This document shows, piece by piece, positions 1 to 64,000 of a stretch of 64,000 nucleotides of DNA. Under the pieces are notes generated by a model that was given only the letters and a program-made list of their open reading frames with translations, searched no databases and was not told where the DNA came from. The position numbers and the translations under genes were made by a program. Source of the stretch: Aestuariispira ectoiniformans. GTDB lineage: Bacteria; Pseudomonadota; Alphaproteobacteria; UBA8366; Aestuariispiraceae. The stretch lies in the NCBI RefSeq assembly GCF_025136295.1, contig NZ_CP062788.1, positions 3,613,588 through 3,677,587 of the forward strand, given 5' to 3'. Numbering within the stretch: the first letter of the stretch is position 1; each line of letters begins with the position of its first letter.

Positions 1-711
1 GGGCTGCCGGAGGTCGCGCTGGAGCTGGGTTTTGCCACCGAGGCATCGGCGGCGCGGCTCAAACTTCTGGCGGCCGTTCCTGTCGAGGCCCGGAAGGATG
101 CGACCCATATCGCCGAATGCTTCCACCTGGACCCGGTGGACTGGTATCAGCGCGCGGGGCCGCCGGCTGCACTGGCCAAAGTGGCGGCAGCGGTCTGGCA
201 GTCCCGCCACCTGCACCTTAGCTATCGCAGTTGGAATGGAACCTCTGACAAGGAGGTGGCGCCCTTCGGCCTCGTGCTTAAAGGCAGTGACTGGTATCTG
301 CTTGCAGAGCGCAAGGGCCGTGAGGCGATCTACAAGGTTGCCTCCATCGAAAAGGCGGAGGTTCTCGACACCCATTTCAGGCGCCCTGACGATTTCGACC
401 TGCGACGCATATGGCGGGAGAAGGTCGGGCGATTCGAAAACAGCCTGCAACGGCTTACCGCCCGTATCCGTGTCTCCCCGAAAGCGCTTTCACGGCTGCC
501 GAGATTGGGGGCAACCGCCGTAGAGGCCGTCAACGCCGCCCACCCCGATCATGATGGATGGCGCGAGGCGGATATTCCTATCGAGGGCATCTCCCACGCT
601 GCCAGCGAACTGCTGGTCTTCACGGACCAGATAGAAGTGCTTGCGCCGCAGGAACTACGCGACGAAATCACCCGCCGCGCAACTGCAATCGCCAGACTTT
701 ACACATCTTAA
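1..711 (+). CDS. WYL-domain transcriptional regulator, C-terminal part
   Basis: The reading frame is open from the first base, so the gene starts outside the window and about 236 residues are visible. The segment from roughly residue 45 (WYQRAGPP) to 165 resembles the WYL ligand-sensing domain of YafY/PafC-type regulators: it has the LHLSYRSWNG strand and the APFGLVLKGSDWYLLAERKG stretch that carries the conserved W-Y pair. The rest matches the WCX-like C-terminal extension. The DNA-binding HTH should lie upstream. Its stop shares a TTAA palindrome with the stop of the convergent methyltransferase. The target is unknown. Confidence 0.82.
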   Translation, partial: GLPEVALELGFATEASAARLKLLAAVPVEARKDATHIAECFHLDPVDWYQRAGPPAALAKVAAAVWQSRHLHLSYRSWNGTSDKEVAPFGLVLKGSDWYLLAERKGREAIYKVASIEKAEVLDTHFRRPDDFDLRRIWREKVGRFENSLQRLTARIRVSPKALSRLPRLGATAVEAVNAAHPDHDGWREADIPIEGISHAASELLVFTDQIEVLAPQELRDEITRRATAIARLYTS

Positions 712-1364
712 CCGGGTTTCACCCGAAACAGGGCGTGGATGACGCCGATATCGTCACTGAAATCTTCATTACAGGGAAGATAGGGCTTCGGTTCGCTGAT
801 CATGACGGGAGACCAGAACCTCCGTTTCTCCATATCGCCAACCAGTGCGTCGAACGCTTCCTCCGCCCAACGGTCCTCACGATGGGTGAAAAGGATATGA
901 CCACCAGCCCGGACAATACGGCAGAGGTCCGTCAGCAACGCCTCCGCATCCTCAATATAGGTCATCACGCCAACACAGGCGGCGGCATCAAAGGCATCAT
1001 CCGCCAACGGTAACGGGATGACCTGCAGGTCGTGCCGCTGCAAGCGTGCATAATTCCCATGCCGAGTAGCAATTTCGAGGGAGGCCGCAGAAATGTCCAG
1101 CCCCTCAACCCCGCAGTCAAACCGGTCTCTCAGGGCGGCGGCCAACAGCCCGGTCCCGCAGCCGACATCCAGAATCGCGCCTCCAGGCTTCACACAGCCC
1201 GCAAGCGCCTCTGCGGCATCATCGGCGGCTCTGTAGTTCCAGTCCTTGAGGGTGTCGTTATAGGTCTCTGCCCAGTCGTTATAATAGGCCTCAACCTCTT
1301 TCGGGTTCTTCGACCCGGCCTTGAGAGACTGAAATCCCTGCTTCGGTAAATCTCCTGCCGTCAT
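708..1364 (-). CDS. Class I SAM-dependent methyltransferase
   Basis: A 218-residue cytosolic protein with a Rossmann-type methyltransferase core. Motif I is ILDVGCGTG at about residues 64-72, followed by the acidic EGLDIS strand end and a CVGVMTYIEDAEALL segment typical of the Methyltransf_11/25 families. The N-terminal EVEAYYNDWAETYNDTLKDWNYRA resembles small-molecule methyltransferases of the Williams-Beuren/METTL27 type. A GGGGGAG ribosome-binding site lies just before the ATG. It converges on the WYL gene with overlapping stop codons. The substrate cannot be read from sequence. Confidence 0.85.
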   Translation of the reverse strand: MTAGDLPKQGFQSLKAGSKNPKEVEAYYNDWAETYNDTLKDWNYRAADDAAEALAGCVKPGGAILDVGCGTGLLAAALRDRFDCGVEGLDISAASLEIATRHGNYARLQRHDLQVIPLPLADDAFDAAACVGVMTYIEDAEALLTDLCRIVRAGGHILFTHREDRWAEEAFDALVGDMEKRRFWSPVMISEPKPYLPCNEDFSDDIGVIHALFRVKPG

Positions 1365-1440
1365 CGTCTCCCCCAGTCATGATTATCTGTCATGGCCAAC
1401 GGTAGCGCGAACGGTGGGTATTGTCAGCAGCCCCTCCCCT

Positions 1441-2454
1441 TTAAGAGGAGGATGTCTCTCCGCTCAATACGGCGTTATGGCCGTAGAATTTCTTGTACCA
1501 CTCGACAAATTTGGGCAGCCCTACATCAATCGGCGTCGTTGGTTCATAGCCAAAGTCGCGCCGCATGGGTTCCACATCGGCATAGGTTACAGGCACGTCG
1601 CCATCCTGCATTGGCTGGAAGTCGATCTTGGCTTTCTGGCCGGTCGCCTTTTCCAGCACCTCGATCATATGCATCAACTCTTCGGAGCGGTTATTGCCGA
1701 TATTATAGACCCGATGCGGCGCAGCCTTGCCATCGTCGGCAGGCGGATTGTCGAGGCAGGAGATAATACCGCTGACGATATCGTCAACATAGGTGAAATC
1801 GCGCTTCATCTGGCCATTGTTGAAAACCGGGATCTCCTCGCCCGCAAACATTTTGCGGGTAAAGATGAAGGCCGCCATATCCGGACGCCCCCAGGGTCCG
1901 TAAACGGTGAAGAAACGCAGGCCCGTCTGCGGAATGCGATAGAGATGGGAATAGCAATGGCCCATCAGTTCGTCCGCCTTCTTGGTCGCGGCATAAAGCG
2001 AGACCGGCGTATCGCAGACATCATCCGTGGAAAACGGCATTTTGGTGTTGCCGCCATAGACGCTGGAGGACGAGGCATAGACCAGATGTTTCAGGCCTTC
2101 CTTGTGCCGCGCAAGCTCCAGGATATTCAACTGGCCGACCACGTTGGTCTGTACGTAGGCATGCGGATTTTCAAGCGAGTAACGCACACCGGCCTGCGCC
2201 GCCAGATGGACAATCCGGTCGATATCCGGGCGGCGTTCCACCAGATCGTTCAGGGCTTCGGCGTCGGCAATGTCGATTTTTTCGAAGGTATAGCCTTCCC
2301 GCCCGACAAGGCGATCACGGCGGGCTTCCTTGAGGGTGACATCGTAATAGTCGTTGAGATTGTCGATTCCGACGACCTTGTCGCCACGATTGAGCAGTGT
2401 TTCCGACACATGCATGCCGATAAAGCCAGCCGCGCCCGTCACCAGAACCGTCAT
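1441..2454 (-). CDS. NAD-dependent epimerase, UDP-glucuronate 4-epimerase-like
   Basis: A 337-residue extended short-chain dehydrogenase/reductase. The NAD-binding GAAGFIG lies at residues 7-13, the YASSSSVYG strand at about 126-134, and the catalytic YxxxK as Y154-K158. The sequence NLNDYYDVTLKEARRDRL and the RFFTVYGPWGRPDMA segment are typical of the UDP-glucuronate 4-epimerase subgroup that makes UDP-galacturonate for cell-surface polysaccharides. A GAGGA ribosome-binding site precedes the ATG. The divergent neighbour is an envelope sulfatase, which fits a surface-glycan role. Related UDP-GlcNAc epimerases cannot be excluded. Confidence 0.85.
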   Translation of the reverse strand: MTVLVTGAAGFIGMHVSETLLNRGDKVVGIDNLNDYYDVTLKEARRDRLVGREGYTFEKIDIADAEALNDLVERRPDIDRIVHLAAQAGVRYSLENPHAYVQTNVVGQLNILELARHKEGLKHLVYASSSSVYGGNTKMPFSTDDVCDTPVSLYAATKKADELMGHCYSHLYRIPQTGLRFFTVYGPWGRPDMAAFIFTRKMFAGEEIPVFNNGQMKRDFTYVDDIVSGIISCLDNPPADDGKAAPHRVYNIGNNRSEELMHMIEVLEKATGQKAKIDFQPMQDGDVPVTYADVEPMRRDFGYEPTTPIDVGLPKFVEWYKKFYGHNAVLSGETSSS

Positions 2455-2661
2455 GTCAAATCCTCAATAAACCTGAATGGGCTGTCGTCAGCCGCCCGCT
2501 TGCACCTTCTGCACGGATATACCTGCCCTCTTCGGCAAGGGCAAGTATCGGACATGTGCGAAAATCCGCGCATCTGGCGGCGTTCAGGTTATTGTCAGCT
2601 TTACCCTTTAATATTTACTACTTATAGTTGATCAACATATATAACAAACCAAGAGTTCGGA

Positions 2662-4674
2662 ATGTCACAACGCAGCTCGCTTCCGGCCCCGTTTGGGGCT
2701 GTTTTGGATTCCAGATTATTCCGGATCATTGCCAGCTTCACCGCCGTCTATATGGCCAGCTCCCTTGTCCTCCGTGTCACGCTGACCTTCTTTCTGGATA
2801 CATCATCCTGGGCGGATGCGCCGCTGAAACTTCTGGCGGCTGTCGCAATCGGCAGCATTCACGATCTGTTTGCAGGCGTCGGGCTGATCAGTCTCTTCCT
2901 GTTGCTGATATTCCTGTTCGTGCCCCGAAAGAAATCCTTCAGCCGCGGATTGTTGTTCACGGTTTTCGCCGCGTTCTTCGTCGGTATGCTTTTCATAGAC
3001 GTCGCGGAGCTTCTGTTCTGGCAGGAGTTTTCAAACCGCTTTAACGGGATCGCTGTCTTTTACCTGATTTTCCCGCGCGAAGTGATCGGCAATATCTATG
3101 AATCCTTCCCCGTCGAATATGAACTGCCTGCCGTCTTTGCCGCCGGTATCGCCCTTTGGTATGTGGCCGGGCGCAAGACCACCGACACACTTGCCCGCCT
3201 TTTCAGGGAAGGCAGCCGCTGGCGTCTTGCCTCCACGGCCCTGCTTACTGCTGTTGTCGCCGGCCTGCTGAGCGCCTATGCCCATGTGCGCCCGTTCGAG
3301 AACCGGGAATTCAACGAGATGGCGGAGAACGGATTGCGCAGCCTTTTCTATGCGGCGCTTTCCAACGACGAAGAATATGAAGGCGTCTATCCGTCGATCA
3401 AAGATCACAAACTGGAAGTCACCGAACTGCGCAAGGCGGTAAAGCAGGAAAACAGCCGATTTGTAAAACCGACCGGGCCAAACCCGATCCTGCGTCAAAT
3501 CACACCTGACCGCCCGACGAAGAAACTCAACATTGTGATTGCCATTGAGGAAAGCTTTGGCGCGAAATTCGTTGACTATCTGGACAATAAAACCGGCGTT
3601 TCGATTTCTCCGAACCTGAACCGCCTGGCCAAGGAAGGCGTTTCCTTCACCAATGTCTATGCCTCCGGTGACCGCACCGTGCGCGGCCTGGAAGCCGTCC
3701 TGACGTCATTCGCGCCGATCCCCGGCATTTCCACCGCCCGGCGCGACGGTTCCCGGCATATGTTCTCCCTGCCCTATGTGCTGAAACAACAGGGTTACAA
3801 CTCTGGCATACTCTATGGTGGGGAGGCCCTGTTCGACAATATGGGGACCTTCTGGGACGGCATCGGCTTTGACCATGTCTGGGACGAGAATGACATCCGC
3901 CATGAATCCTTCTCCACGATCTGGGGTGTCTCTGACGAGGATCTCTTCACCGAGGCGCTGCAGCGTATGGATGAGAATGCGGGCCCCGGTAAAGCGCCCT
4001 TCCTCCTGAGTATGATGACGGTCTCCAATCACCGCCCCTACAAGTTCCCGCAGGATCATGTGAAATGGAAGGATGACCGCGGCCGGATCGAGAATACGGC
4101 AACCTATGCCGACTGGGCGTTCGGGAACTTTATCGAACGGGCCCGCTCAAAACCCTGGTTCGACGATACGGTCTTCGTCTTTGTCGCCGACCACAGCCGC
4201 AAGATCAACGGCGCGTCGCGCATTCCGGTCGATGCCTTCCGCATTCCGATTGTCTTCTACTCACCCAAACACCTGAAACCCATGCAGGTCGACAAGCTGA
4301 TGGCGCAGATCGACCTGTCGCCGACCCTGCTGGGCCTGTTGGGTTTCAAATATGACAGCCCGTTCTTCGGTGTGGATGTGCTGAAGCAGCCGAATGACGA
4401 TGGGCGCATCATCATCTCCCATAACTTCTCTATCGCCTATGGCCGCCCCGGCCAGGTGGTAGTCCTGGAGCCCACCGGCGATACCATCGCCTATGACTTC
4501 AAGGTGGGAGAACAACTTAAAACCCGTGCGACCCCGGACCCGGCGCTGCGCGAAGAGGCGATCTCCGTCGTTCAGACCGCCCACCGGATGTTCTACGCGG
4601 GCGACTATCACTACGATAATCCGGCATTTGCCAAACAGTCGCTTGAGCCCGGCAACAACGTCGCGCAGCAATAA
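2662..4674 (+). CDS. LTA synthase family sulfatase / phosphoglycerol transferase-like
   Basis: A 670-residue inner-membrane protein. The N-terminal 210 residues hold about five hydrophobic segments (near 20-45, 55-90, 97-120, 155-170, 190-207). An extracytoplasmic sulfatase-fold domain follows: EES at 296-298, GDRT with probable nucleophile T339, the WGVSDEDLF block at 421-429, SNHRPY near 455-460 and the metal-binding ADH at 508-510. This is the architecture of lipoteichoic acid synthase and of Gram-negative phosphoglycerol transferases such as OpgB and membrane-anchored phosphoethanolamine-type enzymes. In this Gram-negative setting I infer modification of a periplasmic glucan or surface glycan; the acceptor is unknown. 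A strong terminator follows. Confidence 0.85.
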   Translation: MSQRSSLPAPFGAVLDSRLFRIIASFTAVYMASSLVLRVTLTFFLDTSSWADAPLKLLAAVAIGSIHDLFAGVGLISLFLLLIFLFVPRKKSFSRGLLFTVFAAFFVGMLFIDVAELLFWQEFSNRFNGIAVFYLIFPREVIGNIYESFPVEYELPAVFAAGIALWYVAGRKTTDTLARLFREGSRWRLASTALLTAVVAGLLSAYAHVRPFENREFNEMAENGLRSLFYAALSNDEEYEGVYPSIKDHKLEVTELRKAVKQENSRFVKPTGPNPILRQITPDRPTKKLNIVIAIEESFGAKFVDYLDNKTGVSISPNLNRLAKEGVSFTNVYASGDRTVRGLEAVLTSFAPIPGISTARRDGSRHMFSLPYVLKQQGYNSGILYGGEALFDNMGTFWDGIGFDHVWDENDIRHESFSTIWGVSDEDLFTEALQRMDENAGPGKAPFLLSMMTVSNHRPYKFPQDHVKWKDDRGRIENTATYADWAFGNFIERARSKPWFDDTVFVFVADHSRKINGASRIPVDAFRIPIVFYSPKHLKPMQVDKLMAQIDLSPTLLGLLGFKYDSPFFGVDVLKQPNDDGRIIISHNFSIAYGRPGQVVVLEPTGDTIAYDFKVGEQLKTRATPDPALREEAISVVQTAHRMFYAGDYHYDNPAFAKQSLEPGNNVAQQ

Positions 4675-4696
4675 AATCCCTGTCCCCACAATTCAA

Positions 4697-4725
4697 AGCC
4701 GGAGGCCATCGCCTCCGGCTTTTTT
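4697..4725 (+). terminator. Rho-independent terminator of the LTA-synthase-like gene
   Basis: A 9-bp perfect GC-rich stem (GCCGGAGGC/GCCTCCGGC, 4698-4706 and 4711-4719) with a CATC loop is followed directly by six T residues. It lies 23 bases after the stop codon. Confidence 0.93.
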
Positions 4726-4958
4726 CGTTGTGCATCACTCATGATGACACTGACGCATGGCAGGATCGCCCCCTATCCTCACGAACAAATATTTCAAAAG
4801 TCAGCAACAATATTACTTGCGCATTTAGGTCAGTAATGCTAACCTATTTGCCTTGGACAAATTTGGATCTCGGCTCCAAATAAGCCCCACAAAAAATAAT
4901 AAAAAAGATACAATAGAACAGATTTGGTGCGGAGCCGAAGACGTTGGGAGATGACACA

Positions 4959-7900
4959 ATGACGCTCGCGACCGTCAATCTGGACGATAAATATACACTC
5001 GATTCCGGACGTATTTTCATTACCGGCATTCAGGCCCTGGTACGCCTGCCCCTGATGCAGCGCCAGCGCGATATTGCCGCAGGCCTTAACACCGCAGGCT
5101 TTATTTCCGGGTATCGCGGGTCCCCGCTCGGCGGGTTGGACCAGCAGCTTTGGAAAGCGAAAAATTATCTGGAAGAAAACCAGATCGAATTTCAGCCCGG
5201 CCTGAACGAGGACCTTGCGGCCACCGCCGTCTGGGGTTCCCAGCAATCCCAGCTTTTCAACGACAGTCTGGTCGATGGTATTTTCGGCCTGTGGTACGGC
5301 AAGGCCCCGGGCGTCGACCGCTCCGGCGACGTCTTCAAACACGGCAACGCGGCAGGCACGTCCAAGCACGGTGGCGTGCTGTTGCTTTCCGGTGACGACC
5401 ACACCTGCAAATCATCCACCCTGCCCAGCCAGACCGAATATGCCTTCATGGACGCCATGATCCCGGTCCTGGCCCCGGCCAATGTGCAGGAATATCTGGA
5501 TTTCGGCATCCATGGCATCGCGCTGTCCCGGTATTCCGGCTGCTGGGTTTCCTTCAAGACGCTTGCAGAAACCGTTGAAACCAGCGCCAGCGTCTATGTG
5601 GACCCGCACCGTGTTCAGATTAAGGAACCGACTGATTTCGAACTGCCTGAAGGCGGCGTTTCGATCCGCTATCCTTTCCCGCCGCTGGAACAGGAACGGA
5701 TGCTGCATCAGTACAAGCTTTATGCCGCACTCGCCTATGCGCGCGCCAACAATCTGAACCATCCGGTCATCGACGGCCCGAACCGCCGTATCGGCATCGT
5801 CACCACGGGCAAAAGCTATCTCGACGTGATGCAGGCGCTCGAAGACCTGCATATCGACGCGGAATATGCCGCCAAGATCGGCATCAGCGTCTATAAGGTC
5901 GGCATGGTCTGGCCGCTGGAACGCGACGGCATCCGCCAGTTCGCCGAAGGCCTGGAAGAAATCATCGTCGTTGAGGAAAAACGCGCCGTCATCGAAAACC
6001 AGTTGAAGGAACAGCTTTACAACTGGCGTGGCGATGTCCGTCCGCGCGTGGTCGGCAAATTCGACGAGGGCGGCGACTGGGTTCTACCGTCCATCGACGA
6101 ACTGACCCCCGCACGTATTGCCCGGGTCCTGGTGGAGCGCCTGCGCAGGACCCGTGAAGGCACCACCGCCGACATGGAAACCCATTTCGAAAAACGCCTG
6201 AATTTCCTGGCGGAGAAAGAAAAACAGCTATCCGCACGTAAGCCCTCGCTTTCCCGGACCCCGTTCTTCTGTTCCGGCTGCCCGCACAACACCTCCACCC
6301 GCGTACCGGAAGGTTCCCGGGCGCTGGCGGGGATCGGCTGTCACTATATGGTGCAGTGGATGGACCGCAGCACCGACACCTTCACCCAGATGGGCGGCGA
6401 GGGTGTTACCTGGGTCGGCCAGTCCAAATTCTCCAAGACCAAGCATGTCTTCGCCAACCTTGGCGACGGCACCTATATGCATTCCGGCCTGCTGGCGATC
6501 CGCCAGGCCATCGCGGCCAAGGTCAATATCACCTACAAGATTCTGTTCAACGACGCCGTTGCCATGACCGGCGGCCAGCCCTTTGACGGGCCGCTGACCC
6601 CCTGGGACATCGCCCGTCAGGTCAAGGCCGAAGGTGTTGTTCGAATTGACGTGGTCACCGATGAACCGGAGAAATACGGGTCCGGCACCCTTTTCCCGGA
6701 ACACACCCAGATTCACCATCGTCGTGACCTGGACAAGGTCCAGAAGGAACTGCGTGAGGTCGGGGGCACCACGGTGCTGATCTATGACCAGACCTGCGCG
6801 GCGGAAAAACGCCGTCGCCGGAAACGCGGCCAGTTCCCGGACCCGGCTGTGCGCGCCTTCATCAACGAAGACGTCTGCGAGGGCTGCGGCGACTGCGGCG
6901 AGGTTTCCAACTGTGTTTCCATCGAACCGAAAGAAACCGAGTTCGGCCGCAAACGTAAAATCGACCAGTCGTCCTGCAACAAGGACTATTCCTGTGTCGA
7001 TGGTTTCTGCCCCAGCTTTGTCACCGTCCACGGCGGCAAGCCCCGTAAAGGCAAAGGCGCGGAGAAGGACTCGGCCAAGCAGGCACATCTGGGCAACCTG
7101 TTCGAGGCCCTGCCGGAACCGAAACTGCCGACGGTCGACGACCAACCCTACAGCATCCTGCTGACCGGTGTCGGCGGTACGGGCGTTGTCACCATCGGTG
7201 CGCTGTTGGGCATGGCCGCCCATATGGAGGGCAAGGGCTGCTCCATCCTCGACATGGCGGGCCTCGCCCAGAAGGGTGGCGCGGTATCCTCCCATATCCG
7301 TATCGCCAAATCGCCGGAAGATATTCATGCAGTCCGTATCGCCGCCGGTGGGGCAAACCTGCTGCTGGGTTGCGATGTCGTCGTCTCCGCCGCATTCGAT
7401 TCCATGGCAAAGACGGACCTGAATGTGACCAATGCGGTCGTCAACACCCATGAGATCATCACCGGGGCCTTCACCCGCAACCCGGACTTCAAGTTCCCCT
7501 CCAAGGAACTGGTAGAGATCATCACGGATTGTGTCGGCAAGGATAACGCCCATTTCATCGAAGGGACGGCCATTGCCACATCCCTGATGGGCGACAGCAT
7601 CGCCACCAATATGTTCATGCTGGGCTATGCCTATCAGAACGGTTTCATCCCGGTCTCCGAGGAAGCCATCTTCAAGGCTATCGAATTGAACAAGGTGGCC
7701 GTCGACGCCAACAAACGCGCCTTCACCTGGGGCCGCCGTGCCGCCCATGACCTTGACGCCGTGCGCAAGATGGTCGGTCGTCCACAGGCACGCAAGGAAG
7801 AGGATTTCAAGGCGGAAAGCCTGGATGACCTGCTGACGATCCGCCACAACGAACTGATCGCCTATCAGAACCGCGCCTATGCGGATCGCTACAAGGCGTT

Positions 7901-8483
7901 GGTGAATAAGGTCCGCGCGAAGGAAAGCGGCATCGTCGCCAACAGTGAAGAGCTGACCAAGGCGGTCGCACGCTATTACTTCAAGCTGCTTGCCTATAAG
8001 GATGAATATGAGGTGGCGCGCCTGTTTGCCAAACAGGACTTCAAACGACGCCTGCATGACGCCTTTGAAGGTGACTACAAGGTCCACTACCACCTGGCAG
8101 CACCGCTATTCTCAGAGACGGACCCGGAAACGGGCCACCTGATCAAACGGGAATACGGCCCCTGGATCATGAGCGCCATGAAAACCCTGGCGAAATTCAA
8201 GTTCCTGCGCGGCACGAAGCTGGATATCTTCGGCTATCATCATGAACGCCAGCTGGAGCGCCAGTTGATCGCGGATTATGAAAAGACCGTGGATAAACTG
8301 CTCACCGGCCTGACTGCGGACAATCTGGACACGGCAATCGAGATCGCCAGCATTCCGGAACATATCCGTGGCTTTGGCCACGTGAAAGACAGGCATGTCG
8401 CCGATGCCAAGGCCAATGAACAGGTGTTGCTGGAACGGTTCAGCAATCCCAAACCCGCGCCGCAGGCTGCCGCCGCGGAGTAA
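4959..8483 (+). CDS. Indolepyruvate ferredoxin oxidoreductase, fused alpha/beta type
   Basis: A protein of about 1174 residues joining the IorA-like and IorB-like parts in one chain, as is usual in Proteobacteria. It oxidatively decarboxylates aryl- or branched 2-oxo acids to acyl-CoA and passes electrons to ferredoxin. The N-terminus has the 2-oxoacid oxidoreductase signature SGYRGSPLGGLDQQLW, the middle has a TPP-domain CSGCPHNTSTRVPEG and GDGTYMHSGL, and an iron-sulfur motif CEGCGDCGEVSNC lies near residue 640. A gamma-type domain with GVGGTGVVTIG follows. I chose the ATG at 4959, eight bases after a GGGAG site; a TTG at 4944 is possible. A terminator closes the transcript. Confidence 0.93.
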   Translation: MTLATVNLDDKYTLDSGRIFITGIQALVRLPLMQRQRDIAAGLNTAGFISGYRGSPLGGLDQQLWKAKNYLEENQIEFQPGLNEDLAATAVWGSQQSQLFNDSLVDGIFGLWYGKAPGVDRSGDVFKHGNAAGTSKHGGVLLLSGDDHTCKSSTLPSQTEYAFMDAMIPVLAPANVQEYLDFGIHGIALSRYSGCWVSFKTLAETVETSASVYVDPHRVQIKEPTDFELPEGGVSIRYPFPPLEQERMLHQYKLYAALAYARANNLNHPVIDGPNRRIGIVTTGKSYLDVMQALEDLHIDAEYAAKIGISVYKVGMVWPLERDGIRQFAEGLEEIIVVEEKRAVIENQLKEQLYNWRGDVRPRVVGKFDEGGDWVLPSIDELTPARIARVLVERLRRTREGTTADMETHFEKRLNFLAEKEKQLSARKPSLSRTPFFCSGCPHNTSTRVPEGSRALAGIGCHYMVQWMDRSTDTFTQMGGEGVTWVGQSKFSKTKHVFANLGDGTYMHSGLLAIRQAIAAKVNITYKILFNDAVAMTGGQPFDGPLTPWDIARQVKAEGVVRIDVVTDEPEKYGSGTLFPEHTQIHHRRDLDKVQKELREVGGTTVLIYDQTCAAEKRRRRKRGQFPDPAVRAFINEDVCEGCGDCGEVSNCVSIEPKETEFGRKRKIDQSSCNKDYSCVDGFCPSFVTVHGGKPRKGKGAEKDSAKQAHLGNLFEALPEPKLPTVDDQPYSILLTGVGGTGVVTIGALLGMAAHMEGKGCSILDMAGLAQKGGAVSSHIRIAKSPEDIHAVRIAAGGANLLLGCDVVVSAAFDSMAKTDLNVTNAVVNTHEIITGAFTRNPDFKFPSKELVEIITDCVGKDNAHFIEGTAIATSLMGDSIATNMFMLGYAYQNGFIPVSEEAIFKAIELNKVAVDANKRAFTWGRRAAHDLDAVRKMVGRPQARKEEDFKAESLDDLLTIRHNELIAYQNRAYADRYKALVNKVRAKESGIVANSEELTKAVARYYFKLLAYKDEYEVARLFAKQDFKRRLHDAFEGDYKVHYHLAAPLFSETDPETGHLIKREYGPWIMSAMKTLAKFKFLRGTKLDIFGYHHERQLERQLIADYEKTVDKLLTGLTADNLDTAIEIASIPEHIRGFGHVKDRHVADAKANEQVLLERFSNPKPAPQAAAAE

Positions 8484-8507
8484 GGACAAACGTCCAGAGC
8501 AAACTGA

Positions 8508-8540
8508 AAGGCCGGTCCCAGGGACCGGCCTGGCCTTTTT
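8508..8540 (+). terminator. Rho-independent terminator after the oxidoreductase gene
   Basis: A long GC-rich stem (GGCCGGTCCC at 8510-8519 with GGGACCGGCC at 8521-8530) is followed by TGGCC and a run of five T at 8536-8540. It begins 26 bases after the stop. Confidence 0.85.
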
Positions 8541-8561
8541 CTTGTTTGCATCAAGCCACCG

Positions 8562-9101
8562 TCAGGCCGGGGTCTCGTTTTCCCCGATCACCCCCAGCAC
8601 CCCCAGGATACGGACCACCTTGCCCTCTTCATCGACCATCGGCAGATCGATACTCTCAAAATGGTTATTGCGGAGATAGCCGCCACGCCCGAATATTTCG
8701 CAGTAGTGAGCCCGGCGATCCCGGATGATGACGCGATAATATTGAAACAAGGAGCGCTTTTCAGGAAGCGCGTCATCTTCGCGGATGACGTCTTTGGTCC
8801 ATGTGCTGTTGCCCAACAGGCGCCTCACCTTTTCACCGTGAAGCACGATTTGAACCGCTTCCGGGTCTTCCGTATTCACGAGGAAGAAATTTTCCGCAAG
8901 CGGTGCATGGTCCAGCAGATCAAACACCGCCCATTGCACCGGCCCTTCCTCACAATCCCGATGGTCCCGATACCAGTCATACATTGCCCTGGTTTGCGGA
9001 GAACGCAGCAGGCCCAGATCATCAAGCAGCCTGTGCTCGATCTGCAGCTCCGTCGGTCCCACAGGTAAAACGCGCTTACCTTTGGCCATCCTGTCACTCA
9101 T
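8562..9101 (-). CDS. PAS-like single-domain protein (PAS_5/DUF type)
   Basis: A 179-residue soluble protein without signal peptide or output domain. It resembles the PAS_5-like family that occurs in many copies in Rhodospirillales: an N-terminal helix with YDWYRDHRD, then QWAVFDLLDH, a strand VQIVLHGEKVRRLLG, LFQYYRVIIRDRR and a final strand pair HFESIDLPMVDEEGKVVRILGVLG. The last segment is what a PAS sensor core looks like. It lies 39 bases downstream of, and is clearly homologous to, the protein at 9141-9665, so the pair is a tandem duplication. Ligand and partner are unknown; a signalling role is inference. Confidence 0.72.
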   Translation of the reverse strand: MSDRMAKGKRVLPVGPTELQIEHRLLDDLGLLRSPQTRAMYDWYRDHRDCEEGPVQWAVFDLLDHAPLAENFFLVNTEDPEAVQIVLHGEKVRRLLGNSTWTKDVIREDDALPEKRSLFQYYRVIIRDRRAHYCEIFGRGGYLRNNHFESIDLPMVDEEGKVVRILGVLGVIGENETPA

Positions 9102-9140
9102 ACAAACTCTCCCGGGTCTTCAGGCTGCCCGCGCAGCAGA

Positions 9141-9665
9141 TCAGAGAAAATCAATCGCCCCGATAAACCGGATCACCCGTCCATCCGTATCGAACAGCGG
9201 CAAATCAACACTTTCAAAGTTGGAAGACAGCAATCCTTCCGAACACACCTTACCGAGAGACCGCTTGGGCTGCCTGCCTATGAAACTGTCATAGTAGTGG
9301 TGGTAAAGCTTGGCTTTCACCGGATGGTCGTCATCAGGGGCCACAGACTGTTTGTTCCAGCATCTATCGGCAAACATTCGTTTCGGAAATTCACCGTGCA
9401 ACGAAAATTCAAAGCTCTCCCCCTCCCCGGCCACCTTGAGAAGGTATAGATGCGGGGCAAGCTCCCGATGGTCCACAATATCAAAAGAGGCCCAGGGAGC
9501 CTCTCCACCATGATCACCTGCCGCCGCCTCCCACCAGTCATAGAGAGACCGGCAAACTTCCGTCGCTATTTGATCCCGACTGGTCAGGGCCATGCTGGCC
9601 ACATCAACGATCTCACGCTTAACAGCAAGAATTCTGTATTTTTCCGGTAAAGGCTCTCGATACAT
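9141..9665 (-). CDS. PAS-like single-domain protein, paralogue of the next gene
   Basis: A 174-residue soluble protein sharing the layout of the 8562-9101 product: SLYDWWEAAAGD, PWASFDIVDHRELAPHLYLL, FEFSLHGEFPKRMFAD, HHYYDSFIGRQ and NFESVDLPLFDTDGRVIRFIGAIDF. The shared positions (LHGE, the YY pair, NFES/HFES-(V/I)DLP and the terminal RF/RI-hG) identify it as a paralogue although overall identity is modest. No catalytic or DNA-binding motif is visible. The two genes are probably cotranscribed. Function is unknown; the PAS-type fold suggests small-molecule or redox sensing. Confidence 0.7.
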   Translation of the reverse strand: MYREPLPEKYRILAVKREIVDVASMALTSRDQIATEVCRSLYDWWEAAAGDHGGEAPWASFDIVDHRELAPHLYLLKVAGEGESFEFSLHGEFPKRMFADRCWNKQSVAPDDDHPVKAKLYHHYYDSFIGRQPKRSLGKVCSEGLLSSNFESVDLPLFDTDGRVIRFIGAIDFL

Positions 9666-9784
9666 ATAGGTCCTTGCTACCTTGCCCAGTCCACCTCACC
9701 ACTATCGCTTAATAACGTCTTTCTAAAAAGCGTTAAATTTGCAATTCAATTGTTTTTTCAACCATTCAGATATCTCCGCACCGC

Positions 9785-9814
9785 TTGACAGAGCAGGGAA
9801 ACAATCGGCATTGT
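9785..9814 (+). promoter_or_regulatory. Probable sigma-70 promoter of the thi operon
   Basis: A perfect TTGACA at 9785-9790 is followed after 18 bases by CATTGT at 9809-9814, a weak -10. Transcription would start near 9821, just before the riboswitch aptamer at 9824, which supports the assignment. Confidence 0.5.
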
Positions 9815-9823
9815 GTGGCCATT

Positions 9824-12828
<3,005 letters not shown>

Positions 12829-12851
<23 letters not shown>

Positions 12852-13026
12852 GGCCCTAGACGCCACCGCCCGCACCCTGCAAGACCTGTTGACCGAGTTG
12901 GACCTGACCGGTCCCTGGTTGGCGACCGCCGTTGACGGGGATTTCGTGCCAGCAGGAGAACGCATCGACTGCACTCTGCGCGACGGTGCGGCGATTGAAA
13001 TCCTGTCCCCGATGCAGGGAGGCTGA
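12829..13026 (+). CDS. thiS: Sulfur carrier protein ThiS
   Basis: A 65-residue ubiquitin-like protein beginning [11 protein letters not shown] and ending in the required Gly-Gly tail (SPMQGG), which is adenylated and thiocarboxylated to carry sulfur to the thiazole synthase. The length is standard. It overlaps the end of thiO and ends two bases before thiG. Confidence 0.95.
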
Positions 13027-13027
13027 C

Positions 13028-13798
13028 ATGCTGACACTCTATGGACGCGACTTCGCCTCCCGGCTTTTGCTGGGCACGGCGCGATATCCCTCTCCTGCCA
13101 TCCTGGCAGATGCCGTGCGGCGTTCCGAAACACAGATCGTTACCGTCTCCCTGCGGCGCGAGACGCGCGGCAATCAAAACGGTCAGGCCTTCTGGTCCCT
13201 GATCCAGTCTCTGGATGTTACGGTTCTGCCCAATACTGCCGGCTGCCATTCTGTGAAGGAGGCGGTCACCACGGCGCATATGGCCCGCGAAGTCTTTGGC
13301 ACAAACTGGATCAAACTTGAGGTAATCGGCGACAGCGACACCCTGCAGCCGGATATTTTCGGCTTGGTGGAAGCGGCCAAAATCCTTTGCGACGAGGGGT
13401 TTGAGGTTTTCCCCTATATGACGGACGATCTGGTCCTGGCCGAAAGGCTGCTAGCGGCGGGATGTAAGGTCCTGATGCCCTGGTGCGCGCCGATCGGCTC
13501 TGCGCGCGGGCCGCAGAATATCCACGCCCTGAAGACCCTGCGCAGCCATTTTCCGGCTGTGCCATTAATCGTCGACGCCGGGATCGGCCGCCCGTCCCAC
13601 GCCACCCAGGTTATGGAGCTGGGCTTTGACGCGGTGTTGTTGAATACAGCCGTCGCCAAGGCAGGTGATCCGGCACTTATGGCCGAAGCATTCGGCAAGG
13701 CCATTGCCGCAGGGTATGCCGCCTGTCAGGCCGAACCGTTGGAGCCGAGGGACTTCGCCACCCCGTCCACGCCCATCCTCGGGCAGGCTTTTTCCTGA
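13028..13798 (+). CDS. thiG: Thiazole synthase ThiG
   Basis: A 256-residue TIM-barrel enzyme that condenses deoxyxylulose phosphate, dehydroglycine and ThiS-thiocarboxylate into the thiazole phosphate. Visible blocks are [29 protein letters not shown], the Schiff-base lysine in [17 protein letters not shown], the [11 protein letters not shown] loop and [38 protein letters not shown]. The ATG at 13028 follows thiS directly; the more upstream in-frame start lies inside thiS. It is the last gene of the operon: no thiE, thiD or thiF is adjacent. Confidence 0.95.
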
Positions 13799-13800
13799 CA

Positions 13801-13832
13801 TGTAACGGGCGCTTGCCTGAGGGCCCGTTACA
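13801..13832. terminator. Hairpin between convergent thiG and the 13900 gene
   Basis: A perfect 10-bp inverted repeat (TGTAACGGGC / GCCCGTTACA) with a 12-base loop begins three bases after the thiG stop. The T-run after it is poor (CCTAGCCCTTTT), so it may be a weak or Rho-assisted terminator or a 3' end stabiliser. Confidence 0.55.
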
Positions 13833-13899
13833 CCTAGCCCTTTTGGATATGCATGCGTCGCCACAACATCCTGAATGCCAGAAATTGAACGGAACGAAA

Positions 13900-14382
13900 T
13901 TATCGGCGCTGAAATTCCATGACCCAATTGGTTTCCCAACTGACGCCGTCATCGGTGGAAAAGGCCTGTTCCCAGCGCGCCTGATCAGGCGGCAGCTTGG
14001 TCCAGATGAAACGGACCAGAATAGGCCTGCCATCGACCTCATCAGGACCGATAAAGAGACCTTCATCCCCCTCAAACCTGCCGGTTACCGGTGGCTCAAC
14101 AGCCATACGCTCCTGGTTCAGCCACCAGATATTCCACGTCTGGTCATTCAGGTTAAAGGCACGCAGCGCCGCTGCTCGATAGGCACCGTCCGGTTCCTTC
14201 AACAGGTTATCCTCCAGGTTACCGACACCTCCCAGAATGGGAGATGTCTGGCTTTCACCTTCGAAACGGACCCAGTCGTCGCAACCGGCCAGACGCCGCG
14301 CCAGCTTCCGATGAGAGACCGTCCATGCCCCGAAAAAATAGTCAAAATCCTGATGTCCGTTCGTCGTGGCGCTGCCCTGCAT
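13900..14382 (-). CDS. Uncharacterised DUF1579-like protein
   Basis: A 160-residue soluble protein with no signal peptide. The opening DFDYFFGAWTVSHRKLARRL and later FEGESQTSPILGGVGNLEDN, YRAAALRAFNLNDQTWNIWWLNQ and WEQAFSTDDGVSWETNWVMEFQR form the repeated strand pattern of DUF1579-type beta-barrel proteins (F(D/F)-G-W near the start, WE-NW-ME(F)-R at the end), which are lipocalin-like and probably bind a small ligand. No catalytic residues can be named. Family assignment rests on motif resemblance only. Confidence 0.7.
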   Translation of the reverse strand: MQGSATTNGHQDFDYFFGAWTVSHRKLARRLAGCDDWVRFEGESQTSPILGGVGNLEDNLLKEPDGAYRAAALRAFNLNDQTWNIWWLNQERMAVEPPVTGRFEGDEGLFIGPDEVDGRPILVRFIWTKLPPDQARWEQAFSTDDGVSWETNWVMEFQRR

Positions 14383-14468
14383 GGCCTATCTTCCTGTCCT
14401 GTTTTGTGAATACCTCTCCCTGTAGCAGGATAAAGATGACGTATAATGTCATCTATTTGGCACTGGAC

Positions 14469-14500
14469 AAAAAAAACGGGCGCTCAAACAAGCGCCCGTT
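14469..14500 (-). terminator. Rho-independent terminator of gapR
   Basis: Read on the minus strand, a 10-bp perfect stem (AACGGGCGCT/AGCGCCCGTT, loop TGTTTG) is followed by an unbroken run of T. It lies 25 bases after the gapR stop. Confidence 0.93.
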
Positions 14501-14524
14501 CGTTCCGGTCTGGTTCGCTGTGGC

Positions 14525-14782
14525 CTAGGCTTCGCCCAGCGCCGACAGGTAGGTATCGACCAGCGCTTCCAGTTCGGAGCGCTCCGCCGGGTCCTGTTTC
14601 CGGTATTTCAGCACAGCGCGCAGCGCCTTGACGTCATAGCCCTCGCCCTTGGCTTCGGCGAAAACTTCCTTGATATCGTCGGCAATGGCTTTCTTTTCCT
14701 CTTCCAGTCGCTCAATCCGCTCTATAAAGGAACGAAGACGCTGACCGGCAGAGTTGGCAACCGTTTCCTGAAGATCTTCCAT
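14525..14782 (-). CDS. gapR: GapR-family nucleoid-associated protein (DUF2312)
   Basis: An 85-residue, almost wholly helical protein. [58 protein letters not shown] is the conserved DUF2312/UPF0335 core. In Caulobacter the family member GapR is a DNA clamp that binds AT-rich, overtwisted DNA and helps replication and gene regulation. I chose the internal ATG at 14782 because it gives the family length; the upstream extension is not conserved in character. It is a single-gene transcript with its own terminator, divergent from hemN. Confidence 0.9.
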
Positions 14783-14908
14783 GATTGTCCTTCGGGTCTT
14801 TGTGGCTTTGTTGAAAAACATGAGGCTTGTCGAAACCGGCGCGCAGCTTAGCCGCACCGGCCCCGCCATTCAAACGGATTTCGTTGCCCGATTATTCTTC
14901 TCGGACAT

Positions 14909-14922
14909 TTGACCAATATCAA
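14909..14922. promoter_or_regulatory. FNR/Anr-type box upstream of hemN
   Basis: TTGAC-CAAT-ATCAA matches the FNR consensus TTGAT-N4-ATCAA at all but one position. Its centre (between 14915 and 14916) lies about 42 bases before the hemN start codon, the usual spacing of FNR to the transcription start at activated promoters. A CATAGT at 14946-14951 could be the -10. HemN is the oxygen-independent heme enzyme, a classic FNR-family target. Confidence 0.85.
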
Positions 14923-14957
14923 TGCGGGGCGACACCGGTAAACTGCATAGTGCGCCC

Positions 14958-16313
14958 ATGATGAAGCAGAACGATCTCTTATCCCGCTACGGCAAGCCCG
15001 TACCCCGCTATACCAGCTACCCGACCGCCCCGCATTTTCACAACGGCGTCCGGGCAGATACCTATATGGAATGGTTGCGGGCCATCCCCGAAGACCAGCC
15101 GCTGTCGCTGTATTTCCACATTCCCTACTGCGACACGCTTTGCTGGTTCTGCGGTTGTCACACCAAGATCACCAAGCGCTATGGGCCGATCAAGGAGTAT
15201 CTCGCCAGTCTGCTGCGCGAGATTGACCTGGTGGCGAACGCCTTGGGACCGCGCAGGCCTGTGCGGCATATCCATCTGGGAGGCGGCTCGCCGACAATCC
15301 TGAAGCCGGACGACTTCCTGCGACTGGGTGAGCGGATCAACCAGAATTTCTGTTTGATGGATGACGCGGAATTCGCCGTGGAAATCGACCCGCGCGGTGT
15401 AGATGACGTGCTGATCCGCGCGATGGCCGATGCCGGGGTCAACCGTGCCAGTGTCGGTGTGCAGGATGTGAACCCGATCGTCCAGAAGGCCATCAACCGG
15501 ATACAGCCGTTTAGCGAAACGGCGCGGGTGATCGAAGGCCTGCGCGCCGAAGGTATCACCGGTATCAATGTCGATCTGATCTATGGCCTGCCGCATCAGA
15601 CCATCCGTCTGGTGGAAGGCACCATCGAGGCAGTCGCCAAACTTCGGCCCAGCCGTCTGGCGCTGTTCGGCTATGCCCATGTGCCCTGGATGAAAACCCA
15701 CCAGAAGATGATCGACGAAAAGGTTTTACCGAACGCCGAGGAGCGCCTCGAGCAGGCCGAAGCCGCCGCCAAGGCCATTGAGAAGGCAGGCTATGTGCCG
15801 ATCGGCCTCGATCATTTCGCCCTGCCGGAAGACCCTCTGGCCGTGGCCTATGCCAAGGGCAACCTGCGGCGCAACTTCCAGGGCTATACCACGGACCAGT
15901 CCGAAATCCTGATCGGCTTCGGGGCATCCGCCATTGGCGTCAACCCGGGTGGATATGTCCAGAACGAACCCTCTTTGCGTGACTATCAGCGCCGTGTCGA
16001 CGGCGGTATCCTGCCGGTCACCAAAGGTGTTGCCGTCAGCGCAGATGATGCCCTCCGGCGCGAGGTCATCCAGGACATCATGTGTAGTTACAAGGTCGAT
16101 CTGGCGGATACCATGATCCGTCACAACGTGCCGAACACCTATTTCGACTTTGAACTGGAAGGCCTGGCCGACATGGAAGCAGATGGCCTCATCGAACGGG
16201 ATGGCCCGAAGATTACGGTCACCAAAGCCGGTCAGCCTTTCGTCCGCACCATTGCTGCCCGTTTCGACGCCTATCTGGATAACGGCAAAGGCCGCCATTC
16301 CATGGCAGTGTAG
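14958..16313 (+). CDS. hemN: Oxygen-independent coproporphyrinogen III oxidase HemN
   Basis: A 451-residue radical-SAM enzyme that converts coproporphyrinogen III to protoporphyrinogen IX without oxygen. The cluster motif is C58-x3-C62-x2-C65 in HIPYCDTLCWFCGC, with the family-specific RYTSYPTAPHF at the start, HLGGGSPTIL, EIDPRGV, RASVGVQDVNPIVQKAINRIQP and NVDLIYGLPHQT. The start is ATG 14958 (or 14961), which matches the family N-terminus; the ATG at 14922 overlaps the FNR box and is rejected. No ribosome-binding site is evident, which fits a leaderless transcript. Confidence 0.95.
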   Translation: MMKQNDLLSRYGKPVPRYTSYPTAPHFHNGVRADTYMEWLRAIPEDQPLSLYFHIPYCDTLCWFCGCHTKITKRYGPIKEYLASLLREIDLVANALGPRRPVRHIHLGGGSPTILKPDDFLRLGERINQNFCLMDDAEFAVEIDPRGVDDVLIRAMADAGVNRASVGVQDVNPIVQKAINRIQPFSETARVIEGLRAEGITGINVDLIYGLPHQTIRLVEGTIEAVAKLRPSRLALFGYAHVPWMKTHQKMIDEKVLPNAEERLEQAEAAAKAIEKAGYVPIGLDHFALPEDPLAVAYAKGNLRRNFQGYTTDQSEILIGFGASAIGVNPGGYVQNEPSLRDYQRRVDGGILPVTKGVAVSADDALRREVIQDIMCSYKVDLADTMIRHNVPNTYFDFELEGLADMEADGLIERDGPKITVTKAGQPFVRTIAARFDAYLDNGKGRHSMAV

Positions 16314-16325
16314 CTGCCAGACGCT

Positions 16326-16796
16326 CTAGCGTTGAAACAGCCCGATCAGTTCGGCTGTTTCCAGAATATGCCCGTCCATGGCGGCTTCCAGCTTGACCTT
16401 GGGCGGGCTTTTCAGGTCCGGCAAAAGACAGTCCAACGCATAAAGCTTGAAGAAATAGCGATGCCGCCCCACCGGCGGACAAGGGCCGCCGTAGCCGGGG
16501 CGGTGCCAGTCGTTGATCCCCTGAAGGCATCCCTGCGGCAGGGCGTCCGGCGCGATCCCTTCCGTCAGCCCCGTTGTCCGGACCGGAATGTTATAGAGAA
16601 CCCAGTGGACCCAGGTCATCTTCGGGGCCGCCGGGTCAGGCGCGTCGGGATCAACCACAATCAGGGCGAGACTTACAGCCCCTTCCGGAACATGCCGCCA
16701 GTCCAGGGGTGGTGAGCAATCCTGGCCGTCGCAGGTATAGAGGGCTGGAATATCACTGCCGTTGTCGAAGGCGGTGGATGTCAATGTCATGGTCAT
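16326..16796 (-). CDS. YbhB/YbcL-type PEBP (Raf kinase inhibitor-like) protein
   Basis: A 156-residue phosphatidylethanolamine-binding-protein fold. The ligand-pocket motifs are present: LIVVDPDAPDP, MTWVHWVLYNIPV and GYGGPCPPVGRHRYFFKLYALD. Bacterial members are of unknown function and bind small anionic ligands. The start at 16796 is preceded by GGGAGG and yields the standard length; the longer frame adds a non-conserved tail. It converges on hemN, with only 12 bases between stops. Confidence 0.9.
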   Translation of the reverse strand: MTMTLTSTAFDNGSDIPALYTCDGQDCSPPLDWRHVPEGAVSLALIVVDPDAPDPAAPKMTWVHWVLYNIPVRTTGLTEGIAPDALPQGCLQGINDWHRPGYGGPCPPVGRHRYFFKLYALDCLLPDLKSPPKVKLEAAMDGHILETAELIGLFQR

Positions 16797-16972
16797 GGCA
16801 TGCCTCCCGGACAGACTGTCGTTGTTAAAGACAGGATACTCCCGAAAGCGCAGCCAAGCCATTGACTTGACGGCGCCCCCCCTCTCCACTCCATCTATAA
16901 GCCATTGTAGAATGCTAATTTTCCAGGCTACAAATAGTCACATATTGGGGGCTGAAGCTCAGGGGGAGCCAC

Positions 16973-17779
16973 ATGAAGTCGATCATTCGCATCTTTTGCG
17001 CCGTATTCCTTTCCGTTTTCGCCGCATCCATCGGCACCGCACAGGCCAGTGGAAGTCTGAACCAACTGCGCAGTGCCGCAGAACAAGGCGATGCCGCCGC
17101 GCAATATCACTATGGTGCGGAGCTTCTGAAGGAAGATGGCGAACTGGCGGCGAGAGAATATGCGAATGGAAACATCGGCGAGGACGACCCACTTCCCGCA
17201 GGAAAGGTGAAATCCCTCCCCTGGCTACAAAAAGCCGCCGCCCAAGGATATCCGGATGCGATCGCGACAATCGGCGAGCATTATATCTATGGCGATATCG
17301 TCGCACGGGATACCGCCAAGGGCTTTGAAATGCTTCGCCATGGGATCGAACTAGGATCGACAGAGGGTATGTATGCCCTCGCAATCATGTATCAGGAAGG
17401 TATGGAGATCGAACAGAATCCGACCAAGGCACTGGTCATGTATGGCAACGCGGCCGCCCGCGGTCACAAGGGCGCGCTGGAAAGCATTAAGGCGAAGGCG
17501 GAATCCGGCCATCCCCTGTATCAGTTCCAACTGGCGGAATACTATCGTGAAGGAAAGGTCTTGCCGCAGGATTCCACGCGCGCCTACCACTTCTACTATG
17601 AATCCGCAAAAAAGAACTTTGCCCCGTCTTTGGTCGCCGTCTATCTCGCATGGGCCCAAGGCGATGGCGTTGAGAAAAACCAGGAACGCGCCGAATATTT
17701 TCGGCAGTTCTATGAGAAACACCCGGATCAGAATACGGTAAACAGATATTTCACCATGCGCGGTGAAAACCGCCCCTAG
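16973..17779 (+). CDS. Secreted Sel1-repeat (TPR-like) protein
   Basis: A 268-residue protein with a signal peptide ([25 protein letters not shown], cleavage about residue 25). At least four Sel1-like repeats follow, for example [63 protein letters not shown] and [20 protein letters not shown]. Such helical solenoids mediate protein contacts in the periplasm; the partner is unknown. Its stop shares the CTAG palindrome with the stop of the convergent YkvA-like gene. Confidence 0.88.
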
Positions 17780-18165
17780 GCTGTGTCCAGCATCAGGAAA
17801 ACCTTTTGGATCAACAGGCCGGCCAGGACCAGCCATATGACGATAATGACAAAGGCCGCAACATTGCTTCGCGGCCTTTTTTCTGTCAGACGGCGCGCGG
17901 CCTGTTTGCGCAGGTCCGCCATAACCTCATCCGGGATCAGTCGGATCACCAACCAGATTCCCAAGGGCAGCAAGAGAAGGTCATCCAGGTATCCAATAAC
18001 CGGAATGAAATCGGGGATCAGGTCAATGGGGCTTAACCCATATCCTGCCACGATTGCCGCCAGGGCCTTCACATACCAAGGCACGCGCGGGTCCCGCATC
18101 GCCAGATAGAGGGCGAGCACATCCCGCTTCAATATAGTCGCCCAATGTTTCAGGCGATCCAGCAT
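17776..18165 (-). CDS. YkvA-like DUF1232 membrane protein
   Basis: A 129-residue protein with the DUF1232 core [55 protein letters not shown], which contains one or two membrane segments and the conserved [18 protein letters not shown] motif. A further C-terminal membrane helix is [22 protein letters not shown]. Function of the family is unknown. The last third of the gene contains, on the opposite strand, the terminator-like hairpin of the Sel1 gene. Confidence 0.88.
17851..17882 (+). terminator. Terminator of the Sel1 gene, inside the convergent coding sequence
   Basis: On the plus strand AAAGGCCGC (17851-17859) and GCGGCCTTT (17871-17879) form a 9-bp stem followed by TTT. The hairpin lies 71 bases past the Sel1-gene stop and wholly within the YkvA-like coding region, where it encodes [10 protein letters not shown] on the other strand. 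Confidence 0.72.
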
Positions 18166-18281
18166 CCGGACCTCATTTCAACATGCCTCTCCTGATGCAT
18201 CCTAGAGGAGTGCTCTCTATATCTCAATTTCGGTAACTGGAACCGAAATCCCCTCCTGTACCATCCGACAAATACCTCTGG

Positions 18282-18319
18282 TTCAACATTCTGTTGAATT
18301 TTAGAGACGATCGGTCTAA
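18282..18319. promoter_or_regulatory. Candidate AcuR operator region
   Basis: Two inverted repeats lie directly upstream of acuR: TTCAAC-N5-GTTGAA (18282-18298) and TTAGAGACGATCGGTCTAA (18301-18319). The second resembles the TAGACC-N4-GGTCTA operators of NemR-type TetR regulators, with a perfect right half and a degenerate left half. Autoregulation of acuR-acuI is the natural reading. Confidence 0.55.
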
Positions 18320-18328
18320 TAAACTGTC

Positions 18329-18988
18329 ATGGACGAAATTCAGACAGCCAGTACCCCGCGCCGTCGTGGTCGACCACCGAAGGACCAGAGCCGCCATGCA
18401 GAAGCACGGGCCAGACTGATCCGGGTTGGTGTCGCGACACTGACGGAAAAGGGCTTCAGTGCGGTCGGGATCGATGAAATCCTGAAATCGGTCGGGGTTC
18501 CCAAAGGCTCCTTCTATCATTATTTCGGCAGCAAGGCGGATTTCGGTCTCGCCCTGATTGACGCCTATGCGGAATATTTCGCTGGCAAGCTGGACCGTTG
18601 GTTTCTGGATGAAAGCTACCCGCCGCTGCAACGGTTGCAGAACTTCGTCGCCGATGCACGTGACGGCATGGCGCGTTACGATTTCAAACGCGGCTGTCTG
18701 GTGGGCAATCTGGGCCAGGAGATGGGGACATTGCCGGAGGCCTTCCGCGAACGGTTGGCGGACACCTTCAAGGACTGGGAGGAGCGCACCGCAGGTTGCC
18801 TGAAGGCTGCCCAGGCGGCTGGCGAACTTTCACAGGACGCCGATTGCGACCATCTCGCAAATTTCTTCTGGATTGGTTGGGAGGGCGCGGTTCTGCGGTC
18901 CAAACTGGAACGCAGCGCCACACCGCTTGACCAATTCGCCGACGGATTTTTCAAACTTCTACAGCAATATGGCGAAACGACGCCTTAA
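18329..18988 (+). CDS. acuR: TetR-family regulator, AcuR-like
   Basis: A 219-residue repressor. The basic N-terminus [11 protein letters not shown] is followed by a TetR HTH ([57 protein letters not shown]), then a helical ligand domain with [11 protein letters not shown], as in the AcuR/NemR group. In Rhodobacter AcuR responds to acrylate and controls acuI. Here it lies 17 bases upstream of an acuI homologue, which supports the symbol. Candidate operators precede it. No DMSP lyase gene is in the window. Confidence 0.83.
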
Positions 18989-19005
18989 CCGAAGGGGGTA
19001 ATTCC

Positions 19006-19998
19006 ATGTTTGATGCCATCCTGATCGACAAGGACGAAAACGGCCAGACAGCCAAACTGACCCAATTGGACGAAAACAGCCTGCCGGAGGGGGATGTCAC
19101 GGTCCGGGTCGCCTATTCGACGCTGAATTACAAGGACGGGCTCGCCATCACAGGCAAAAGCCCGGTTGTTCGCAAATTCCCCATGGTGCCCGGTATCGAC
19201 TTCTCCGGCGTTGTGGAACAGTCGGACCATCCCGACTACAGGCCCGGCGACAAGGTCGTACTCAACGGTTGGGGCGTGGGCGAGACCCATTGGGGCGGAC
19301 TGGCCGGAATGGCGCGGGTCAAGGGGGAGTGGCTGGTACCGCTGGAACCCGCCTTCACCCTGGCGCAGGCCATGAGCATCGGCACCGCGGGCTATACGGC
19401 AATGCTGTGTGTGATGGCGCTGGAACGTCATGGAGTAACGCCTGAGTCCGGACCGGTGCTGGTCACCGGTGCCGCAGGCGGCGTCGGCAGCGTAGCAACG
19501 GCGGTTCTGTCCAAGCTGGGCTACCATGTAGCGGCGGTGACGGGCCGCAGGGAAGAGACCGATTATCTGACCGGGCTGGGCGCAAAAGAAATTCTCGACC
19601 GGGCGGAGTTTTCCGAACCGGGCAAGCCGCTTGCCAAGGAACGCTGGGCCGGGGCGGTTGATGTGGCCGGTGGTCAGGTGCTGGCCAATGTCTGCGCGTC
19701 TCTCATGTATCGCGGAACGGTCGCGGCCTGCGGCCTGGCGGCGGGCATGGGGCTTCCGGCAACCGTGGCGCCCTTCATCCTGCGCGGGGTGACGCTGGCC
19801 GGTGTTGACAGCGTCATGTGCCCGCGTGAGGACCGGCTGGAGGCCTGGCACCGTCTGGCGCGCGATCTGGACCCGTCGATCCTGGACGGGATCACGGAGA
19901 GTATTGCGCTCGCCGATGTGATCCCGATGGCGGAGAAGCTGCTCGCGGGGCAAGTGCGCGGGCGTGTGATCGTGCCGATTGATGAGACGTTGGGCTGA
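19006..19998 (+). CDS. acuI: Acrylyl-CoA reductase (NADPH) AcuI
   Basis: A 330-residue medium-chain dehydrogenase/reductase of the YhdH/AcuI group, which reduces toxic acrylyl-CoA to propionyl-CoA with NADPH. Characteristic blocks are [44 protein letters not shown], the [13 protein letters not shown] segment, and the nucleotide-binding [14 protein letters not shown] near residues 150-165. It lacks zinc-binding cysteines, as the group does. It follows acuR in an operon. The role in 3-hydroxypropionate or DMSP/acrylate metabolism follows from the family. Confidence 0.9.
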
Positions 19999-20030
19999 GA
20001 GAAATGCCCCATAGAACCGGAGAACCAGAA

Positions 20031-20609
20031 ATGACGACGAGCGACCATAAAGTCAGCCGCTTTCCCGTGCCCGATCTGGCAGATATGCCCGAAGATATCC
20101 GCGAGCGCATCCTCGCAGTGCAGGAAAAGTCGGGCTTCATCCCCAATGTCTTTCTCACCCTCGCCCATCGCCCGGACGAATTCCGCGCCTTCTTTGCCTA
20201 TCATGATGCATTGATGGAAAAGGAAAGCGGCCTGACCAAGGCGGAACGCGAGATGATCGTGGTGGCAACCAGCAACCTGAACCAGTGCCAGTATTGCGTG
20301 GTCGCCCATGGCGCCATCCTGCGCATTCGGGCGAAAAATCCGCTGATCGCCGATCAGGTGGCGGTCAATTACCGAAAGGCGGATATCACAGACCGCCAAA
20401 AGGCCATGCTCGATTTCGCAGTGAAAGTCTCACAATCCGCCTATGCAGTGGGTGATGCGGACCTGGAAATCCTGAAATCCCATGATTTCAGCGAGGAAGA
20501 CGCCTGGGACATTGCAGCCATTTCCGCCTTTTTCGGCATGTCCAACCGCCTTGCCAATGTCACCAGCATGCGGCCCAATGACGAATTCTACACATTGGGC
20601 CGCGGTTAG
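20031..20609 (+). CDS. AhpD-like peroxidase-related protein
   Basis: A 192-residue member of the carboxymuconolactone decarboxylase/AhpD superfamily. The redox motif is NQCQYCVVAHGAIL (C-x2-C with the downstream His), placed in the typical helical core ALMEKESGLTKAEREMIVVATSNL. The C-terminal NRLANVTSMRPNDEFYTLGR matches the "peroxidase-related enzyme" subfamily. I chose ATG 20031, preceded by GGAGAA, over an upstream start. It follows acuI by 32 bases and is probably cotranscribed; a detoxification role is inference. Confidence 0.85.
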   Translation: MTTSDHKVSRFPVPDLADMPEDIRERILAVQEKSGFIPNVFLTLAHRPDEFRAFFAYHDALMEKESGLTKAEREMIVVATSNLNQCQYCVVAHGAILRIRAKNPLIADQVAVNYRKADITDRQKAMLDFAVKVSQSAYAVGDADLEILKSHDFSEEDAWDIAAISAFFGMSNRLANVTSMRPNDEFYTLGRG

Positions 20610-20628
20610 TCAGTCTACCCGGACAACG

Positions 20629-20659
20629 GACCGGCCTTTGACGTCATCGAAGGCCGGTC
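20629..20659. terminator. Hairpin between convergent genes
   Basis: GACCGGCCTT (20629-20638) and AAGGCCGGTC (20650-20659) form a 10-bp stem, with an 11-base loop containing the palindrome TGACGTCA. It overlaps the stop codon of the DUF1244 gene. No T-run follows on either strand, so efficiency is doubtful. Confidence 0.45.
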
Positions 20660-20969
20660 AGTCCTTCACCTTGGCGTGTTCAACCTCGAATTTGGCCTTC
20701 TGGTCCGGCGTGGCCTCGGTCTGGTATTTGGCCTTCCAGTCCGCATAGGGCATGCCGTAGACGATTTCCCGTGCTTCGTCATAATCAATGTCAACGCCGC
20801 GGTCCTCGGCTGCCGCGCGATACCATTTGGACAGGCAATTGCGGCAGAAACCAGCCGTATTCATCACATCGATATTCTGGACATCGGTGCGCTCACGGAA
20901 ATGTTCCACCATGCGGCGGAAGGCTGCGGCTTCAATTTCCAACCGGGTTTGTGCGTCGATCTCTTTCAT
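20658..20969 (-). CDS. DUF1244 domain protein
   Basis: A 103-residue soluble protein matching the small DUF1244 family: RLEIEAAAFRRMVEHFRERTDVQNIDVMNTAGFCRNCLSKWYRAAAEDRGVDIDYDEAREIVYGMPYADWKAKYQ. The FCRNCLSKW dicysteine could bind a metal. The ATG at 20969 has a strong GGAGGAAG site just before it; a longer frame is not supported. It lies 70 bases downstream of the YbdK-like gene. Function is unknown. Confidence 0.88.
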   Translation of the reverse strand: MKEIDAQTRLEIEAAAFRRMVEHFRERTDVQNIDVMNTAGFCRNCLSKWYRAAAEDRGVDIDYDEAREIVYGMPYADWKAKYQTEATPDQKAKFEVEHAKVKD

Positions 20970-21039
20970 GACTTCCTCCGTCACCTGAACCTGTTTGTTT
21001 TCCTGATGTAAGGTTGCATTCCCGTCCTTCAAGGAAGGA

Positions 21040-22194
21040 TCAGACCGGCACGCCCTGAACCGTTTCCTGGACCAGCCAGTCGACCACCGCCTCAAGGGCG
21101 TCTTCTTCCGACCGGCCCGCCGCAAGTGCCGCCTCATAGGCCGCGATCTGGTTATGCGCGCTGGTGCCGCGTTTGACGATATCGCGGGCATGGGCCACCT
21201 GCTCCACACAGCCGAGACGTTCCTGATCCTCTCTGGTCAGCTCGATGATCTCTTCCAGCAGTTCGTCGTAGTCGACGATCTCACCCAGACCAAAGTCAAT
21301 CAGGCCCCGTTTCAGGCCATAACGCTGCGCCCGCCAGCGGTTTTCCATGATCAGCATATTGGCGTAGGTCCGCCAGCGTTGGTTCTTGCGGCGCAGCCGC
21401 TGCAACATGGACAGCAGACAGGCATAGACCGCTGCCACGGCAATACCATCCTCCAGCCGCGTGCAGACGTCGGCAATGCGCATCTCCAGGGTCGGGAATT
21501 TGCAATGGGGCCGGATATCCCACCACAGCTTGGACCCGTCTTCGATCACGCCTGCCTTGGTCAGGACATTCAGATGGCGTTCATATTCCGACCAGCTTTC
21601 GAAATGTTCCGGCAGGCCGGTGCGCGGCAATTCATCAAACACCGCGATCCGATAGCTCATCAGGCCCGTGTTGCGTCCGCGCCAGAAAGGCGAAGAGGTA
21701 CTGAGCGCCAGCAGATGCGGCAGGAAATAGGCAACCTGGTTCAACAGGTCGATCCTGGAATCATTATCGCCAATCCCCACATGCACATGCATCCCGCAGA
21801 TCACCAGCCGCTGGGCTACTCCACGCAAGTCATTGGCAAGCGCGTTGTAGCGTTCCTTGTCCGTATGCTGCAGCTTCTGCCAGTTGGCTGTCGGGTGGGT
21901 GGAGGCCGCAATCGGGGCCAGGCCATGGGCGCGGGCCGCCCGCACCACCGCGGAACGCAGCTTCAGCAGTTTGTCATGCACATCGGCAACCGATCCACAG
22001 ACCGCCGTGCCAACCTCAACCTGTGCTTTCAGGAATTCCGGCGTGGCAAAGCCGATGCTTTCGTCAATTTCCGCCTGGACCTGCTCAATCACGCCCTCCT
22101 GCAAGGTTGTGTCGCTGGCCAACTGGCGCGTCTTGGGGTCGACCAGAAGATATTCTTCCTCCACCCCGATTGAAAACGGCGCATTACCCATCAT
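21040..22194 (-). CDS. YbdK-type carboxylate-amine ligase (glutamate-cysteine ligase 2 family)
   Basis: A protein of about 384 residues of the GCS2 family: FSIGVEEEYLLVDP at the N-terminus, CGMHVHVGIGDNDSRIDLLNQ, the WWDIRPHCKFPTLEMRIADVCT block and ENRWRAQRYGLKRGLIDF. The family ligates glutamate to an amine; YbdK itself has only weak gamma-glutamylcysteine synthetase activity. Three nearby ATG codons compete; 22194 has AGGG at a good distance. It follows the N-formylglutamate amidohydrolase gene by about 27 bases, so both are probably one transcript in amino-acid or glutamyl-amine metabolism. Confidence 0.87.
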   Translation of the reverse strand: MMGNAPFSIGVEEEYLLVDPKTRQLASDTTLQEGVIEQVQAEIDESIGFATPEFLKAQVEVGTAVCGSVADVHDKLLKLRSAVVRAARAHGLAPIAASTHPTANWQKLQHTDKERYNALANDLRGVAQRLVICGMHVHVGIGDNDSRIDLLNQVAYFLPHLLALSTSSPFWRGRNTGLMSYRIAVFDELPRTGLPEHFESWSEYERHLNVLTKAGVIEDGSKLWWDIRPHCKFPTLEMRIADVCTRLEDGIAVAAVYACLLSMLQRLRRKNQRWRTYANMLIMENRWRAQRYGLKRGLIDFGLGEIVDYDELLEEIIELTREDQERLGCVEQVAHARDIVKRGTSAHNQIAAYEAALAAGRSEEDALEAVVDWLVQETVQGVPV

Positions 22195-22221
22195 GAGCAT
22201 CCCTGAAAACCGGTTTATTCT

Positions 22222-23007
22222 TTATTGATTATACGCGGTATAAAGCTTTGGATCAGCAAGGACTTCTTCCATCGCGTCGCCAACAATCGCCGCATATTCC
22301 TGCTGTCCGGCCTCGTCGCGGATCAGGTCCTGCCGGATTTCCAGCAATACATTGGGCAACCCGCCCGGAATGGCGTGGGTTTCAATGGTATAGCCATAGG
22401 GGTCCATGCCCGAATAGGGCTTGTTATCACCGATACACAGATCCGGGCGCTGTTTCGCCAGAACCGCCATCAATGCCTCGCCCATGCGGCGATCCTTGTT
22501 CATCAGCACCCCGATATGCCAGGGGCGGGTCACCCCCTTCATCTTGTCGGTACAGCTATGCACCGAGATGATCGCAGGCAGTTGTCCGTTTTCATGGCGT
22601 GACGCAATGGCATCTGCCACGGACCGGTGATAGGGCCAGTAAAGCTCTTCCTGCCGGGCGGCGCGTTCTTCATGGGACAGGCGACGGTTACCCGGCACCA
22701 CGTCGCCGTCGCTGATTTCGCGGATGCTGGTGAAATCGTCCACCGGGCGGTTGATATCGATCACCAGCCTCGAATAGCCGGAAATCACCGCAGGCGCGTC
22801 CAGCCGGTCACTCAACAGTTCCGCCACCCGGCGCGCGCCGATGTCATAGGCGATATGCCGTTCCAGCGTGTCCGGATCGACACTGAGCCCATCCAGCGCC
22901 TTGGGCACGTGATTGCTGGCATGGTCGCAGACGACCAATACCGGCGCGGCGGCATCCTGATTTCGAACGGTAACGGCGGGTGGATCCTGTGGGCCCAGCA
23001 AAGTCAT
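22222..23007 (-). CDS. N-formylglutamate amidohydrolase family protein
   Basis: A protein of about 261 residues of the FGase family, zinc-dependent amidohydrolases related to HutG of histidine breakdown. Visible motifs are LVVCDHASNHVPKALDGL, HIAYDIGARRVAELLSDRLDAP, SRLVIDINRP, ISVHSCTDKMKG and the late ETHAIPGGLPNVLLEIRQDLI. No hut genes are nearby, so the substrate is uncertain; many paralogues act on other formyl or glutamyl amides. I chose the ATG at 23007 because the longer frame has no family character. Confidence 0.85.
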   Translation of the reverse strand: MTLLGPQDPPAVTVRNQDAAAPVLVVCDHASNHVPKALDGLSVDPDTLERHIAYDIGARRVAELLSDRLDAPAVISGYSRLVIDINRPVDDFTSIREISDGDVVPGNRRLSHEERAARQEELYWPYHRSVADAIASRHENGQLPAIISVHSCTDKMKGVTRPWHIGVLMNKDRRMGEALMAVLAKQRPDLCIGDNKPYSGMDPYGYTIETHAIPGGLPNVLLEIRQDLIRDEAGQQEYAAIVGDAMEEVLADPKLYTAYNQ

Positions 23008-23120
23008 AACACAAACTTGTCCAATAGATATCGTTTTCCGGCTCTTCTCGACCGGCGCACCATACAGATATCCACGTCTCGCAAGAGGGGGCAAGCCCCC
23101 TTCGCGTAAAACAGTCCGAA

Positions 23121-24737
23121 TTAGTTATTTTCCGGCAGGTCACGAAGTTTGCGGCGCATCACCTTGCCTGTGGTCGTCATGGGCAGATGGTCGATGAAGG
23201 CCACCTGACGCGGATATTCATGGGCGGCCAACTGGGTTTTCACGAAGGTCTGGATTTCTTTCGCCAGATCATCACTGCCCTCAATGCCTTCGCGAAGCAC
23301 GATATAGGCCTTGATCGATTCCGTGCGGATCGGGTCCGGCACACCGATGACGGCGGCCATCTGCACGGCGGGATGTTTGATCAGGCAATCCTCGATCTCG
23401 CCCGGGCCGACGCGATAGCCTGCGGTCGTAATCACGTCGTCATCACGGCCCACATACCAGATATATCCATCCTCATCCGTCTGGCCCACATCGCCGGTGA
23501 TCAGCCAATCGCCGATGAATTTCTCTTTCGTCGCCTGCTCATTCTTCCAATAGCCCAGGAACATCACCGGGTCGGGGCGGCGGATCGCAATATGCCCCTC
23601 CTGCCCGGCAGCCAGGCGGTTTCCATCATTGTCGATGATTGCAACCTCGTGCCCCGGGATCGGCTTGCCCATGGAGCCCGGACGGATTTCCATCACGTCG
23701 GCACAGTTGCCGACCACCAGATTGCATTCGGTCTGGCCGTAGAATTCGTTGATAGTCAGACCGAATGTCTCCCGACCCCAGTCCAAAAGCTCCGCACCCA
23801 GGCTTTCCCCGCCGGAACCGATGGAGCGCATGTGATAGCCAAACCGGCCGCGCGGATTGTCCACCTGCCGCATCAGCTTCAATGCCGTCGGGGGCATGAA
23901 GGCATTACGCACGTTGAACGCGCCCATCAGGCGGAAGGCCTCTTCCGGGTCGAATTTCGGCAGCCGGCAGGCCAATACCGGCCGTCCGTGGTGGAGGCTG
24001 GGCAGAAGCACATCGATCAACCCGCCGATCCAGGCCCAATCCGCCGGGGTCCAGAAAAGGTCGTCGCCTTTCGGGAAAAAGTTATGCGGAAACTCCACGC
24101 CCGGCAGATGGCCCAGCAAAACCCGATGGGCATGCAGCGCGCCCTTGGGATTGCCGGTGGTGCCGGAGGTAAAAATGATAATCGCCGGATCATCGGCCCT
24201 GGTCTTGACCGGCTCGAATTCCGCAGAGGCCTTGTCCAGCAGGGCATGGAAGTCCACCGCCCCATCCGCCGCGCCATCAATACAGAAGACCACCTCCAGA
24301 TCCGGAAGACGATCACGGATGCGCGCGATTTTCTCCACGCCCGTCATGTCGGTCACCAGGAACTTTGCCCCGCTGGCCGCCAGCCGGTATTCCAGCGCAT
24401 CGTCTCCAAACAAGGCAAAAAGCGGGATAGCGATCATGCCGGATTTATAGGCGGCGATATGGGCCACCGCCGTTTCCGGCGCCTGAGGCAGCAGAATGCC
24501 AACGCGGTCCTCGCGGGCCGCCCCATGGGCCGCCAGCACATTTGCAAAACGGTTGGAGAGTTTTTTCAGATCACCGAAGGAATATTTCGCAACACTGCCA
24601 TCGGCCTCGCGATAGATGATCGCGGTGGCCGCCTGATCCTGCCGGTCGCAGACATCAACGCCAATGTTGTAATATTCCGGTATCTGCCACTGAAAAGCGG
24701 CCTTCACCGCATCATAGCTTGGCTCTTGCGGCAACAT
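23121..24737 (-). CDS. Acyl-CoA synthetase (AMP-forming, acetyl/medium-chain type)
   Basis: A 538-residue ANL-superfamily enzyme that activates a carboxylate to its CoA thioester through an adenylate. The P-loop-like A3 motif is IIFTSGTTGNPKGALH, the A5 region NEFYGQTECNLVVGNC, the A7 motif WLITGDVGQTDEDGYIWYVGRDDDVITTAGYRVGPGEIE, and the acetylatable lysine motif PMTTTGKVMRRKLRD near the C-terminus. The WTPADWAWIGGL block is typical of medium-chain/acetate-type members. GGGAG precedes the ATG. The acyl substrate cannot be fixed from sequence. Confidence 0.9.
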   Translation of the reverse strand: MLPQEPSYDAVKAAFQWQIPEYYNIGVDVCDRQDQAATAIIYREADGSVAKYSFGDLKKLSNRFANVLAAHGAAREDRVGILLPQAPETAVAHIAAYKSGMIAIPLFALFGDDALEYRLAASGAKFLVTDMTGVEKIARIRDRLPDLEVVFCIDGAADGAVDFHALLDKASAEFEPVKTRADDPAIIIFTSGTTGNPKGALHAHRVLLGHLPGVEFPHNFFPKGDDLFWTPADWAWIGGLIDVLLPSLHHGRPVLACRLPKFDPEEAFRLMGAFNVRNAFMPPTALKLMRQVDNPRGRFGYHMRSIGSGGESLGAELLDWGRETFGLTINEFYGQTECNLVVGNCADVMEIRPGSMGKPIPGHEVAIIDNDGNRLAAGQEGHIAIRRPDPVMFLGYWKNEQATKEKFIGDWLITGDVGQTDEDGYIWYVGRDDDVITTAGYRVGPGEIEDCLIKHPAVQMAAVIGVPDPIRTESIKAYIVLREGIEGSDDLAKEIQTFVKTQLAAHEYPRQVAFIDHLPMTTTGKVMRRKLRDLPENN

Positions 24738-24757
24738 AGATCGTCTCCCAAAAATCG

Positions 24758-25681
24758 CTACTTGGCGAATGAAACCAACCGTCCGTCTTCGTCCTGCCCG
24801 TCCGCGCGGATTTCAACGCCGCTATTATCAGCCCCTTTACTGAATGTTCCCGCAGCCTTGTGATCCCCGCAAGTCAGTTTCCACATTCCGGAAATCGCTT
24901 CGTTGCCGAAATCGGTCACATCATAGTCACCGTCGCAATGGCCAAGTTCATCAGTCTTGAAGAAAAACGCGCCGCTTTCCTGACCGACGAAGGTGATTTT
25001 GGTGCGTTGCGAAGAGACCAGCTCCGGCCAGTCGAAAATATATTGTCCCGACATATCTTCCAGCGCCAGCCCGATCCGTGCATTACGCGCTTCACGCGCT
25101 TCCGACGAAGGCACTGCGCCGTAGTCACGATGGCTTATGGCCTTCACGATTTTCGCACCTTCCGCCTCTGAAATAGAGGAAGCCCCAAGGCGGCAGTAAT
25201 GGCCGGAGATCAGATTGCGCGCGCCGCGATCAATATGCGTACCGAATACCTCGGAGAAGACCAGGCACTTTGCGTCGCCATCCTCGAAAGCCGCATATTT
25301 CACGACGCCAAGATCATTGGGCGTTGAGTATTCCGTCCCGATTTCCGGCGTATCTTCTGCATAAGCCGTCCACCCCTCAAGCGCATCATCCAGCTGCTCT
25401 TTCGGGAAATAGCGATTTATCTCCGACGTCTCCAGCAAGACGATATTCGCGTAAGGATACTGCCCCCGGACGGGACCGTAGAAGGCGAGAGTCTGATGCG
25501 TATAATGGTTGCCTGCATAGCCAGAGATGATCTTCCGGTATCCGTTTTCCACCCCCGGCCCGTTGAAGACGAGGTCGCTTTCCGATTCCGTGATTTCCTT
25601 GCTGCTGTTGCCGATATCGCTGGTCGTGACGCAGCCAGCCAACAAGATCATGGCCAATCCGGCCAAAGATAAACGATACAT
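24758..25681 (-). CDS. Uncharacterised lipoprotein
   Basis: A protein of about 307 residues with a lipoprotein signal (MYRLSLAGLAMILLAGC; lipobox LAGC). The mature part shows no motif I recognise. It contains a central CLVFSEVFGTHIDRGARNLISGHYCR region and a C-terminal beta-rich domain (QYIFDWPELVSSQRTKITFVGQESGAFFFKTDELGHCDGDYDV and GMWKLTCGDHKAAGTFS) that reads like a repeated strand motif. It is 15 bases downstream of another lipoprotein gene and probably in the same transcript. The start at 25681 follows a run of G; an ATG four codons upstream is possible. Confidence 0.72.
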   Translation of the reverse strand: MYRLSLAGLAMILLAGCVTTSDIGNSSKEITESESDLVFNGPGVENGYRKIISGYAGNHYTHQTLAFYGPVRGQYPYANIVLLETSEINRYFPKEQLDDALEGWTAYAEDTPEIGTEYSTPNDLGVVKYAAFEDGDAKCLVFSEVFGTHIDRGARNLISGHYCRLGASSISEAEGAKIVKAISHRDYGAVPSSEAREARNARIGLALEDMSGQYIFDWPELVSSQRTKITFVGQESGAFFFKTDELGHCDGDYDVTDFGNEAISGMWKLTCGDHKAAGTFSKGADNSGVEIRADGQDEDGRLVSFAK

Positions 25682-25696
25682 AGTCCCCCCCAAAAA

Positions 25697-26374
25697 TTAG
25701 TCTGTTGTTTCCATCAGTTGTGGTATGAGTCCCCGCGCCACAGCCAAGGCATCATCCCGGTCAGCCGCCGTCGGCATGGTTGGGTGATAGAGCGCCTTCA
25801 GCAATATCCTGTCCCAGCGGGACATTTCATCCTGACCAGCCACATAACTCATCGCAGAGCGGATGCGATGCGCATGCCCGCGGAAACCAAACCCGTGGAG
25901 CAATTCATGCTCCACGCATTTTTCCGCAACGCGCCCCATCTTGAAAGGCAGATGAATATCCGCTTTGCGGATACCGCCCCGCTCGCTCGCTTCGGCATGG
26001 GTATAACAGGAGGCCAACTGGTTGTCGTTGATGACAAACTCTTTTTCATTGTCGATATAGATTTTGAAGTTGGCGTCGCCGACGGTCTTGACCTTGCGGA
26101 CCTGAACATTGGCAATTTTGGCAATTTTCAGAAGTGCCGCCTCCGACTGGCTCGACAGTGCCTCATCATCCACCCCAAGGATGATATAGTGAATTTCATC
26201 GTCCCACCGAACCAGTCTTTCATAGGTCTGATCAACATCATGACCATGGCTGTCCGGCGCGACAAAGAAAACCAGATCGTCAAAAGACTGCACCAGCCGA
26301 TCATTGACCTGCGCCGTTGTCTGGCATGCGGCAAGCACGCCCAACGCGCACAAAAGAAACCCGATCCTGATCAT
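25697..26374 (-). CDS. Lipoprotein with metzincin-like zinc motif (DUF2927-like)
   Basis: A protein of about 225 residues with a lipoprotein signal (MIRIGFLLCALGVLAAC). The mature domain carries CVEHELLHGFGFRGH, an HExxH zinc-protease motif extended in metzincin style, and 5-10 residues later RSAMSY, which reads like a Met-turn. The preceding YIILGVDDEA and VNDNQLASCYTH segments resemble DUF2927 proteins. I infer a periplasmic, membrane-anchored metallopeptidase or an inactive relative. A GTG at 26401 is an alternative start that would add a basic KKRG. It is the first gene of the lipoprotein pair. Confidence 0.72.
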   Translation of the reverse strand: MIRIGFLLCALGVLAACQTTAQVNDRLVQSFDDLVFFVAPDSHGHDVDQTYERLVRWDDEIHYIILGVDDEALSSQSEAALLKIAKIANVQVRKVKTVGDANFKIYIDNEKEFVINDNQLASCYTHAEASERGGIRKADIHLPFKMGRVAEKCVEHELLHGFGFRGHAHRIRSAMSYVAGQDEMSRWDRILLKALYHPTMPTAADRDDALAVARGLIPQLMETTD

Positions 26375-26503
26375 CGCCCCCACACTACCCCTTTTTTTCA
26401 CCCCCTACGTGCCACTCAATTAATAGTGTGCTTATTCAAGGGCTTTCAACTTATTTTTGGGTTGTCTGGAACGAGTGGCTGCCGACAAACGGCGGGGCGT
26501 TGA

Positions 26504-26848
26504 TCAATTCAGCTTGTCGCGGGGGATATAGGCACCGTCGTTGCGTGTTTCGAAAAACTCGGAAATGGAGGGATGGTCGATTTCGTCCTCCGGATCGGCC
26601 AGTTTCAAATTCTGCTCCGAAACATAGGCGATATAGGGTGACTGATTGTCGGCATTGACGGCAAACAGGTGGTAGAAAGGCTGGTTCCTGTCTGGACGCA
26701 CATCTTCCGGGATGGAATTATACCAATCCTCGGAATTGTCGAATTCAGGGTCCACGTCGAAAACCACCCCGCGGAAACCATAGACTTTATGTTCCACGGA
26801 TGTCCCGAGGGAGAATTTTGCAGTGCGGCAGGCAATTTTGTTCATCAT
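26504..26848 (-). CDS. hspQ: Heat shock protein HspQ (YccV family)
   Basis: A 114-residue protein with the YccV/HspQ fold: AKFSLGTSVEHKVYGFRGVVFDVDPEFDNSEDWY, PFYHLFAVNADNQSPYIAYVSEQNLKL and a C-terminal HPSISEFFETRNDGAYIPR. HspQ in enterobacteria is a specificity factor for Lon protease and binds hemimethylated DNA. The start at 26848/26845 gives the family length; the upstream extension is not conserved. It is divergent from the PAS-like gene. No sigma-32-type promoter was evident. Confidence 0.9.
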   Translation of the reverse strand: MMNKIACRTAKFSLGTSVEHKVYGFRGVVFDVDPEFDNSEDWYNSIPEDVRPDRNQPFYHLFAVNADNQSPYIAYVSEQNLKLADPEDEIDHPSISEFFETRNDGAYIPRDKLN

Positions 26849-26955
26849 GTCAACCAACAATATTTTGTTAGCATTTTTATAGCTATTGTATGGCGTAAAG
26901 CTTACTCGATACTTAACCGACATCGAACAAAGCAACCGGGATAGTAGCCAGCCAA

Positions 26956-27489
26956 ATGAAACATGCAAGCCACAGCCCCGCATCGATGCTGACCATCCAC
27001 TTCGAGACATTCGACATCACGCCGAAGCTGCTGGAGAATGACAAACGCCTGCGGGCCTTTTGGTTCTACTGGCTGGAAACGGCCCGACGTTACGACGGTT
27101 TCAAGGCCCTTGCAAAAGATGATATTCGGCCGGAATCCTTCAAAGGCTATCTGGAATATCTGACCCTGACGGAAGCCGTCAATGACGGTGCCGATTTCCG
27201 CTATCGCATCTATGGTACCGGCATTGCGAAACATTTCGGCCGGAATATGACCGGCGCACTTGTCTCCGACCTGCCGCCGGTATCCGCGGAATTCCAGCTT
27301 TACTTCTACCAGCAGGCCCTCCGGAAAAGGCAACCGGTCTACATGATTACCGAAGGCCATCCGAACATCCAGGTCGACATGTGGGCCCGGCTCTGCCTGC
27401 CTGTCACCACCTCCGGCGACCGCGTGGAGATGCTGTTGAATCTCGCCCTGCCAACCAGATTACGGGGCACGCCCGCGCAGTATCTGTAA
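26956..27489 (+). CDS. PAS-like single-domain protein
   Basis: A 177-residue soluble protein of the same PAS_5-like superfamily as the pair at 8562-9665, but of a different subgroup. It has the entry helix RLRAFWFYWLETARRYDGFKALAKDDIRPESFKGYLEYL, then LTEAVNDGADFRYRIYGTGIAKHFGRNMTGALVSDL, FYQQALRKRQPVYMITEG and a final MWARLCLPVTTSGDRVEMLLNLALP. The R-YRIYGTG and LP-PL/V-GDRVE-L blocks are shared with the product at 62269-62775. No output domain is attached. Ligand unknown. Confidence 0.8.
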   Translation: MKHASHSPASMLTIHFETFDITPKLLENDKRLRAFWFYWLETARRYDGFKALAKDDIRPESFKGYLEYLTLTEAVNDGADFRYRIYGTGIAKHFGRNMTGALVSDLPPVSAEFQLYFYQQALRKRQPVYMITEGHPNIQVDMWARLCLPVTTSGDRVEMLLNLALPTRLRGTPAQYL

Positions 27490-27593
27490 GGGTTGAACGG
27501 CCCTCATGGTCTTCTGGAATTGAAACTGCGGCCCATTTCGGTTAAATCGGGCGCTAGATTTGACGTTATTCCCTTATAGGAGATCAATCCGAC

Positions 27594-29279
<1,686 letters not shown>

Positions 29280-29300
29280 TCGGTTGCAAATGCCGAAATG

Positions 29301-29334
29301 AAAAGCCCCCGGAAAGCGATTTCCGGGGGCTTTT
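29301..29334 (+). terminator. Rho-independent terminator of ettA
   Basis: A perfect 15-bp stem (29301-29315 with 29320-29334), loop GCGA, GC core CCCCGG and A-rich/T-rich ends, starting 21 bases after the stop. Because the stem is flanked by A and T runs, it can work in both directions. Confidence 0.96.
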
Positions 29335-29426
29335 CTGTGGCTCCGATATAAGAAATGACCTACTTCGGCGATAAGCTTGGCCTGCGACTCCAGCGAGCTG
29401 TGCCCAAAAGCCTCCCCCTTCAAACT

Positions 29427-29520
29427 CCCGTTCGTCCTGGCGCAGGCCAGGATCTTGTGCGGGCTGGTTCAGTCATTGAGGAGCGTCCTGAGATTCCGGC
29501 TTTCGCCGGAACGAACGGAG
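29427..29520. repeat. Palindromic intergenic repeat island A
   Basis: The roughly 300-base gap between ettA and the transporter holds no gene. It contains two REP-like units facing each other: CCCGTTCGTCCTGGCG...CCAGGATC near 29427 and GATTCCGGCTTTCGCCGGAACGAACGG at about 29492-29518, whose stem is CCGGC/GCCGG. The second unit recurs at 50461 and 54405. Such CGTCATTCCGGCGAAGGCCGG-type units are widespread in alphaproteobacterial intergenic DNA. Confidence 0.75.
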
Positions 29521-29632
29521 TTTATGTATAACAGGTTGTTTTGATTTAGTGATCGTCTATGCAGGCTCGTCCCTCGCGCCCGTGGATCGGTGTTGCCAGC
29601 AATGGGGCGACTTCTCTGCGGACAGTGATTGC

Positions 29633-30265
29633 CTATTCAGCGGCATGCATTTCCGCCTCGCGTCGTTCCTCCATCGCCTGCCCGATGATCTGGAAGGAGG
29701 ACCAGAGGAAAAGGCCCGCCATCAGGCCCGCAACCGCCAGGTCCGGCCAGGCCGTTCCGGTCGCCGCGACGCCCACAGCGGCAAGCATGACGGCGATGTT
29801 GCCAATGGCGTCGTTACGGCTGCATAGCCAGACAGAGCGCACGTTGGCGTCGCCATCCTTGTAACGCATCAGCACCACAACACTGAGCAGGTTCGCCCCC
29901 AATGCCAGGAAACCGACCGTTCCCATCACCGGTGCGCTGGGCACGCCGAGGATCAGCACCTGATAGGCGGTTGCCCCGAAAACCCACATGCCCATGGCAG
30001 CCAGACTGAGGCCCTTCACCAATGCCGCCGTGGCCCGCACACGGATCGACATGCCAATGACAAACAGACTGATGCCATAGGTTGTGGAATCCCCCAGAAA
30101 GTCCAGGGCGTCCGCCTTCAGGGCCTGCGACCCGGCCATGCTGCCCGCCGTCATCTCGACAAAGAACATCGCCGCATTGATGGCAATGACAAGCCACAAG
30201 GCCCGTTTAAACCCTTTCGACATCCCGTCAAATTTCGGTTCGTGGTGACAGCAGCCAGCCCCCAT
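29633..30265 (-). CDS. Cation diffusion facilitator-like heavy-metal exporter
   Basis: A 210-residue inner-membrane protein with about six hydrophobic helices. The first pair contains AMFFVEMTAGSMAGSQALKADALDFLGDSTTYGISL, with the conserved acidic metal-binding residues of CDF transporters (here D-x3-D in DALDFLGD), and a later SRNDAIGNIAVMLAA carries the second site. The N-terminus MGAGCCHHEP is a likely metal-binding tail. It lacks the usual C-terminal cytoplasmic domain, so it is short for the family. AGGAG precedes the ATG. It is divergent from, and probably activated by, the MerR protein. Zinc, cadmium or lead are candidates. Confidence 0.88.
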   Translation of the reverse strand: MGAGCCHHEPKFDGMSKGFKRALWLVIAINAAMFFVEMTAGSMAGSQALKADALDFLGDSTTYGISLFVIGMSIRVRATAALVKGLSLAAMGMWVFGATAYQVLILGVPSAPVMGTVGFLALGANLLSVVVLMRYKDGDANVRSVWLCSRNDAIGNIAVMLAAVGVAATGTAWPDLAVAGLMAGLFLWSSFQIIGQAMEERREAEMHAAE

Positions 30266-30304
30266 GAGTATCTCCTGTATTGAGTGTTTCATCTTACAGG
30301 CCTA

Positions 30305-30335
30305 AACATAATGTCTACAGTAACTGTAGGTTCAA
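30305..30335 (-). promoter_or_regulatory. MerR-type promoter/operator of the metal exporter
   Basis: On the minus strand TTGAAC (-35) and TATGTT (-10) are separated by 19 bases, the long spacer diagnostic of MerR-activated promoters. The spacer contains the dyad CTACAG-TTA-CTGTAG. It lies between the divergent exporter and merR genes. Confidence 0.85.
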
Positions 30336-30347
30336 GAGGTAAACGCA

Positions 30348-30794
30348 ATGAAAAAAGATTTTACCATAGGTCGCGTGGCGAAAGCCGCTAATTGCAAGGT
30401 CCAGACCATCCGTTACTACGAACAGATCGGCCTGATCCCGGCCCCGGCACGCACCGCAGGCAATCAACGCGTTTACGACAACAGCACCATTCAACGGCTG
30501 AAATTCATCCGTCACGCGCGCGAACTGGGCTTTCCCCTGCAGGCCATTCGCGACCTGACCAGCCTGTCCAGTCATCCGGAACAATCCTGCGAGGCTGCCG
30601 ATCAGATTGCCAAGGAACAACTGGCGGATGTAGATCACCGTCTGCAGCGCCTGCAGGCCCTTCGCGACGAACTGGCCCGCATGGTCGAACAATGCAAAGG
30701 TGGCCGGATCGAGGACTGTCGCGTCATCGAGGTTCTGAGCGATCATAATCTCTGCCAGACCGACGATCACAACGCACCGGACTCTCATTCATAA
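30348..30794 (+). CDS. MerR-family metal-responsive regulator
   Basis: A 148-residue regulator. The N-terminal winged HTH FTIGRVAKAANCKVQTIRYYEQIGLIPAPARTAGNQRVYD is typical, followed by the dimer helix DHRLQRLQALRDELARMVEQC. Cys81, Cys116, Cys124 and Cys136 lie at positions like the metal ligands of ZntR/CadR/PbrR. It probably twists the 19-bp-spaced promoter of the divergent exporter when metal is bound. AGAGG lies seven bases before the ATG. Metal identity (Zn, Cd, Pb) cannot be fixed from sequence. Confidence 0.9.
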   Translation: MKKDFTIGRVAKAANCKVQTIRYYEQIGLIPAPARTAGNQRVYDNSTIQRLKFIRHARELGFPLQAIRDLTSLSSHPEQSCEAADQIAKEQLADVDHRLQRLQALRDELARMVEQCKGGRIEDCRVIEVLSDHNLCQTDDHNAPDSHS

Positions 30795-30849
30795 TTCGGC
30801 CGCATAGCCAAAAAAGGCCCCGCGCCAGACAACGAGACAATGCCATCGC

Positions 30850-31485
30850 CTATTCCGGGATATGGCAACTGAGGCTGGCGAAATAAGCCGATATCTCTTT
30901 CAACTGATCACGGTCGAGGTCGTCGAGCATGATTTCCGACAGACGATGTCGGCGCTTGTTGCGTTCTGCCAGATCGCGTTCCGGTTTGCGCATCAGGTCA
31001 AGCTGCCGCAGGAGGTAGTCGGCCTTCTGCCCGGCCAGGACAGGCGTGTCGGTAAAGGGGTTTGACCGGCTGCCACCATGGCAGACCTCGCATTTATCCG
31101 CCCCTTCCGGCATAGGCAGCGGCTTGACGGAGGCCTCCGGCCCACAAGACAGCTTTGAGTAATATTTGGCAAGACGGAACAATTCCGCATCATTCAGCCG
31201 TTCCGTCATGGCATTCATGATCGGATGACTGCGATCCGATAGCAGTTCCCCGTCTGCGCTTTCCCGGCCCGGATCACGGAAGCTGCGTAATTGCTTCAAC
31301 AGATATTTCTGCCGTTGCCCTGCGAGGTTGGGCGTCAAAGGCGCGGTGCTGATCCCCGCCTCACCATGACATTGGGCGCAAATTTCAATGACTACCGGTG
31401 TTTCCTGCGACAGGGCCGGGCGACCGCCCAAAGTGGCAGCAAGGAAAAGACCGGCAGCAGCAGCACAAATATGAAAACGGGTCAT
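30850..31485 (-). CDS. Periplasmic diheme cytochrome c (c4-like)
   Basis: A 212-residue secreted protein with signal peptide (MTRFHICAAAAGLFLAATLGGRPALSQ). Two heme sites are visible: CAQCH at 36-40 and CEVCH at 132-136. Each half has the NLAGQRQKYLLKQLRSFRDPGR / VLAGQKADYLLRQLDLMRKPERD block of cytochrome c4 and related class I diheme proteins. Likely an electron carrier between the quinol-oxidising chain and an oxidase. The start at 31485 is chosen because it begins the signal peptide; the longer frame would spoil it. Confidence 0.88.
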   Translation of the reverse strand: MTRFHICAAAAGLFLAATLGGRPALSQETPVVIEICAQCHGEAGISTAPLTPNLAGQRQKYLLKQLRSFRDPGRESADGELLSDRSHPIMNAMTERLNDAELFRLAKYYSKLSCGPEASVKPLPMPEGADKCEVCHGGSRSNPFTDTPVLAGQKADYLLRQLDLMRKPERDLAERNKRRHRLSEIMLDDLDRDQLKEISAYFASLSCHIPE

Positions 31486-31594
31486 AGCCAACTCTCGATT
31501 GCATAGGCGCCAACCCACATCATGCTCAAATAGAATAGCAACCAGCTTGGTCATCGCCCAATGATCCATGTCATAGTCCCGGCCAAAAACCGAA

Positions 31595-32125
31595 CTAACG
31601 CATCAGGAGGTACACACGGGCCACTTCATTGGTAGAAACGTTGGCAAGTTCCGCCACGCGTGTGAGGGACAAGCCGTCCTTGAGCAGCGCACTGATCAGC
31701 CGAAACTGATCATGCTCCGACGGGGTGTAGGAACTATAGAAGCTGCGCGGGATGCTCTGGCCCCGCTGGCGTTTGCGCGCCTGCTGTTCCTCGCTCAGGC
31801 CACGTTCGCGGGCGGCCTGACGGGCCATTTCAAAGCGATATTTCTCTGCCGCCTCTTTTTCGCGCATCATGCGCATGGTGGCGGACTGCCAGGCATCATG
31901 CGCGGATTGACGGTGGGCCTTTGCTTCCTTTTCGGAAACCTTGCCGTCATAGACTTCCGGATGGGTTTCGACGATCGCCTCGTCCAGCGTCATATTCCAC
32001 TGACCGGCAAGGCGCTCTGCCGCCACACGGGCAGCCTCGCGCTCACCTTCCAGTGTCGCCGACTTCATGACCAGGATAACCTTGCGAAAACGCTCCCGGT
32101 CGCGCTCTTTGATCGTCACACTCAT
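31595..32125 (-). CDS. DUF2786-like protein with C-terminal HTH-like segment
   Basis: A 176-residue basic, soluble, highly helical protein. The first 60 residues (RFRKVILVMKSATLEGEREAARVAAERLAGQWNMTLDEA) match the DUF2786 pattern, a region that pairs with SprT-like proteases in other bacteria. The middle is a charged coiled coil. The C-terminus FRLISALLKDGLSLTRVAELANVSTNEVARVYLLMR reads like an HTH. The combination suggests nucleic-acid binding, but no function is known. It lies upstream of the cytochrome and downstream of the J-domain gene on the same strand. Confidence 0.72.
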   Translation of the reverse strand: MSVTIKERDRERFRKVILVMKSATLEGEREAARVAAERLAGQWNMTLDEAIVETHPEVYDGKVSEKEAKAHRQSAHDAWQSATMRMMREKEAAEKYRFEMARQAARERGLSEEQQARKRQRGQSIPRSFYSSYTPSEHDQFRLISALLKDGLSLTRVAELANVSTNEVARVYLLMR

Positions 32126-32200
32126 ACGTCAATTATTCCAAGTCGGGGCGGCATGCTCAAGGTGCCCCGTTAAGTGGCTGGCAGTGATGGCTGATTCCGG

Positions 32201-32926
32201 TCAGCCAAGCAATACGTCTTTGGCCTCATTGATTTTGGCGGCCCAATAGTCCGATCCGCCATGGTCGGGATGGGCCTGTTTCATCAGGCGCCGATGGGCT
32301 GCCCGAATATCGTCTTCCGAGGCCCCCTTGTCCAGCCCCAAGACCGCCAGTGCTTCGTCGCGGGACATGCCGTCCCGGCCATTGGCCCTGGCCGTGCGTT
32401 CGTCTTCCCGTCCAGCACTTCCCTCACCGCCTTCATACTGCTGCCGCCAATCGGCGCCGAGGGTACGGTCGAAATAGGCGGCCAGCAGGCTGCAGGATTT
32501 GCGGTCATCCTGGACATGGGTCCAGAGGCTTTTGCGCTCCCCGTCATCCAGAGAGGACAGCATCCGCCCTGCCAGTGCCCCGGTAAGGACTTCGCCATCC
32601 ATCCGACCGGATTTCAGGTCCATCTCCATGGCGAGATGGCTGCTGCGGACATGAGAGGTTTTTCCCGGACTGGGGCCACCCATGGCGCGCCGCATACGAT
32701 TGAACAGCTTGAATCGCTGAACCCAGGGCAGGATCGCAAGGGCCGCAAACCAGAGAAACTGAATCTGCCCACGGGCCATCAGCACAGCCGTCACCAGGAT
32801 AACCACGAGGGCGAAAAGCCATTTCAGCCCCCGGATCACCGCTTTCGGGTCGGCATTGGCGATGAGATACAGCAGGCAGATGCCCGCCAGTAACAAGGCA
32901 AGCCCGAAGGTAAACCAACCTATCAT
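32201..32926 (-). CDS. Membrane-anchored J-domain protein
   Basis: A 241-residue inner-membrane co-chaperone. Two hydrophobic segments near the N-terminus (WFTFGLALLLAGICLLYLIA and WLFALVVILVTAVLMARGQIQFLWFAALAIL) anchor it, and a C-terminal J domain SRDEALAVLGLDKGASEDDIRAAHRRLMKQAHPDHGGSDYWAAKINEAKDVLLG carries the HPD motif at 219-221. The layout resembles DjlA/Pam18-type proteins. Its start overlaps the stop of the VWA gene in ATGA, so the two are cotranslated. Confidence 0.87.
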   Translation of the reverse strand: MIGWFTFGLALLLAGICLLYLIANADPKAVIRGLKWLFALVVILVTAVLMARGQIQFLWFAALAILPWVQRFKLFNRMRRAMGGPSPGKTSHVRSSHLAMEMDLKSGRMDGEVLTGALAGRMLSSLDDGERKSLWTHVQDDRKSCSLLAAYFDRTLGADWRQQYEGGEGSAGREDERTARANGRDGMSRDEALAVLGLDKGASEDDIRAAHRRLMKQAHPDHGGSDYWAAKINEAKDVLLG

Positions 32927-33660
32927 TTATTCTGCTGCCCCCGAAAGCGGCTGGTCAGCTTCAGCACTTCCCCGCCAACCCTGTCGGAATAATCCAGCAT
33001 CGCCTGACGACCTCCCGCCGCATAGACGGCCACCGCCGCCAACAGGTCACGCAACTGTTTCGCGCTGTTCATGTCAAAACTGCACCAAGCACCGCCGGTC
33101 AATTTTGCAATCTGGCGGAATGCCCTTTCGGCCACAGGGTTCAGCCCTTCCTGAAACAGGAAGACCGGCACGCCCATCATGCCCAGTTCACCAGCCTTTG
33201 CGCAGACATCATCAATTTCCTCTTCAAAGGCGTCGCCGACAAAGATCACTGCATCCACCTTTTCTTTCCGGGTCTGGTTCAGGCAATGGGCCAGAACCCG
33301 GTCGATCTGGGTATGGCCGCCCAGGCAGCTAACACTGGTCATCAACCGCGACAGGCCTTTACCGTCCATCTGCCATTTACTGGCCTTGCATTCCTTGTAG
33401 CCACGGTAATAGACAAGCTGCACCTCCAGCCCGCCGATCGTCTGGGTCTCCTGAAACATATCCGCCTGAATATGGCAGGCATGATCCCACAGGGGCTGAC
33501 GGCTGGCCGTGGCATCCATAGCGAAGATCAGCCGCCCACGACGGCCCATCCCCGCGCTGGCGGCAGGTTTCATGGACTGCACCTTGTCCAGGAAGGCGTC
33601 GATTTCGTCATCGCTGGAGACGGGTTTCGTCTCCGGTCGGTCGCTCGGCAATTTGCTCAT
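32923..33660 (-). CDS. VWA-domain protein
   Basis: A 245-residue protein without signal peptide. The von Willebrand A fold shows a MIDAS DATAS at 49-53 (RLIFAMDATASRQPLWDHACHIQADMF), then SVSCLGGHTQIDRVLAHCLNQ and DAVIFVGDAFEE. Such domains bind metal and mediate protein contacts. The conserved overlap with the J-domain gene suggests a joint role, perhaps chaperone-linked complex assembly, but the process is unknown. The start at 33660 is chosen to match the domain; the longer frame is not conserved. Confidence 0.85.
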   Translation of the reverse strand: MSKLPSDRPETKPVSSDDEIDAFLDKVQSMKPAASAGMGRRGRLIFAMDATASRQPLWDHACHIQADMFQETQTIGGLEVQLVYYRGYKECKASKWQMDGKGLSRLMTSVSCLGGHTQIDRVLAHCLNQTRKEKVDAVIFVGDAFEEEIDDVCAKAGELGMMGVPVFLFQEGLNPVAERAFRQIAKLTGGAWCSFDMNSAKQLRDLLAAVAVYAAGGRQAMLDYSDRVGGEVLKLTSRFRGQQNK

Positions 33661-33718
33661 ACCCCAAATATAAGGAAAAGCCGCCCAACCGCCTATAGCA
33701 TCACGATTATTTTTTCGA

Positions 33719-34549
33719 TCAGGATTCCGCGACCGGCAGACCGATGATCTGCAGCAGATTGCGCACTTCCTGACGGGCCGCCACATGGGACATGCTCATC
33801 CGCACGCCGGTTTTCGCCTTGCGCAGGTCCAGCAGCGTCAGGCCGTCCAGGAACAATTCACGGAAGATCACACGCTCCGAAAAGCCGGGGGCGGTACGAA
33901 AGCCAATACGCCGCGCCAGCGCGGTGACGGCCTTTTCCATGGCCTGCTGGTTTTTGGAATCCAGTTGCCCCAGACGGTTTCGCATGACAATCCAGTCGAA
34001 GGTCCGGTTCATCCCGACGCGTTTGGCCCGGATCATCTTTGATTCGAAGACGATCTGCGCATATTGCCCGGGCCGCGCCACCTCATAAGTTTCCGGATTG
34101 ACCGCAGCCAGAATATCCAGATCGACGAAACTGTCGTTCAACGGCGTGATCAGTACATCGGCATAGGAATGGCCGATACGCCCCAGAAAACTGTCGCTGC
34201 CCGGCGTGTCGATCACAAGAAAATCATTCTGGGCGGTCAAGCGGTTCACCGCCTCGGCCACGCGGGCCTCGTCTTCCGCCTTGGCGGCCACACGGTCCGC
34301 ATTCGTGCTAGGCAGAATCGCATCAAAGGCGGGCATGGGCAGATGAACGCCCTTCCGCTCTGTAAAGTTTTTTCGGTTGGCCAGATAATGGGACAGCGTC
34401 GCCTGACGCGCATCCAGGTCCAGCGCCGCCACCCGATATCCGTTGTTCAGCAGGGCGGCAATCATATGCATCGCCGTGGTCGATTTACCCGACCCGCCCT
34501 TTTCGTTTCCAACGACAATAATCCGTGCCGTATCCTCGGCCTGCTCCAT
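33719..34549 (-). CDS. mipZ: Division-site positioning ATPase MipZ
   Basis: A 276-residue ParA/MinD-type ATPase. The deviant Walker A is K17-G-G-S-G-K22-S-T, followed by DLDARQATLSHYLANR, the Walker B-like FLVIDTPGSDSFLGR and ERVIFRELFLDGLTLLDL at the C-terminus, as in Caulobacter MipZ. MipZ forms a polar gradient that blocks FtsZ assembly away from midcell, replacing MinCDE in Alphaproteobacteria. The ATG at 34549 gives the family length; an upstream extension in frame is rejected. Confidence 0.95.
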   Translation of the reverse strand: MEQAEDTARIIVVGNEKGGSGKSTTAMHMIAALLNNGYRVAALDLDARQATLSHYLANRKNFTERKGVHLPMPAFDAILPSTNADRVAAKAEDEARVAEAVNRLTAQNDFLVIDTPGSDSFLGRIGHSYADVLITPLNDSFVDLDILAAVNPETYEVARPGQYAQIVFESKMIRAKRVGMNRTFDWIVMRNRLGQLDSKNQQAMEKAVTALARRIGFRTAPGFSERVIFRELFLDGLTLLDLRKAKTGVRMSMSHVAARQEVRNLLQIIGLPVAES

Positions 34550-34705
34550 CGTCACACTCACACGCTGAAACCCTGATGAAATCCGGTCTTTCCCCGGGAA
34601 GAAAGGACAGACGACGTTCTGTCGAATTCGACACCCCTCTTTGCCGTCTGCGCCGCATAGTGTACAAAGCTTGGACGAAAGGGCAAGCAAGGGAATATCA
34701 TCGAA

Positions 34706-35311
34706 GTGTTTCAAGGGTTTGGTAAAGTCATCCGCGGCGGCTTTCTGGTCGCGTTACTGGGACTCGGGGCCTGTTCGGAACTGGGCTGGAATCCGCTCGA
34801 TCCGGACTATATTCCGCCGGAGCAGGATGTGACGCTGCCCACGCCGGCAGCCCTTGCCTTTGACCTGCCGACGCTGGGCACTCTCACCCCCGTCTACAAG
34901 GCAACCGTGCTGGCCGATCCGCTGCGGGCAGACCGGCGGCGAAGCTGGTCCGGCGATGAAACAACCGAACCGCAGGCCTCCATCATGGTGCGCTACAGCA
35001 TGGATGAGACGCCGCTTGCCATCCCTGTGGATCCGAAGGACGCCATTGCCTATTGGCCCGCCCTGTCCTGGCGCAGCCTGGATTTCCAGCCCCTCTATGA
35101 GACCCGCAACGCCTTGGGTCCGGTTTTATGGCGGCGCTTCGTCATGGGGCCATTTACCTGCGTGATCCTGCAGCAAACGGTGCAGAACAAGCTTCTCGCC
35201 GGCTATTACTGCAGCCCCGCCGGGGAGGAATTGAGCGAAGGCCAGGCGGAAACGGTCGCGCAATCGGTTCGGTTCGAGGACAGCACGCCCGCGGACCAAC
35301 CCGCCTCCTAA
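34706..35311 (+). CDS. Uncharacterised lipoprotein
   Basis: A 201-residue protein with lipoprotein signal MFQGFGKVIRGGFLVALLGLGACSE (lipobox GLGAC), starting at GTG 34706. The mature domain is compact, with paired cysteines in FTCVILQQTVQNKLLAGYYC suggesting an oxidised periplasmic fold. I recognise no family. It is divergent from mipZ and lies upstream of the DUF3750 gene by about 100 bases, possibly in one transcript. Confidence 0.75.
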   Translation: MFQGFGKVIRGGFLVALLGLGACSELGWNPLDPDYIPPEQDVTLPTPAALAFDLPTLGTLTPVYKATVLADPLRADRRRSWSGDETTEPQASIMVRYSMDETPLAIPVDPKDAIAYWPALSWRSLDFQPLYETRNALGPVLWRRFVMGPFTCVILQQTVQNKLLAGYYCSPAGEELSEGQAETVAQSVRFEDSTPADQPAS

Positions 35312-35415
35312 AATCACAAAGCGGACGGCGATCACCCTCTAGTGACCACAATCCGGCCTTGTTTTTCAGGCCCGCTGTTTCCATTTCATGGGTATCTTCA
35401 CCAAAGGGGTGTTTC

Positions 35416-36222
35416 ATGACATGGCGCAGAATTCTTTTTCGTCCCGCAACCCTCTTCCTGGCGCTGGCCGTGACCGTCGGTCTGACCGCATGGGGGCGTA
35501 ACGTGTCTGCGGACTGGCGCACTGCCAATCGCGATTCGGTGGGCATCGCCCCCGACCCGGCAACAACACCCGAACCCGTCATTCAGGTTTATGGCGCACG
35601 CACCTATGGTTGGCGCGGCGTCTTTGCCGTGCATACCTGGATTGCCGTCAAACCCGAAAATGCAAGCCAGTACACGGTCTATCATGTGATCGGCTGGCAG
35701 GTGCGCCGCGGGTTACCCGCCGTCGTCATCCGTAAGGATATCCCCGACAGGCGCTGGTACGACGCGGAACCTGTCTTGCTGAAGCATCTTCAGGGTGACG
35801 GCATCGGCGCCATCATCGACAAGGTGGATGCCGCGGCGCGCAGTTACCCCTACGCGGACCGCTATACCGCCTACCCCGGCCCAAACAGCAACACCTTTAC
35901 CGCCTGGGTCGGCCGTCAGGTGCCGGAACTGCAGTTGGACCTGCCACCGACCGCCATCGGCAAGGATTACATGCCGCCCGACACCCTGGCCGACAGCGGC
36001 ATCAGCAATACCGGCCTGCAGGTTTCCTTCCTGGGACTGTTGGGGGTTACCGTTGCCCGTGAAGAAGGCCTTGAGATCAATATCGCCGGATTATCTTTCG
36101 GCATTGATCCCGGCGACCTGTCGCTGCGGTTACCCCTGATCGGGACAATCGGCCCCGGTGCGGAAGACAAAAGAGAAAAACCCGCACCAGAGCCGGTACG
36201 GGTTTCCGTAGAATCTGATTAA
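35416..36222 (+). CDS. DUF3750 membrane-anchored protein
   Basis: A 268-residue protein with an N-terminal membrane anchor (LFRPATLFLALAVTVGLTAWG). The DUF3750 domain follows: VIQVYGARTYGWRGVFAVHTWIAVKPENASQYTVYHVIGWQVRRG, DAAARSYPYADRYTAYPGPNSNTFTAWVGRQVPEL and LPPTAIGKDYMP. The HTW and PGPNSNTF blocks resemble proteins of the papain-like NlpC/P60 circular-permuted group, but no catalytic Cys is visible. The start at 35416 fits the anchor; an ORF extension upstream overlaps the previous gene. Confidence 0.85.
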   Translation: MTWRRILFRPATLFLALAVTVGLTAWGRNVSADWRTANRDSVGIAPDPATTPEPVIQVYGARTYGWRGVFAVHTWIAVKPENASQYTVYHVIGWQVRRGLPAVVIRKDIPDRRWYDAEPVLLKHLQGDGIGAIIDKVDAAARSYPYADRYTAYPGPNSNTFTAWVGRQVPELQLDLPPTAIGKDYMPPDTLADSGISNTGLQVSFLGLLGVTVAREEGLEINIAGLSFGIDPGDLSLRLPLIGTIGPGAEDKREKPAPEPVRVSVESD

Positions 36223-36233
36223 CAAGCCGGTTT

Positions 36234-36854
36234 TTATTTCGACTTGTCTTCCATGCTTTCCAGGCGTTTCTGCATGGCGTCCAGTTGCTTTTGCAAATCC
36301 TTCAACTGATCGCCGCCTTCACTGGCGCGCTCCTGTTCCGGTTCCGGTGCGGAGGCAGGGGCTGCCGGTTTACCGCCCGTCATGCCTGAAAAAGGCGAGA
36401 ACATCTGCATGGCCTGTTCGAACATGGCCATATTCTGCTGGCCCATTTTCTCCAGATTGCCGAAGGGGAATACCGAACCGAAGGTATCCTGCATATATTG
36501 CTGAATCTGTTCCTGGTTCTGGCCGAAACTTTTCATTGTCATGTCCAGATACTGCGGCAACAGCATCTGTTTCATATTGTCCCCATAGTAACTGATCAAC
36601 TGGCGCAGGAAGCTGATCGGAAGCAGGTTCTGGTTCCCCTTGCTTTCCTCTTCCACGATGATCTGCGTCAGGACGGACCGCGTGATATCCTCGCCGCTCT
36701 TGGCGTCGAAAACCGCGAATTCCACCCCGTCCTTCACCATCTGGCACAGATGGTCCAGAGTTACATAACTACTGGTGGCCGTATTGTAGAGCCGCCTGTT
36801 CGCATATTTCTTGATTGTGATGGGCTCCTGCCCACCTTTAGTCGCGTCAACCAT
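36234..36854 (-). CDS. phaR: Polyhydroxyalkanoate synthesis repressor PhaR
   Basis: A 206-residue regulator. The N-terminal DNA-binding PHB_acc_N domain ITIKKYANRRLYNTATSSYVTLDHLCQMVKDGVEFAVFDAKSGEDITRSVLTQIIVEEE is diagnostic. Next is SFLRQLISYYGDNMKQMLLPQYLDMTMKSFGQNQEQIQQYM, the PHB-accumulation domain that senses PHA granules, and a coiled-coil tail. PhaR releases its DNA when it binds PHA, derepressing phasin and synthesis genes. ATG 36854 fits the family. It is divergent from the PHA-synthase-like locus; candidate PhaR sites lie between. Confidence 0.93.
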   Translation of the reverse strand: MVDATKGGQEPITIKKYANRRLYNTATSSYVTLDHLCQMVKDGVEFAVFDAKSGEDITRSVLTQIIVEEESKGNQNLLPISFLRQLISYYGDNMKQMLLPQYLDMTMKSFGQNQEQIQQYMQDTFGSVFPFGNLEKMGQQNMAMFEQAMQMFSPFSGMTGGKPAAPASAPEPEQERASEGGDQLKDLQKQLDAMQKRLESMEDKSK

Positions 36855-36932
36855 AACCAGCAACCGGCTCCCTATTATATTCTCTTGCCTTATCCTTGGA
36901 CGGTCGCGGTTCCTGCCGCAACCTCTTATTTT

Positions 36933-36981
36933 GCAACGCATAACAGATAAGCAGTCAAGCGCCAAGAAAATGCTGCGTTGC
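36933..36981. promoter_or_regulatory. Candidate PhaR operator pair between phaR and the PHA locus
   Basis: GCAACGCA at 36933-36940 and its inverted copy TGCGTTGC at 36974-36981 sit between the divergent genes. The inverted copy extends to GCAACGCAGCA on the minus strand, matching GCAATGCAGCA upstream of phaA at 10 of 11 positions. PhaR sites elsewhere are TGC-rich. Confidence 0.5.
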
Positions 36982-37076
36982 CAAAGCATCTGATGTCAGT
37001 CATTTTTGGCCCGAAAAAACAGTTATTCCGTTCATCCCAATGGTCACGAGCCTTCAGCATCGCTATAGTAACACAG

Positions 37077-37433
37077 ATGGATAAAGCACCGGAAATGCGG
37101 GACCTGGCCGCGCGGATACTGGACCTTTGGCAGGAGCAACTGACCCTGATGGCCCAGGATTCCGAATATATGCGGCTGGCCCAGACAAACCTTACGGCAT
37201 GGGGCAATTTCTTTGGCTACAACGCAAGCGCAGCACGGACGGATGGGTCCACGTCCTCTCCCGCTTCATCTGACCTCGGCAATGGCGACCTTGACCAGCT
37301 CGCCCATCGCGTTGACGAGCTTGATCGGCGGCTGCGACAGCTCGAACAAGGCAGCCCTGCACCCAAGTCTTCAGGAAAAGGCCGCAAACCTGAGCGCGGA
37401 CCTGCAAAACGCCCTCCGGCAAAACGCGGATAG
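37077..37433 (+). CDS. Short helical protein overlapping the PHA-synthase-like gene
   Basis: A 118-residue protein beginning MDKAPEMRDLAARILDLWQEQLTLMAQDSEYMRLAQTNLTAWGNFFG, an amphipathic helical segment like the start of PhaE/phasin-type PHA granule proteins. A linker leads to a coiled coil, DLDQLAHRVDELDRRLRQLEQ, and a basic tail rich in P-K-R. Both ends look like real protein. It overlaps the next gene by 191 bases in another frame. I infer a PHA-synthase partner; family membership is not certain. Confidence 0.65.
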   Translation: MDKAPEMRDLAARILDLWQEQLTLMAQDSEYMRLAQTNLTAWGNFFGYNASAARTDGSTSSPASSDLGNGDLDQLAHRVDELDRRLRQLEQGSPAPKSSGKGRKPERGPAKRPPAKRG

Positions 37434-38463
37434 CCCCGCCTTCGCCGAACTCTATCAGGCGCTTGGCGAGGAAATCAGCCACCGCAGTAATCAGTTCCTG
37501 GCCGGGATCGAAGCCTATCGGCGTCACGCCTATCGCCGCAATCTGCCCCCCGTTGACAGTATCCACACCATGGGCAGCACCCAGGTTCTGGATTTTGGTG
37601 GCGACGGCCCGCCCGTTCTTCTCGTCCCGTCCCTGGTCAACCGGGGTTACATCCTGGACCTGTCAGAGGATTGCAGCCTTGCCCGCTGGCTGGCCGGTCA
37701 GGGCGTGCATCCCTATCTGGTGGAATGGGGGATGCCCGGCGACGAAGAGACACAATTCGGCCTGGAGGACTATATCCGGCGTTTGACCATGGTGCTGGAA
37801 GACCTGGCGGCCCGGCATGGGGAACCGGTTATCCTGCTGGGCTATTGCATGGGTGGCCTACTGACGTTGAGCGCCTGTTTGCAGGTACCGCAATATGTGT
37901 CCCGTCAGATTCTGATGGCAACGCCCTGGGACTTCCATAGTGACGGTGGCACCCAGGCAGGCATCCTGGGCAGTATGCAACCCTGGCTGGATTGGGTGGT
38001 CACCACCTATGACATGCTGCCGACCGATGTGTTGCAGATGTTTTTCACCCTGCTCGACCCGCTTCTGGGTCTGAAGAAATTCACTCGCTTTGCCGACCTG
38101 GACCCGGCCAGTGACCAGGCGCGCGCCTTTGTCGCATTGGAAGACTGGCTGAATGACGGCGTGCCGCTGACCGGGCCGACCGCGCGGACCTGCCTGCACG
38201 ACTGGTATGGCGACAATCTGACAGCCAAGGGCACATGGACCGTGGGTGGCAAGGCCGTGCTGCCCGAAAACTGTCAGGTGCCGACACTATGCCTGATCCC
38301 CTCCGGCGACCGGATCGTTCCCCCCGCCTCTGCACAGGCGCTGGCGGACAAGCTGCCACATGGGACGACCATTACGCCCCACGCCGGGCATATCGGCATG
38401 GTCACCAGCCGCCGGGCACGGGATGGCGTTTGGCAGGAAATCCTGCAATTCGCGTTGAGTTAA
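37243..38463 (+). CDS. PHA-synthase-like alpha/beta hydrolase
   Basis: A 406-residue protein of the PhaC-like alpha/beta fold. The nucleophile elbow is GYCMGG with Cys202, as in PHA synthases, and the catalytic Asp and His are in PSGDRIVPP and PHAGHIGM. VLLVPSLVNRGYILDLSEDCSLARWLAGQGVHPYLVEWGMPG is typical of class III PhaC. The N-terminus MGPRPLPLHLTSAMATLTSSPIALTSLIGG matches the family's usual start, so the ATG at 37243 is chosen although it lies within the previous gene. It probably polymerises hydroxyacyl-CoA, or is a related acyltransferase. Confidence 0.85.
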   Translation: MGPRPLPLHLTSAMATLTSSPIALTSLIGGCDSSNKAALHPSLQEKAANLSADLQNALRQNADSPAFAELYQALGEEISHRSNQFLAGIEAYRRHAYRRNLPPVDSIHTMGSTQVLDFGGDGPPVLLVPSLVNRGYILDLSEDCSLARWLAGQGVHPYLVEWGMPGDEETQFGLEDYIRRLTMVLEDLAARHGEPVILLGYCMGGLLTLSACLQVPQYVSRQILMATPWDFHSDGGTQAGILGSMQPWLDWVVTTYDMLPTDVLQMFFTLLDPLLGLKKFTRFADLDPASDQARAFVALEDWLNDGVPLTGPTARTCLHDWYGDNLTAKGTWTVGGKAVLPENCQVPTLCLIPSGDRIVPPASAQALADKLPHGTTITPHAGHIGMVTSRRARDGVWQEILQFALS

Positions 38464-38512
38464 TCCAAATTAAAGCGCTGATTTGTTGTGTCGGCTTTCA
38501 TCTGTCATTATA

Positions 38513-38532
38513 TTGCAATGCAGCAATTGCAG
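38513..38532 (+). promoter_or_regulatory. Candidate PhaR site upstream of phaA
   Basis: TTGCAATGCAGCAATTGCAG contains the GCAATGCAGCA motif shared with the phaR/phaC gap, plus the palindrome GCAATTGC. It is 70-90 bases before the phaA start. Confidence 0.45.
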
Positions 38533-38602
38533 AGTGAACAGGTTTTGACGCCGATGCATCAGGCACGGGTCAGATTCGAGACATCATTGGGAGGAGACGA
38601 CA

Positions 38603-39775
38603 ATGACTGATGTGGTAATCGTCGGCGCAGCACGTACACCGGTTGGTGCATTTAACGGCAGCTTGAGTGCGGTGTCCGCGTCCTATCTCGGGACGGTCGC
38701 CATCAAGGAAGCCCTGAACCGTGCCAAGGTCGACGCTGCGGACGTGGATGAAGTGGTTCTGGGCCAGATCCTGACCGCCGCGCAGGGGCAGAATCCGGCC
38801 CGTCAGGCCGCTGTCGAAGCCGGCATCCCGACCGACAAGACGGCGTATGTGATCAACCAGGTCTGTGGTTCCGGCCTGCGTTCCGTGGCCCTTGGCCTGC
38901 AGGCAATCAAGGCCGGTGACAGCTCCATCGTCGTGGCCGGTGGCCAGGAAAGCATGAGCCAGTCAACCCACGCCGCCTATCTGCGCTCCGGCCAGAAGAT
39001 GGGCGACATGAAATTCATCGACACCATGATCCGGGACGGCCTGTGGTGTGCATTTAACGGCTATCACATGGGTAACACTGCGGAAAACGTTGCCAAGCAG
39101 TGGCAGTTGACCCGCGAGGAACAGGACGCTTTCGCCGCCCATTCCCAGCAAAAGGCCGAAGCCGCCCAGAAGGCAGGCAGGTTCGACGACGAGCTGGTTT
39201 CCGTGACCATCGCTGGCCGCAAGGGCGACACCGTGGTGGACACAGACGAATACCCGCGTCACGGCACGACGGCTGAAAAACTGGCAGCCCTGCGTCCGGC
39301 CTTCGACAAGGAAGGCACCGTAACCGCAGGCAATGCCTCCGGCATCAACGACGGCGCGGCAGCCCTTGTCCTGATGAGTGCGGAAGAGGCTGAAAAACGC
39401 GGCCTGACGCCACTGGCGCGCATCGCCTCCTGGGCGACCGCCGGTGTCGATCCTGCGATCATGGGCACCGGCCCGATCCCGTCTTCCCGCAAGGCCCTGG
39501 AAAAGGCAGGCTGGAAAGTGGACGACCTGGACCTGGTCGAGGCCAACGAAGCCTTCGCCGCCCAGGCGCTGGCCGTCAACAAGGACATGGGCTGGAACCC
39601 GGATATCGTGAACGTCAACGGCGGTGCGATCGCTATCGGCCACCCGATCGGCGCATCCGGCGCACGTGTGCTCGTCACCCTGTTGCACGAAATGCAGAAA
39701 CGCGATTCCAAAAAGGGTCTCGCCACGCTTTGCATCGGTGGCGGCATGGGCGTCGCCATGTGCCTGGAACGCTAA
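38603..39775 (+). CDS. phaA: Acetyl-CoA C-acetyltransferase (PhaA/AtoB type)
   Basis: A 390-residue thiolase that condenses two acetyl-CoA to acetoacetyl-CoA, the first step of PHB synthesis. Catalytic Cys88 is in [11 protein letters not shown], His in [10 protein letters not shown], and the second Cys in [15 protein letters not shown] precedes the ATG. The context with phaR and the PHA-synthase-like gene supports PhaA, but AtoB function cannot be excluded. No phaB is adjacent. Its terminator hairpin is immediately followed by an IS element. Confidence 0.93.
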
Positions 39776-39796
39776 GTTCCAAAAGCCTGAAACAAC

Positions 39797-39820
39797 GAAG
39801 GGCTGTCTCCGGACGGCCCT
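39797..39820. repeat. Left direct repeat flanking the IS (terminator hairpin copy)
   Basis: A 24-base sequence containing an AGGGC...GGCCCT hairpin. It is repeated at 41335-41358 with two differences, and abuts the IS inverted repeat exactly. It appears to be the phaA terminator stem, now without its T-tract. Confidence 0.85.
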
Positions 39821-41334
39821 CAGACTGCTGACAAAGGTCTCGCGCAAGCGGGGCCTTTGTGATTCTATGTTTTTATGTTGAAGAAGCCCCAGCCTGAACA
39901 GGGCCGACTTGAGATGGTGACATTGGAGGGTCTGGTGCCTGCGGATCACCTGCTTCGCAAGATCGATGCGGTGATCGACTTTTCGTTTATCCACGACCGG
40001 GTGGCCGGTCTGTATTGCGCGGATAATGGCCGCCCGGCGCTGGACCCGGTGATGCTGTTCAAGGCGCTGTTCATCGGCTACCTGTTCGGCATCCGCTCGG
40101 AGCGGCAGTTGGTGCGGGAGATCGAGGTGAATGTGGCCTATCGCTGGTTTCTGCGCTTGGGCCTCACCGACAAGGTGTTCGATGCCTCGACGCTGTCGCA
40201 GAACCGCCGCCGCCGCTACCAGGATGTGTCTGTGGCGCAGGATATTTTCGATCACATTGTCGAACAGGCAATTGCCAAGGGTCTTGTGGACGGCACGGTG
40301 CTTTATACCGACAGCACCCATCTGAAGGCCAATGCCAACAAGAACAAATGGGACAGCCAAGTGGTCGCCAAGTCCCGGGCCGACTATTGGGACGCGCTGG
40401 ACCTGGCGGTTGAGGAGGATCGGGCGGCCATGCCAAAAAGCCGCTGAAGGCGAAGGAACGCGCGCCCGGGCAAAAGGAGACCAAGGTCAGCCGCACCGAC
40501 CCGGAAGCCGGTTACATGGTGCGTGAAGGCAAGCCCAAGGGGTTCTTTTATCTGGATCATCGCACGGTGGACGGGCGTTATGGCATCATCACCGATACTC
40601 ACGCCACCCCGGCCACTGTGCATGACAGTATCCCCTATCTGGACCGGCTCGACCGGCAGCGGGACCGCTTCGGCCTGGATGTCCAGGCGGTCGGGCTGGA
40701 TGCAGGCTATGCCACGGCGGGCATCGCCAAGGGGCTGGAAGACAGGGATATCCTCGGTGTAACCGGCTATCGCCGCCCGAACCACCGGGCAGGCATGCTG
40801 CGCAAGCGGGACTATCAGTACGACCGGCAGTTAGACGGCTACCGCTGTCCGCAGGGCCAGTTCCTGAATTATGCCACCACCGACCGCAACGGCTATCGCC
40901 ATTACAAAAGCGACCCGAAGGTCTGCGCCACCTGCCCGCTGCTTGCCTCCTGCACCGGCAGCGCCAAACACACCAAAACCGTCACCCGCCATGTCTGGCA
41001 GGACGCCCGGGAGCGCACGGACGCCCACCGTCTCACCGACTGGGGCAAAAGGCTCTATAAAAGACGCAAGGAAACTGTAGAACGCTCCTTTGCCGACGCA
41101 AAGCAGCTCTTCGGACACCGATACGCCCGCTTCCGCGGCCTCATCGCCGTCAAAACGCAATGCCTGCTCGCCGCCGCCGCCCAAAACATCAAGAAAATCG
41201 CCCTCGCAATGGCTCCAAAAACCGAAACCAGCCCGATCTGATCGAAAGGGGACTTCTCACTCTCCCTCAATAACAACCGGCAAACATCCAAAACTAAACC
41301 CCGCCGAATATCGACGGGGTTTGTCAACGGTCTG
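39821..41334. mobile_element. IS1182-like insertion sequence, 1514 bp
   Basis: The terminal inverted repeats are CAGACTGCTGACAAA at 39821-39835 and, read from the other strand, CAGACCGTTGACAAA at 41334-41320, matching at 13 of 15 positions. Each end has a hairpin just inside (ACAAAGG...CCTTTGT on the left, AAACCCCG...CGGGGTTT on the right). The transposase fits the IS1182 family but is frameshifted, so the element is probably inactive. Confidence 0.88.
39875..41241 (+). pseudogene. IS1182-family transposase, frameshifted
   Basis: The N-terminal half (39875-40447) carries the DUF772 domain (LDPVMLFKALFIGYLFGIRSERQLVREI and VFDASTLSQNRRRR) and first catalytic Asp (VLYTDSTHLKAN). The C-terminal half, open in the -1 frame from before 40448 to 41241, carries the second Asp (VGLDAGYAT), a Cys-rich VCATCPLLASC, and the catalytic Glu (ETVERSFADAKQLFG). 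The break is at ATGCCAAAAAGCC near 40430-40442, where a HGKKPLKAKER-like sequence is expected; loss of one base explains it. Confidence 0.9.
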
Positions 41335-41364
41335 GAAGGGCCGCCTCCGGACGGCCCTTTTTCT
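41335..41364 (+). terminator. Right direct repeat with intact terminator
   Basis: The second copy of the 24-base hairpin sequence (41335-41358) is followed by a five-T run (41357-41361). It is the intact form of the phaA terminator, separated from phaA by the IS. Confidence 0.85.
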
Positions 41365-41389
41365 TTACCTGTCTGATCCTTTACCAGGG

Positions 41390-41884
41390 TCAGATGATCA
41401 CCCAGACACCCGCGCCATTCTTGCAGGCGGTCTGCTGACCTTTGCGTTCCTCGCCGCTGACATTGATCGTAGTGACGAAGTCACGGCAGAGGCGACCTTT
41501 ATGGTCCAGGAAAGTACGCAGCGGTGTGAAGCTGCCGAAATTACCGCTTCGGTCATTCTTCCAGCTAAGGGTCTGGCCGTTGCCTGCCTCCAGGCTTTCA
41601 TAGGCCGTGGATTGCATGGCGGATTTGTCCCAGCGGCTCATCTGGTCTGCGGCCCAATATCCGGCATAACCACCAGCCGCCCCGCCCAGCGCCATGCCGA
41701 GAAGCTGTGAGCCGGAACTGGCGCCGCTGCCCCCCATCAGGCTGTAGCCCAACAGGCCACCGGCCACCGCACCGACAACGGCACCACCGGCAAGCTTGTC
41801 CTTCCGGTCAATCTGATTGCCCGTGATACAGCCGGTCGTCGCCAGGGACGCCGCCAGCAGGAGAGACAGAGTTGCTTTTCTCAT
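41390..41884 (-). CDS. Glycine-zipper lipoprotein (17 kDa surface antigen-like)
   Basis: A 164-residue outer-membrane lipoprotein candidate: signal MRKATLSLLLAASLATTGC, a glycine-zipper helix GGAVVGAVAGGLLGYSLMGG and LLGMALGGAAGGYAGYWAADQM, then a C-terminal domain SYESL-like, with WKNDRSGNFGSFTPLRTF and CRDFVTTINVSGEERKGQQTACKNGAGVWVI. The last block matches the RT0821/17-kDa surface antigen family. Role unknown; structural lipoprotein is likely. The start at 41884 is chosen over a GTG-like extension. Confidence 0.85.
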   Translation of the reverse strand: MRKATLSLLLAASLATTGCITGNQIDRKDKLAGGAVVGAVAGGLLGYSLMGGSGASSGSQLLGMALGGAAGGYAGYWAADQMSRWDKSAMQSTAYESLEAGNGQTLSWKNDRSGNFGSFTPLRTFLDHKGRLCRDFVTTINVSGEERKGQQTACKNGAGVWVII

Positions 41885-42235
41885 TGGTCGAAGGGTACCC
41901 AAGCATTAAAACTTCAACTTGCGTAATTATTACAAAGTATTTGAACGCCGCCAACAGGTAATATCTGCCGGGTTTCTAGATAAATTTTGCATTAAATACT
42001 TTATTGTCTTGCAGGACCTCAATATCGCATAACCACTACGCAGGCACCGCAATTGATTTGTGGTTGTCTGCGGGATCGCATGCTATACAGCGGGGCTTAC
42101 ACAAAAGCTATTCGTTTAACCATCTGAATTTCCGTCAAACAAAGCCGATTTTTACTTTTAGTGGACCATGCGTTTAACAAGCCATATTGAGGAAATCCCC
42201 TTGAACTGCCTCACAGAAAAAGGCAGTGCGGAAGG
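41885..42235. other. 351-base gap before the lipid A operon, no gene seen
   Basis: AT-richer than its surroundings. It holds a possible promoter (TATACA near 42083) and a hairpin ACTGCCT/AGGCAGT (42205-42227) ending a few bases before the acyltransferase ATG. That hairpin could hide the start region. No RNA gene or repeat is evident. Confidence 0.4.
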
Positions 42236-42973
42236 ATGAAACGTTTGGTCAAAAAGATAATGCGCTCCGACGCGGCGCATGCGGTTGTCTGCTGGATCAT
42301 CGCGCAATATATCCGCCTGGTTTATTACACCAGCCGCTGGGAGCATGAGGGTATTGAGGCGCGTGACGCCCTGATCGCGGAGGGAAAGCCCTTTGTGATT
42401 GTCCTCTGGCATAACCGCATCGCCATGATGCCCTATGCCTGGCGTCCGAAGAAATGGCCGCTGACGATCCTGGCCTCCGGCCATCGCGACGGACAGATCG
42501 TGATCCGCACCATGGCGCATTTCAATATCAAAAGCATCGCCGGATCATCCCAGCGCGGCGGGGCCGCCGCCACGAAATCCATCCTTCGGGAAATGAAAGC
42601 CGGTTCCTTTATCGGCATCACCCCGGACGGCCCCCGGGGACCGCGTATGCGCATGAAGGACGGTCCGGTTGCAATCGCACGCCTGGGCAAGGCGCGCATC
42701 ACCATGGTCACGTTTTCCGTCAAGCGGCGTATCCTGCTTAATAGCTGGGACCGGTTCTGCCTGCCCCTGCCCTTCAACAAAGGGATTTTCATGTGGGATA
42801 CAGGGTTCGAACTGCCTGGTAAAATGGACAAGGAAGGGGCGGAAGCCTTCCGGCAACACCTGGAACAGGCGTTGACCGACTTCACAGATGAAGCGGACCG
42901 CCGCATGGGGCATGCCCCCATCCCCCCTGCACCGGAAGACAAGGACAATCCCTCAGACAAGGAGGCGGCCTGA
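42236..42973 (+). CDS. DUF374-type lysophospholipid acyltransferase
   Basis: A 245-residue membrane-associated acyltransferase of the DUF374 group. It has VLWHNRIAMMPYAWRPKKWPLTILASGHRDGQIV, the IAGSSQRGGAAATKSILREMKAG block, and ITPDGPRGPRMRMKDGPVAIAR, the family hallmark. It begins a four-gene operon with waaA, lpxK and lpxL, so it probably acts in lipid A or phospholipid synthesis. It ends immediately before the waaA ATG. Confidence 0.88.
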   Translation: MKRLVKKIMRSDAAHAVVCWIIAQYIRLVYYTSRWEHEGIEARDALIAEGKPFVIVLWHNRIAMMPYAWRPKKWPLTILASGHRDGQIVIRTMAHFNIKSIAGSSQRGGAAATKSILREMKAGSFIGITPDGPRGPRMRMKDGPVAIARLGKARITMVTFSVKRRILLNSWDRFCLPLPFNKGIFMWDTGFELPGKMDKEGAEAFRQHLEQALTDFTDEADRRMGHAPIPPAPEDKDNPSDKEAA

Positions 42974-44263
42974 ATGCTGTTCGCCTATCGCCTCCTGTCC
43001 GGTGCATCCGGCCCCCTGCTCAGTCACCTGCTGGCCAAGCGGCTGGCACGGGCGAAGGAACATCCTGAACGCATCACCGAACGCAAGGGCATCGCGTCCC
43101 ATCCCAGGCCCGAAGGCAGGCTCATCTGGCTCCATGCGGCCAGCGTCGGCGAGGCGGTCTCTTCGCTGGCGCTGATCCGCCGCCTTCTGGAAGATGACAA
43201 GACGTTGCATGTGCTGCTGACCAGCGGGACGGTGACCTCGGCAAAGGTGGTGGCAAACAGGCTGCCTGACCGTGCGATCCATCAATTCGTGCCGCTCGAC
43301 CATCCACGCTGGGTCCGCCGCTTTCTGGATCACTGGCATCCTGATATCGCAATCTGGCTGGAATCGGAGTTGTGGCCGAACCTCATCTTCGGTGCGCGCC
43401 GCCGTGACATTCCTCTGGTGCTTGCCAATGCCAGGCTCAGCCTGCGGTCCTTCCGGCGTTGGCGGCGCTTTGGCGGGTCGGCTCGCCGCCTTATGGAATG
43501 CTTTTCCATTGTCCTTCCGCAAACCACCGAAGACGCGGAAAAATACCAGGCGCTTGGTGCGCGTGACGTTCGCCTTCTGGGGAACCTGAAGCTGGCTGCC
43601 GCCCCGTTGAAGGCAAATGCCGAGGCCATCTCGATCCTGCGTGAGGCAATCAGGAACCGGCCCGTCTGGCTTGCCGCCAGCACCCATGCTGGCGAAGAGG
43701 CCATTGTTGCCCGCACCCATCAGCGCCTCACGGCGAAATACCCGGACCTGCTGACGATCATTGCGCCGCGCCACCCGGACAGGTTGGAAGAAGTCCTGGC
43801 GGATATCACCTCTGCCGCGACCGACGGCGCGATCGCCATACGAAGCCGTCAGGATACTATCGACGCCACGACCGGTATCTATGTGGCAGATACAATTGGC
43901 GAATTGGGCCTGTTCTACACCGTCTGCCCCATCGCCCTTGTCGGCGGCTCTCTGATAGACAGGATTGGCGGGCATAACCCGATCGAACCTGCACAACTTG
44001 GCTGCGCCATCCTGTTCGGCCCCTACATGGCGAATTTCAGCGACGTTGAGCGGGACATGCTATCCGCACAGGCTGCTATATCCGTTCAAGATGAAGAGGC
44101 ACTGGCGACCCAGGTCGACCGCCTGCTTGCCTCCCGACAGGCCCGTGAAGAAGCGGCCCGGCAGGCCCTCTACTATGCCCGTCAGGGAGAACGCATCCTG
44201 GATGATATCACCGATGTGATCAGGGCCCAAATGGCCGATGGGGGGCAGAAATCAGATGGCTAA
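42974..44263 (+). CDS. waaA: 3-deoxy-D-manno-octulosonic acid transferase
   Basis: A 429-residue GT30 glycosyltransferase that adds Kdo from CMP-Kdo to lipid A precursor. Diagnostic blocks are LIWLHAASVGEAVSSLALIRRL (with the catalytic acidic residue), WLESELWPNLIFGARRRDIPLVLANARLSLRS, WLAASTHAGEEAIVARTH, and IALVGGSLIDRIGGHNPIEPAQLGCAILFGPYMANF. It follows the acyltransferase stop without a gap and overlaps the lpxK start by eight bases. Confidence 0.95.
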   Translation: MLFAYRLLSGASGPLLSHLLAKRLARAKEHPERITERKGIASHPRPEGRLIWLHAASVGEAVSSLALIRRLLEDDKTLHVLLTSGTVTSAKVVANRLPDRAIHQFVPLDHPRWVRRFLDHWHPDIAIWLESELWPNLIFGARRRDIPLVLANARLSLRSFRRWRRFGGSARRLMECFSIVLPQTTEDAEKYQALGARDVRLLGNLKLAAAPLKANAEAISILREAIRNRPVWLAASTHAGEEAIVARTHQRLTAKYPDLLTIIAPRHPDRLEEVLADITSAATDGAIAIRSRQDTIDATTGIYVADTIGELGLFYTVCPIALVGGSLIDRIGGHNPIEPAQLGCAILFGPYMANFSDVERDMLSAQAAISVQDEEALATQVDRLLASRQAREEAARQALYYARQGERILDDITDVIRAQMADGGQKSDG

Positions 44264-45233
44264 GGCACCGGAATTCTGGTCCGCCTCTGCGCCGCAGGGG
44301 CCGATGCCAACCTTGTTGAGCCCGTTAAGTGCGCTTTACGCCGGCATCGGATCGCTTCGCCGCAAGATCAAAAAACCCTATAAAAGCCGTTTGCCCGTGA
44401 TCTGCATCGGCAACCTCGTGGCCGGTGGCGCGGGCAAAACGCCCACTGCCATTGCCATTGCGAAAATCCTGCAGGCCGGCGGCGACCGTCCGCATATTCT
44501 CTCCCGCGGCTATGGCGGGTCGCTGTGGGGGCCGGTGCGGGTAACGTCGGACCACAAACCGAAAGATGTCGGTGACGAACCGTTATTGTTAGCCCGGCAT
44601 GCGCCGGTGACCGTGGCGCGCAACCGGGTCGCAGGTGCGAAAGCCATCGAGAATACCAACGCCAATGTCATCATCATGGATGACGGCTTTCAAAACCCCG
44701 GCCTGCATAAGGATCTTTCGATCCTGGTGGTCGACGCCGGGGCCGGGTTTGGCAATGGGCGGGTCATCCCCGCAGGCCCCCTGCGCGAACCGGTCGATGA
44801 AGGCTTCCGACGGGCCGACGCCATTGTCCTGATTGGTACTGGATTGAAGGGCCAACAGGATATTCAGGGTTTCACGGGCCCGGTTGTAAAAGCCATCCTC
44901 TCCCCGGATCAAGGGATTATCGGCTGGCGACAAAAGGTCGTGGCCTTTGCAGGCATCGGACGACCGGAGAAATTCCGCGAGACCCTGCAGGAACTGCGCG
45001 CCGACATTCAGGGTTTCCACGCCTTCCCCGACCATCACCCCTACACCGAAGGTGACCTGGCATTACTGCTGGAGACCGCCCACAGTGCAGGCGCCCTGCT
45101 TGTCACCACGGAAAAAGACTTGGTTCGCGTGCCGGAAGCGATTAAACCCGCCGTCACTGCCTTGCCGGTTCATCTCGACTGGTCCGACGAGGAGAAGATC
45201 GGGAAACTTCTAACGACCGTATTCGCGAAATGA
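44256..45233 (+). CDS. lpxK: Tetraacyldisaccharide 4'-kinase
   Basis: A 325-residue membrane-bound kinase that phosphorylates the 4' position of the lipid A disaccharide. The P-loop GNLVAGGAGKTPTAIAI is near residue 50, followed by HILSRGYGGS, DEPLLLARHAPVTVARNRVAG, IIMDDGFQNPGLHKDLSILVVDA and the FHAFPDHHPYTEGDLALL block. I chose the ATG at 44256, with GGGGG upstream; 44238 is possible. It ends in ATGA with lpxL. Confidence 0.95.
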   Translation: MAKAPEFWSASAPQGPMPTLLSPLSALYAGIGSLRRKIKKPYKSRLPVICIGNLVAGGAGKTPTAIAIAKILQAGGDRPHILSRGYGGSLWGPVRVTSDHKPKDVGDEPLLLARHAPVTVARNRVAGAKAIENTNANVIIMDDGFQNPGLHKDLSILVVDAGAGFGNGRVIPAGPLREPVDEGFRRADAIVLIGTGLKGQQDIQGFTGPVVKAILSPDQGIIGWRQKVVAFAGIGRPEKFRETLQELRADIQGFHAFPDHHPYTEGDLALLLETAHSAGALLVTTEKDLVRVPEAIKPAVTALPVHLDWSDEEKIGKLLTTVFAK

Positions 45234-46132
45234 GCGCGTCCGCAAAAAACAACACAATAAAAACATGGATCACCTATCCGCTGGAGGCCCTGGCGGCCTT
45301 TGCCGTTCTGATTCCATTGCGTTATCTGCCGCTGACCTGGGCGGCAGCCATCGGCGCGGCACTGGCCAGGTTGGTCGGGCCTCTGACCGGCGCCCATAAA
45401 ACCGCCCGCCGCAACCTGGAACGCGCTTTCCCGGAAAAATCCAGGGCCGAAATCAATCATATCCTCAAAGAGGTCTGGGACAATCTGGGACGCAGCATCG
45501 GTGAATCCGCACAGGTCGACAAAATCGTCACCACGGGCCCTCACAGCCGGGTGGAAATCATCGGGGAAGAACATCTCACCCAGGCGATGAACAGCGGTAA
45601 GAGCTTCATCATCTTTTCCGCCCATATGGCCAATTGGGAAATCGCAAGCCTGTGCCCCGCCCATCGCGGGCATCCTCTCGTCAACATCTACCGGCGCGTG
45701 GATAACCCCTGGCTGGAACGTTGGGTCAGAAAAATCCGGGGCCGGTTCACGGCGGAACTTCTGCCCAAGGGCCGCGAAGGCTCACGCCGCCTTCTGGGGG
45801 TTTTGAAAGAGGATAAACCTCTGGGCCTGCTGGTGGATCAGAAGTTGAATGAAGGACTGCCTGTGCCTTTCTTCGGACGGGACGCCATGACCACACAATC
45901 CCCGGCGGAACTGGCGATCCGGCACAAATGCCCGCTGATCCCGACGCGTTTGGAACGGTTGCCGGGCTCCCGCTTTCGGGCAACAATCCTGCCGCCGATG
46001 GACCTGCCGGACAGCGGCGACCGTAAGGCGGACGTCTTGGCTGTCACCACAGAAATGAACGCCCTGCTGGAAGGCTGGATCAGGGAACGCCCGGGCCAGT
46101 GGTTCTGGGTCCACAAACGCTGGCCGGACTGA
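45230..46132 (+). CDS. lpxL: Lipid A biosynthesis lauroyl acyltransferase-like protein
   Basis: A 300-residue late acyltransferase of the LpxL/HtrB/MsbB family. The N-terminal membrane segment is YPLEALAAFAVLIPLRYLPLTWAAAIGAAL, followed by KTARRNLERAFPEKS, the catalytic HxxxxE-type SAHMANWEIA, and a later VDQKLNEGLPVPFFGRDAMTTQSPAELA. It adds a secondary acyl chain to Kdo-lipid A. The ATGA overlap with lpxK and position last in the operon fit. LpxL and LpxM cannot be separated by sequence alone. Confidence 0.9.
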   Translation: MSASAKNNTIKTWITYPLEALAAFAVLIPLRYLPLTWAAAIGAALARLVGPLTGAHKTARRNLERAFPEKSRAEINHILKEVWDNLGRSIGESAQVDKIVTTGPHSRVEIIGEEHLTQAMNSGKSFIIFSAHMANWEIASLCPAHRGHPLVNIYRRVDNPWLERWVRKIRGRFTAELLPKGREGSRRLLGVLKEDKPLGLLVDQKLNEGLPVPFFGRDAMTTQSPAELAIRHKCPLIPTRLERLPGSRFRATILPPMDLPDSGDRKADVLAVTTEMNALLEGWIRERPGQWFWVHKRWPD

Positions 46133-46152
46133 TCACCCCTCTGCGTCTGCAC

Positions 46153-46848
46153 TCAAAGCGCGGCGCGAAGCGACGCCTCAATCATACCGCCACACCACGT
46201 ATCACCATATTCGGCATCGCTCCAGGCACGCAGCCTTTCCTGATCGGGAGAAACGGCAAGCCGGTCGCAAAGACCGGCGATAGCAGGTGCTTTTGCATCA
46301 AGCATGGAGCGGAGCGTGGGGAAGCTGGACGTCATCGTATTCCAGAGGGTATAGGCCGCAAAGTCGGCAATCCCCGGCGCATCGGTGCCAAGCAGAAAAC
46401 CCACCTGCGCCGTCATGCCATGACGGCGGCCGGTTGTCTCGAAGATTTCCATCCATCTCTCCAGGCGTGGTTGAAAGTTGTCCCAGCTTGCCCGGGTCCA
46501 CATCTGCGCACCGTTGTTGAGAGTCATATCACAGAGCACGTCATTGGCATCGGCCATGACCTTGGCGGTCAGAGCATCCCCCAGCGGGTCGCCTGGAAGC
46601 ATCCCGTGCTTGCTGCCAAGATAAGTCAGTATGGCAGGCGTCTGCGACAAAGACACGCCGGCCGCATGGTCGATAAGGATCGGCGGCCCCATATGAGGAA
46701 CAAGCTGATCCTGCGGCGCGAGTGCCCGTTGTGTCGCGATGACGTCACTGCCTGTTTCCTCCCAGCTCACTTCAAGATGCGCCAGGACAGTCCGGATGAA
46801 CTGTCCACGAAAGGGAAGTGGCCAGTAACACAAGGTATAATCAGCCAT
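46153..46848 (-). CDS. Glutathione S-transferase family protein
   Basis: A 231-residue protein with an N-terminal thioredoxin-like domain (MADYTLCYWPLPFRGQFIRTVLAHLEVSWEE, then PPILIDHAAGVSLSQTPAILTYLGSKHGMLPG with the cis-Pro and glutathione-binding SQ) and a helical C-terminal domain. The length fits GST. The substrate is unknown. The start at 46848 begins the strand; an ATG 36 bases upstream adds an unlikely tail. It is convergent with lpxL. Confidence 0.85.
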   Translation of the reverse strand: MADYTLCYWPLPFRGQFIRTVLAHLEVSWEETGSDVIATQRALAPQDQLVPHMGPPILIDHAAGVSLSQTPAILTYLGSKHGMLPGDPLGDALTAKVMADANDVLCDMTLNNGAQMWTRASWDNFQPRLERWMEIFETTGRRHGMTAQVGFLLGTDAPGIADFAAYTLWNTMTSSFPTLRSMLDAKAPAIAGLCDRLAVSPDQERLRAWSDAEYGDTWCGGMIEASLRAAL

Positions 46849-46923
46849 ACGGGGTATCCTTCCATATGTTAATGGTTGAGGCACACAGTCATCTTCCGTT
46901 CCGCGATTCCGGGTGCAGACAAG

Positions 46924-48048
46924 TCACCAGCCGTTGCAGCGATCCCAGGTATCGGTGACCTCCGCACTGCCATCCACCACATTGTAGCGATCATAGGCCG
47001 CCGCCGTCATGCAGGCATGGATCGGCAGAATGCGGACTTTCGCGCCGATAGGCAGAAGGTCATAGGCCCTGTCGTCTTCCACAACCACATGACCATGTTC
47101 CTGACTGACCGAAGTCACGCTCAACTCCGGCAAAAGCGTCCCCGTCTCCGCATCGCAGAGGAGGCCATAATGGGCACGGGGAGCGAAATGGTCCGCACTG
47201 CGGTCCTTGGACAGAGCCAGCCCGCCTGCATCCAGCAGGATTTTATTTGCCGCCCGGTTATGGCCGATGACGCTGGCCAGCACCGTCAGGGCAATTTCAT
47301 CTGCCGTACAAACACCACGCGACATCTGATCCACATCGAAAAAGACATAGACGCCTGCGCGCACTTCCGTCACACCGGTCAGGTCGCTTGCGAAAAGGGC
47401 TGTCGGCGTGGAACCGACGCTGACCACCGAAATATCGTGGCCTGCCTCACGCAACCGGCTTGCCGCAAGGACCGCCGCGGCCCGTTCCTGTTCTGCAATC
47501 TCCGCCACCTGTCCGGCGGTATCAACGCCATAGGAATGACCCGCATGGGTGAGCAGTCCCAACAGTTTTGCCGGAGCCTCAACCGCCCCGGCCACCGCCA
47601 ACAGGTCCGGCCCGTCGGCCTGCAAACCGGCACGATGATCGCCACAGTCGATCTCGATCAACACTTGCAAAGTGCAATCATGAGCCTTGGAGAAGTCGGA
47701 ATTTGCGCAAGCCACCGTCCGGTTATCGGTCATGATTTTCAGGTTCACGCCACGATCCATCAATGCCTTGGCACGGGACAGTTTATCTGGCGTGATCCCC
47801 ACCGCATAGGTGATGTCGGTAGCGCCATGATCGGCGAAATATTCTGCCTCTGCCAGCGTTGACACAGTGATCCCCCGGGCACCGCGCGCCGCGGCCAGTT
47901 CCGCAACCTTTGCCGATTTGGCCGTTTTCAGGTGGGGACGCAAGGCCACGCCCTGCCGGTCCACTGCCGCCTGCATCCGGTCCAGATTGGCGATCAACCT
48001 TGCCTTGTCAAGAACCAGACAAGGTGTTTGCAGATCAATGATTTTCAT
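46924..48048 (-). CDS. PLP enzyme of the D-threonine aldolase/D-serine dehydratase (DSD1) family
   Basis: A 374-residue fold-type III PLP enzyme. The PLP lysine is in LRPHLKTAKSAKVAELAAARGA, near residue 45, with ITVSTLAEAEYFADHGATDITYAVGI and CDHRAG-type EIDCGDHRAGLQ. The C-terminal metal-binding part has a SQEHGHVVVED motif and ILPIHACMTAAAYDRY. Family members cleave D-threonine or dehydrate D-serine using a divalent metal. ATG 48048 with GGGAGAGG upstream. It is divergent from the CoA-transferase gene. Confidence 0.88.
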   Translation of the reverse strand: MKIIDLQTPCLVLDKARLIANLDRMQAAVDRQGVALRPHLKTAKSAKVAELAAARGARGITVSTLAEAEYFADHGATDITYAVGITPDKLSRAKALMDRGVNLKIMTDNRTVACANSDFSKAHDCTLQVLIEIDCGDHRAGLQADGPDLLAVAGAVEAPAKLLGLLTHAGHSYGVDTAGQVAEIAEQERAAAVLAASRLREAGHDISVVSVGSTPTALFASDLTGVTEVRAGVYVFFDVDQMSRGVCTADEIALTVLASVIGHNRAANKILLDAGGLALSKDRSADHFAPRAHYGLLCDAETGTLLPELSVTSVSQEHGHVVVEDDRAYDLLPIGAKVRILPIHACMTAAAYDRYNVVDGSAEVTDTWDRCNGW

Positions 48049-48195
48049 TACAGCCTCTCCCATTCGTTCTGCCGATAGTTGCCCCCGGGGAACAGTTCTT
48101 TGCAAGGGGTAAATTATGATCACATTTCTCTGGACCCGCCCTGCCCGCTGACTAGACTATCGGCGATCCAGTTTTCCCGATCCACAGGTGTTTTC

Positions 48196-49422
48196 ATGTC
48201 CGACCAACCTCTTTCCGGCATTCGCGTTCTCGATCTCAGCCGCATCCTGGCAGGGCCGACCTGTACCCAGCAACTGGGGGATCTGGGTGCCGATGTGATC
48301 AAGGTTGAACGGCCGGGCGCGGGCGACGACACCCGTAAATGGGGCCCGCCCTATGTGCAGGACGCGGACGGCAACGACACATCCGAGAGCGCCTATTACC
48401 TCTGCGCCAACCGAAACAAGCGCTCCATCGAGGTCAATATGGCGACCGAGGCAGGTCAGACCCTGATCAAGCGGTTGCTGAAGGAATGCGATATTCTGGT
48501 GGAGAATTACAAGGTCGGCGGGTTGAAGAAATACGGCCTCGCCTATGAGGACCTGAAAGATGAGTTTCCGGGCCTGATCTATTGTTCCATCACCGGTTTC
48601 GGCCAGGACGGCCCCTATGCCAAGCGCGGCGGCTATGACTATCTGGCGCAGGGCATGGGCGGTATCATGAGCGTGACCGGGGAACCGGACGGCCTGCCCA
48701 TGAAGGTCGGCGTGGCAATTGCCGATGTGATGTGCGGCATGTATGCCACCAACGCGATCCTGGCGGCCCTGCGCCATAAGGACCGTAGTGGCCAGGGCCA
48801 GTATATCGACGCCTGTTTGCTGGACACACAGGTGTCCTGGCTGGTCAATCAGGCGACCAACTATCTGGTCTCCGGCAAATCCCCTGAACGACAGGGCAAT
48901 GAACATCCCAATATCGTTCCCTATCGCACCTTCGAGGTGTCCGACGGTTACATCATCCTGGCGGTCGGCAATGATGGCCAGTTCCGCAAATGGTGCGAAT
49001 TCTCCGGCGTAGCGGAATTGGCTGACGATGACCTTTTCGCCACCAACCGGGCAAGGGTGGAAAACCGCGTGGCGCTCCACGCGATCATGGAACCGATCCT
49101 GAAGGCACGCAGTATGGCGGACTGGCTGACGGGGCTGGAAGAAATCCACGTGCCTTGCGGCCCTGTGAACACCATCGAACAGGTCTTTGACGACCCGCAG
49201 GTCAAGCATCGCGGCATGCGGATCGAAATGGATCACCCGCTGGCGGGTGACGGCAAGGTGCCGTTGGTCGCCAACCCGGTCAAATTCTCCGAGACACCAG
49301 TACAATATCGCTATGCCCCGCCGACGCTGGGCCAGCATACAGATGAAATCCTGCGCGAGGTCCTTGGCGCGGATGAAGCAGAAATTACAAAGTTGAAATC
49401 AGAAAAAGCGACGGCGGAGTAA
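48196..49422 (+). CDS. CaiB/BaiF family (class III) CoA-transferase
   Basis: A 408-residue enzyme. The N-terminus LSGIRVLDLSRILAGPTCTQQLGDLGADVIKVERPGAGDDTRKWGPP is the family hallmark, followed by LCANRNKRSIEVNMATEAGQTLIKRLLKECDILVENYKVGGLKKYGL, and the YIDACLLDTQVSWLVNQATNYL block near the catalytic Asp. It moves CoA between carboxylates, often dicarboxylates or carnitine-type acids. It is convergent with the DMT-exporter gene with only seven bases between stops. Substrate unknown. Confidence 0.92.
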   Translation: MSDQPLSGIRVLDLSRILAGPTCTQQLGDLGADVIKVERPGAGDDTRKWGPPYVQDADGNDTSESAYYLCANRNKRSIEVNMATEAGQTLIKRLLKECDILVENYKVGGLKKYGLAYEDLKDEFPGLIYCSITGFGQDGPYAKRGGYDYLAQGMGGIMSVTGEPDGLPMKVGVAIADVMCGMYATNAILAALRHKDRSGQGQYIDACLLDTQVSWLVNQATNYLVSGKSPERQGNEHPNIVPYRTFEVSDGYIILAVGNDGQFRKWCEFSGVAELADDDLFATNRARVENRVALHAIMEPILKARSMADWLTGLEEIHVPCGPVNTIEQVFDDPQVKHRGMRIEMDHPLAGDGKVPLVANPVKFSETPVQYRYAPPTLGQHTDEILREVLGADEAEITKLKSEKATAE

Positions 49423-49429
49423 GAGCGAC

Positions 49430-50326
49430 TTAACCTTCCTCCGCCGCCAGTCGGGAGCGCAGACGCAGGGTGCCGGAGGCAACTGCTGCGCCTGCAACAA
49501 TCAGGATACAGGCCAGACCCAGGGTCACCGACGCCGGGGCCTGGCCAAAAATCACCAGCAGGATGGTCGAGATTAACGGCGCCAGATAGCTGAGCGCACC
49601 GAGGAACTGGATGCGCCCATGTTTGGTGCCGTAATCCCACAGGAAAAAGGATGCGCCCACCGGGCCGATCCCAAGGCCCAAAAGCGCCAGCCAGCCGGTG
49701 AAATCAGGCTGTACCCAGCTTTCAAAGATGAAATGGCTGATGAAACCCAAGACCGCCACACCGCCGCAGAACGGCCCGACGATATCGGTCGGCACGGATT
49801 TGAACAGGCGGTTGATGACGGAATAGCCGGACCAGATCAGGGCACAACAGCAGGCCGACAGATAACCGAAGACATAGGCCGGATCGACGGAAAGCCCCTG
49901 CCCCTTGGTAACCAGCAGCCCTGCCCCGGCGAACCCCATCAGCGCGCCGGCAAGGTGAAAGCCCCGCATACGCTCTCCGGGTAAGAAACCGGAGAAGACC
50001 ACAATCAGCAGCGGCCAGAGATAGGCGATCAGGCTGGCATCGGCGGCGGGCGCATTCTTCAACGCCATGAAATAGAAGAAATGATAGAAGAACAGCGCGC
50101 CTATGCCCAGGGCCCAGACCCGTTTGGGCTGGTGCAGGACCCGCGCCGTCAACCGCCCGCGTGAAAGCGAATAGCCGGTGCCGAAAACGAAGACGATGGC
50201 AAAGCTGACGGCCAGCACCTGAAAGGGCGGAATGCCCTTGGTCGCCGTGGTGAACAGCGCCAGCAGCGCCCAAAGCAGCACTGCTGCCACCCCGCAGCCC
50301 GTCCCGATCGCCGTTGATTTCTCCAC
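49430..50326 (-). CDS. EamA/DMT-superfamily exporter
   Basis: A 298-residue inner-membrane protein with ten hydrophobic helices in two EamA repeats, for example AAVLLWALLALFTTATKGIPPFQVLAVSF, DASLIAYLWPLLIVVFSGFLPGERM, LACLIWSGYSVINRL and SYLAPLISTILLVIFGQAPAS. The arrangement is that of drug/metabolite transporters such as the YedA/RhaT-like amino-acid exporters. The start is GTG with an AGGG site upstream. Substrate unknown. A repeat-rich gap lies upstream. Confidence 0.9.
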   Translation of the reverse strand: MEKSTAIGTGCGVAAVLLWALLALFTTATKGIPPFQVLAVSFAIVFVFGTGYSLSRGRLTARVLHQPKRVWALGIGALFFYHFFYFMALKNAPAADASLIAYLWPLLIVVFSGFLPGERMRGFHLAGALMGFAGAGLLVTKGQGLSVDPAYVFGYLSACCCALIWSGYSVINRLFKSVPTDIVGPFCGGVAVLGFISHFIFESWVQPDFTGWLALLGLGIGPVGASFFLWDYGTKHGRIQFLGALSYLAPLISTILLVIFGQAPASVTLGLACILIVAGAAVASGTLRLRSRLAAEEG

Positions 50327-50430
50327 GCCCTGTCTCCCACCAATACTGAAACCGCCATGGGTTTAGCACCGCATGCCCGGGGCCGTCTTGACGAATTCTA
50401 CGGAAGTTTTGGCAAATTGTCCGGTTTTGG

Positions 50431-50620
50431 GAGGGTGAGGGTTGTGGTCAAGTGTGCCCCTTCGCCGGAACGAGCGGGTACATTTTGAAATTATATTTAA
50501 CCGTCATGCGCGGGCTTGACCCGCGTATCCACGTAAAGGAGGTGGGAGCGGAAAAAGCAGCGCGCCTACGGACAGGACAATGCACTCGTGGGTCCCCGTG
50601 TCGAGCACGGGGATGACGGA
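50431..50620. repeat. Palindromic intergenic repeat island B
   Basis: The 313-base gap between the exporter and the M24 peptidase is built of repeat fragments: GAGGGTGAGGGTTGTGG (50431-50447), TTCGCCGGAACGAGCGGGTA (50461-50480), a CGTCATGCGCGGG...CCCGCGTATCC palindrome (50502-50530), and a CGTGGGTCCCCGTG...CACGGGGATGACGG palindrome (50587-50619). The first three recur in the same order at 54287-54482. No gene is seen. Confidence 0.78.
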
Positions 50621-50639
50621 TTTTTATGGTTGTGCCGCC

Positions 50640-51857
50640 TTAAGCCTCCAACCCGAAGGGGTCGTCGATGCTGTGGCTGGGCTGGGTGAACCAGCGCGGG
50701 CCGTCTTCGGTCATGTAGAAGTGATCCTCCAGCCGTACGCCGAATTCACCATAGAGGCAGATCATCGGCTCGTTGGAGAAACACATGCCCGGCGCCAGCG
50801 GGGTCTTGTCACCGCGCACCAGATAGGGGCCTTCATGCACATCCATGCCGATGCCGTGGCCCGTGCGATGCGGCAGACCCGGTACTTTATAGTCGGGGCC
50901 GAGGCCCGCAGCCACGATCACATCGCGCGCGGCCCTGTCCACATTCTCGCATGGGGCGCCCAGCCTGGCCGCCTCGAAACCCGCCGCCTGCGCTGCCTTT
51001 TCCAAGGCCCAGATTTCGCGCTGTTTCGCATTGGCCTCGCCAAAGACATAGGACCGCGTGATGTCGGAGTTGTAGCCCTCAACCCGGCAGCCGGTATCGA
51101 TCAGCACCATATCGCCATGTTCAAGTTCCTGCGGATAGCTGACGCCATGGGGATAGGCGGTCGGCTCCCCGAACAGCACGATGCAGAAGATGCTGCCGTT
51201 ATCGGCCCCCATCGCCCGATGGGCCTTGTCGATGAACTGCACCACCTCTGTCGTTTTGATGCCGGGATGCAGGATGCGCGCGGCGGCCTTCTGAACCTCC
51301 AGCGTGATATCCTTGGCCCGCTGCATCAATGCAATCTCAGCCGCAGACTTGCGCGCCCGGCAGGCCCCGGCAATCGCGGCCCCGTTGACGCAGTCCAGCG
51401 CCAACCCCGCTTTGCGCAGCCCGTCGAAGAGGAAGAAGGGGGCCTGTTCGTCCACCGCCAGACGGCCGCTTGTGCCCACCGCTTTGTGGATCTGCTCCAC
51501 CAACAGGTCAAAGGGGCTTTCATGTTCTTCCCAGCCATGGACCGGCGCGTCGATGGTCATCCCCTCGCGCAGCTTTTCCACCTCAAAGGCCGGGCAGAGA
51601 TAGAACATCTCGCCCTCTGCCGGGATCACCGCGCCCAGCGTACGTTCGCTCTGATAGAACTTGAGGCCGGTGAAATAGGTGAGCGAGGTGGTCGCATCCA
51701 GATAGAGCGCGGCAATGCCCTGTTCGCGCATAAGCTCCCGCGCCTTTTCAATCCGCGCCCGGCGTTCCGCCACAGAGATCGGCTCAACGCCGCCGCGCAT
51801 GCTTTCCATCCGCGCCAGTTCCGCGTCCATCGTGGAACCACCAACACCGATTGCCAT
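50640..51857 (-). CDS. M24-family Xaa-Pro-type metallopeptidase
   Basis: A 405-residue creatinase/prolidase-like enzyme. All metal-site blocks are visible: DTGCRVEGYNSDITRSYVFG (two Asp), HRTGHGIGMDVHEGPYL (His) and SNEPMICLYGEFGVRLEDHF (two Glu). The N-terminal domain with LYLDATTSLTYFTGLKFYQSERT is the usual creatinase_N fold. It probably hydrolyses Xaa-Pro dipeptides or acts as a creatinase-like amidinohydrolase. The longer frame upstream is rejected because it lacks family character; ATG 51857 fits. Confidence 0.92.
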   Translation of the reverse strand: MAIGVGGSTMDAELARMESMRGGVEPISVAERRARIEKARELMREQGIAALYLDATTSLTYFTGLKFYQSERTLGAVIPAEGEMFYLCPAFEVEKLREGMTIDAPVHGWEEHESPFDLLVEQIHKAVGTSGRLAVDEQAPFFLFDGLRKAGLALDCVNGAAIAGACRARKSAAEIALMQRAKDITLEVQKAAARILHPGIKTTEVVQFIDKAHRAMGADNGSIFCIVLFGEPTAYPHGVSYPQELEHGDMVLIDTGCRVEGYNSDITRSYVFGEANAKQREIWALEKAAQAAGFEAARLGAPCENVDRAARDVIVAAGLGPDYKVPGLPHRTGHGIGMDVHEGPYLVRGDKTPLAPGMCFSNEPMICLYGEFGVRLEDHFYMTEDGPRWFTQPSHSIDDPFGLEA

Positions 51858-52065
51858 GTCCTTATCCCTCGACCTTATTTTTTGGATACAATATTCAAAG
51901 AATGGATTACGGGACTGCACGGGGGAAGTCAACGTCGCGCTCGTTATCGCGCAGGCGGGCAAGGAAAACACAAAGCCCCCGCCTGACCACATGAAGGGTT
52001 GGATTTACCTCACCGGCATTTTATTCTGCGCTGAGGCCGCTTCGACGGAATGAAAGAGATAGACG

Positions 52066-52800
52066 TTGAAACCGACAACAATGATCCATTCGTCTGCATG
52101 CCTGGTATTGATCGTGGCTGCCGCGGCCCTGGCGGCAATGGCCTCCCCCGCGGAGGTCTGCGCAGAGACCCTTCAGTTGAGTTATACGGAGGGCAGCACC
52201 TATCAGGAAATCGCCACGCCTATTCTCGTCAAGGCTTACAAGCGGCTCGGCCTATCGGTGAAAGCCTTGCCATTGCCCGGCCGCAGAGCCCTGCGAAGCA
52301 GCAACCATGGACTGGTCGATGGTGAGATAATCCGCCTGCCGGTCATTGAAAAGGACTATCCCGATCTTATCCGCGTCCCGGTTCCGGTCATCGAAATCAG
52401 CAATAATGGCTATGCCCGCACCGCGCTGTCCCCGGTCCGCACGCCCGGAGATCTCGGCCGGCGCAGCGTTGGCATCATCCGCGGCCTGATCGTGTTGGAA
52501 AACTTCACGGAGGGCACACGCCGGAAGATGTTCAACAACCAGCCGGAGATGTTTCTGGCCCTTGCAGAAGGCCGGGTGGACCTGATCCTCACCAACCAGT
52601 TCGATGCCCTGAAATATGGCGACGAGAGCCTTCAGGCGACGCCGGAGCCGATTCAGAGCAATCAGGCCTATCACTATCTGCACAAGAAACATGCGGATTT
52701 GGTTCCCCGGATTGCAGAAGCCCTGACCACGGTTCTGCGCCAGGGCGAACGCGAACGTGTGATTGAACAGTTGGTCAAGCAATGGCGCGCACGGCAGTGA
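52066..52800 (+). CDS. Periplasmic solute-binding protein, SBP_bac_3-like
   Basis: A protein of about 244 residues with a signal peptide (MKPTTMIHSSACLVLIVAAAALAAMASPAEVCA). The mature part, LQLSYTEGSTYQEIATPILVKAYKRLGLSVKALPLPGRRALRSSNHGLVDGEIIRL, then VRTPGDLGRRSVGIIRGLIVLE and LALAEGRVDLILTNQF, matches the amino-acid-type periplasmic binding fold used as an orphan sensor. No ABC partner is adjacent. The start is TTG 52066, which gives a basic n-region; ATG 52081 is an alternative. Confidence 0.78.
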   Translation: MKPTTMIHSSACLVLIVAAAALAAMASPAEVCAETLQLSYTEGSTYQEIATPILVKAYKRLGLSVKALPLPGRRALRSSNHGLVDGEIIRLPVIEKDYPDLIRVPVPVIEISNNGYARTALSPVRTPGDLGRRSVGIIRGLIVLENFTEGTRRKMFNNQPEMFLALAEGRVDLILTNQFDALKYGDESLQATPEPIQSNQAYHYLHKKHADLVPRIAEALTTVLRQGERERVIEQLVKQWRARQ

Positions 52801-52827
52801 CGCGCTGACATCAGGAGGAAATCCGCC

Positions 52828-53694
52828 ATGACCGATAACGCCTATACCATCCGCACGGCGACACCGCAGGACGTGGCGCTGGCCGTGGACTGGGCTGCTG
52901 CGGAGGGCTGGAACCCGGGCCTCAGCGACGCGGCCTGTTATGGCGGGATCGACGCGGGCGGCTTTCTCGTCGGCGAATTGGATGGCGAGGTCATCGCGAC
53001 CATTTCCGCCATACGCTATGGCAAGGAATTCGGCTTTATCGGCTTTTACATCGTGCGGCCCGACAAGCGCGGCCATGGCTATGGCTGGCAGTTGTGGCAG
53101 GCCGGGATGGACCAGTTGAAGGGCCGCGTCATCGGCCTGGACGGCGTGGTGGCACAGCAGGATAACTACCGCAAATCCGGCTTTGAACTGGCCTATCGCA
53201 ATATCCGTTACGAGGGCCACGGCGGCGACGCCTGCCCGGAATGCCCGTCGGACTTTGACCGGAATATCCGCCCGCTCGCCGATATTCCCTTTGACGAGCT
53301 CGCCGCCTTTGACCGCCCCTTCTTCCCCGAGGCCCGGCCCGATTTCCTGCGCGCCTGGATTGCCCAGCCGGAGGCCACCGCCCGCGCGCTGGTCCGCGAC
53401 GGCAGGCTTGCCGGTTACGGCGTCTGCCGCCCCTGCCGGGAGGGATACAAGATCGGCCCGCTTTATGCCGAGGACGCCAAGGGCGCGGAAAGCCTGTTTG
53501 CCGCCCTGACCGCCACCGTCCCGACGGGCGCGCCCTACTACCTCGACACCCCGGAAACCAACCCCGCCGCCGTCTCGCTTGCCAAACGCCACGGCATGAC
53601 CCTCTCCTTCGAGACCGCCCGCATGTATGCGGGACAGGCCCCGGACCTGCCGCTGGACCGGTTGTTCGGCGTCACGTCTTTTGAGGTGGGGTAA
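52828..53694 (+). CDS. GNAT-family N-acetyltransferase with second GNAT-like domain
   Basis: A 288-residue protein. The N-terminal GNAT core has the acetyl-CoA loop in FIGFYIVRPDKRGHGYGWQLWQAGMDQLKG, and a following C-terminal domain (RPDFLRAWIAQPEATARALVRDGRLAGYGVCRPCREGYKIGPLYAEDAKGAESLFAALTATV) reads like a second GNAT-type fold (Acetyltransf_18-like). AGGAGG precedes the ATG. Substrate unknown. It lies 27 bases downstream of the solute-binding protein. Confidence 0.88.
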   Translation: MTDNAYTIRTATPQDVALAVDWAAAEGWNPGLSDAACYGGIDAGGFLVGELDGEVIATISAIRYGKEFGFIGFYIVRPDKRGHGYGWQLWQAGMDQLKGRVIGLDGVVAQQDNYRKSGFELAYRNIRYEGHGGDACPECPSDFDRNIRPLADIPFDELAAFDRPFFPEARPDFLRAWIAQPEATARALVRDGRLAGYGVCRPCREGYKIGPLYAEDAKGAESLFAALTATVPTGAPYYLDTPETNPAAVSLAKRHGMTLSFETARMYAGQAPDLPLDRLFGVTSFEVG

Positions 53695-53757
53695 GCGCCG
53701 TCCTCACCAAACAGCCAAAACCAGCGTTTTCCCCCTCCCTATGGAAAGAGTTTCACC

Positions 53758-54231
53758 ATGAGCCGTATCAGAATCAGGCAGGTCGATATCGCGCTGCCCA
53801 ACGCGCATCTCGACGGCGCAAACTGGGCCGATACTTTTGAGGCAATCACCCCCGAAAGCAGGTTAAACGCCACGCAAGCCGTGGACAGAATGTTTGGCTC
53901 AAGGCCGCCCGCATGGATTCGTCTTTTGAACGGCACGCGAAACAGGATTGTCAGCCTGATTGGCCTGAAAACCGGGCAGATTTCTGTTGATAGCGGGCAG
54001 GTCGGCTCCTTTCCGGTCATCAGCCGGTCGGATGACGCCGTGGTTGTGGGGTTTGACGACTGGCATCTCAACTTCAGGGTTGTTGTCGAAACGCGCCCTG
54101 AAGGGAATGACACGGCAGTCGCCCTGTCCACCCTCGTCAACCGCCGCCACTGGTTCGGCTATCTCTATATTTTTGCGATAACCCCATTCCATAAACTGAT
54201 CGTTCGGCGCTTGTTGTCGAACCTGGCCTGA
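53758..54231 (+). CDS. DUF2867 protein
   Basis: A 157-residue soluble protein with the DUF2867 pattern: VDIALPNAHLDGANWADTFEAI, DRMFGSRPPAWIRLLNGTRNRIVSLIGLK, FPVISRSDDAVVVGFDDWHLNFRVVVE and ALSTLVNRRHWFGYLYIFAITPFHKLIVRRLLSNLA. The family is often linked to SDR-type oxidoreductases, and its function is not known. The GAAAGAG site precedes the ATG. It is followed by the largest repeat-filled gap. Confidence 0.8.
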   Translation: MSRIRIRQVDIALPNAHLDGANWADTFEAITPESRLNATQAVDRMFGSRPPAWIRLLNGTRNRIVSLIGLKTGQISVDSGQVGSFPVISRSDDAVVVGFDDWHLNFRVVVETRPEGNDTAVALSTLVNRRHWFGYLYIFAITPFHKLIVRRLLSNLA

Positions 54232-54257
54232 GTTTTTCCGGTCCTGCCGCCAGTTCC

Positions 54258-54485
54258 CCCTCTCCCAAGCCTGGGAGAGGGTCGGGGTGAGGGTTGTGGC
54301 CTGATAATCCCTGCCCCTCCCCAACTCATCCGCTCATCCCGGCGAAGGCCGGGACCTCAAACTGTAAACTCAGGCATTCATGAAACCCGCCTCAAGATTC
54401 CGGCCTTCGCCGGAATGAGCGGGTAAAATATTGAAACCATTCAATAAACCCGTCATGCGTGGGATCCACCCGCGTATCAGCGGAG
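54258..54485. repeat. Palindromic intergenic repeat island C
   Basis: The 427-base gap between the DUF2867 gene and the AT-rich gene contains: a CCCTCTCCCAAGCCTGGGAGAGGG hairpin with GTCGGGGTGAGGGTTGTGG (54258-54299), a CTCATCCCGGCGAAGGCCGGGACCTC palindrome (about 54333-54358), a GATTCCGGCCTTCGCCGGAATGAGCGGG palindrome (54397-54423), and a CCGTCATGCG...CCGCGTATC unit (54450-54478). The last two match island B in sequence and order. Beyond about 54490 nothing is recognised. Confidence 0.8.
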
Positions 54486-54658
54486 CCGTTGTTCTGTCTG
54501 GAGAAACTCAGGCACTCCGCCCAAGACAGCCCAAGCATAAGGACGACATTAGAGAGGTGCACTTGCCAAACAAACCGTCATGACCGGACTCGCTACCGGA
54601 TTTACTTCTTGGGCCCTACTTCTTTTGTGGTGGCGCAAGTTTAGGTTCAACACTTAGG

Positions 54659-56014
54659 TCAACCGGCGACATCGCCTTCGCCCAAAGCTTGATACTCTGG
54701 GCAACAATAAATCATGAACTTACGAGTATATCCCCGATATTTCTCAATAGCCATGTCCGTTGATACCATTTTGATACGTCTATTTTCTTCAATTACGTCA
54801 AACTGCTCAGCGCTATCAATTAGATGCTGTATCTTCTTGGATACGTTTCCCATAGCCTGCTCCACTAACATGAGACAAGCGGATCGAAATACCTCTTCTG
54901 AACACGAGGCACTTTCAAGGTCATTTACATTAAGAACGATTTTTAGCCTCTGAACGACGTCTTCATCACCGTCTAAGTAATATGCCAAATTATCGGCGAA
55001 CGGGGGCTTAGACAAATCAACTAGGCTCGTTTCCGCAGACCAAAACTCACCAGCTAAACTATAATAGTCGGACGGCACTAGACCTACTTCAGTCAAGTAC
55101 TCATTGGCCCAAAATGGACTCCACCCTTCAGATGAACAAACTTTTGGAGGGTATCGTTCTTTTGACCATATACCCTGAACGTCAGAAAAAATTGCATGTG
55201 CACCAGCGCGCGTTCGAATCTTTTCTCTACGAAGCGCTTTTTCGACACGTCTCAATAGATCAGCATTGATGCCAAATCTTCTAAAGATTTCTCTCTTAAC
55301 AAATGGCCGAATACTCTCATCACATCCAAACAAATTCAAATGTACGTATATTCTTTCATAGGTCAAAAAAACACTGAATAAGTAAACGAAAGGCAAGTAC
55401 AAAATAGATAAAATTATTGGCAAACAGAAGTCTTTTAGAATATAAAATCCATCTATATTTTCATAATTTTCCAATACATGAGTGACGCTGTTCACAATAG
55501 CAGAAACCAAGAAAGATATTATTATAAATTCAGAAGTATATTCCAGAATTTTGCAATCATCCCTTTTTGAAAATTCTTTCGCAATAACAAAAAACACTAA
55601 AACTGGATAAATGAAAATTTCCACCAAAAGAGGAAAAGCATACAACTCCGCAACATAAATCACAAAGACACTTGCACCGATAGTGCCTTTTATACTTGAT
55701 ACTAGAAAATCATGTTCATTTTTTGATTTATTTACGTTAAATAGCGTTACTAGAGCAAAAGTAAAAATCCAAACAAAAGTCTCCTTTAAATCTTTTTCTG
55801 ACCACAGATTCAGGTCAGACAACAATCTAATACAGACAAATACCCACCCTCCTGCAACAAAAAATACAGATAATATCCTCCAATTCATGAGTGATCGGAA
55901 TACAGGCCGAAAAGCGCTCCGAATATCGGGGTATTTGCCAAGAAGGAATATAGAAAGACAAAAAATCCAAAGCAGAATTGCTATCTCTCTATTACTGAGA
56001 TCAAGGGAAATCAT
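54659..56014 (-). CDS. AT-rich orphan membrane protein of unknown function
   Basis: A 451-residue protein. The first about 220 residues hold seven hydrophobic helices (EIAILLWIFCLSIFLLGKY, ILSVFFVAGGWVFVCIRLL, FVWIFTFALVTLFNV, ASVFVIYVAELYAF, VEIFIYPVLVFFVIA, FIIISFLVSAIVNSVTH, IILSILYLPFVYLFSVFL). The C-terminal about 230 residues are soluble and mixed, with RRVEKALRREKIRTRAGAHAIFSDVQGIW and AACLMLVEQAMGNVSKKIQHLIDSAEQF. I recognise no family. The gene and its flanks are AT-rich with codon use unlike the rest of the window, which indicates horizontal acquisition. No start site signal is clear. Confidence 0.72.
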   Translation of the reverse strand: MISLDLSNREIAILLWIFCLSIFLLGKYPDIRSAFRPVFRSLMNWRILSVFFVAGGWVFVCIRLLSDLNLWSEKDLKETFVWIFTFALVTLFNVNKSKNEHDFLVSSIKGTIGASVFVIYVAELYAFPLLVEIFIYPVLVFFVIAKEFSKRDDCKILEYTSEFIIISFLVSAIVNSVTHVLENYENIDGFYILKDFCLPIILSILYLPFVYLFSVFLTYERIYVHLNLFGCDESIRPFVKREIFRRFGINADLLRRVEKALRREKIRTRAGAHAIFSDVQGIWSKERYPPKVCSSEGWSPFWANEYLTEVGLVPSDYYSLAGEFWSAETSLVDLSKPPFADNLAYYLDGDEDVVQRLKIVLNVNDLESASCSEEVFRSACLMLVEQAMGNVSKKIQHLIDSAEQFDVIEENRRIKMVSTDMAIEKYRGYTRKFMIYCCPEYQALGEGDVAG

Positions 56015-56160
56015 AGGAATTTTTATTCGACTCAGATTTTGTGACCGACATAATTAGAGGTAATGTTAGATTTCTCGAATACAATATCGTCCTACCGATT
56101 TCTGGATAGGCGCCAATACTCAAAATATAGTCAACATAGTAAATACCATTCTAACGGCCT

Positions 56161-56901
56161 TCACCCCCGCAACGCCCTACTCAAAGCACTCTGATCACTA
56201 AACCCCGTGCGATAGGCAATCTCCGCACGCGATAGCGTTGTGGTTTCGATCAGGCGTTTCGCGGCGTTCACCCTGATCTGGCGGAGGGTGGCGTGGGCGG
56301 TCTGGCCGGTGACGGTTCGGAACAGTTCGTGAAAGCGGCTGGTGCTCAGGTTCACATGGGCGGCGATGTCGGGGATGGTGAGTTTCGCCGGATAATGCTG
56401 TTCCATATAGGCGATGGCCGCCTGGATGCGCTGTGCCGCGCGGTCGGGGCGGCCCGTGCGGGTGGGGTTGGTCTCGTCCCGCCCTTCTGCGACCGTTGCC
56501 AGGAACAGGCCGACGAAATGCCGGGCGAGGCTGTCCTCGCGGGTGTCGGTAGCCAGGAAATAGGGTTCCATCGTGCGGCAGAGCTGCCAGACATGGGGGT
56601 GGAGCTGCCAATAGGGGTCCCGTTCCGCCCGGTCCCAGAGCGGGGCGATCATATCGCTCCCGTCGCGGGCCAGATCGCCGCAGTCCAGCACCAGAAAACG
56701 GTTGTCGTCATCGCTGGCAAAGCTGTGGTCATAGCCCTGCGCGATCAGAGCCAGCCTGCCGTTTTCCACCTGCCCTGCCTGCCCGCCGATGGACATATCC
56801 AGCACACCCTGCCAGGGCACGACCACCTGATGATGATCATGGGCATGGTTGCGGGCTTCCGACCCGTAGGTCTTCAAACTGGCGCGGGCCAGGGCATTCA
56901 T
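56161..56901 (-). CDS. AraC-family regulator, divergent from sarcosine oxidase
   Basis: A 246-residue regulator. The N-terminal cupin-like sensing domain includes HHQVVVPWQGVLDMSIGGQAGQVENGRLALIAQGYDHSF, followed by a C-terminal pair of HTHs (MEQHYPAKLTIPDIAAHVNLSTSRFHELFRTVTGQTAHATLRQIRVNAAKRLIETTTLSRAEIAYRTGFSDQSALSRALR) typical of AraC. GGAGG precedes the ATG. It is divergent from soxB, so it probably controls the sarcosine oxidase operon in response to a betaine breakdown product; that role is inference. Confidence 0.88.
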   Translation of the reverse strand: MNALARASLKTYGSEARNHAHDHHQVVVPWQGVLDMSIGGQAGQVENGRLALIAQGYDHSFASDDDNRFLVLDCGDLARDGSDMIAPLWDRAERDPYWQLHPHVWQLCRTMEPYFLATDTREDSLARHFVGLFLATVAEGRDETNPTRTGRPDRAAQRIQAAIAYMEQHYPAKLTIPDIAAHVNLSTSRFHELFRTVTGQTAHATLRQIRVNAAKRLIETTTLSRAEIAYRTGFSDQSALSRALRG

Positions 56902-57077
56902 TAGAGGGCCTCCGTTTCTGTCAGCCTACTATAGCGTAAATCGCGGCGGGGAAAATGTCGCTTTCGCACCGCGCGCGTCCAAAACGCAACAAAGCATGCC
57001 GTTTTCGCCTTCTCAAGCAGGCAGGCTTGGGGTTAGCCTTCGCCTCTGGGAGTAAACAATCATAAAGTCGGTCCGGC

Positions 57078-58334
57078 ATGACCCAATACAATCTGTTCAA
57101 CGTGATCCGCGGGGCCTTCACCCGGCAGACCCATTGGGAACGCGCCTGGCGCGACCCGGAACCCAAAAAGCATTACGACGTGGTCATTGTCGGCGGCGGC
57201 GGGCATGGGCTGGCGACCGCCTTCTACCTCGCCAAGAACCACGGCATCACCAATGTGGCAGTGCTGGAAAGGGGCTATCTGGGCGGCGGCAATGTGGGGC
57301 GGAACACGGTGACGGTGCGGTCCAACTATCTGTTGGAGGGCAACCACCATTTCTATGAACATTCGCTGAAACTCTGGGAGGGGTTGAGCCGGGAGCTGAA
57401 CTATAACGTCATGTTCTCCCAGCGCGGGGTGTTGAACCTGGCGCATTCCGATGCCCAGATGGATGCTTTCGCCCGGCGCGGCAACGCCATGCGGCTGGCC
57501 GGGATCGATTCCGACCTCCTGTCCCGCGAAGAGGTCATGAAATTCTGCCCCGACCTGGATTACAGCGACGAGACGCGCTTTCCGATCTATGGCGGGCTGT
57601 TGCAGCCGCGCGCAGGCACGGCGCGCCATGACGCGGTCGCCTGGGGCTATGCCCGCGGGGCCGACATGCGCGGGGTGGATATCATACAGGGCTGTGAGGT
57701 CACCGGCTTCGAGAAGACCGGCAACCGGATCACCGGGGTGAAGACGACGCGCGGCACCATTGGCGCGGGCCAGGTCGCCAACTGCACCGCCGGTCACACC
57801 ACCCAGATCGCCGCCATGGCGGGCTTGCGCGTGCCGATCGAAAGCCATCTGCTGCAGGCCTTTGTGTCGGAACCGGTGAAGCCGCATCTGGACACCGTCG
57901 TCACCTTCGGCGCGGGGCATTTCTACATGAACCAGTCGGACAAGGGCGGCATGGTCTTCGGCGGCGACCTGGACGGCTATAACAGCTTTGCCCAGCGCGG
58001 CAATATGCCGGTGGTGGAACATGTGGTGGCCTGTGCGCTGACCGTCATGCCCAATCTGGGCCGCCTGCGCCTGTTGCGCCATTGGGGCGGCATCATGGAT
58101 ATGACCATGGACGGCAGTCCGATCATCGGCAAGACGCCAGTGGATAATTTCTACATCAACGGCGGCTGGTGCTATGGCGGGTTCAAGGCGATCCCGGCGG
58201 GCGGCTGGGTCATGGCCGACACTATCGCCCATGACCGCCCCCACAAACTGGCGGAGGCCTTTGCTCTGGACCGGTTCGAGCGCGGCGCGTTGCTGGACGA
58301 GGGCGGCAAAGGCCCCGTTCCGAATTTGCATTAG
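57078..58334 (+). CDS. soxB: Sarcosine oxidase subunit beta
   Basis: A 418-residue flavoprotein subunit of heterotetrameric sarcosine oxidase, which demethylates sarcosine to glycine. The FAD-binding motif is YDVVIVGGGGHGLATAFYLAKNHG, followed by VAVLERGYLGGGNVGRNTVTVRSNYL, the typical SoxB GGNVGRNTT-like block. The C-terminal GGIMDMTMDGSPIIGKTPVDNFYINGGWCYGGFKAIPAGGWVMADTIAHDRPH is diagnostic. It is first in the soxBDAG operon, 12 bases before soxD. Confidence 0.95.
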   Translation: MTQYNLFNVIRGAFTRQTHWERAWRDPEPKKHYDVVIVGGGGHGLATAFYLAKNHGITNVAVLERGYLGGGNVGRNTVTVRSNYLLEGNHHFYEHSLKLWEGLSRELNYNVMFSQRGVLNLAHSDAQMDAFARRGNAMRLAGIDSDLLSREEVMKFCPDLDYSDETRFPIYGGLLQPRAGTARHDAVAWGYARGADMRGVDIIQGCEVTGFEKTGNRITGVKTTRGTIGAGQVANCTAGHTTQIAAMAGLRVPIESHLLQAFVSEPVKPHLDTVVTFGAGHFYMNQSDKGGMVFGGDLDGYNSFAQRGNMPVVEHVVACALTVMPNLGRLRLLRHWGGIMDMTMDGSPIIGKTPVDNFYINGGWCYGGFKAIPAGGWVMADTIAHDRPHKLAEAFALDRFERGALLDEGGKGPVPNLH

Positions 58335-58346
58335 GAGGGATAGACC

Positions 58347-58619
58347 ATGTTCCGAATCAACTGCCCTCACTGCGGCCACTGCGACGTCACCGAATTTGCC
58401 TATGGCCCCAATGCAACCCTGCAGCGCCCGGAAGAAAGCGCCGACCCGCGCGACTGGTACGACTATGTCTATAACCGGCCCAACCCCAAGGGACCCAATG
58501 ACGAGTTCTGGCATCACGTCCATGGCTGCCGCCAGTGGATCAAGGTGCGGCGCGACACGGTGACCCATGAAATCCTCAGCACCGCCACAGCAACTGGCGA
58601 GTTGGAGGGCGGCCAATGA
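58347..58619 (+). CDS. soxD: Sarcosine oxidase subunit delta
   Basis: A 90-residue subunit with a zinc-binding start FRINCPHCGHCDVTEFAYG and the conserved WYDYVYNRPNPKGPNDEFWHHVHGCRQWIKVRRDTVTHEI. The length and motif are diagnostic. AGGAGG lies upstream, and the stop overlaps soxA in ATGA. Confidence 0.96.
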   Translation: MFRINCPHCGHCDVTEFAYGPNATLQRPEESADPRDWYDYVYNRPNPKGPNDEFWHHVHGCRQWIKVRRDTVTHEILSTATATGELEGGQ

Positions 58620-61615
58620 CGCAACAGCCCTTCCGCACCGCCAGCGGCGGCCTGATCGACCGCGACCACAGCCTGCATTTCACCTTCGACGGCAAAAGCT
58701 ATCGCGGGCATCCGGGCGATACCCTGGCCTCCGCCCTGCTCGCCAACGGGGAGCGCCTGATCGCGCGCAGCTTCAAATATCACCGCCCGCGCGGTATCTA
58801 TTCCGCCGGTGTCGAGGAACCCAACGCGCTGATCACGCTGCGGTCCGGTGGACGGGCGGAACCCAACACCCGCGCCACGATGGCAGAGCTTTATGACGGG
58901 CTGGAAGCCAACAGCCAGAACCGCTGGCCGTCGCTGGACTGGGACGTCAATGCCTTCAACAGCCTGATCGCCCCCTTCATCCCGGCGGGTTTCTACTACA
59001 AGACCTTCATGGGCCCCTTCCTGGACAAGAAGGGCTGGTGGAACCGTTACGAGCATTTCATCCGCCGCGCGGCGGGCATGGGCACGGCCACGAAAGAGGC
59101 CGACCCGGACAAATATGACAAGCGGCATGCTCATTGTGACATCCTTGTTGTCGGGGGTGGTCCGGCGGGCCTGTCGGCAGCCCTGACGGCGGCAGAGGCA
59201 GGGGCAAGGGTGATCCTGGCCGACGAGATGCCGTCCCTTGGCGGCCGCCTGCGCCGCGAACGCTATGAGATCAGCGGCAAGCCCGGCATGGACTGGGTTT
59301 CCAAGATCATCGAGGCTTTGGAAACGCACGAAAATGTGCAAATCCTCACCCGTACGACGGCATTCGGCTACTACGACCATAACTGCCTGTCGCTGGTGGA
59401 GCGGGTCAGCGATCATTACGCCGTGCCGCCCGCCTTTCTGCCGCGCCAGCGTCACTGGCAGGTCCGCGCCAAACAGGTGATCCTGGCAGCCGGTGCGATC
59501 GAACAGCCGCTGGTCTTCGGCAATAACGACCTGCCGGGCGTCATGCTGGCCGGGGCTGCACGGGCCTATGTGAATGAATATGGCGTGCTGCCGGGCCGAC
59601 AGGCGGTGATCGTCACCACCAATGACGACGCCTATCGCACAGCCCTCGACCTGAAAGCGGCGGGGGCGGAGATCGAGGCCATCGTGGACCAGCGCCATCA
59701 GGGCGGCGGGCCGCTGATGGAAGAGGCACGTGCGCAGAATATTCCGGTCCTGCTGGGCCATGCGGCGATCCGGGCAATCGGCAACAAGACCGGTGTGAAG
59801 GCGGTCGAGGTGGTCGGCATCAGCCGCGATGCCGGTCAACGCCTGCGGCTGGAGGCCGATGTGGTCTGTGTCTCCGGCGGTTGGGCCCCGGTGGTGCATC
59901 TGCACAGCCAGTCCGGCGGCAAACCCGCCTGGGACGAAGACCGGCAATGCTTCCGCCCCGGCCCGTCCAAACAGGCGGAACGTTCCATCGGTTCCGCCAA
60001 TGGGGACTTCGGCCTGCATGACGCGCTCAACGACGGCATGATTGCCGCCCGTGCAGTGCTGAAAGACCTGGGCCATGCCCTCACCCGCAAGAAAGCCGCG
60101 CCGAAGACATCCGACATGGAACAGCTCGCCGGTCAGCCGCTGGCCGATCAGCAGATGGCGGGACGCGGGAAATGCTTCATCGACCTGCAGGATGATGTCA
60201 GCACCGATGATGTGGCGCTTGCCCATCGTGAGGGCTTTGTCTCGGTGGAACATCTGAAACGCTATACCACGCTGGGCATGGGCACCGATCAGGGCAAGAC
60301 CTCCAACATGCAGGGCATGGCGGCGATGGCGGGCCTGCGCGGGCAGAGCATCCCGGCCACCGGCACCACCACCTTCCGCCCGCCCTACACCCCGGTTGCC
60401 ATCGGTGTCTTCGGCGGACGTGAGATTGGCGCGCATTACACGCCCCTGCGCCGCACGCCAATTGATGCGCGCCATGACGAAATGGGCTGCGTATGGATCG
60501 ACGCCGGGGTCTGGCGGCGGCCGCGTTACTATCCAAAACCGGGTGAAAGCATGGCGGCGGCCACCGACCGCGAGGTCAACGCCACCCGCAACTCGGTGGG
60601 CATCTGCGACGTCAGCACACTGGGCAAGATCGATATCCAGGGGCCGGATGCCGCGGAGTTCCTCAACCGGGTTTATTCCAACGGCTTTGCCAAGCTGCCC
60701 GTGGGCAAGGCGCGCTATGGGCTGATGCTGCGTGAGGATGGCTTGCTGGAAGACGACGGCACAACCTCCCGCCTGTCGGAAAACCATTTCCTGCTGACCA
60801 CCACGACGGCCAATGCGGGCAAGATCATGGTGAAGCTGGAGTTTTACCTGCAGGCCGTCTGGCCGGAGCTGCGCGTCCATGTGACAAGTGTCACCGACCA
60901 ATGGGCGGGCATCGCCATTGCCGGACCCAACGCCCGCAAGGTGCTGCAAAAGATCACCGACCGGGAACTGACCAACGAGGCCTTCCCCTTCATGGCAGCG
61001 GGCGAGGCCAAAATCGGCGGGGTCGAAGGCCGCATCTTCCGGATCAGTTTCTCCGGCGAGTTGGGCTATGAGATCAACGTGCCTGCCGACTATGGTATCC
61101 AGGCCTGGGATGCGCTGCTGGAGGCCGGCAAGGAATTCGACATCACGCCTTACGGTATGGAAGCATTGGGCACCATGCGGATCGAAAAGGGCCATATCAC
61201 GGGGGCGGAAATGAACGGCCAGACCACCGCCACCGACCTGGGGCTGGGCGGCATGCAGTCTTCCAAGAAACGCTATATCGGAGATGTGCTGAAAGACCGC
61301 CCGGCGCTGTTGGAGGAAAACCGCCAACAGATGGTGGGCTTTGTGCCCGCCGACGGCAAAACCATGCTGCGCGCGGGCAGCCAGATCATTACCCGCAACG
61401 ATATGACGCCGCCGGTGAGGAGCATCGGCCATATTACCGCCGTCGCCTATAGCCCGACTTTGGAGAAACCTGTTGCACTGGGCATGATCGAAGGGGGCAT
61501 GAAACGCGAGGGCGAGACGGTCTATATGGCCTTCCCCCTGCGCGACGAGATCGCGGCCATGACCGTGATCTCCCCCCATATGGTCGATCCGAAAGGAGAA
61601 CGCCTCCATGACTGA
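58616..61615 (+). CDS. soxA: Sarcosine oxidase subunit alpha
   Basis: A 999-residue subunit. The N-terminal 2Fe-2S-like segment has HLFTFDGKSYRGHPGDTLASALLANGERLIARSFKYHRPRGIYSAG; a dinucleotide-binding domain (HCDILVVGGGPAGLSAALTAAEAGARVILADE) follows near residue 180, and the C-terminal 380 residues form a GcvT-like tetrahydrofolate domain (SVGICDVSTLGKIDIQGPDAAEFLNRVYSNGF, SGELGYEINVPADYG). It binds NAD and folate and passes the methylene group to tetrahydrofolate. It overlaps soxD and soxG at its ends. Confidence 0.95.
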   Translation: MTQQPFRTASGGLIDRDHSLHFTFDGKSYRGHPGDTLASALLANGERLIARSFKYHRPRGIYSAGVEEPNALITLRSGGRAEPNTRATMAELYDGLEANSQNRWPSLDWDVNAFNSLIAPFIPAGFYYKTFMGPFLDKKGWWNRYEHFIRRAAGMGTATKEADPDKYDKRHAHCDILVVGGGPAGLSAALTAAEAGARVILADEMPSLGGRLRRERYEISGKPGMDWVSKIIEALETHENVQILTRTTAFGYYDHNCLSLVERVSDHYAVPPAFLPRQRHWQVRAKQVILAAGAIEQPLVFGNNDLPGVMLAGAARAYVNEYGVLPGRQAVIVTTNDDAYRTALDLKAAGAEIEAIVDQRHQGGGPLMEEARAQNIPVLLGHAAIRAIGNKTGVKAVEVVGISRDAGQRLRLEADVVCVSGGWAPVVHLHSQSGGKPAWDEDRQCFRPGPSKQAERSIGSANGDFGLHDALNDGMIAARAVLKDLGHALTRKKAAPKTSDMEQLAGQPLADQQMAGRGKCFIDLQDDVSTDDVALAHREGFVSVEHLKRYTTLGMGTDQGKTSNMQGMAAMAGLRGQSIPATGTTTFRPPYTPVAIGVFGGREIGAHYTPLRRTPIDARHDEMGCVWIDAGVWRRPRYYPKPGESMAAATDREVNATRNSVGICDVSTLGKIDIQGPDAAEFLNRVYSNGFAKLPVGKARYGLMLREDGLLEDDGTTSRLSENHFLLTTTTANAGKIMVKLEFYLQAVWPELRVHVTSVTDQWAGIAIAGPNARKVLQKITDRELTNEAFPFMAAGEAKIGGVEGRIFRISFSGELGYEINVPADYGIQAWDALLEAGKEFDITPYGMEALGTMRIEKGHITGAEMNGQTTATDLGLGGMQSSKKRYIGDVLKDRPALLEENRQQMVGFVPADGKTMLRAGSQIITRNDMTPPVRSIGHITAVAYSPTLEKPVALGMIEGGMKREGETVYMAFPLRDEIAAMTVISPHMVDPKGERLHD

Positions 61616-62201
61616 TACGCAAACACGGGTCTCGGCGCTTGCCGGTCATATGAACTCCGGACGCCGTGGCTATGCCGACAATGACCGCGGCCCGCTGACG
61701 GCGAAGGAAATCAGCGGCCTGACCATGGTGGAAATCGCCGCCTGGGACGGCGATGGCGCAGCCATCGTGAAAGCGATTCAGGATAAACTGGGCCTTGCCC
61801 TGCCGGCCAATGCGCATGGGACAACCTCCACAGGCGCAACAACGGCCCTCTGGCTCGGCCCGAACCGCTGGCTGGTTGTCTCATCCGAAGATTGCCGTGC
61901 GCAACTCAAGGAAGCAATTGGGGCTAATGCCGCAGTGATCGACCAAAGCCACAGCCGATCGGTCGTGGAGATATCAGGGGCTTCTGTCACCGCGCTTCTG
62001 TCAAAGGGATGCAGCCTGGATTTCCACCAGTCCGCCTTTCCCGTTGGCACATGCAAGGCAACCCATTTCGCCCATCTTTCCATCCTTATCCAACGGTTGG
62101 ACAAGACGGTCTTTCGCCTCTATCTGCCGCGCAGTTTCGCCGCCAGCGGATGGGAATGGCTGATGGATGCCGCAAGCGAATATTCACTGACGGTAGAGTA
62201 A
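61608..62201 (+). CDS. soxG: Sarcosine oxidase subunit gamma
   Basis: A 197-residue subunit with a folate-binding GcvT-like fold lacking catalytic residues: GLTMVEIAAWDGDGAAIVKAIQDKLGLALPANAHGTTSTGATTALWLGPNRWLVVS and HSRSVVEISGASVTALLSKGCSLDFHQSAFPVGTCKATHFAHLSILIQRLDKTVFRLYLPRSFAASGWEWLMDA. It overlaps the end of soxA by eight bases, as in other sox operons. Confidence 0.95.
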   Translation: MTDTQTRVSALAGHMNSGRRGYADNDRGPLTAKEISGLTMVEIAAWDGDGAAIVKAIQDKLGLALPANAHGTTSTGATTALWLGPNRWLVVSSEDCRAQLKEAIGANAAVIDQSHSRSVVEISGASVTALLSKGCSLDFHQSAFPVGTCKATHFAHLSILIQRLDKTVFRLYLPRSFAASGWEWLMDAASEYSLTVE

Positions 62202-62268
62202 CCACTTTTATTTTCCCCTTGTACCGCCATACAACCTCAAGACAGCATGGGTACGAGAGGAAAATGCA

Positions 62269-62775
62269 ATGGTGGTACAGCCGGATTATCTGGTCGATTT
62301 GGAGGAAATTACCGACCTTTCACCTGCCCTTCAGCAGGCCCATGACTACTGGGACGGGCTGCGCGGAACGCGGGCCTTTCCGTCCCGTGACGATATCGAC
62401 CCGCTCGACATCCCGAAACTGTTGCCCAAGGTGGAACTGATCGATGTGCTGCCGCCGACGGCAGACGGCATTCCCGATTTTCGCTATCGCCTGATCGGAA
62501 CCGGAGTCGATGACATTTCCACGCAATTCTATGGCGGACGCAAGGTCAGCGACATTCCTCATCAACGTGCGCCCAGCAAGCTCCACAGCATGCTGGCGCT
62601 TGTTCTGATCCGCAAGGCCCCTGTCACCGCGCGCCTTCCCTATATCGGTGACGACAAGGAGATAGAGGCTGTCGACAACTTTGTCGCCCCGCTGGGCCGC
62701 GACAACGAGACGATCGACATGCTGTTGAGTATCGTTGACCCCATTCGCCGCAGACGTGGTCCATCTCAACAATAG
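62269..62775 (+). CDS. PAS-like single-domain protein
   Basis: A 168-residue soluble protein of the PAS_5-like superfamily: HDYWDGLRGTRAFPSRDDIDPLDIPKLLPKVELIDVLPPTADGIPDFRYRLIGTGVDDISTQFYGGRKVSDIP, and NFVAPLGRDNETIDMLLSIVDPIR. The RYRLIGTG block and the C-terminal PLGRDNE strand are shared with the product at 26956-27489. GAGGA precedes the ATG. It follows the sox operon by 67 bases and may be read with it. Ligand unknown. Confidence 0.8.
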   Translation: MVVQPDYLVDLEEITDLSPALQQAHDYWDGLRGTRAFPSRDDIDPLDIPKLLPKVELIDVLPPTADGIPDFRYRLIGTGVDDISTQFYGGRKVSDIPHQRAPSKLHSMLALVLIRKAPVTARLPYIGDDKEIEAVDNFVAPLGRDNETIDMLLSIVDPIRRRRGPSQQ

Positions 62776-62777
62776 AA

Positions 62778-63683
62778 TCACTCCAAACGGATATTCGCTG
62801 CCAGGAAATCAATTACTGCCCGGACCCGCCTCGGCAACGGCCCGCCTTGGCCCACATAAACCACATGGATGGGGTCCCGGTCTCCTGGATTAAAATCCCC
62901 CAACACCTCAACAAGGCGCCCTGCGTGAAGGTCTTCATCAACAAGAAAGCGGGACAGGCGCACAATCCCCGCCCCGGCCAGAGCCAAACGACGCGCACTT
63001 TCACCGTCGCTAACCTTGACTGCGCCCGATACGCCATAGCGGGAAACCGTCTCGTCCTGCAAAAAGGGCCAGCCCGGCTGCTGTCGACTGAAATTGAAAC
63101 CGATCAGGCGATGGCGATCCAGGTCGGACGGATTTTCCGGCAGTCCGAAGTAATCCACATAGGAAGGTGCCGCGACCACCGCCAACGCACTTTCCCCCAA
63201 TTTGCGGGCAATCAACCCGGATTCCTTTAACGGGCCGACACGGACCGCAAGGTCTGCACCTTCATCGAACAGGTCTACCACCGTGTCACTTAGCGAAATA
63301 TCCAGCGTGATCGCCGGATGACATTCCAGGAAACGTGGCACCAGCGGTAACAGGAATTTCTGACCAAAGGGAAGATTGGCATTGATACGGACCGGACCGC
63401 GCGGCTCGGTGCTGCGGGAGACCTCCTGTTCCGCTTCCTCCATATCGATCAGGATAGCCAGACTGCGGTGATAGAACTGCTCTCCCTCCACAGTCAGTTG
63501 CAGCTTGCGCGTGGATCGGCTGAGCAATCGAACACCCAATCGTTCCTCAAGTCGGGCAATGAGTTTGCTGACCGCCGAAGGGGTCATGCCAAACAAACGG
63601 GCCGCAGAGGAAAAGCCGCCTGTCTCCACCACTTTGGTGAAGACCTCCATCTCGCCTGACCTGTTATGTTCGAGTTTCGCCAT
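62778..63683 (-). CDS. LysR-family regulator
   Basis: A 301-residue LTTR. The N-terminal winged HTH is MEVFTKVVETGGFSSAARLFGMTPSAVSKLIARLEERLGVRLLSRSTRKLQLTVEGEQFYHRSLAILIDMEEAEQEV, and the substrate domain has RGPVRINANLPFGQKFLLPLVPRFLECHPAITLDISLSD. It is divergent from the aldo-keto reductase and shares a palindromic operator, so regulation of that gene is likely. The stop lies three bases from the PAS gene stop. Confidence 0.92.
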   Translation of the reverse strand: MAKLEHNRSGEMEVFTKVVETGGFSSAARLFGMTPSAVSKLIARLEERLGVRLLSRSTRKLQLTVEGEQFYHRSLAILIDMEEAEQEVSRSTEPRGPVRINANLPFGQKFLLPLVPRFLECHPAITLDISLSDTVVDLFDEGADLAVRVGPLKESGLIARKLGESALAVVAAPSYVDYFGLPENPSDLDRHRLIGFNFSRQQPGWPFLQDETVSRYGVSGAVKVSDGESARRLALAGAGIVRLSRFLVDEDLHAGRLVEVLGDFNPGDRDPIHVVYVGQGGPLPRRVRAVIDFLAANIRLE

Positions 63684-63686
63684 ATG

Positions 63687-63701
63687 ATGAGTTCAACTCA
63701 T
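63687..63701. promoter_or_regulatory. Palindromic operator between LysR and aldo-keto reductase
   Basis: ATGAGTTCAACTCAT is a perfect 7-1-7 palindrome ending four bases from the LysR start codon. Its T-N11-A layout fits a LysR binding box, giving autoregulation and control of the divergent gene. Confidence 0.75.
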
Positions 63702-63793
63702 ATCTGTTAGTAATTATATCCTACTAGTCCAGAAAGAATTTTATGTCCATATCCGGCAGAACAATGGAAAACAGCCAGATCAAGGAGACTGAC

Positions 63794-64000
63794 ATGGACT
63801 ATCGGCATTTGGGCCATTCGGGACTAAAGGTACCGGCATTGAGCCTGGGCACCGGGACTTTTGGCGGCCAGGGGCCACTTTTCGGGGCCTGGGGAACAAC
63901 AGATGCAAAAGAGGCCAGAAAGCTTGTCGATATCTGCCTGGAAGCCGGGCTGACCATGTTTGACAGTGCCGATGTCTATTCCGATGGCGCCTCTGAAGAG
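63794..64000 (+). CDS. Aldo/keto reductase, N-terminal part
   Basis: The first 69 residues of an aldo-keto reductase cut by the window end: MDYRHLGHSGLKVPALSLGTGTFGGQGPLFGAWGTTDAKEARKLVDICLEAGLTMFDSADVYSDGASEE. The opening LGHSGLKVPALSLGT and the catalytic FDSADVYSDG (Asp-Tyr of the AKR tetrad) are diagnostic. AAGGAGA lies before the ATG at 63794. Divergent LysR control is likely. Confidence 0.93.
   Translation, partial: MDYRHLGHSGLKVPALSLGTGTFGGQGPLFGAWGTTDAKEARKLVDICLEAGLTMFDSADVYSDGASEE

Follow-up and report, generated by a model that had tools for sequence, protein, structure and literature searches.

The window analysed here is a stretch of 64,000 nucleotides from Aestuariispira ectoiniformans. 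It contains a pha locus, serving bioplastic storage, in which a small open reading frame (ORF) and a PhaC-like gene overlap on the same strand. The features of the locus, in window coordinates, are as follows.

36234-36860, minus strand: phaR, PHA synthesis repressor, divergent neighbour (TIGR01848 PHA_reg_PhaR, E 3e-41, above cut-off; PF07879, E 5e-31)
37041-37069, plus strand: predicted sigma-70-like promoter, TGGTCA-17 nt-TATAGT, with TATAGT at 37064-37069 (consensus scan 9/12)
37077-37433, plus strand: small helical protein of 118 aa (ORF with ATG at 37077 and stop at 37433)
37213-38463, plus strand: PhaC-like PHA synthase (open from TTG 37213; alternative start ATG 37243)
37243-37433, plus strand: dual-coding overlap (191 nt from ATG 37243; 221 nt from TTG 37213)
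38603-39775, plus strand: phaA, acetyl-CoA acetyltransferase, the next gene (Thiolase_N, E 1.6e-104; Thiolase_C, E 3e-55)

Taking the PhaC-like frame as reference, the small ORF lies in frame +2: each of its codons begins at the third position of a PhaC-like codon. The MGPRPLPLHL segment of the PhaC-like protein is encoded within the small gene. A preliminary description had reported two ORFs sharing 191 bases in different frames. Both were located where it had placed them, and the 191 nt run from ATG 37243 to 37433. The overlap may be 221 nt, with the PhaC-like gene starting at TTG 37213 rather than at ATG 37243, because its relatives usually start about 10-16 codons upstream of GPRP and because the weak Shine-Dalgarno signal of TTG 37213 (GGGG) is better spaced.

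Azospirillum replicons are annotated in the same order (phaR, hydrolase, acetyl-CoA acetyltransferase and acetoacetyl-CoA reductase), and phaA is also the next gene after the PhaC-like gene in Azospirillum and Rhodospirillum rubrum. No Rfam families were found in the region. The place of the acetoacetyl-CoA reductase gene of related loci is occupied in the window by a broken-looking transposase gene, split into two ORFs at 39875-40447 (DUF772) and 40516-41241 (DDE_Tnp_1_6). Candidate reductases above the family cut-off are located elsewhere in the genome (C1:2411860 and C1:4238119). A relative of the 17 kDa outer membrane surface antigen and glycine-zipper proteins (PF16998, E 9e-9) lies further on at 41393-41902 on the minus strand.

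The two predicted products

The PhaC-like product had been described as a PHA-synthase-like hydrolase. Its sequence motifs and best fold matches indicate that it is a PHA synthase homologue and not a generic hydrolase. It matches TIGR01836 with an E value of 2.7e-48 and 164.8 bits, which is under the cut-off of 365.3 bits. The triad is formed by Cys202, Asp356 and His383 (numbered from ATG 37243). The GYCMGG, DRIVP and GHIGM motifs are conserved in an alignment of 29 PhaC-like sequences, which thus carry the G-x-C-x-G-G box together with the Asp and the His. The AlphaFold2 model (mean pLDDT of 90.5) has helices in the overlap-encoded N-terminus, and a fold search with this model placed PHA synthases at the top (Z 29-33), followed by lipases (Z 27). 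The protein can therefore be described as a predicted PHA synthase that is extended at its N-terminus by helical sequence (GPRPLPLHL...) and has putative polymerase activity. Two longer PhaC-like ORFs are present in the same genome outside the window, at C1:2402954-2403733 and C1:2615233-2615550 (621 and 610 codons open, respectively). They are presumably ordinary class I synthases, and the organism accordingly has several synthases.

The small protein, the gene family of which is single-copy in this genome, is predicted to consist of a helical hairpin (residues 3-46), a disordered linker, a coiled-coil helix (residues 70-90) and a basic tail (AlphaFold2 model, mean pLDDT of 72.7). The coil noted in the preliminary description, DLDQLAHRVDELDRRLRQLEQ, was found in the C-terminal half, which is conserved among relatives. 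No Pfam or NCBIfam family matched the protein above cut-off, the fold search with its model gave no useful match, and the PDB sequences matched by the family were generic coiled coils and designed helical proteins only. PF09712 (PhaE) matched one of 26 family members at an E value of 0.002, below cut-off, and a genome search with the same profile gave a weak match (E 0.007) to the small gene of one relative, G011. In an hhalign profile comparison against 19 PhaE sequences, the probability was 3.9. The small protein thus appears to resemble PhaE in outline, and homology between the two is unsupported by the profile comparison.

Occurrence of the overlap in Alphaproteobacteria

The sources of the 110 loci examined were related genomes and a set of 80 named contigs, among them contigs of Azospirillum, Thalassospira, Magnetospirillum, Reyranella, Marivibrio and Nitrospirillum. 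GPRPLPLHL had been proposed as the usual start of the family, and this holds almost universally: the GPRP start is present in 106 of the 110 loci and persists where the small protein is cut short. A small-gene match lies in frame +2 in 108 loci (108 of the 109 having any match). The remaining two comprise one locus with a frame-0 match, in which a frameshift seems to affect the PhaC-like ORF, and one without a small-gene match. The statistics were computed on 101 distinct sequences, in which the small gene reaches 107-260 nt beyond the GPRP codon, with a median of 161. Homologues of the PhaC-like protein begin upstream of the small stop codon rather than after 37433; with the GPRP start conserved, a hydrolase starting downstream of the overlap is ruled out.

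An even sample of 289 alphaproteobacterial genomes contained the PhaC-like gene in 123 cases. When the small gene was scored by profile in these 123 genomes, it was overlapping in 97, adjacent in 2 and not detected in 24, and all 99 genomes having both genes showed the same relative frame. Direct reading of 20 relatives, mostly from the 24 genomes without a profile match, revealed five diverged overlapping copies and several that are truncated and coil-less. Small-gene matches without a synthase were all weak (E 1e-6 or worse), which points to strict co-occurrence of the small gene and the synthase. The overlap is retained in loci of 41-46% GC, and the AT-rich relatives keep the frame open with the coil.

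A tree of the synthase core was obtained with many of its deep nodes unresolved and with some rows on long branches. In it, loci whose small gene is truncated or missing fall among those with the overlap, and the early-branching row L199 has the overlap. On these grounds, the overlap probably dates back to the ancestor of the sampled family, with repeated later losses. Both halves have been affected in individual lineages. In L141, L149 and L206 (one family, f39), what is left of the small gene encodes the N-terminal hairpin and stops short of GPRP, and the synthase N-terminus is retained. In L191, L193 and L200, the GPRP segment of the PhaC-like N-terminus is decayed or lost, and the small-protein coil is intact. 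The latter three loci show a natural uncoupling of the overlap, and lineages that lost one half and kept the other can serve as natural experiments.

The phaC1 gene of R. rubrum (Rru_A0275), for which qPCR primers have been published (PMC9999600), was identified through two of these primers. Only one of 297 genomes has an exact O279 match, and the gene that holds it also contains O280, reversed and at a distance of 157 bases. By this identification, phaC1 is a member of the PhaC-like family and carries the overlapping ORF. It has RLGPRPLALHL, GYCMGG and EDWLND and is followed by phaA, and the upstream ORF, MSNPTDPPPEPPPDLAALAGRYLALWQKQVSAMAADP..., overlaps it by 152 nt counted from GPRP. PhaC1 has been described as a PHA polymerase (PMC4026134, PMC9999600), and its overexpression from its own ORF raised PHA about 1.4-fold (PMC4026134). 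PhaC2 was reported as the main synthase of R. rubrum, and none of the three conditions tested gave a detectable phaC1 transcript (PMC9999600). In seven of seven matching Azospirillum plasmid records, an 'alpha/beta fold hydrolase' is the sole feature under the small gene. The small gene is therefore likely, but not certainly, unannotated, because PLSDB itself describes its gene table as incomplete. PHA metabolism is under study in R. rubrum and Azospirillum, and phaC1 deletions or expression constructs made there may have affected a second gene that went unnoticed.

Constraint on both reading frames

Synonymous divergence in the PhaC-like frame was compared with expectation in 35 independent pairs, a design that avoids relatedness among sequences. 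Within the overlap, 278 synonymous differences were observed against 439 expected (ratio 0.63). Divergence was below expectation in 32 of the 35 pairs (Wilcoxon p 4e-9), and the ratio was 0.58 when the first 15 codons were excluded. The ratio recovers just past the small stop codon, reaching 1.05 over the next 40 codons, i.e. the constraint is confined to the overlap. The first 55 codons of phaA, used as a control for 5'-end effects, gave a ratio of 1.24, and a 5'-end codon effect is thereby ruled out.

The small frame was assessed by shuffling synonymous codons while keeping the PhaC-like protein unchanged. It stayed open in about 57% of the shuffles on average, and openness alone is therefore weak evidence. 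The overlap-encoded peptide scored 50.6 bits against the small-gene profile, compared with 11.5 bits after shuffling. None of the 100 shuffles scored as high in 99 of 101 loci, a figure inflated by related sequences in both halves. The coiled-coil heptad score of the peptide, a simple home-made measure, was higher than 95% of the synonymous shuffles in 93 of 100 loci; by this measure the coil is lost on shuffling. A chance open frame is ruled out by the synonymous-divergence and shuffle tests together.

The other frame shows corresponding signs of selection, GPRPLPLHL being nearly invariant where the small frame varies. In lineages with one half lost, the other is kept, with an intact GPRP start in L141, L149 and L206 and an intact coil in L193 and L200. 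The earlier suggestion that both products are genuine in the overlap is thus borne out at the level of sequence comparison: dual coding is confirmed in that both frames are constrained there and conserved as protein, from which we infer translation of both.

Long out-of-frame overlaps of two functional bacterial genes have, to our knowledge, rarely been demonstrated, and they are excluded by standard annotation programs. In known long same-strand overlaps in bacteria, two proteins are encoded by one stretch in different frames, and the second gene is missed by annotation (PMC8665328). The present case differs in being class-wide, in joining two genes of one pathway locus and in showing direct signs of selection on both frames; this assessment is based on the open-access literature and the collections searched. 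The class-wide conservation, the promoter position suggesting a leaderless transcript and the membership of R. rubrum phaC1 go beyond the preliminary description.

Expression signals and possible role of the small protein

Of 95 loci, 65 have a TATANT element 5-10 nt ahead of an in-frame start of the small gene (1.0 expected), mostly at 6-7 nt. The -35 region with TGG is weak among relatives. In the window, TATAGT lies seven bases before ATG 37077. Because a transcription start site at such a distance from the -10 element would coincide with the small ATG, this promoter position, which is the sole basis of the prediction, suggests that the small gene is expressed from a leaderless mRNA. Shine-Dalgarno pairing is stronger at candidate PhaC-like starts, with a mean energy of -6.4 kcal/mol, than at gene-body control start codons, with -3.65 kcal/mol (p 7e-22). 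Each locus was represented by the best among several candidates, and equal numbers of codons were considered for the control. In the window itself the signal is weak (-4.7 kcal/mol). The enrichment would be expected for internal initiation of the synthase.

We consider it fairly probable that the locus encodes a conserved same-strand overlapping pair, consisting of a PhaC-like synthase with an internal start and a small helical partner translated from a leaderless transcript. A single transcript would begin at or near the small ATG, and the small gene would be translated leaderless, whereas ribosomes would initiate the synthase internally, at a site in the small gene. The small protein would bind the synthase via its hairpin and oligomerise via its coil, and the shared DNA would hold both genes together. 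Its most likely function appears to be that of a helical partner of the synthase resembling PhaE, PhaR or PhaM; it may act as an activator, an assembly subunit or a granule tether, like PhaE, class IV PhaR or PhaM. We counted against this partner model that some lineages keep the synthase with a truncated small gene or without a detectable one. Furthermore, additional small protein is not obviously required, because PhaC1 overexpressed from its own ORF raised PHA in R. rubrum (PMC4026134).

The proposed pair can be compared with several known systems. The R. rubrum gene belongs to the same family, with the same phaC-phaA order and an overlapping small ORF, but it was published as a phaC1-phaA-phaB operon without a small gene. 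Several points of likeness and difference also connect the pair with two-component synthases. Class III PHA synthases consist of PhaC (40-53 kDa) and PhaE (20-40 kDa). The present catalytic subunit is of similar size and has TIGR01836 as its best NCBIfam match, and a helical partner gene lies just upstream, the product of which has a W-containing helix towards its N-terminus and a coil towards its C-terminus. However, the TIGR01836 score is far under the cut-off (165 versus 365 bits), the partner is much smaller and lacks a PhaE profile match, and the two genes share more than 100 nt in different frames. The class IV synthase of Bacillus consists of PhaC (41.5 kDa) and PhaR (22 kDa) and is similar in that the catalytic subunit is short and its partner small and helical, but it belongs to another phylum and another locus. 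A further reading, which we regard as possible but somewhat short of probable, is that the pair constitutes a new type of two-component PHA synthase, with the small subunit encoded out of frame over the synthase N-terminus, a leaderless message, an early alphaproteobacterial origin and functional retention. If it is true, fixed stoichiometry or co-translational assembly would be possible functional reasons for the arrangement.

It is also conceivable, though on balance unlikely, that the small protein is translated and conserved but serves as a nucleoid tether or granule-number factor of the PhaM or phasin kind, with a basic tail that binds DNA, rather than as a synthase subunit. PhaM of Ralstonia eutropha binds PHB, PhaC1 and DNA (PMC3556143) and offers a possible parallel to the coil and basic tail, albeit a functional one only, without a demonstrated sequence relation. 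Many members have K/R-rich C-terminal tails, and the last 22 residues have a mean net charge of +4.2, compared with +2.2 after synonymous shuffling. This enrichment is modest, unlike that of the coil; the tail is absent or acidic in a minority of members, and the small family shows no Pfam or NCBIfam relation.

The partner model also has to be weighed against the view that only the non-overlapping first part of the small ORF matters, as a leader peptide or regulatory upstream ORF, and that the overlapping half is tolerated read-through. Such a leader would fit L139, L141, L144, L149, L206 and L215, in which the hairpin alone is kept and the stop lies before or near GPRP. We regard it as very improbable because the coil is strongly conserved relative to synonymous shuffles, the synonymous constraint stops at the small stop codon, and AT-rich relatives hold the overlapping frame open, coil included. 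Hardly credible is the absence of any dual coding, with the open frame arising from high GC and codon usage and the constraint from mRNA structure or 5'-end effects: the frequent openness of shuffled frames at any single locus would agree with it, but the phaA 5' codons are unconstrained, the overlap stays constrained without its first 15 codons, the constraint ends with the small gene, the coil is preserved at the protein level, and the overlap persists at low GC.
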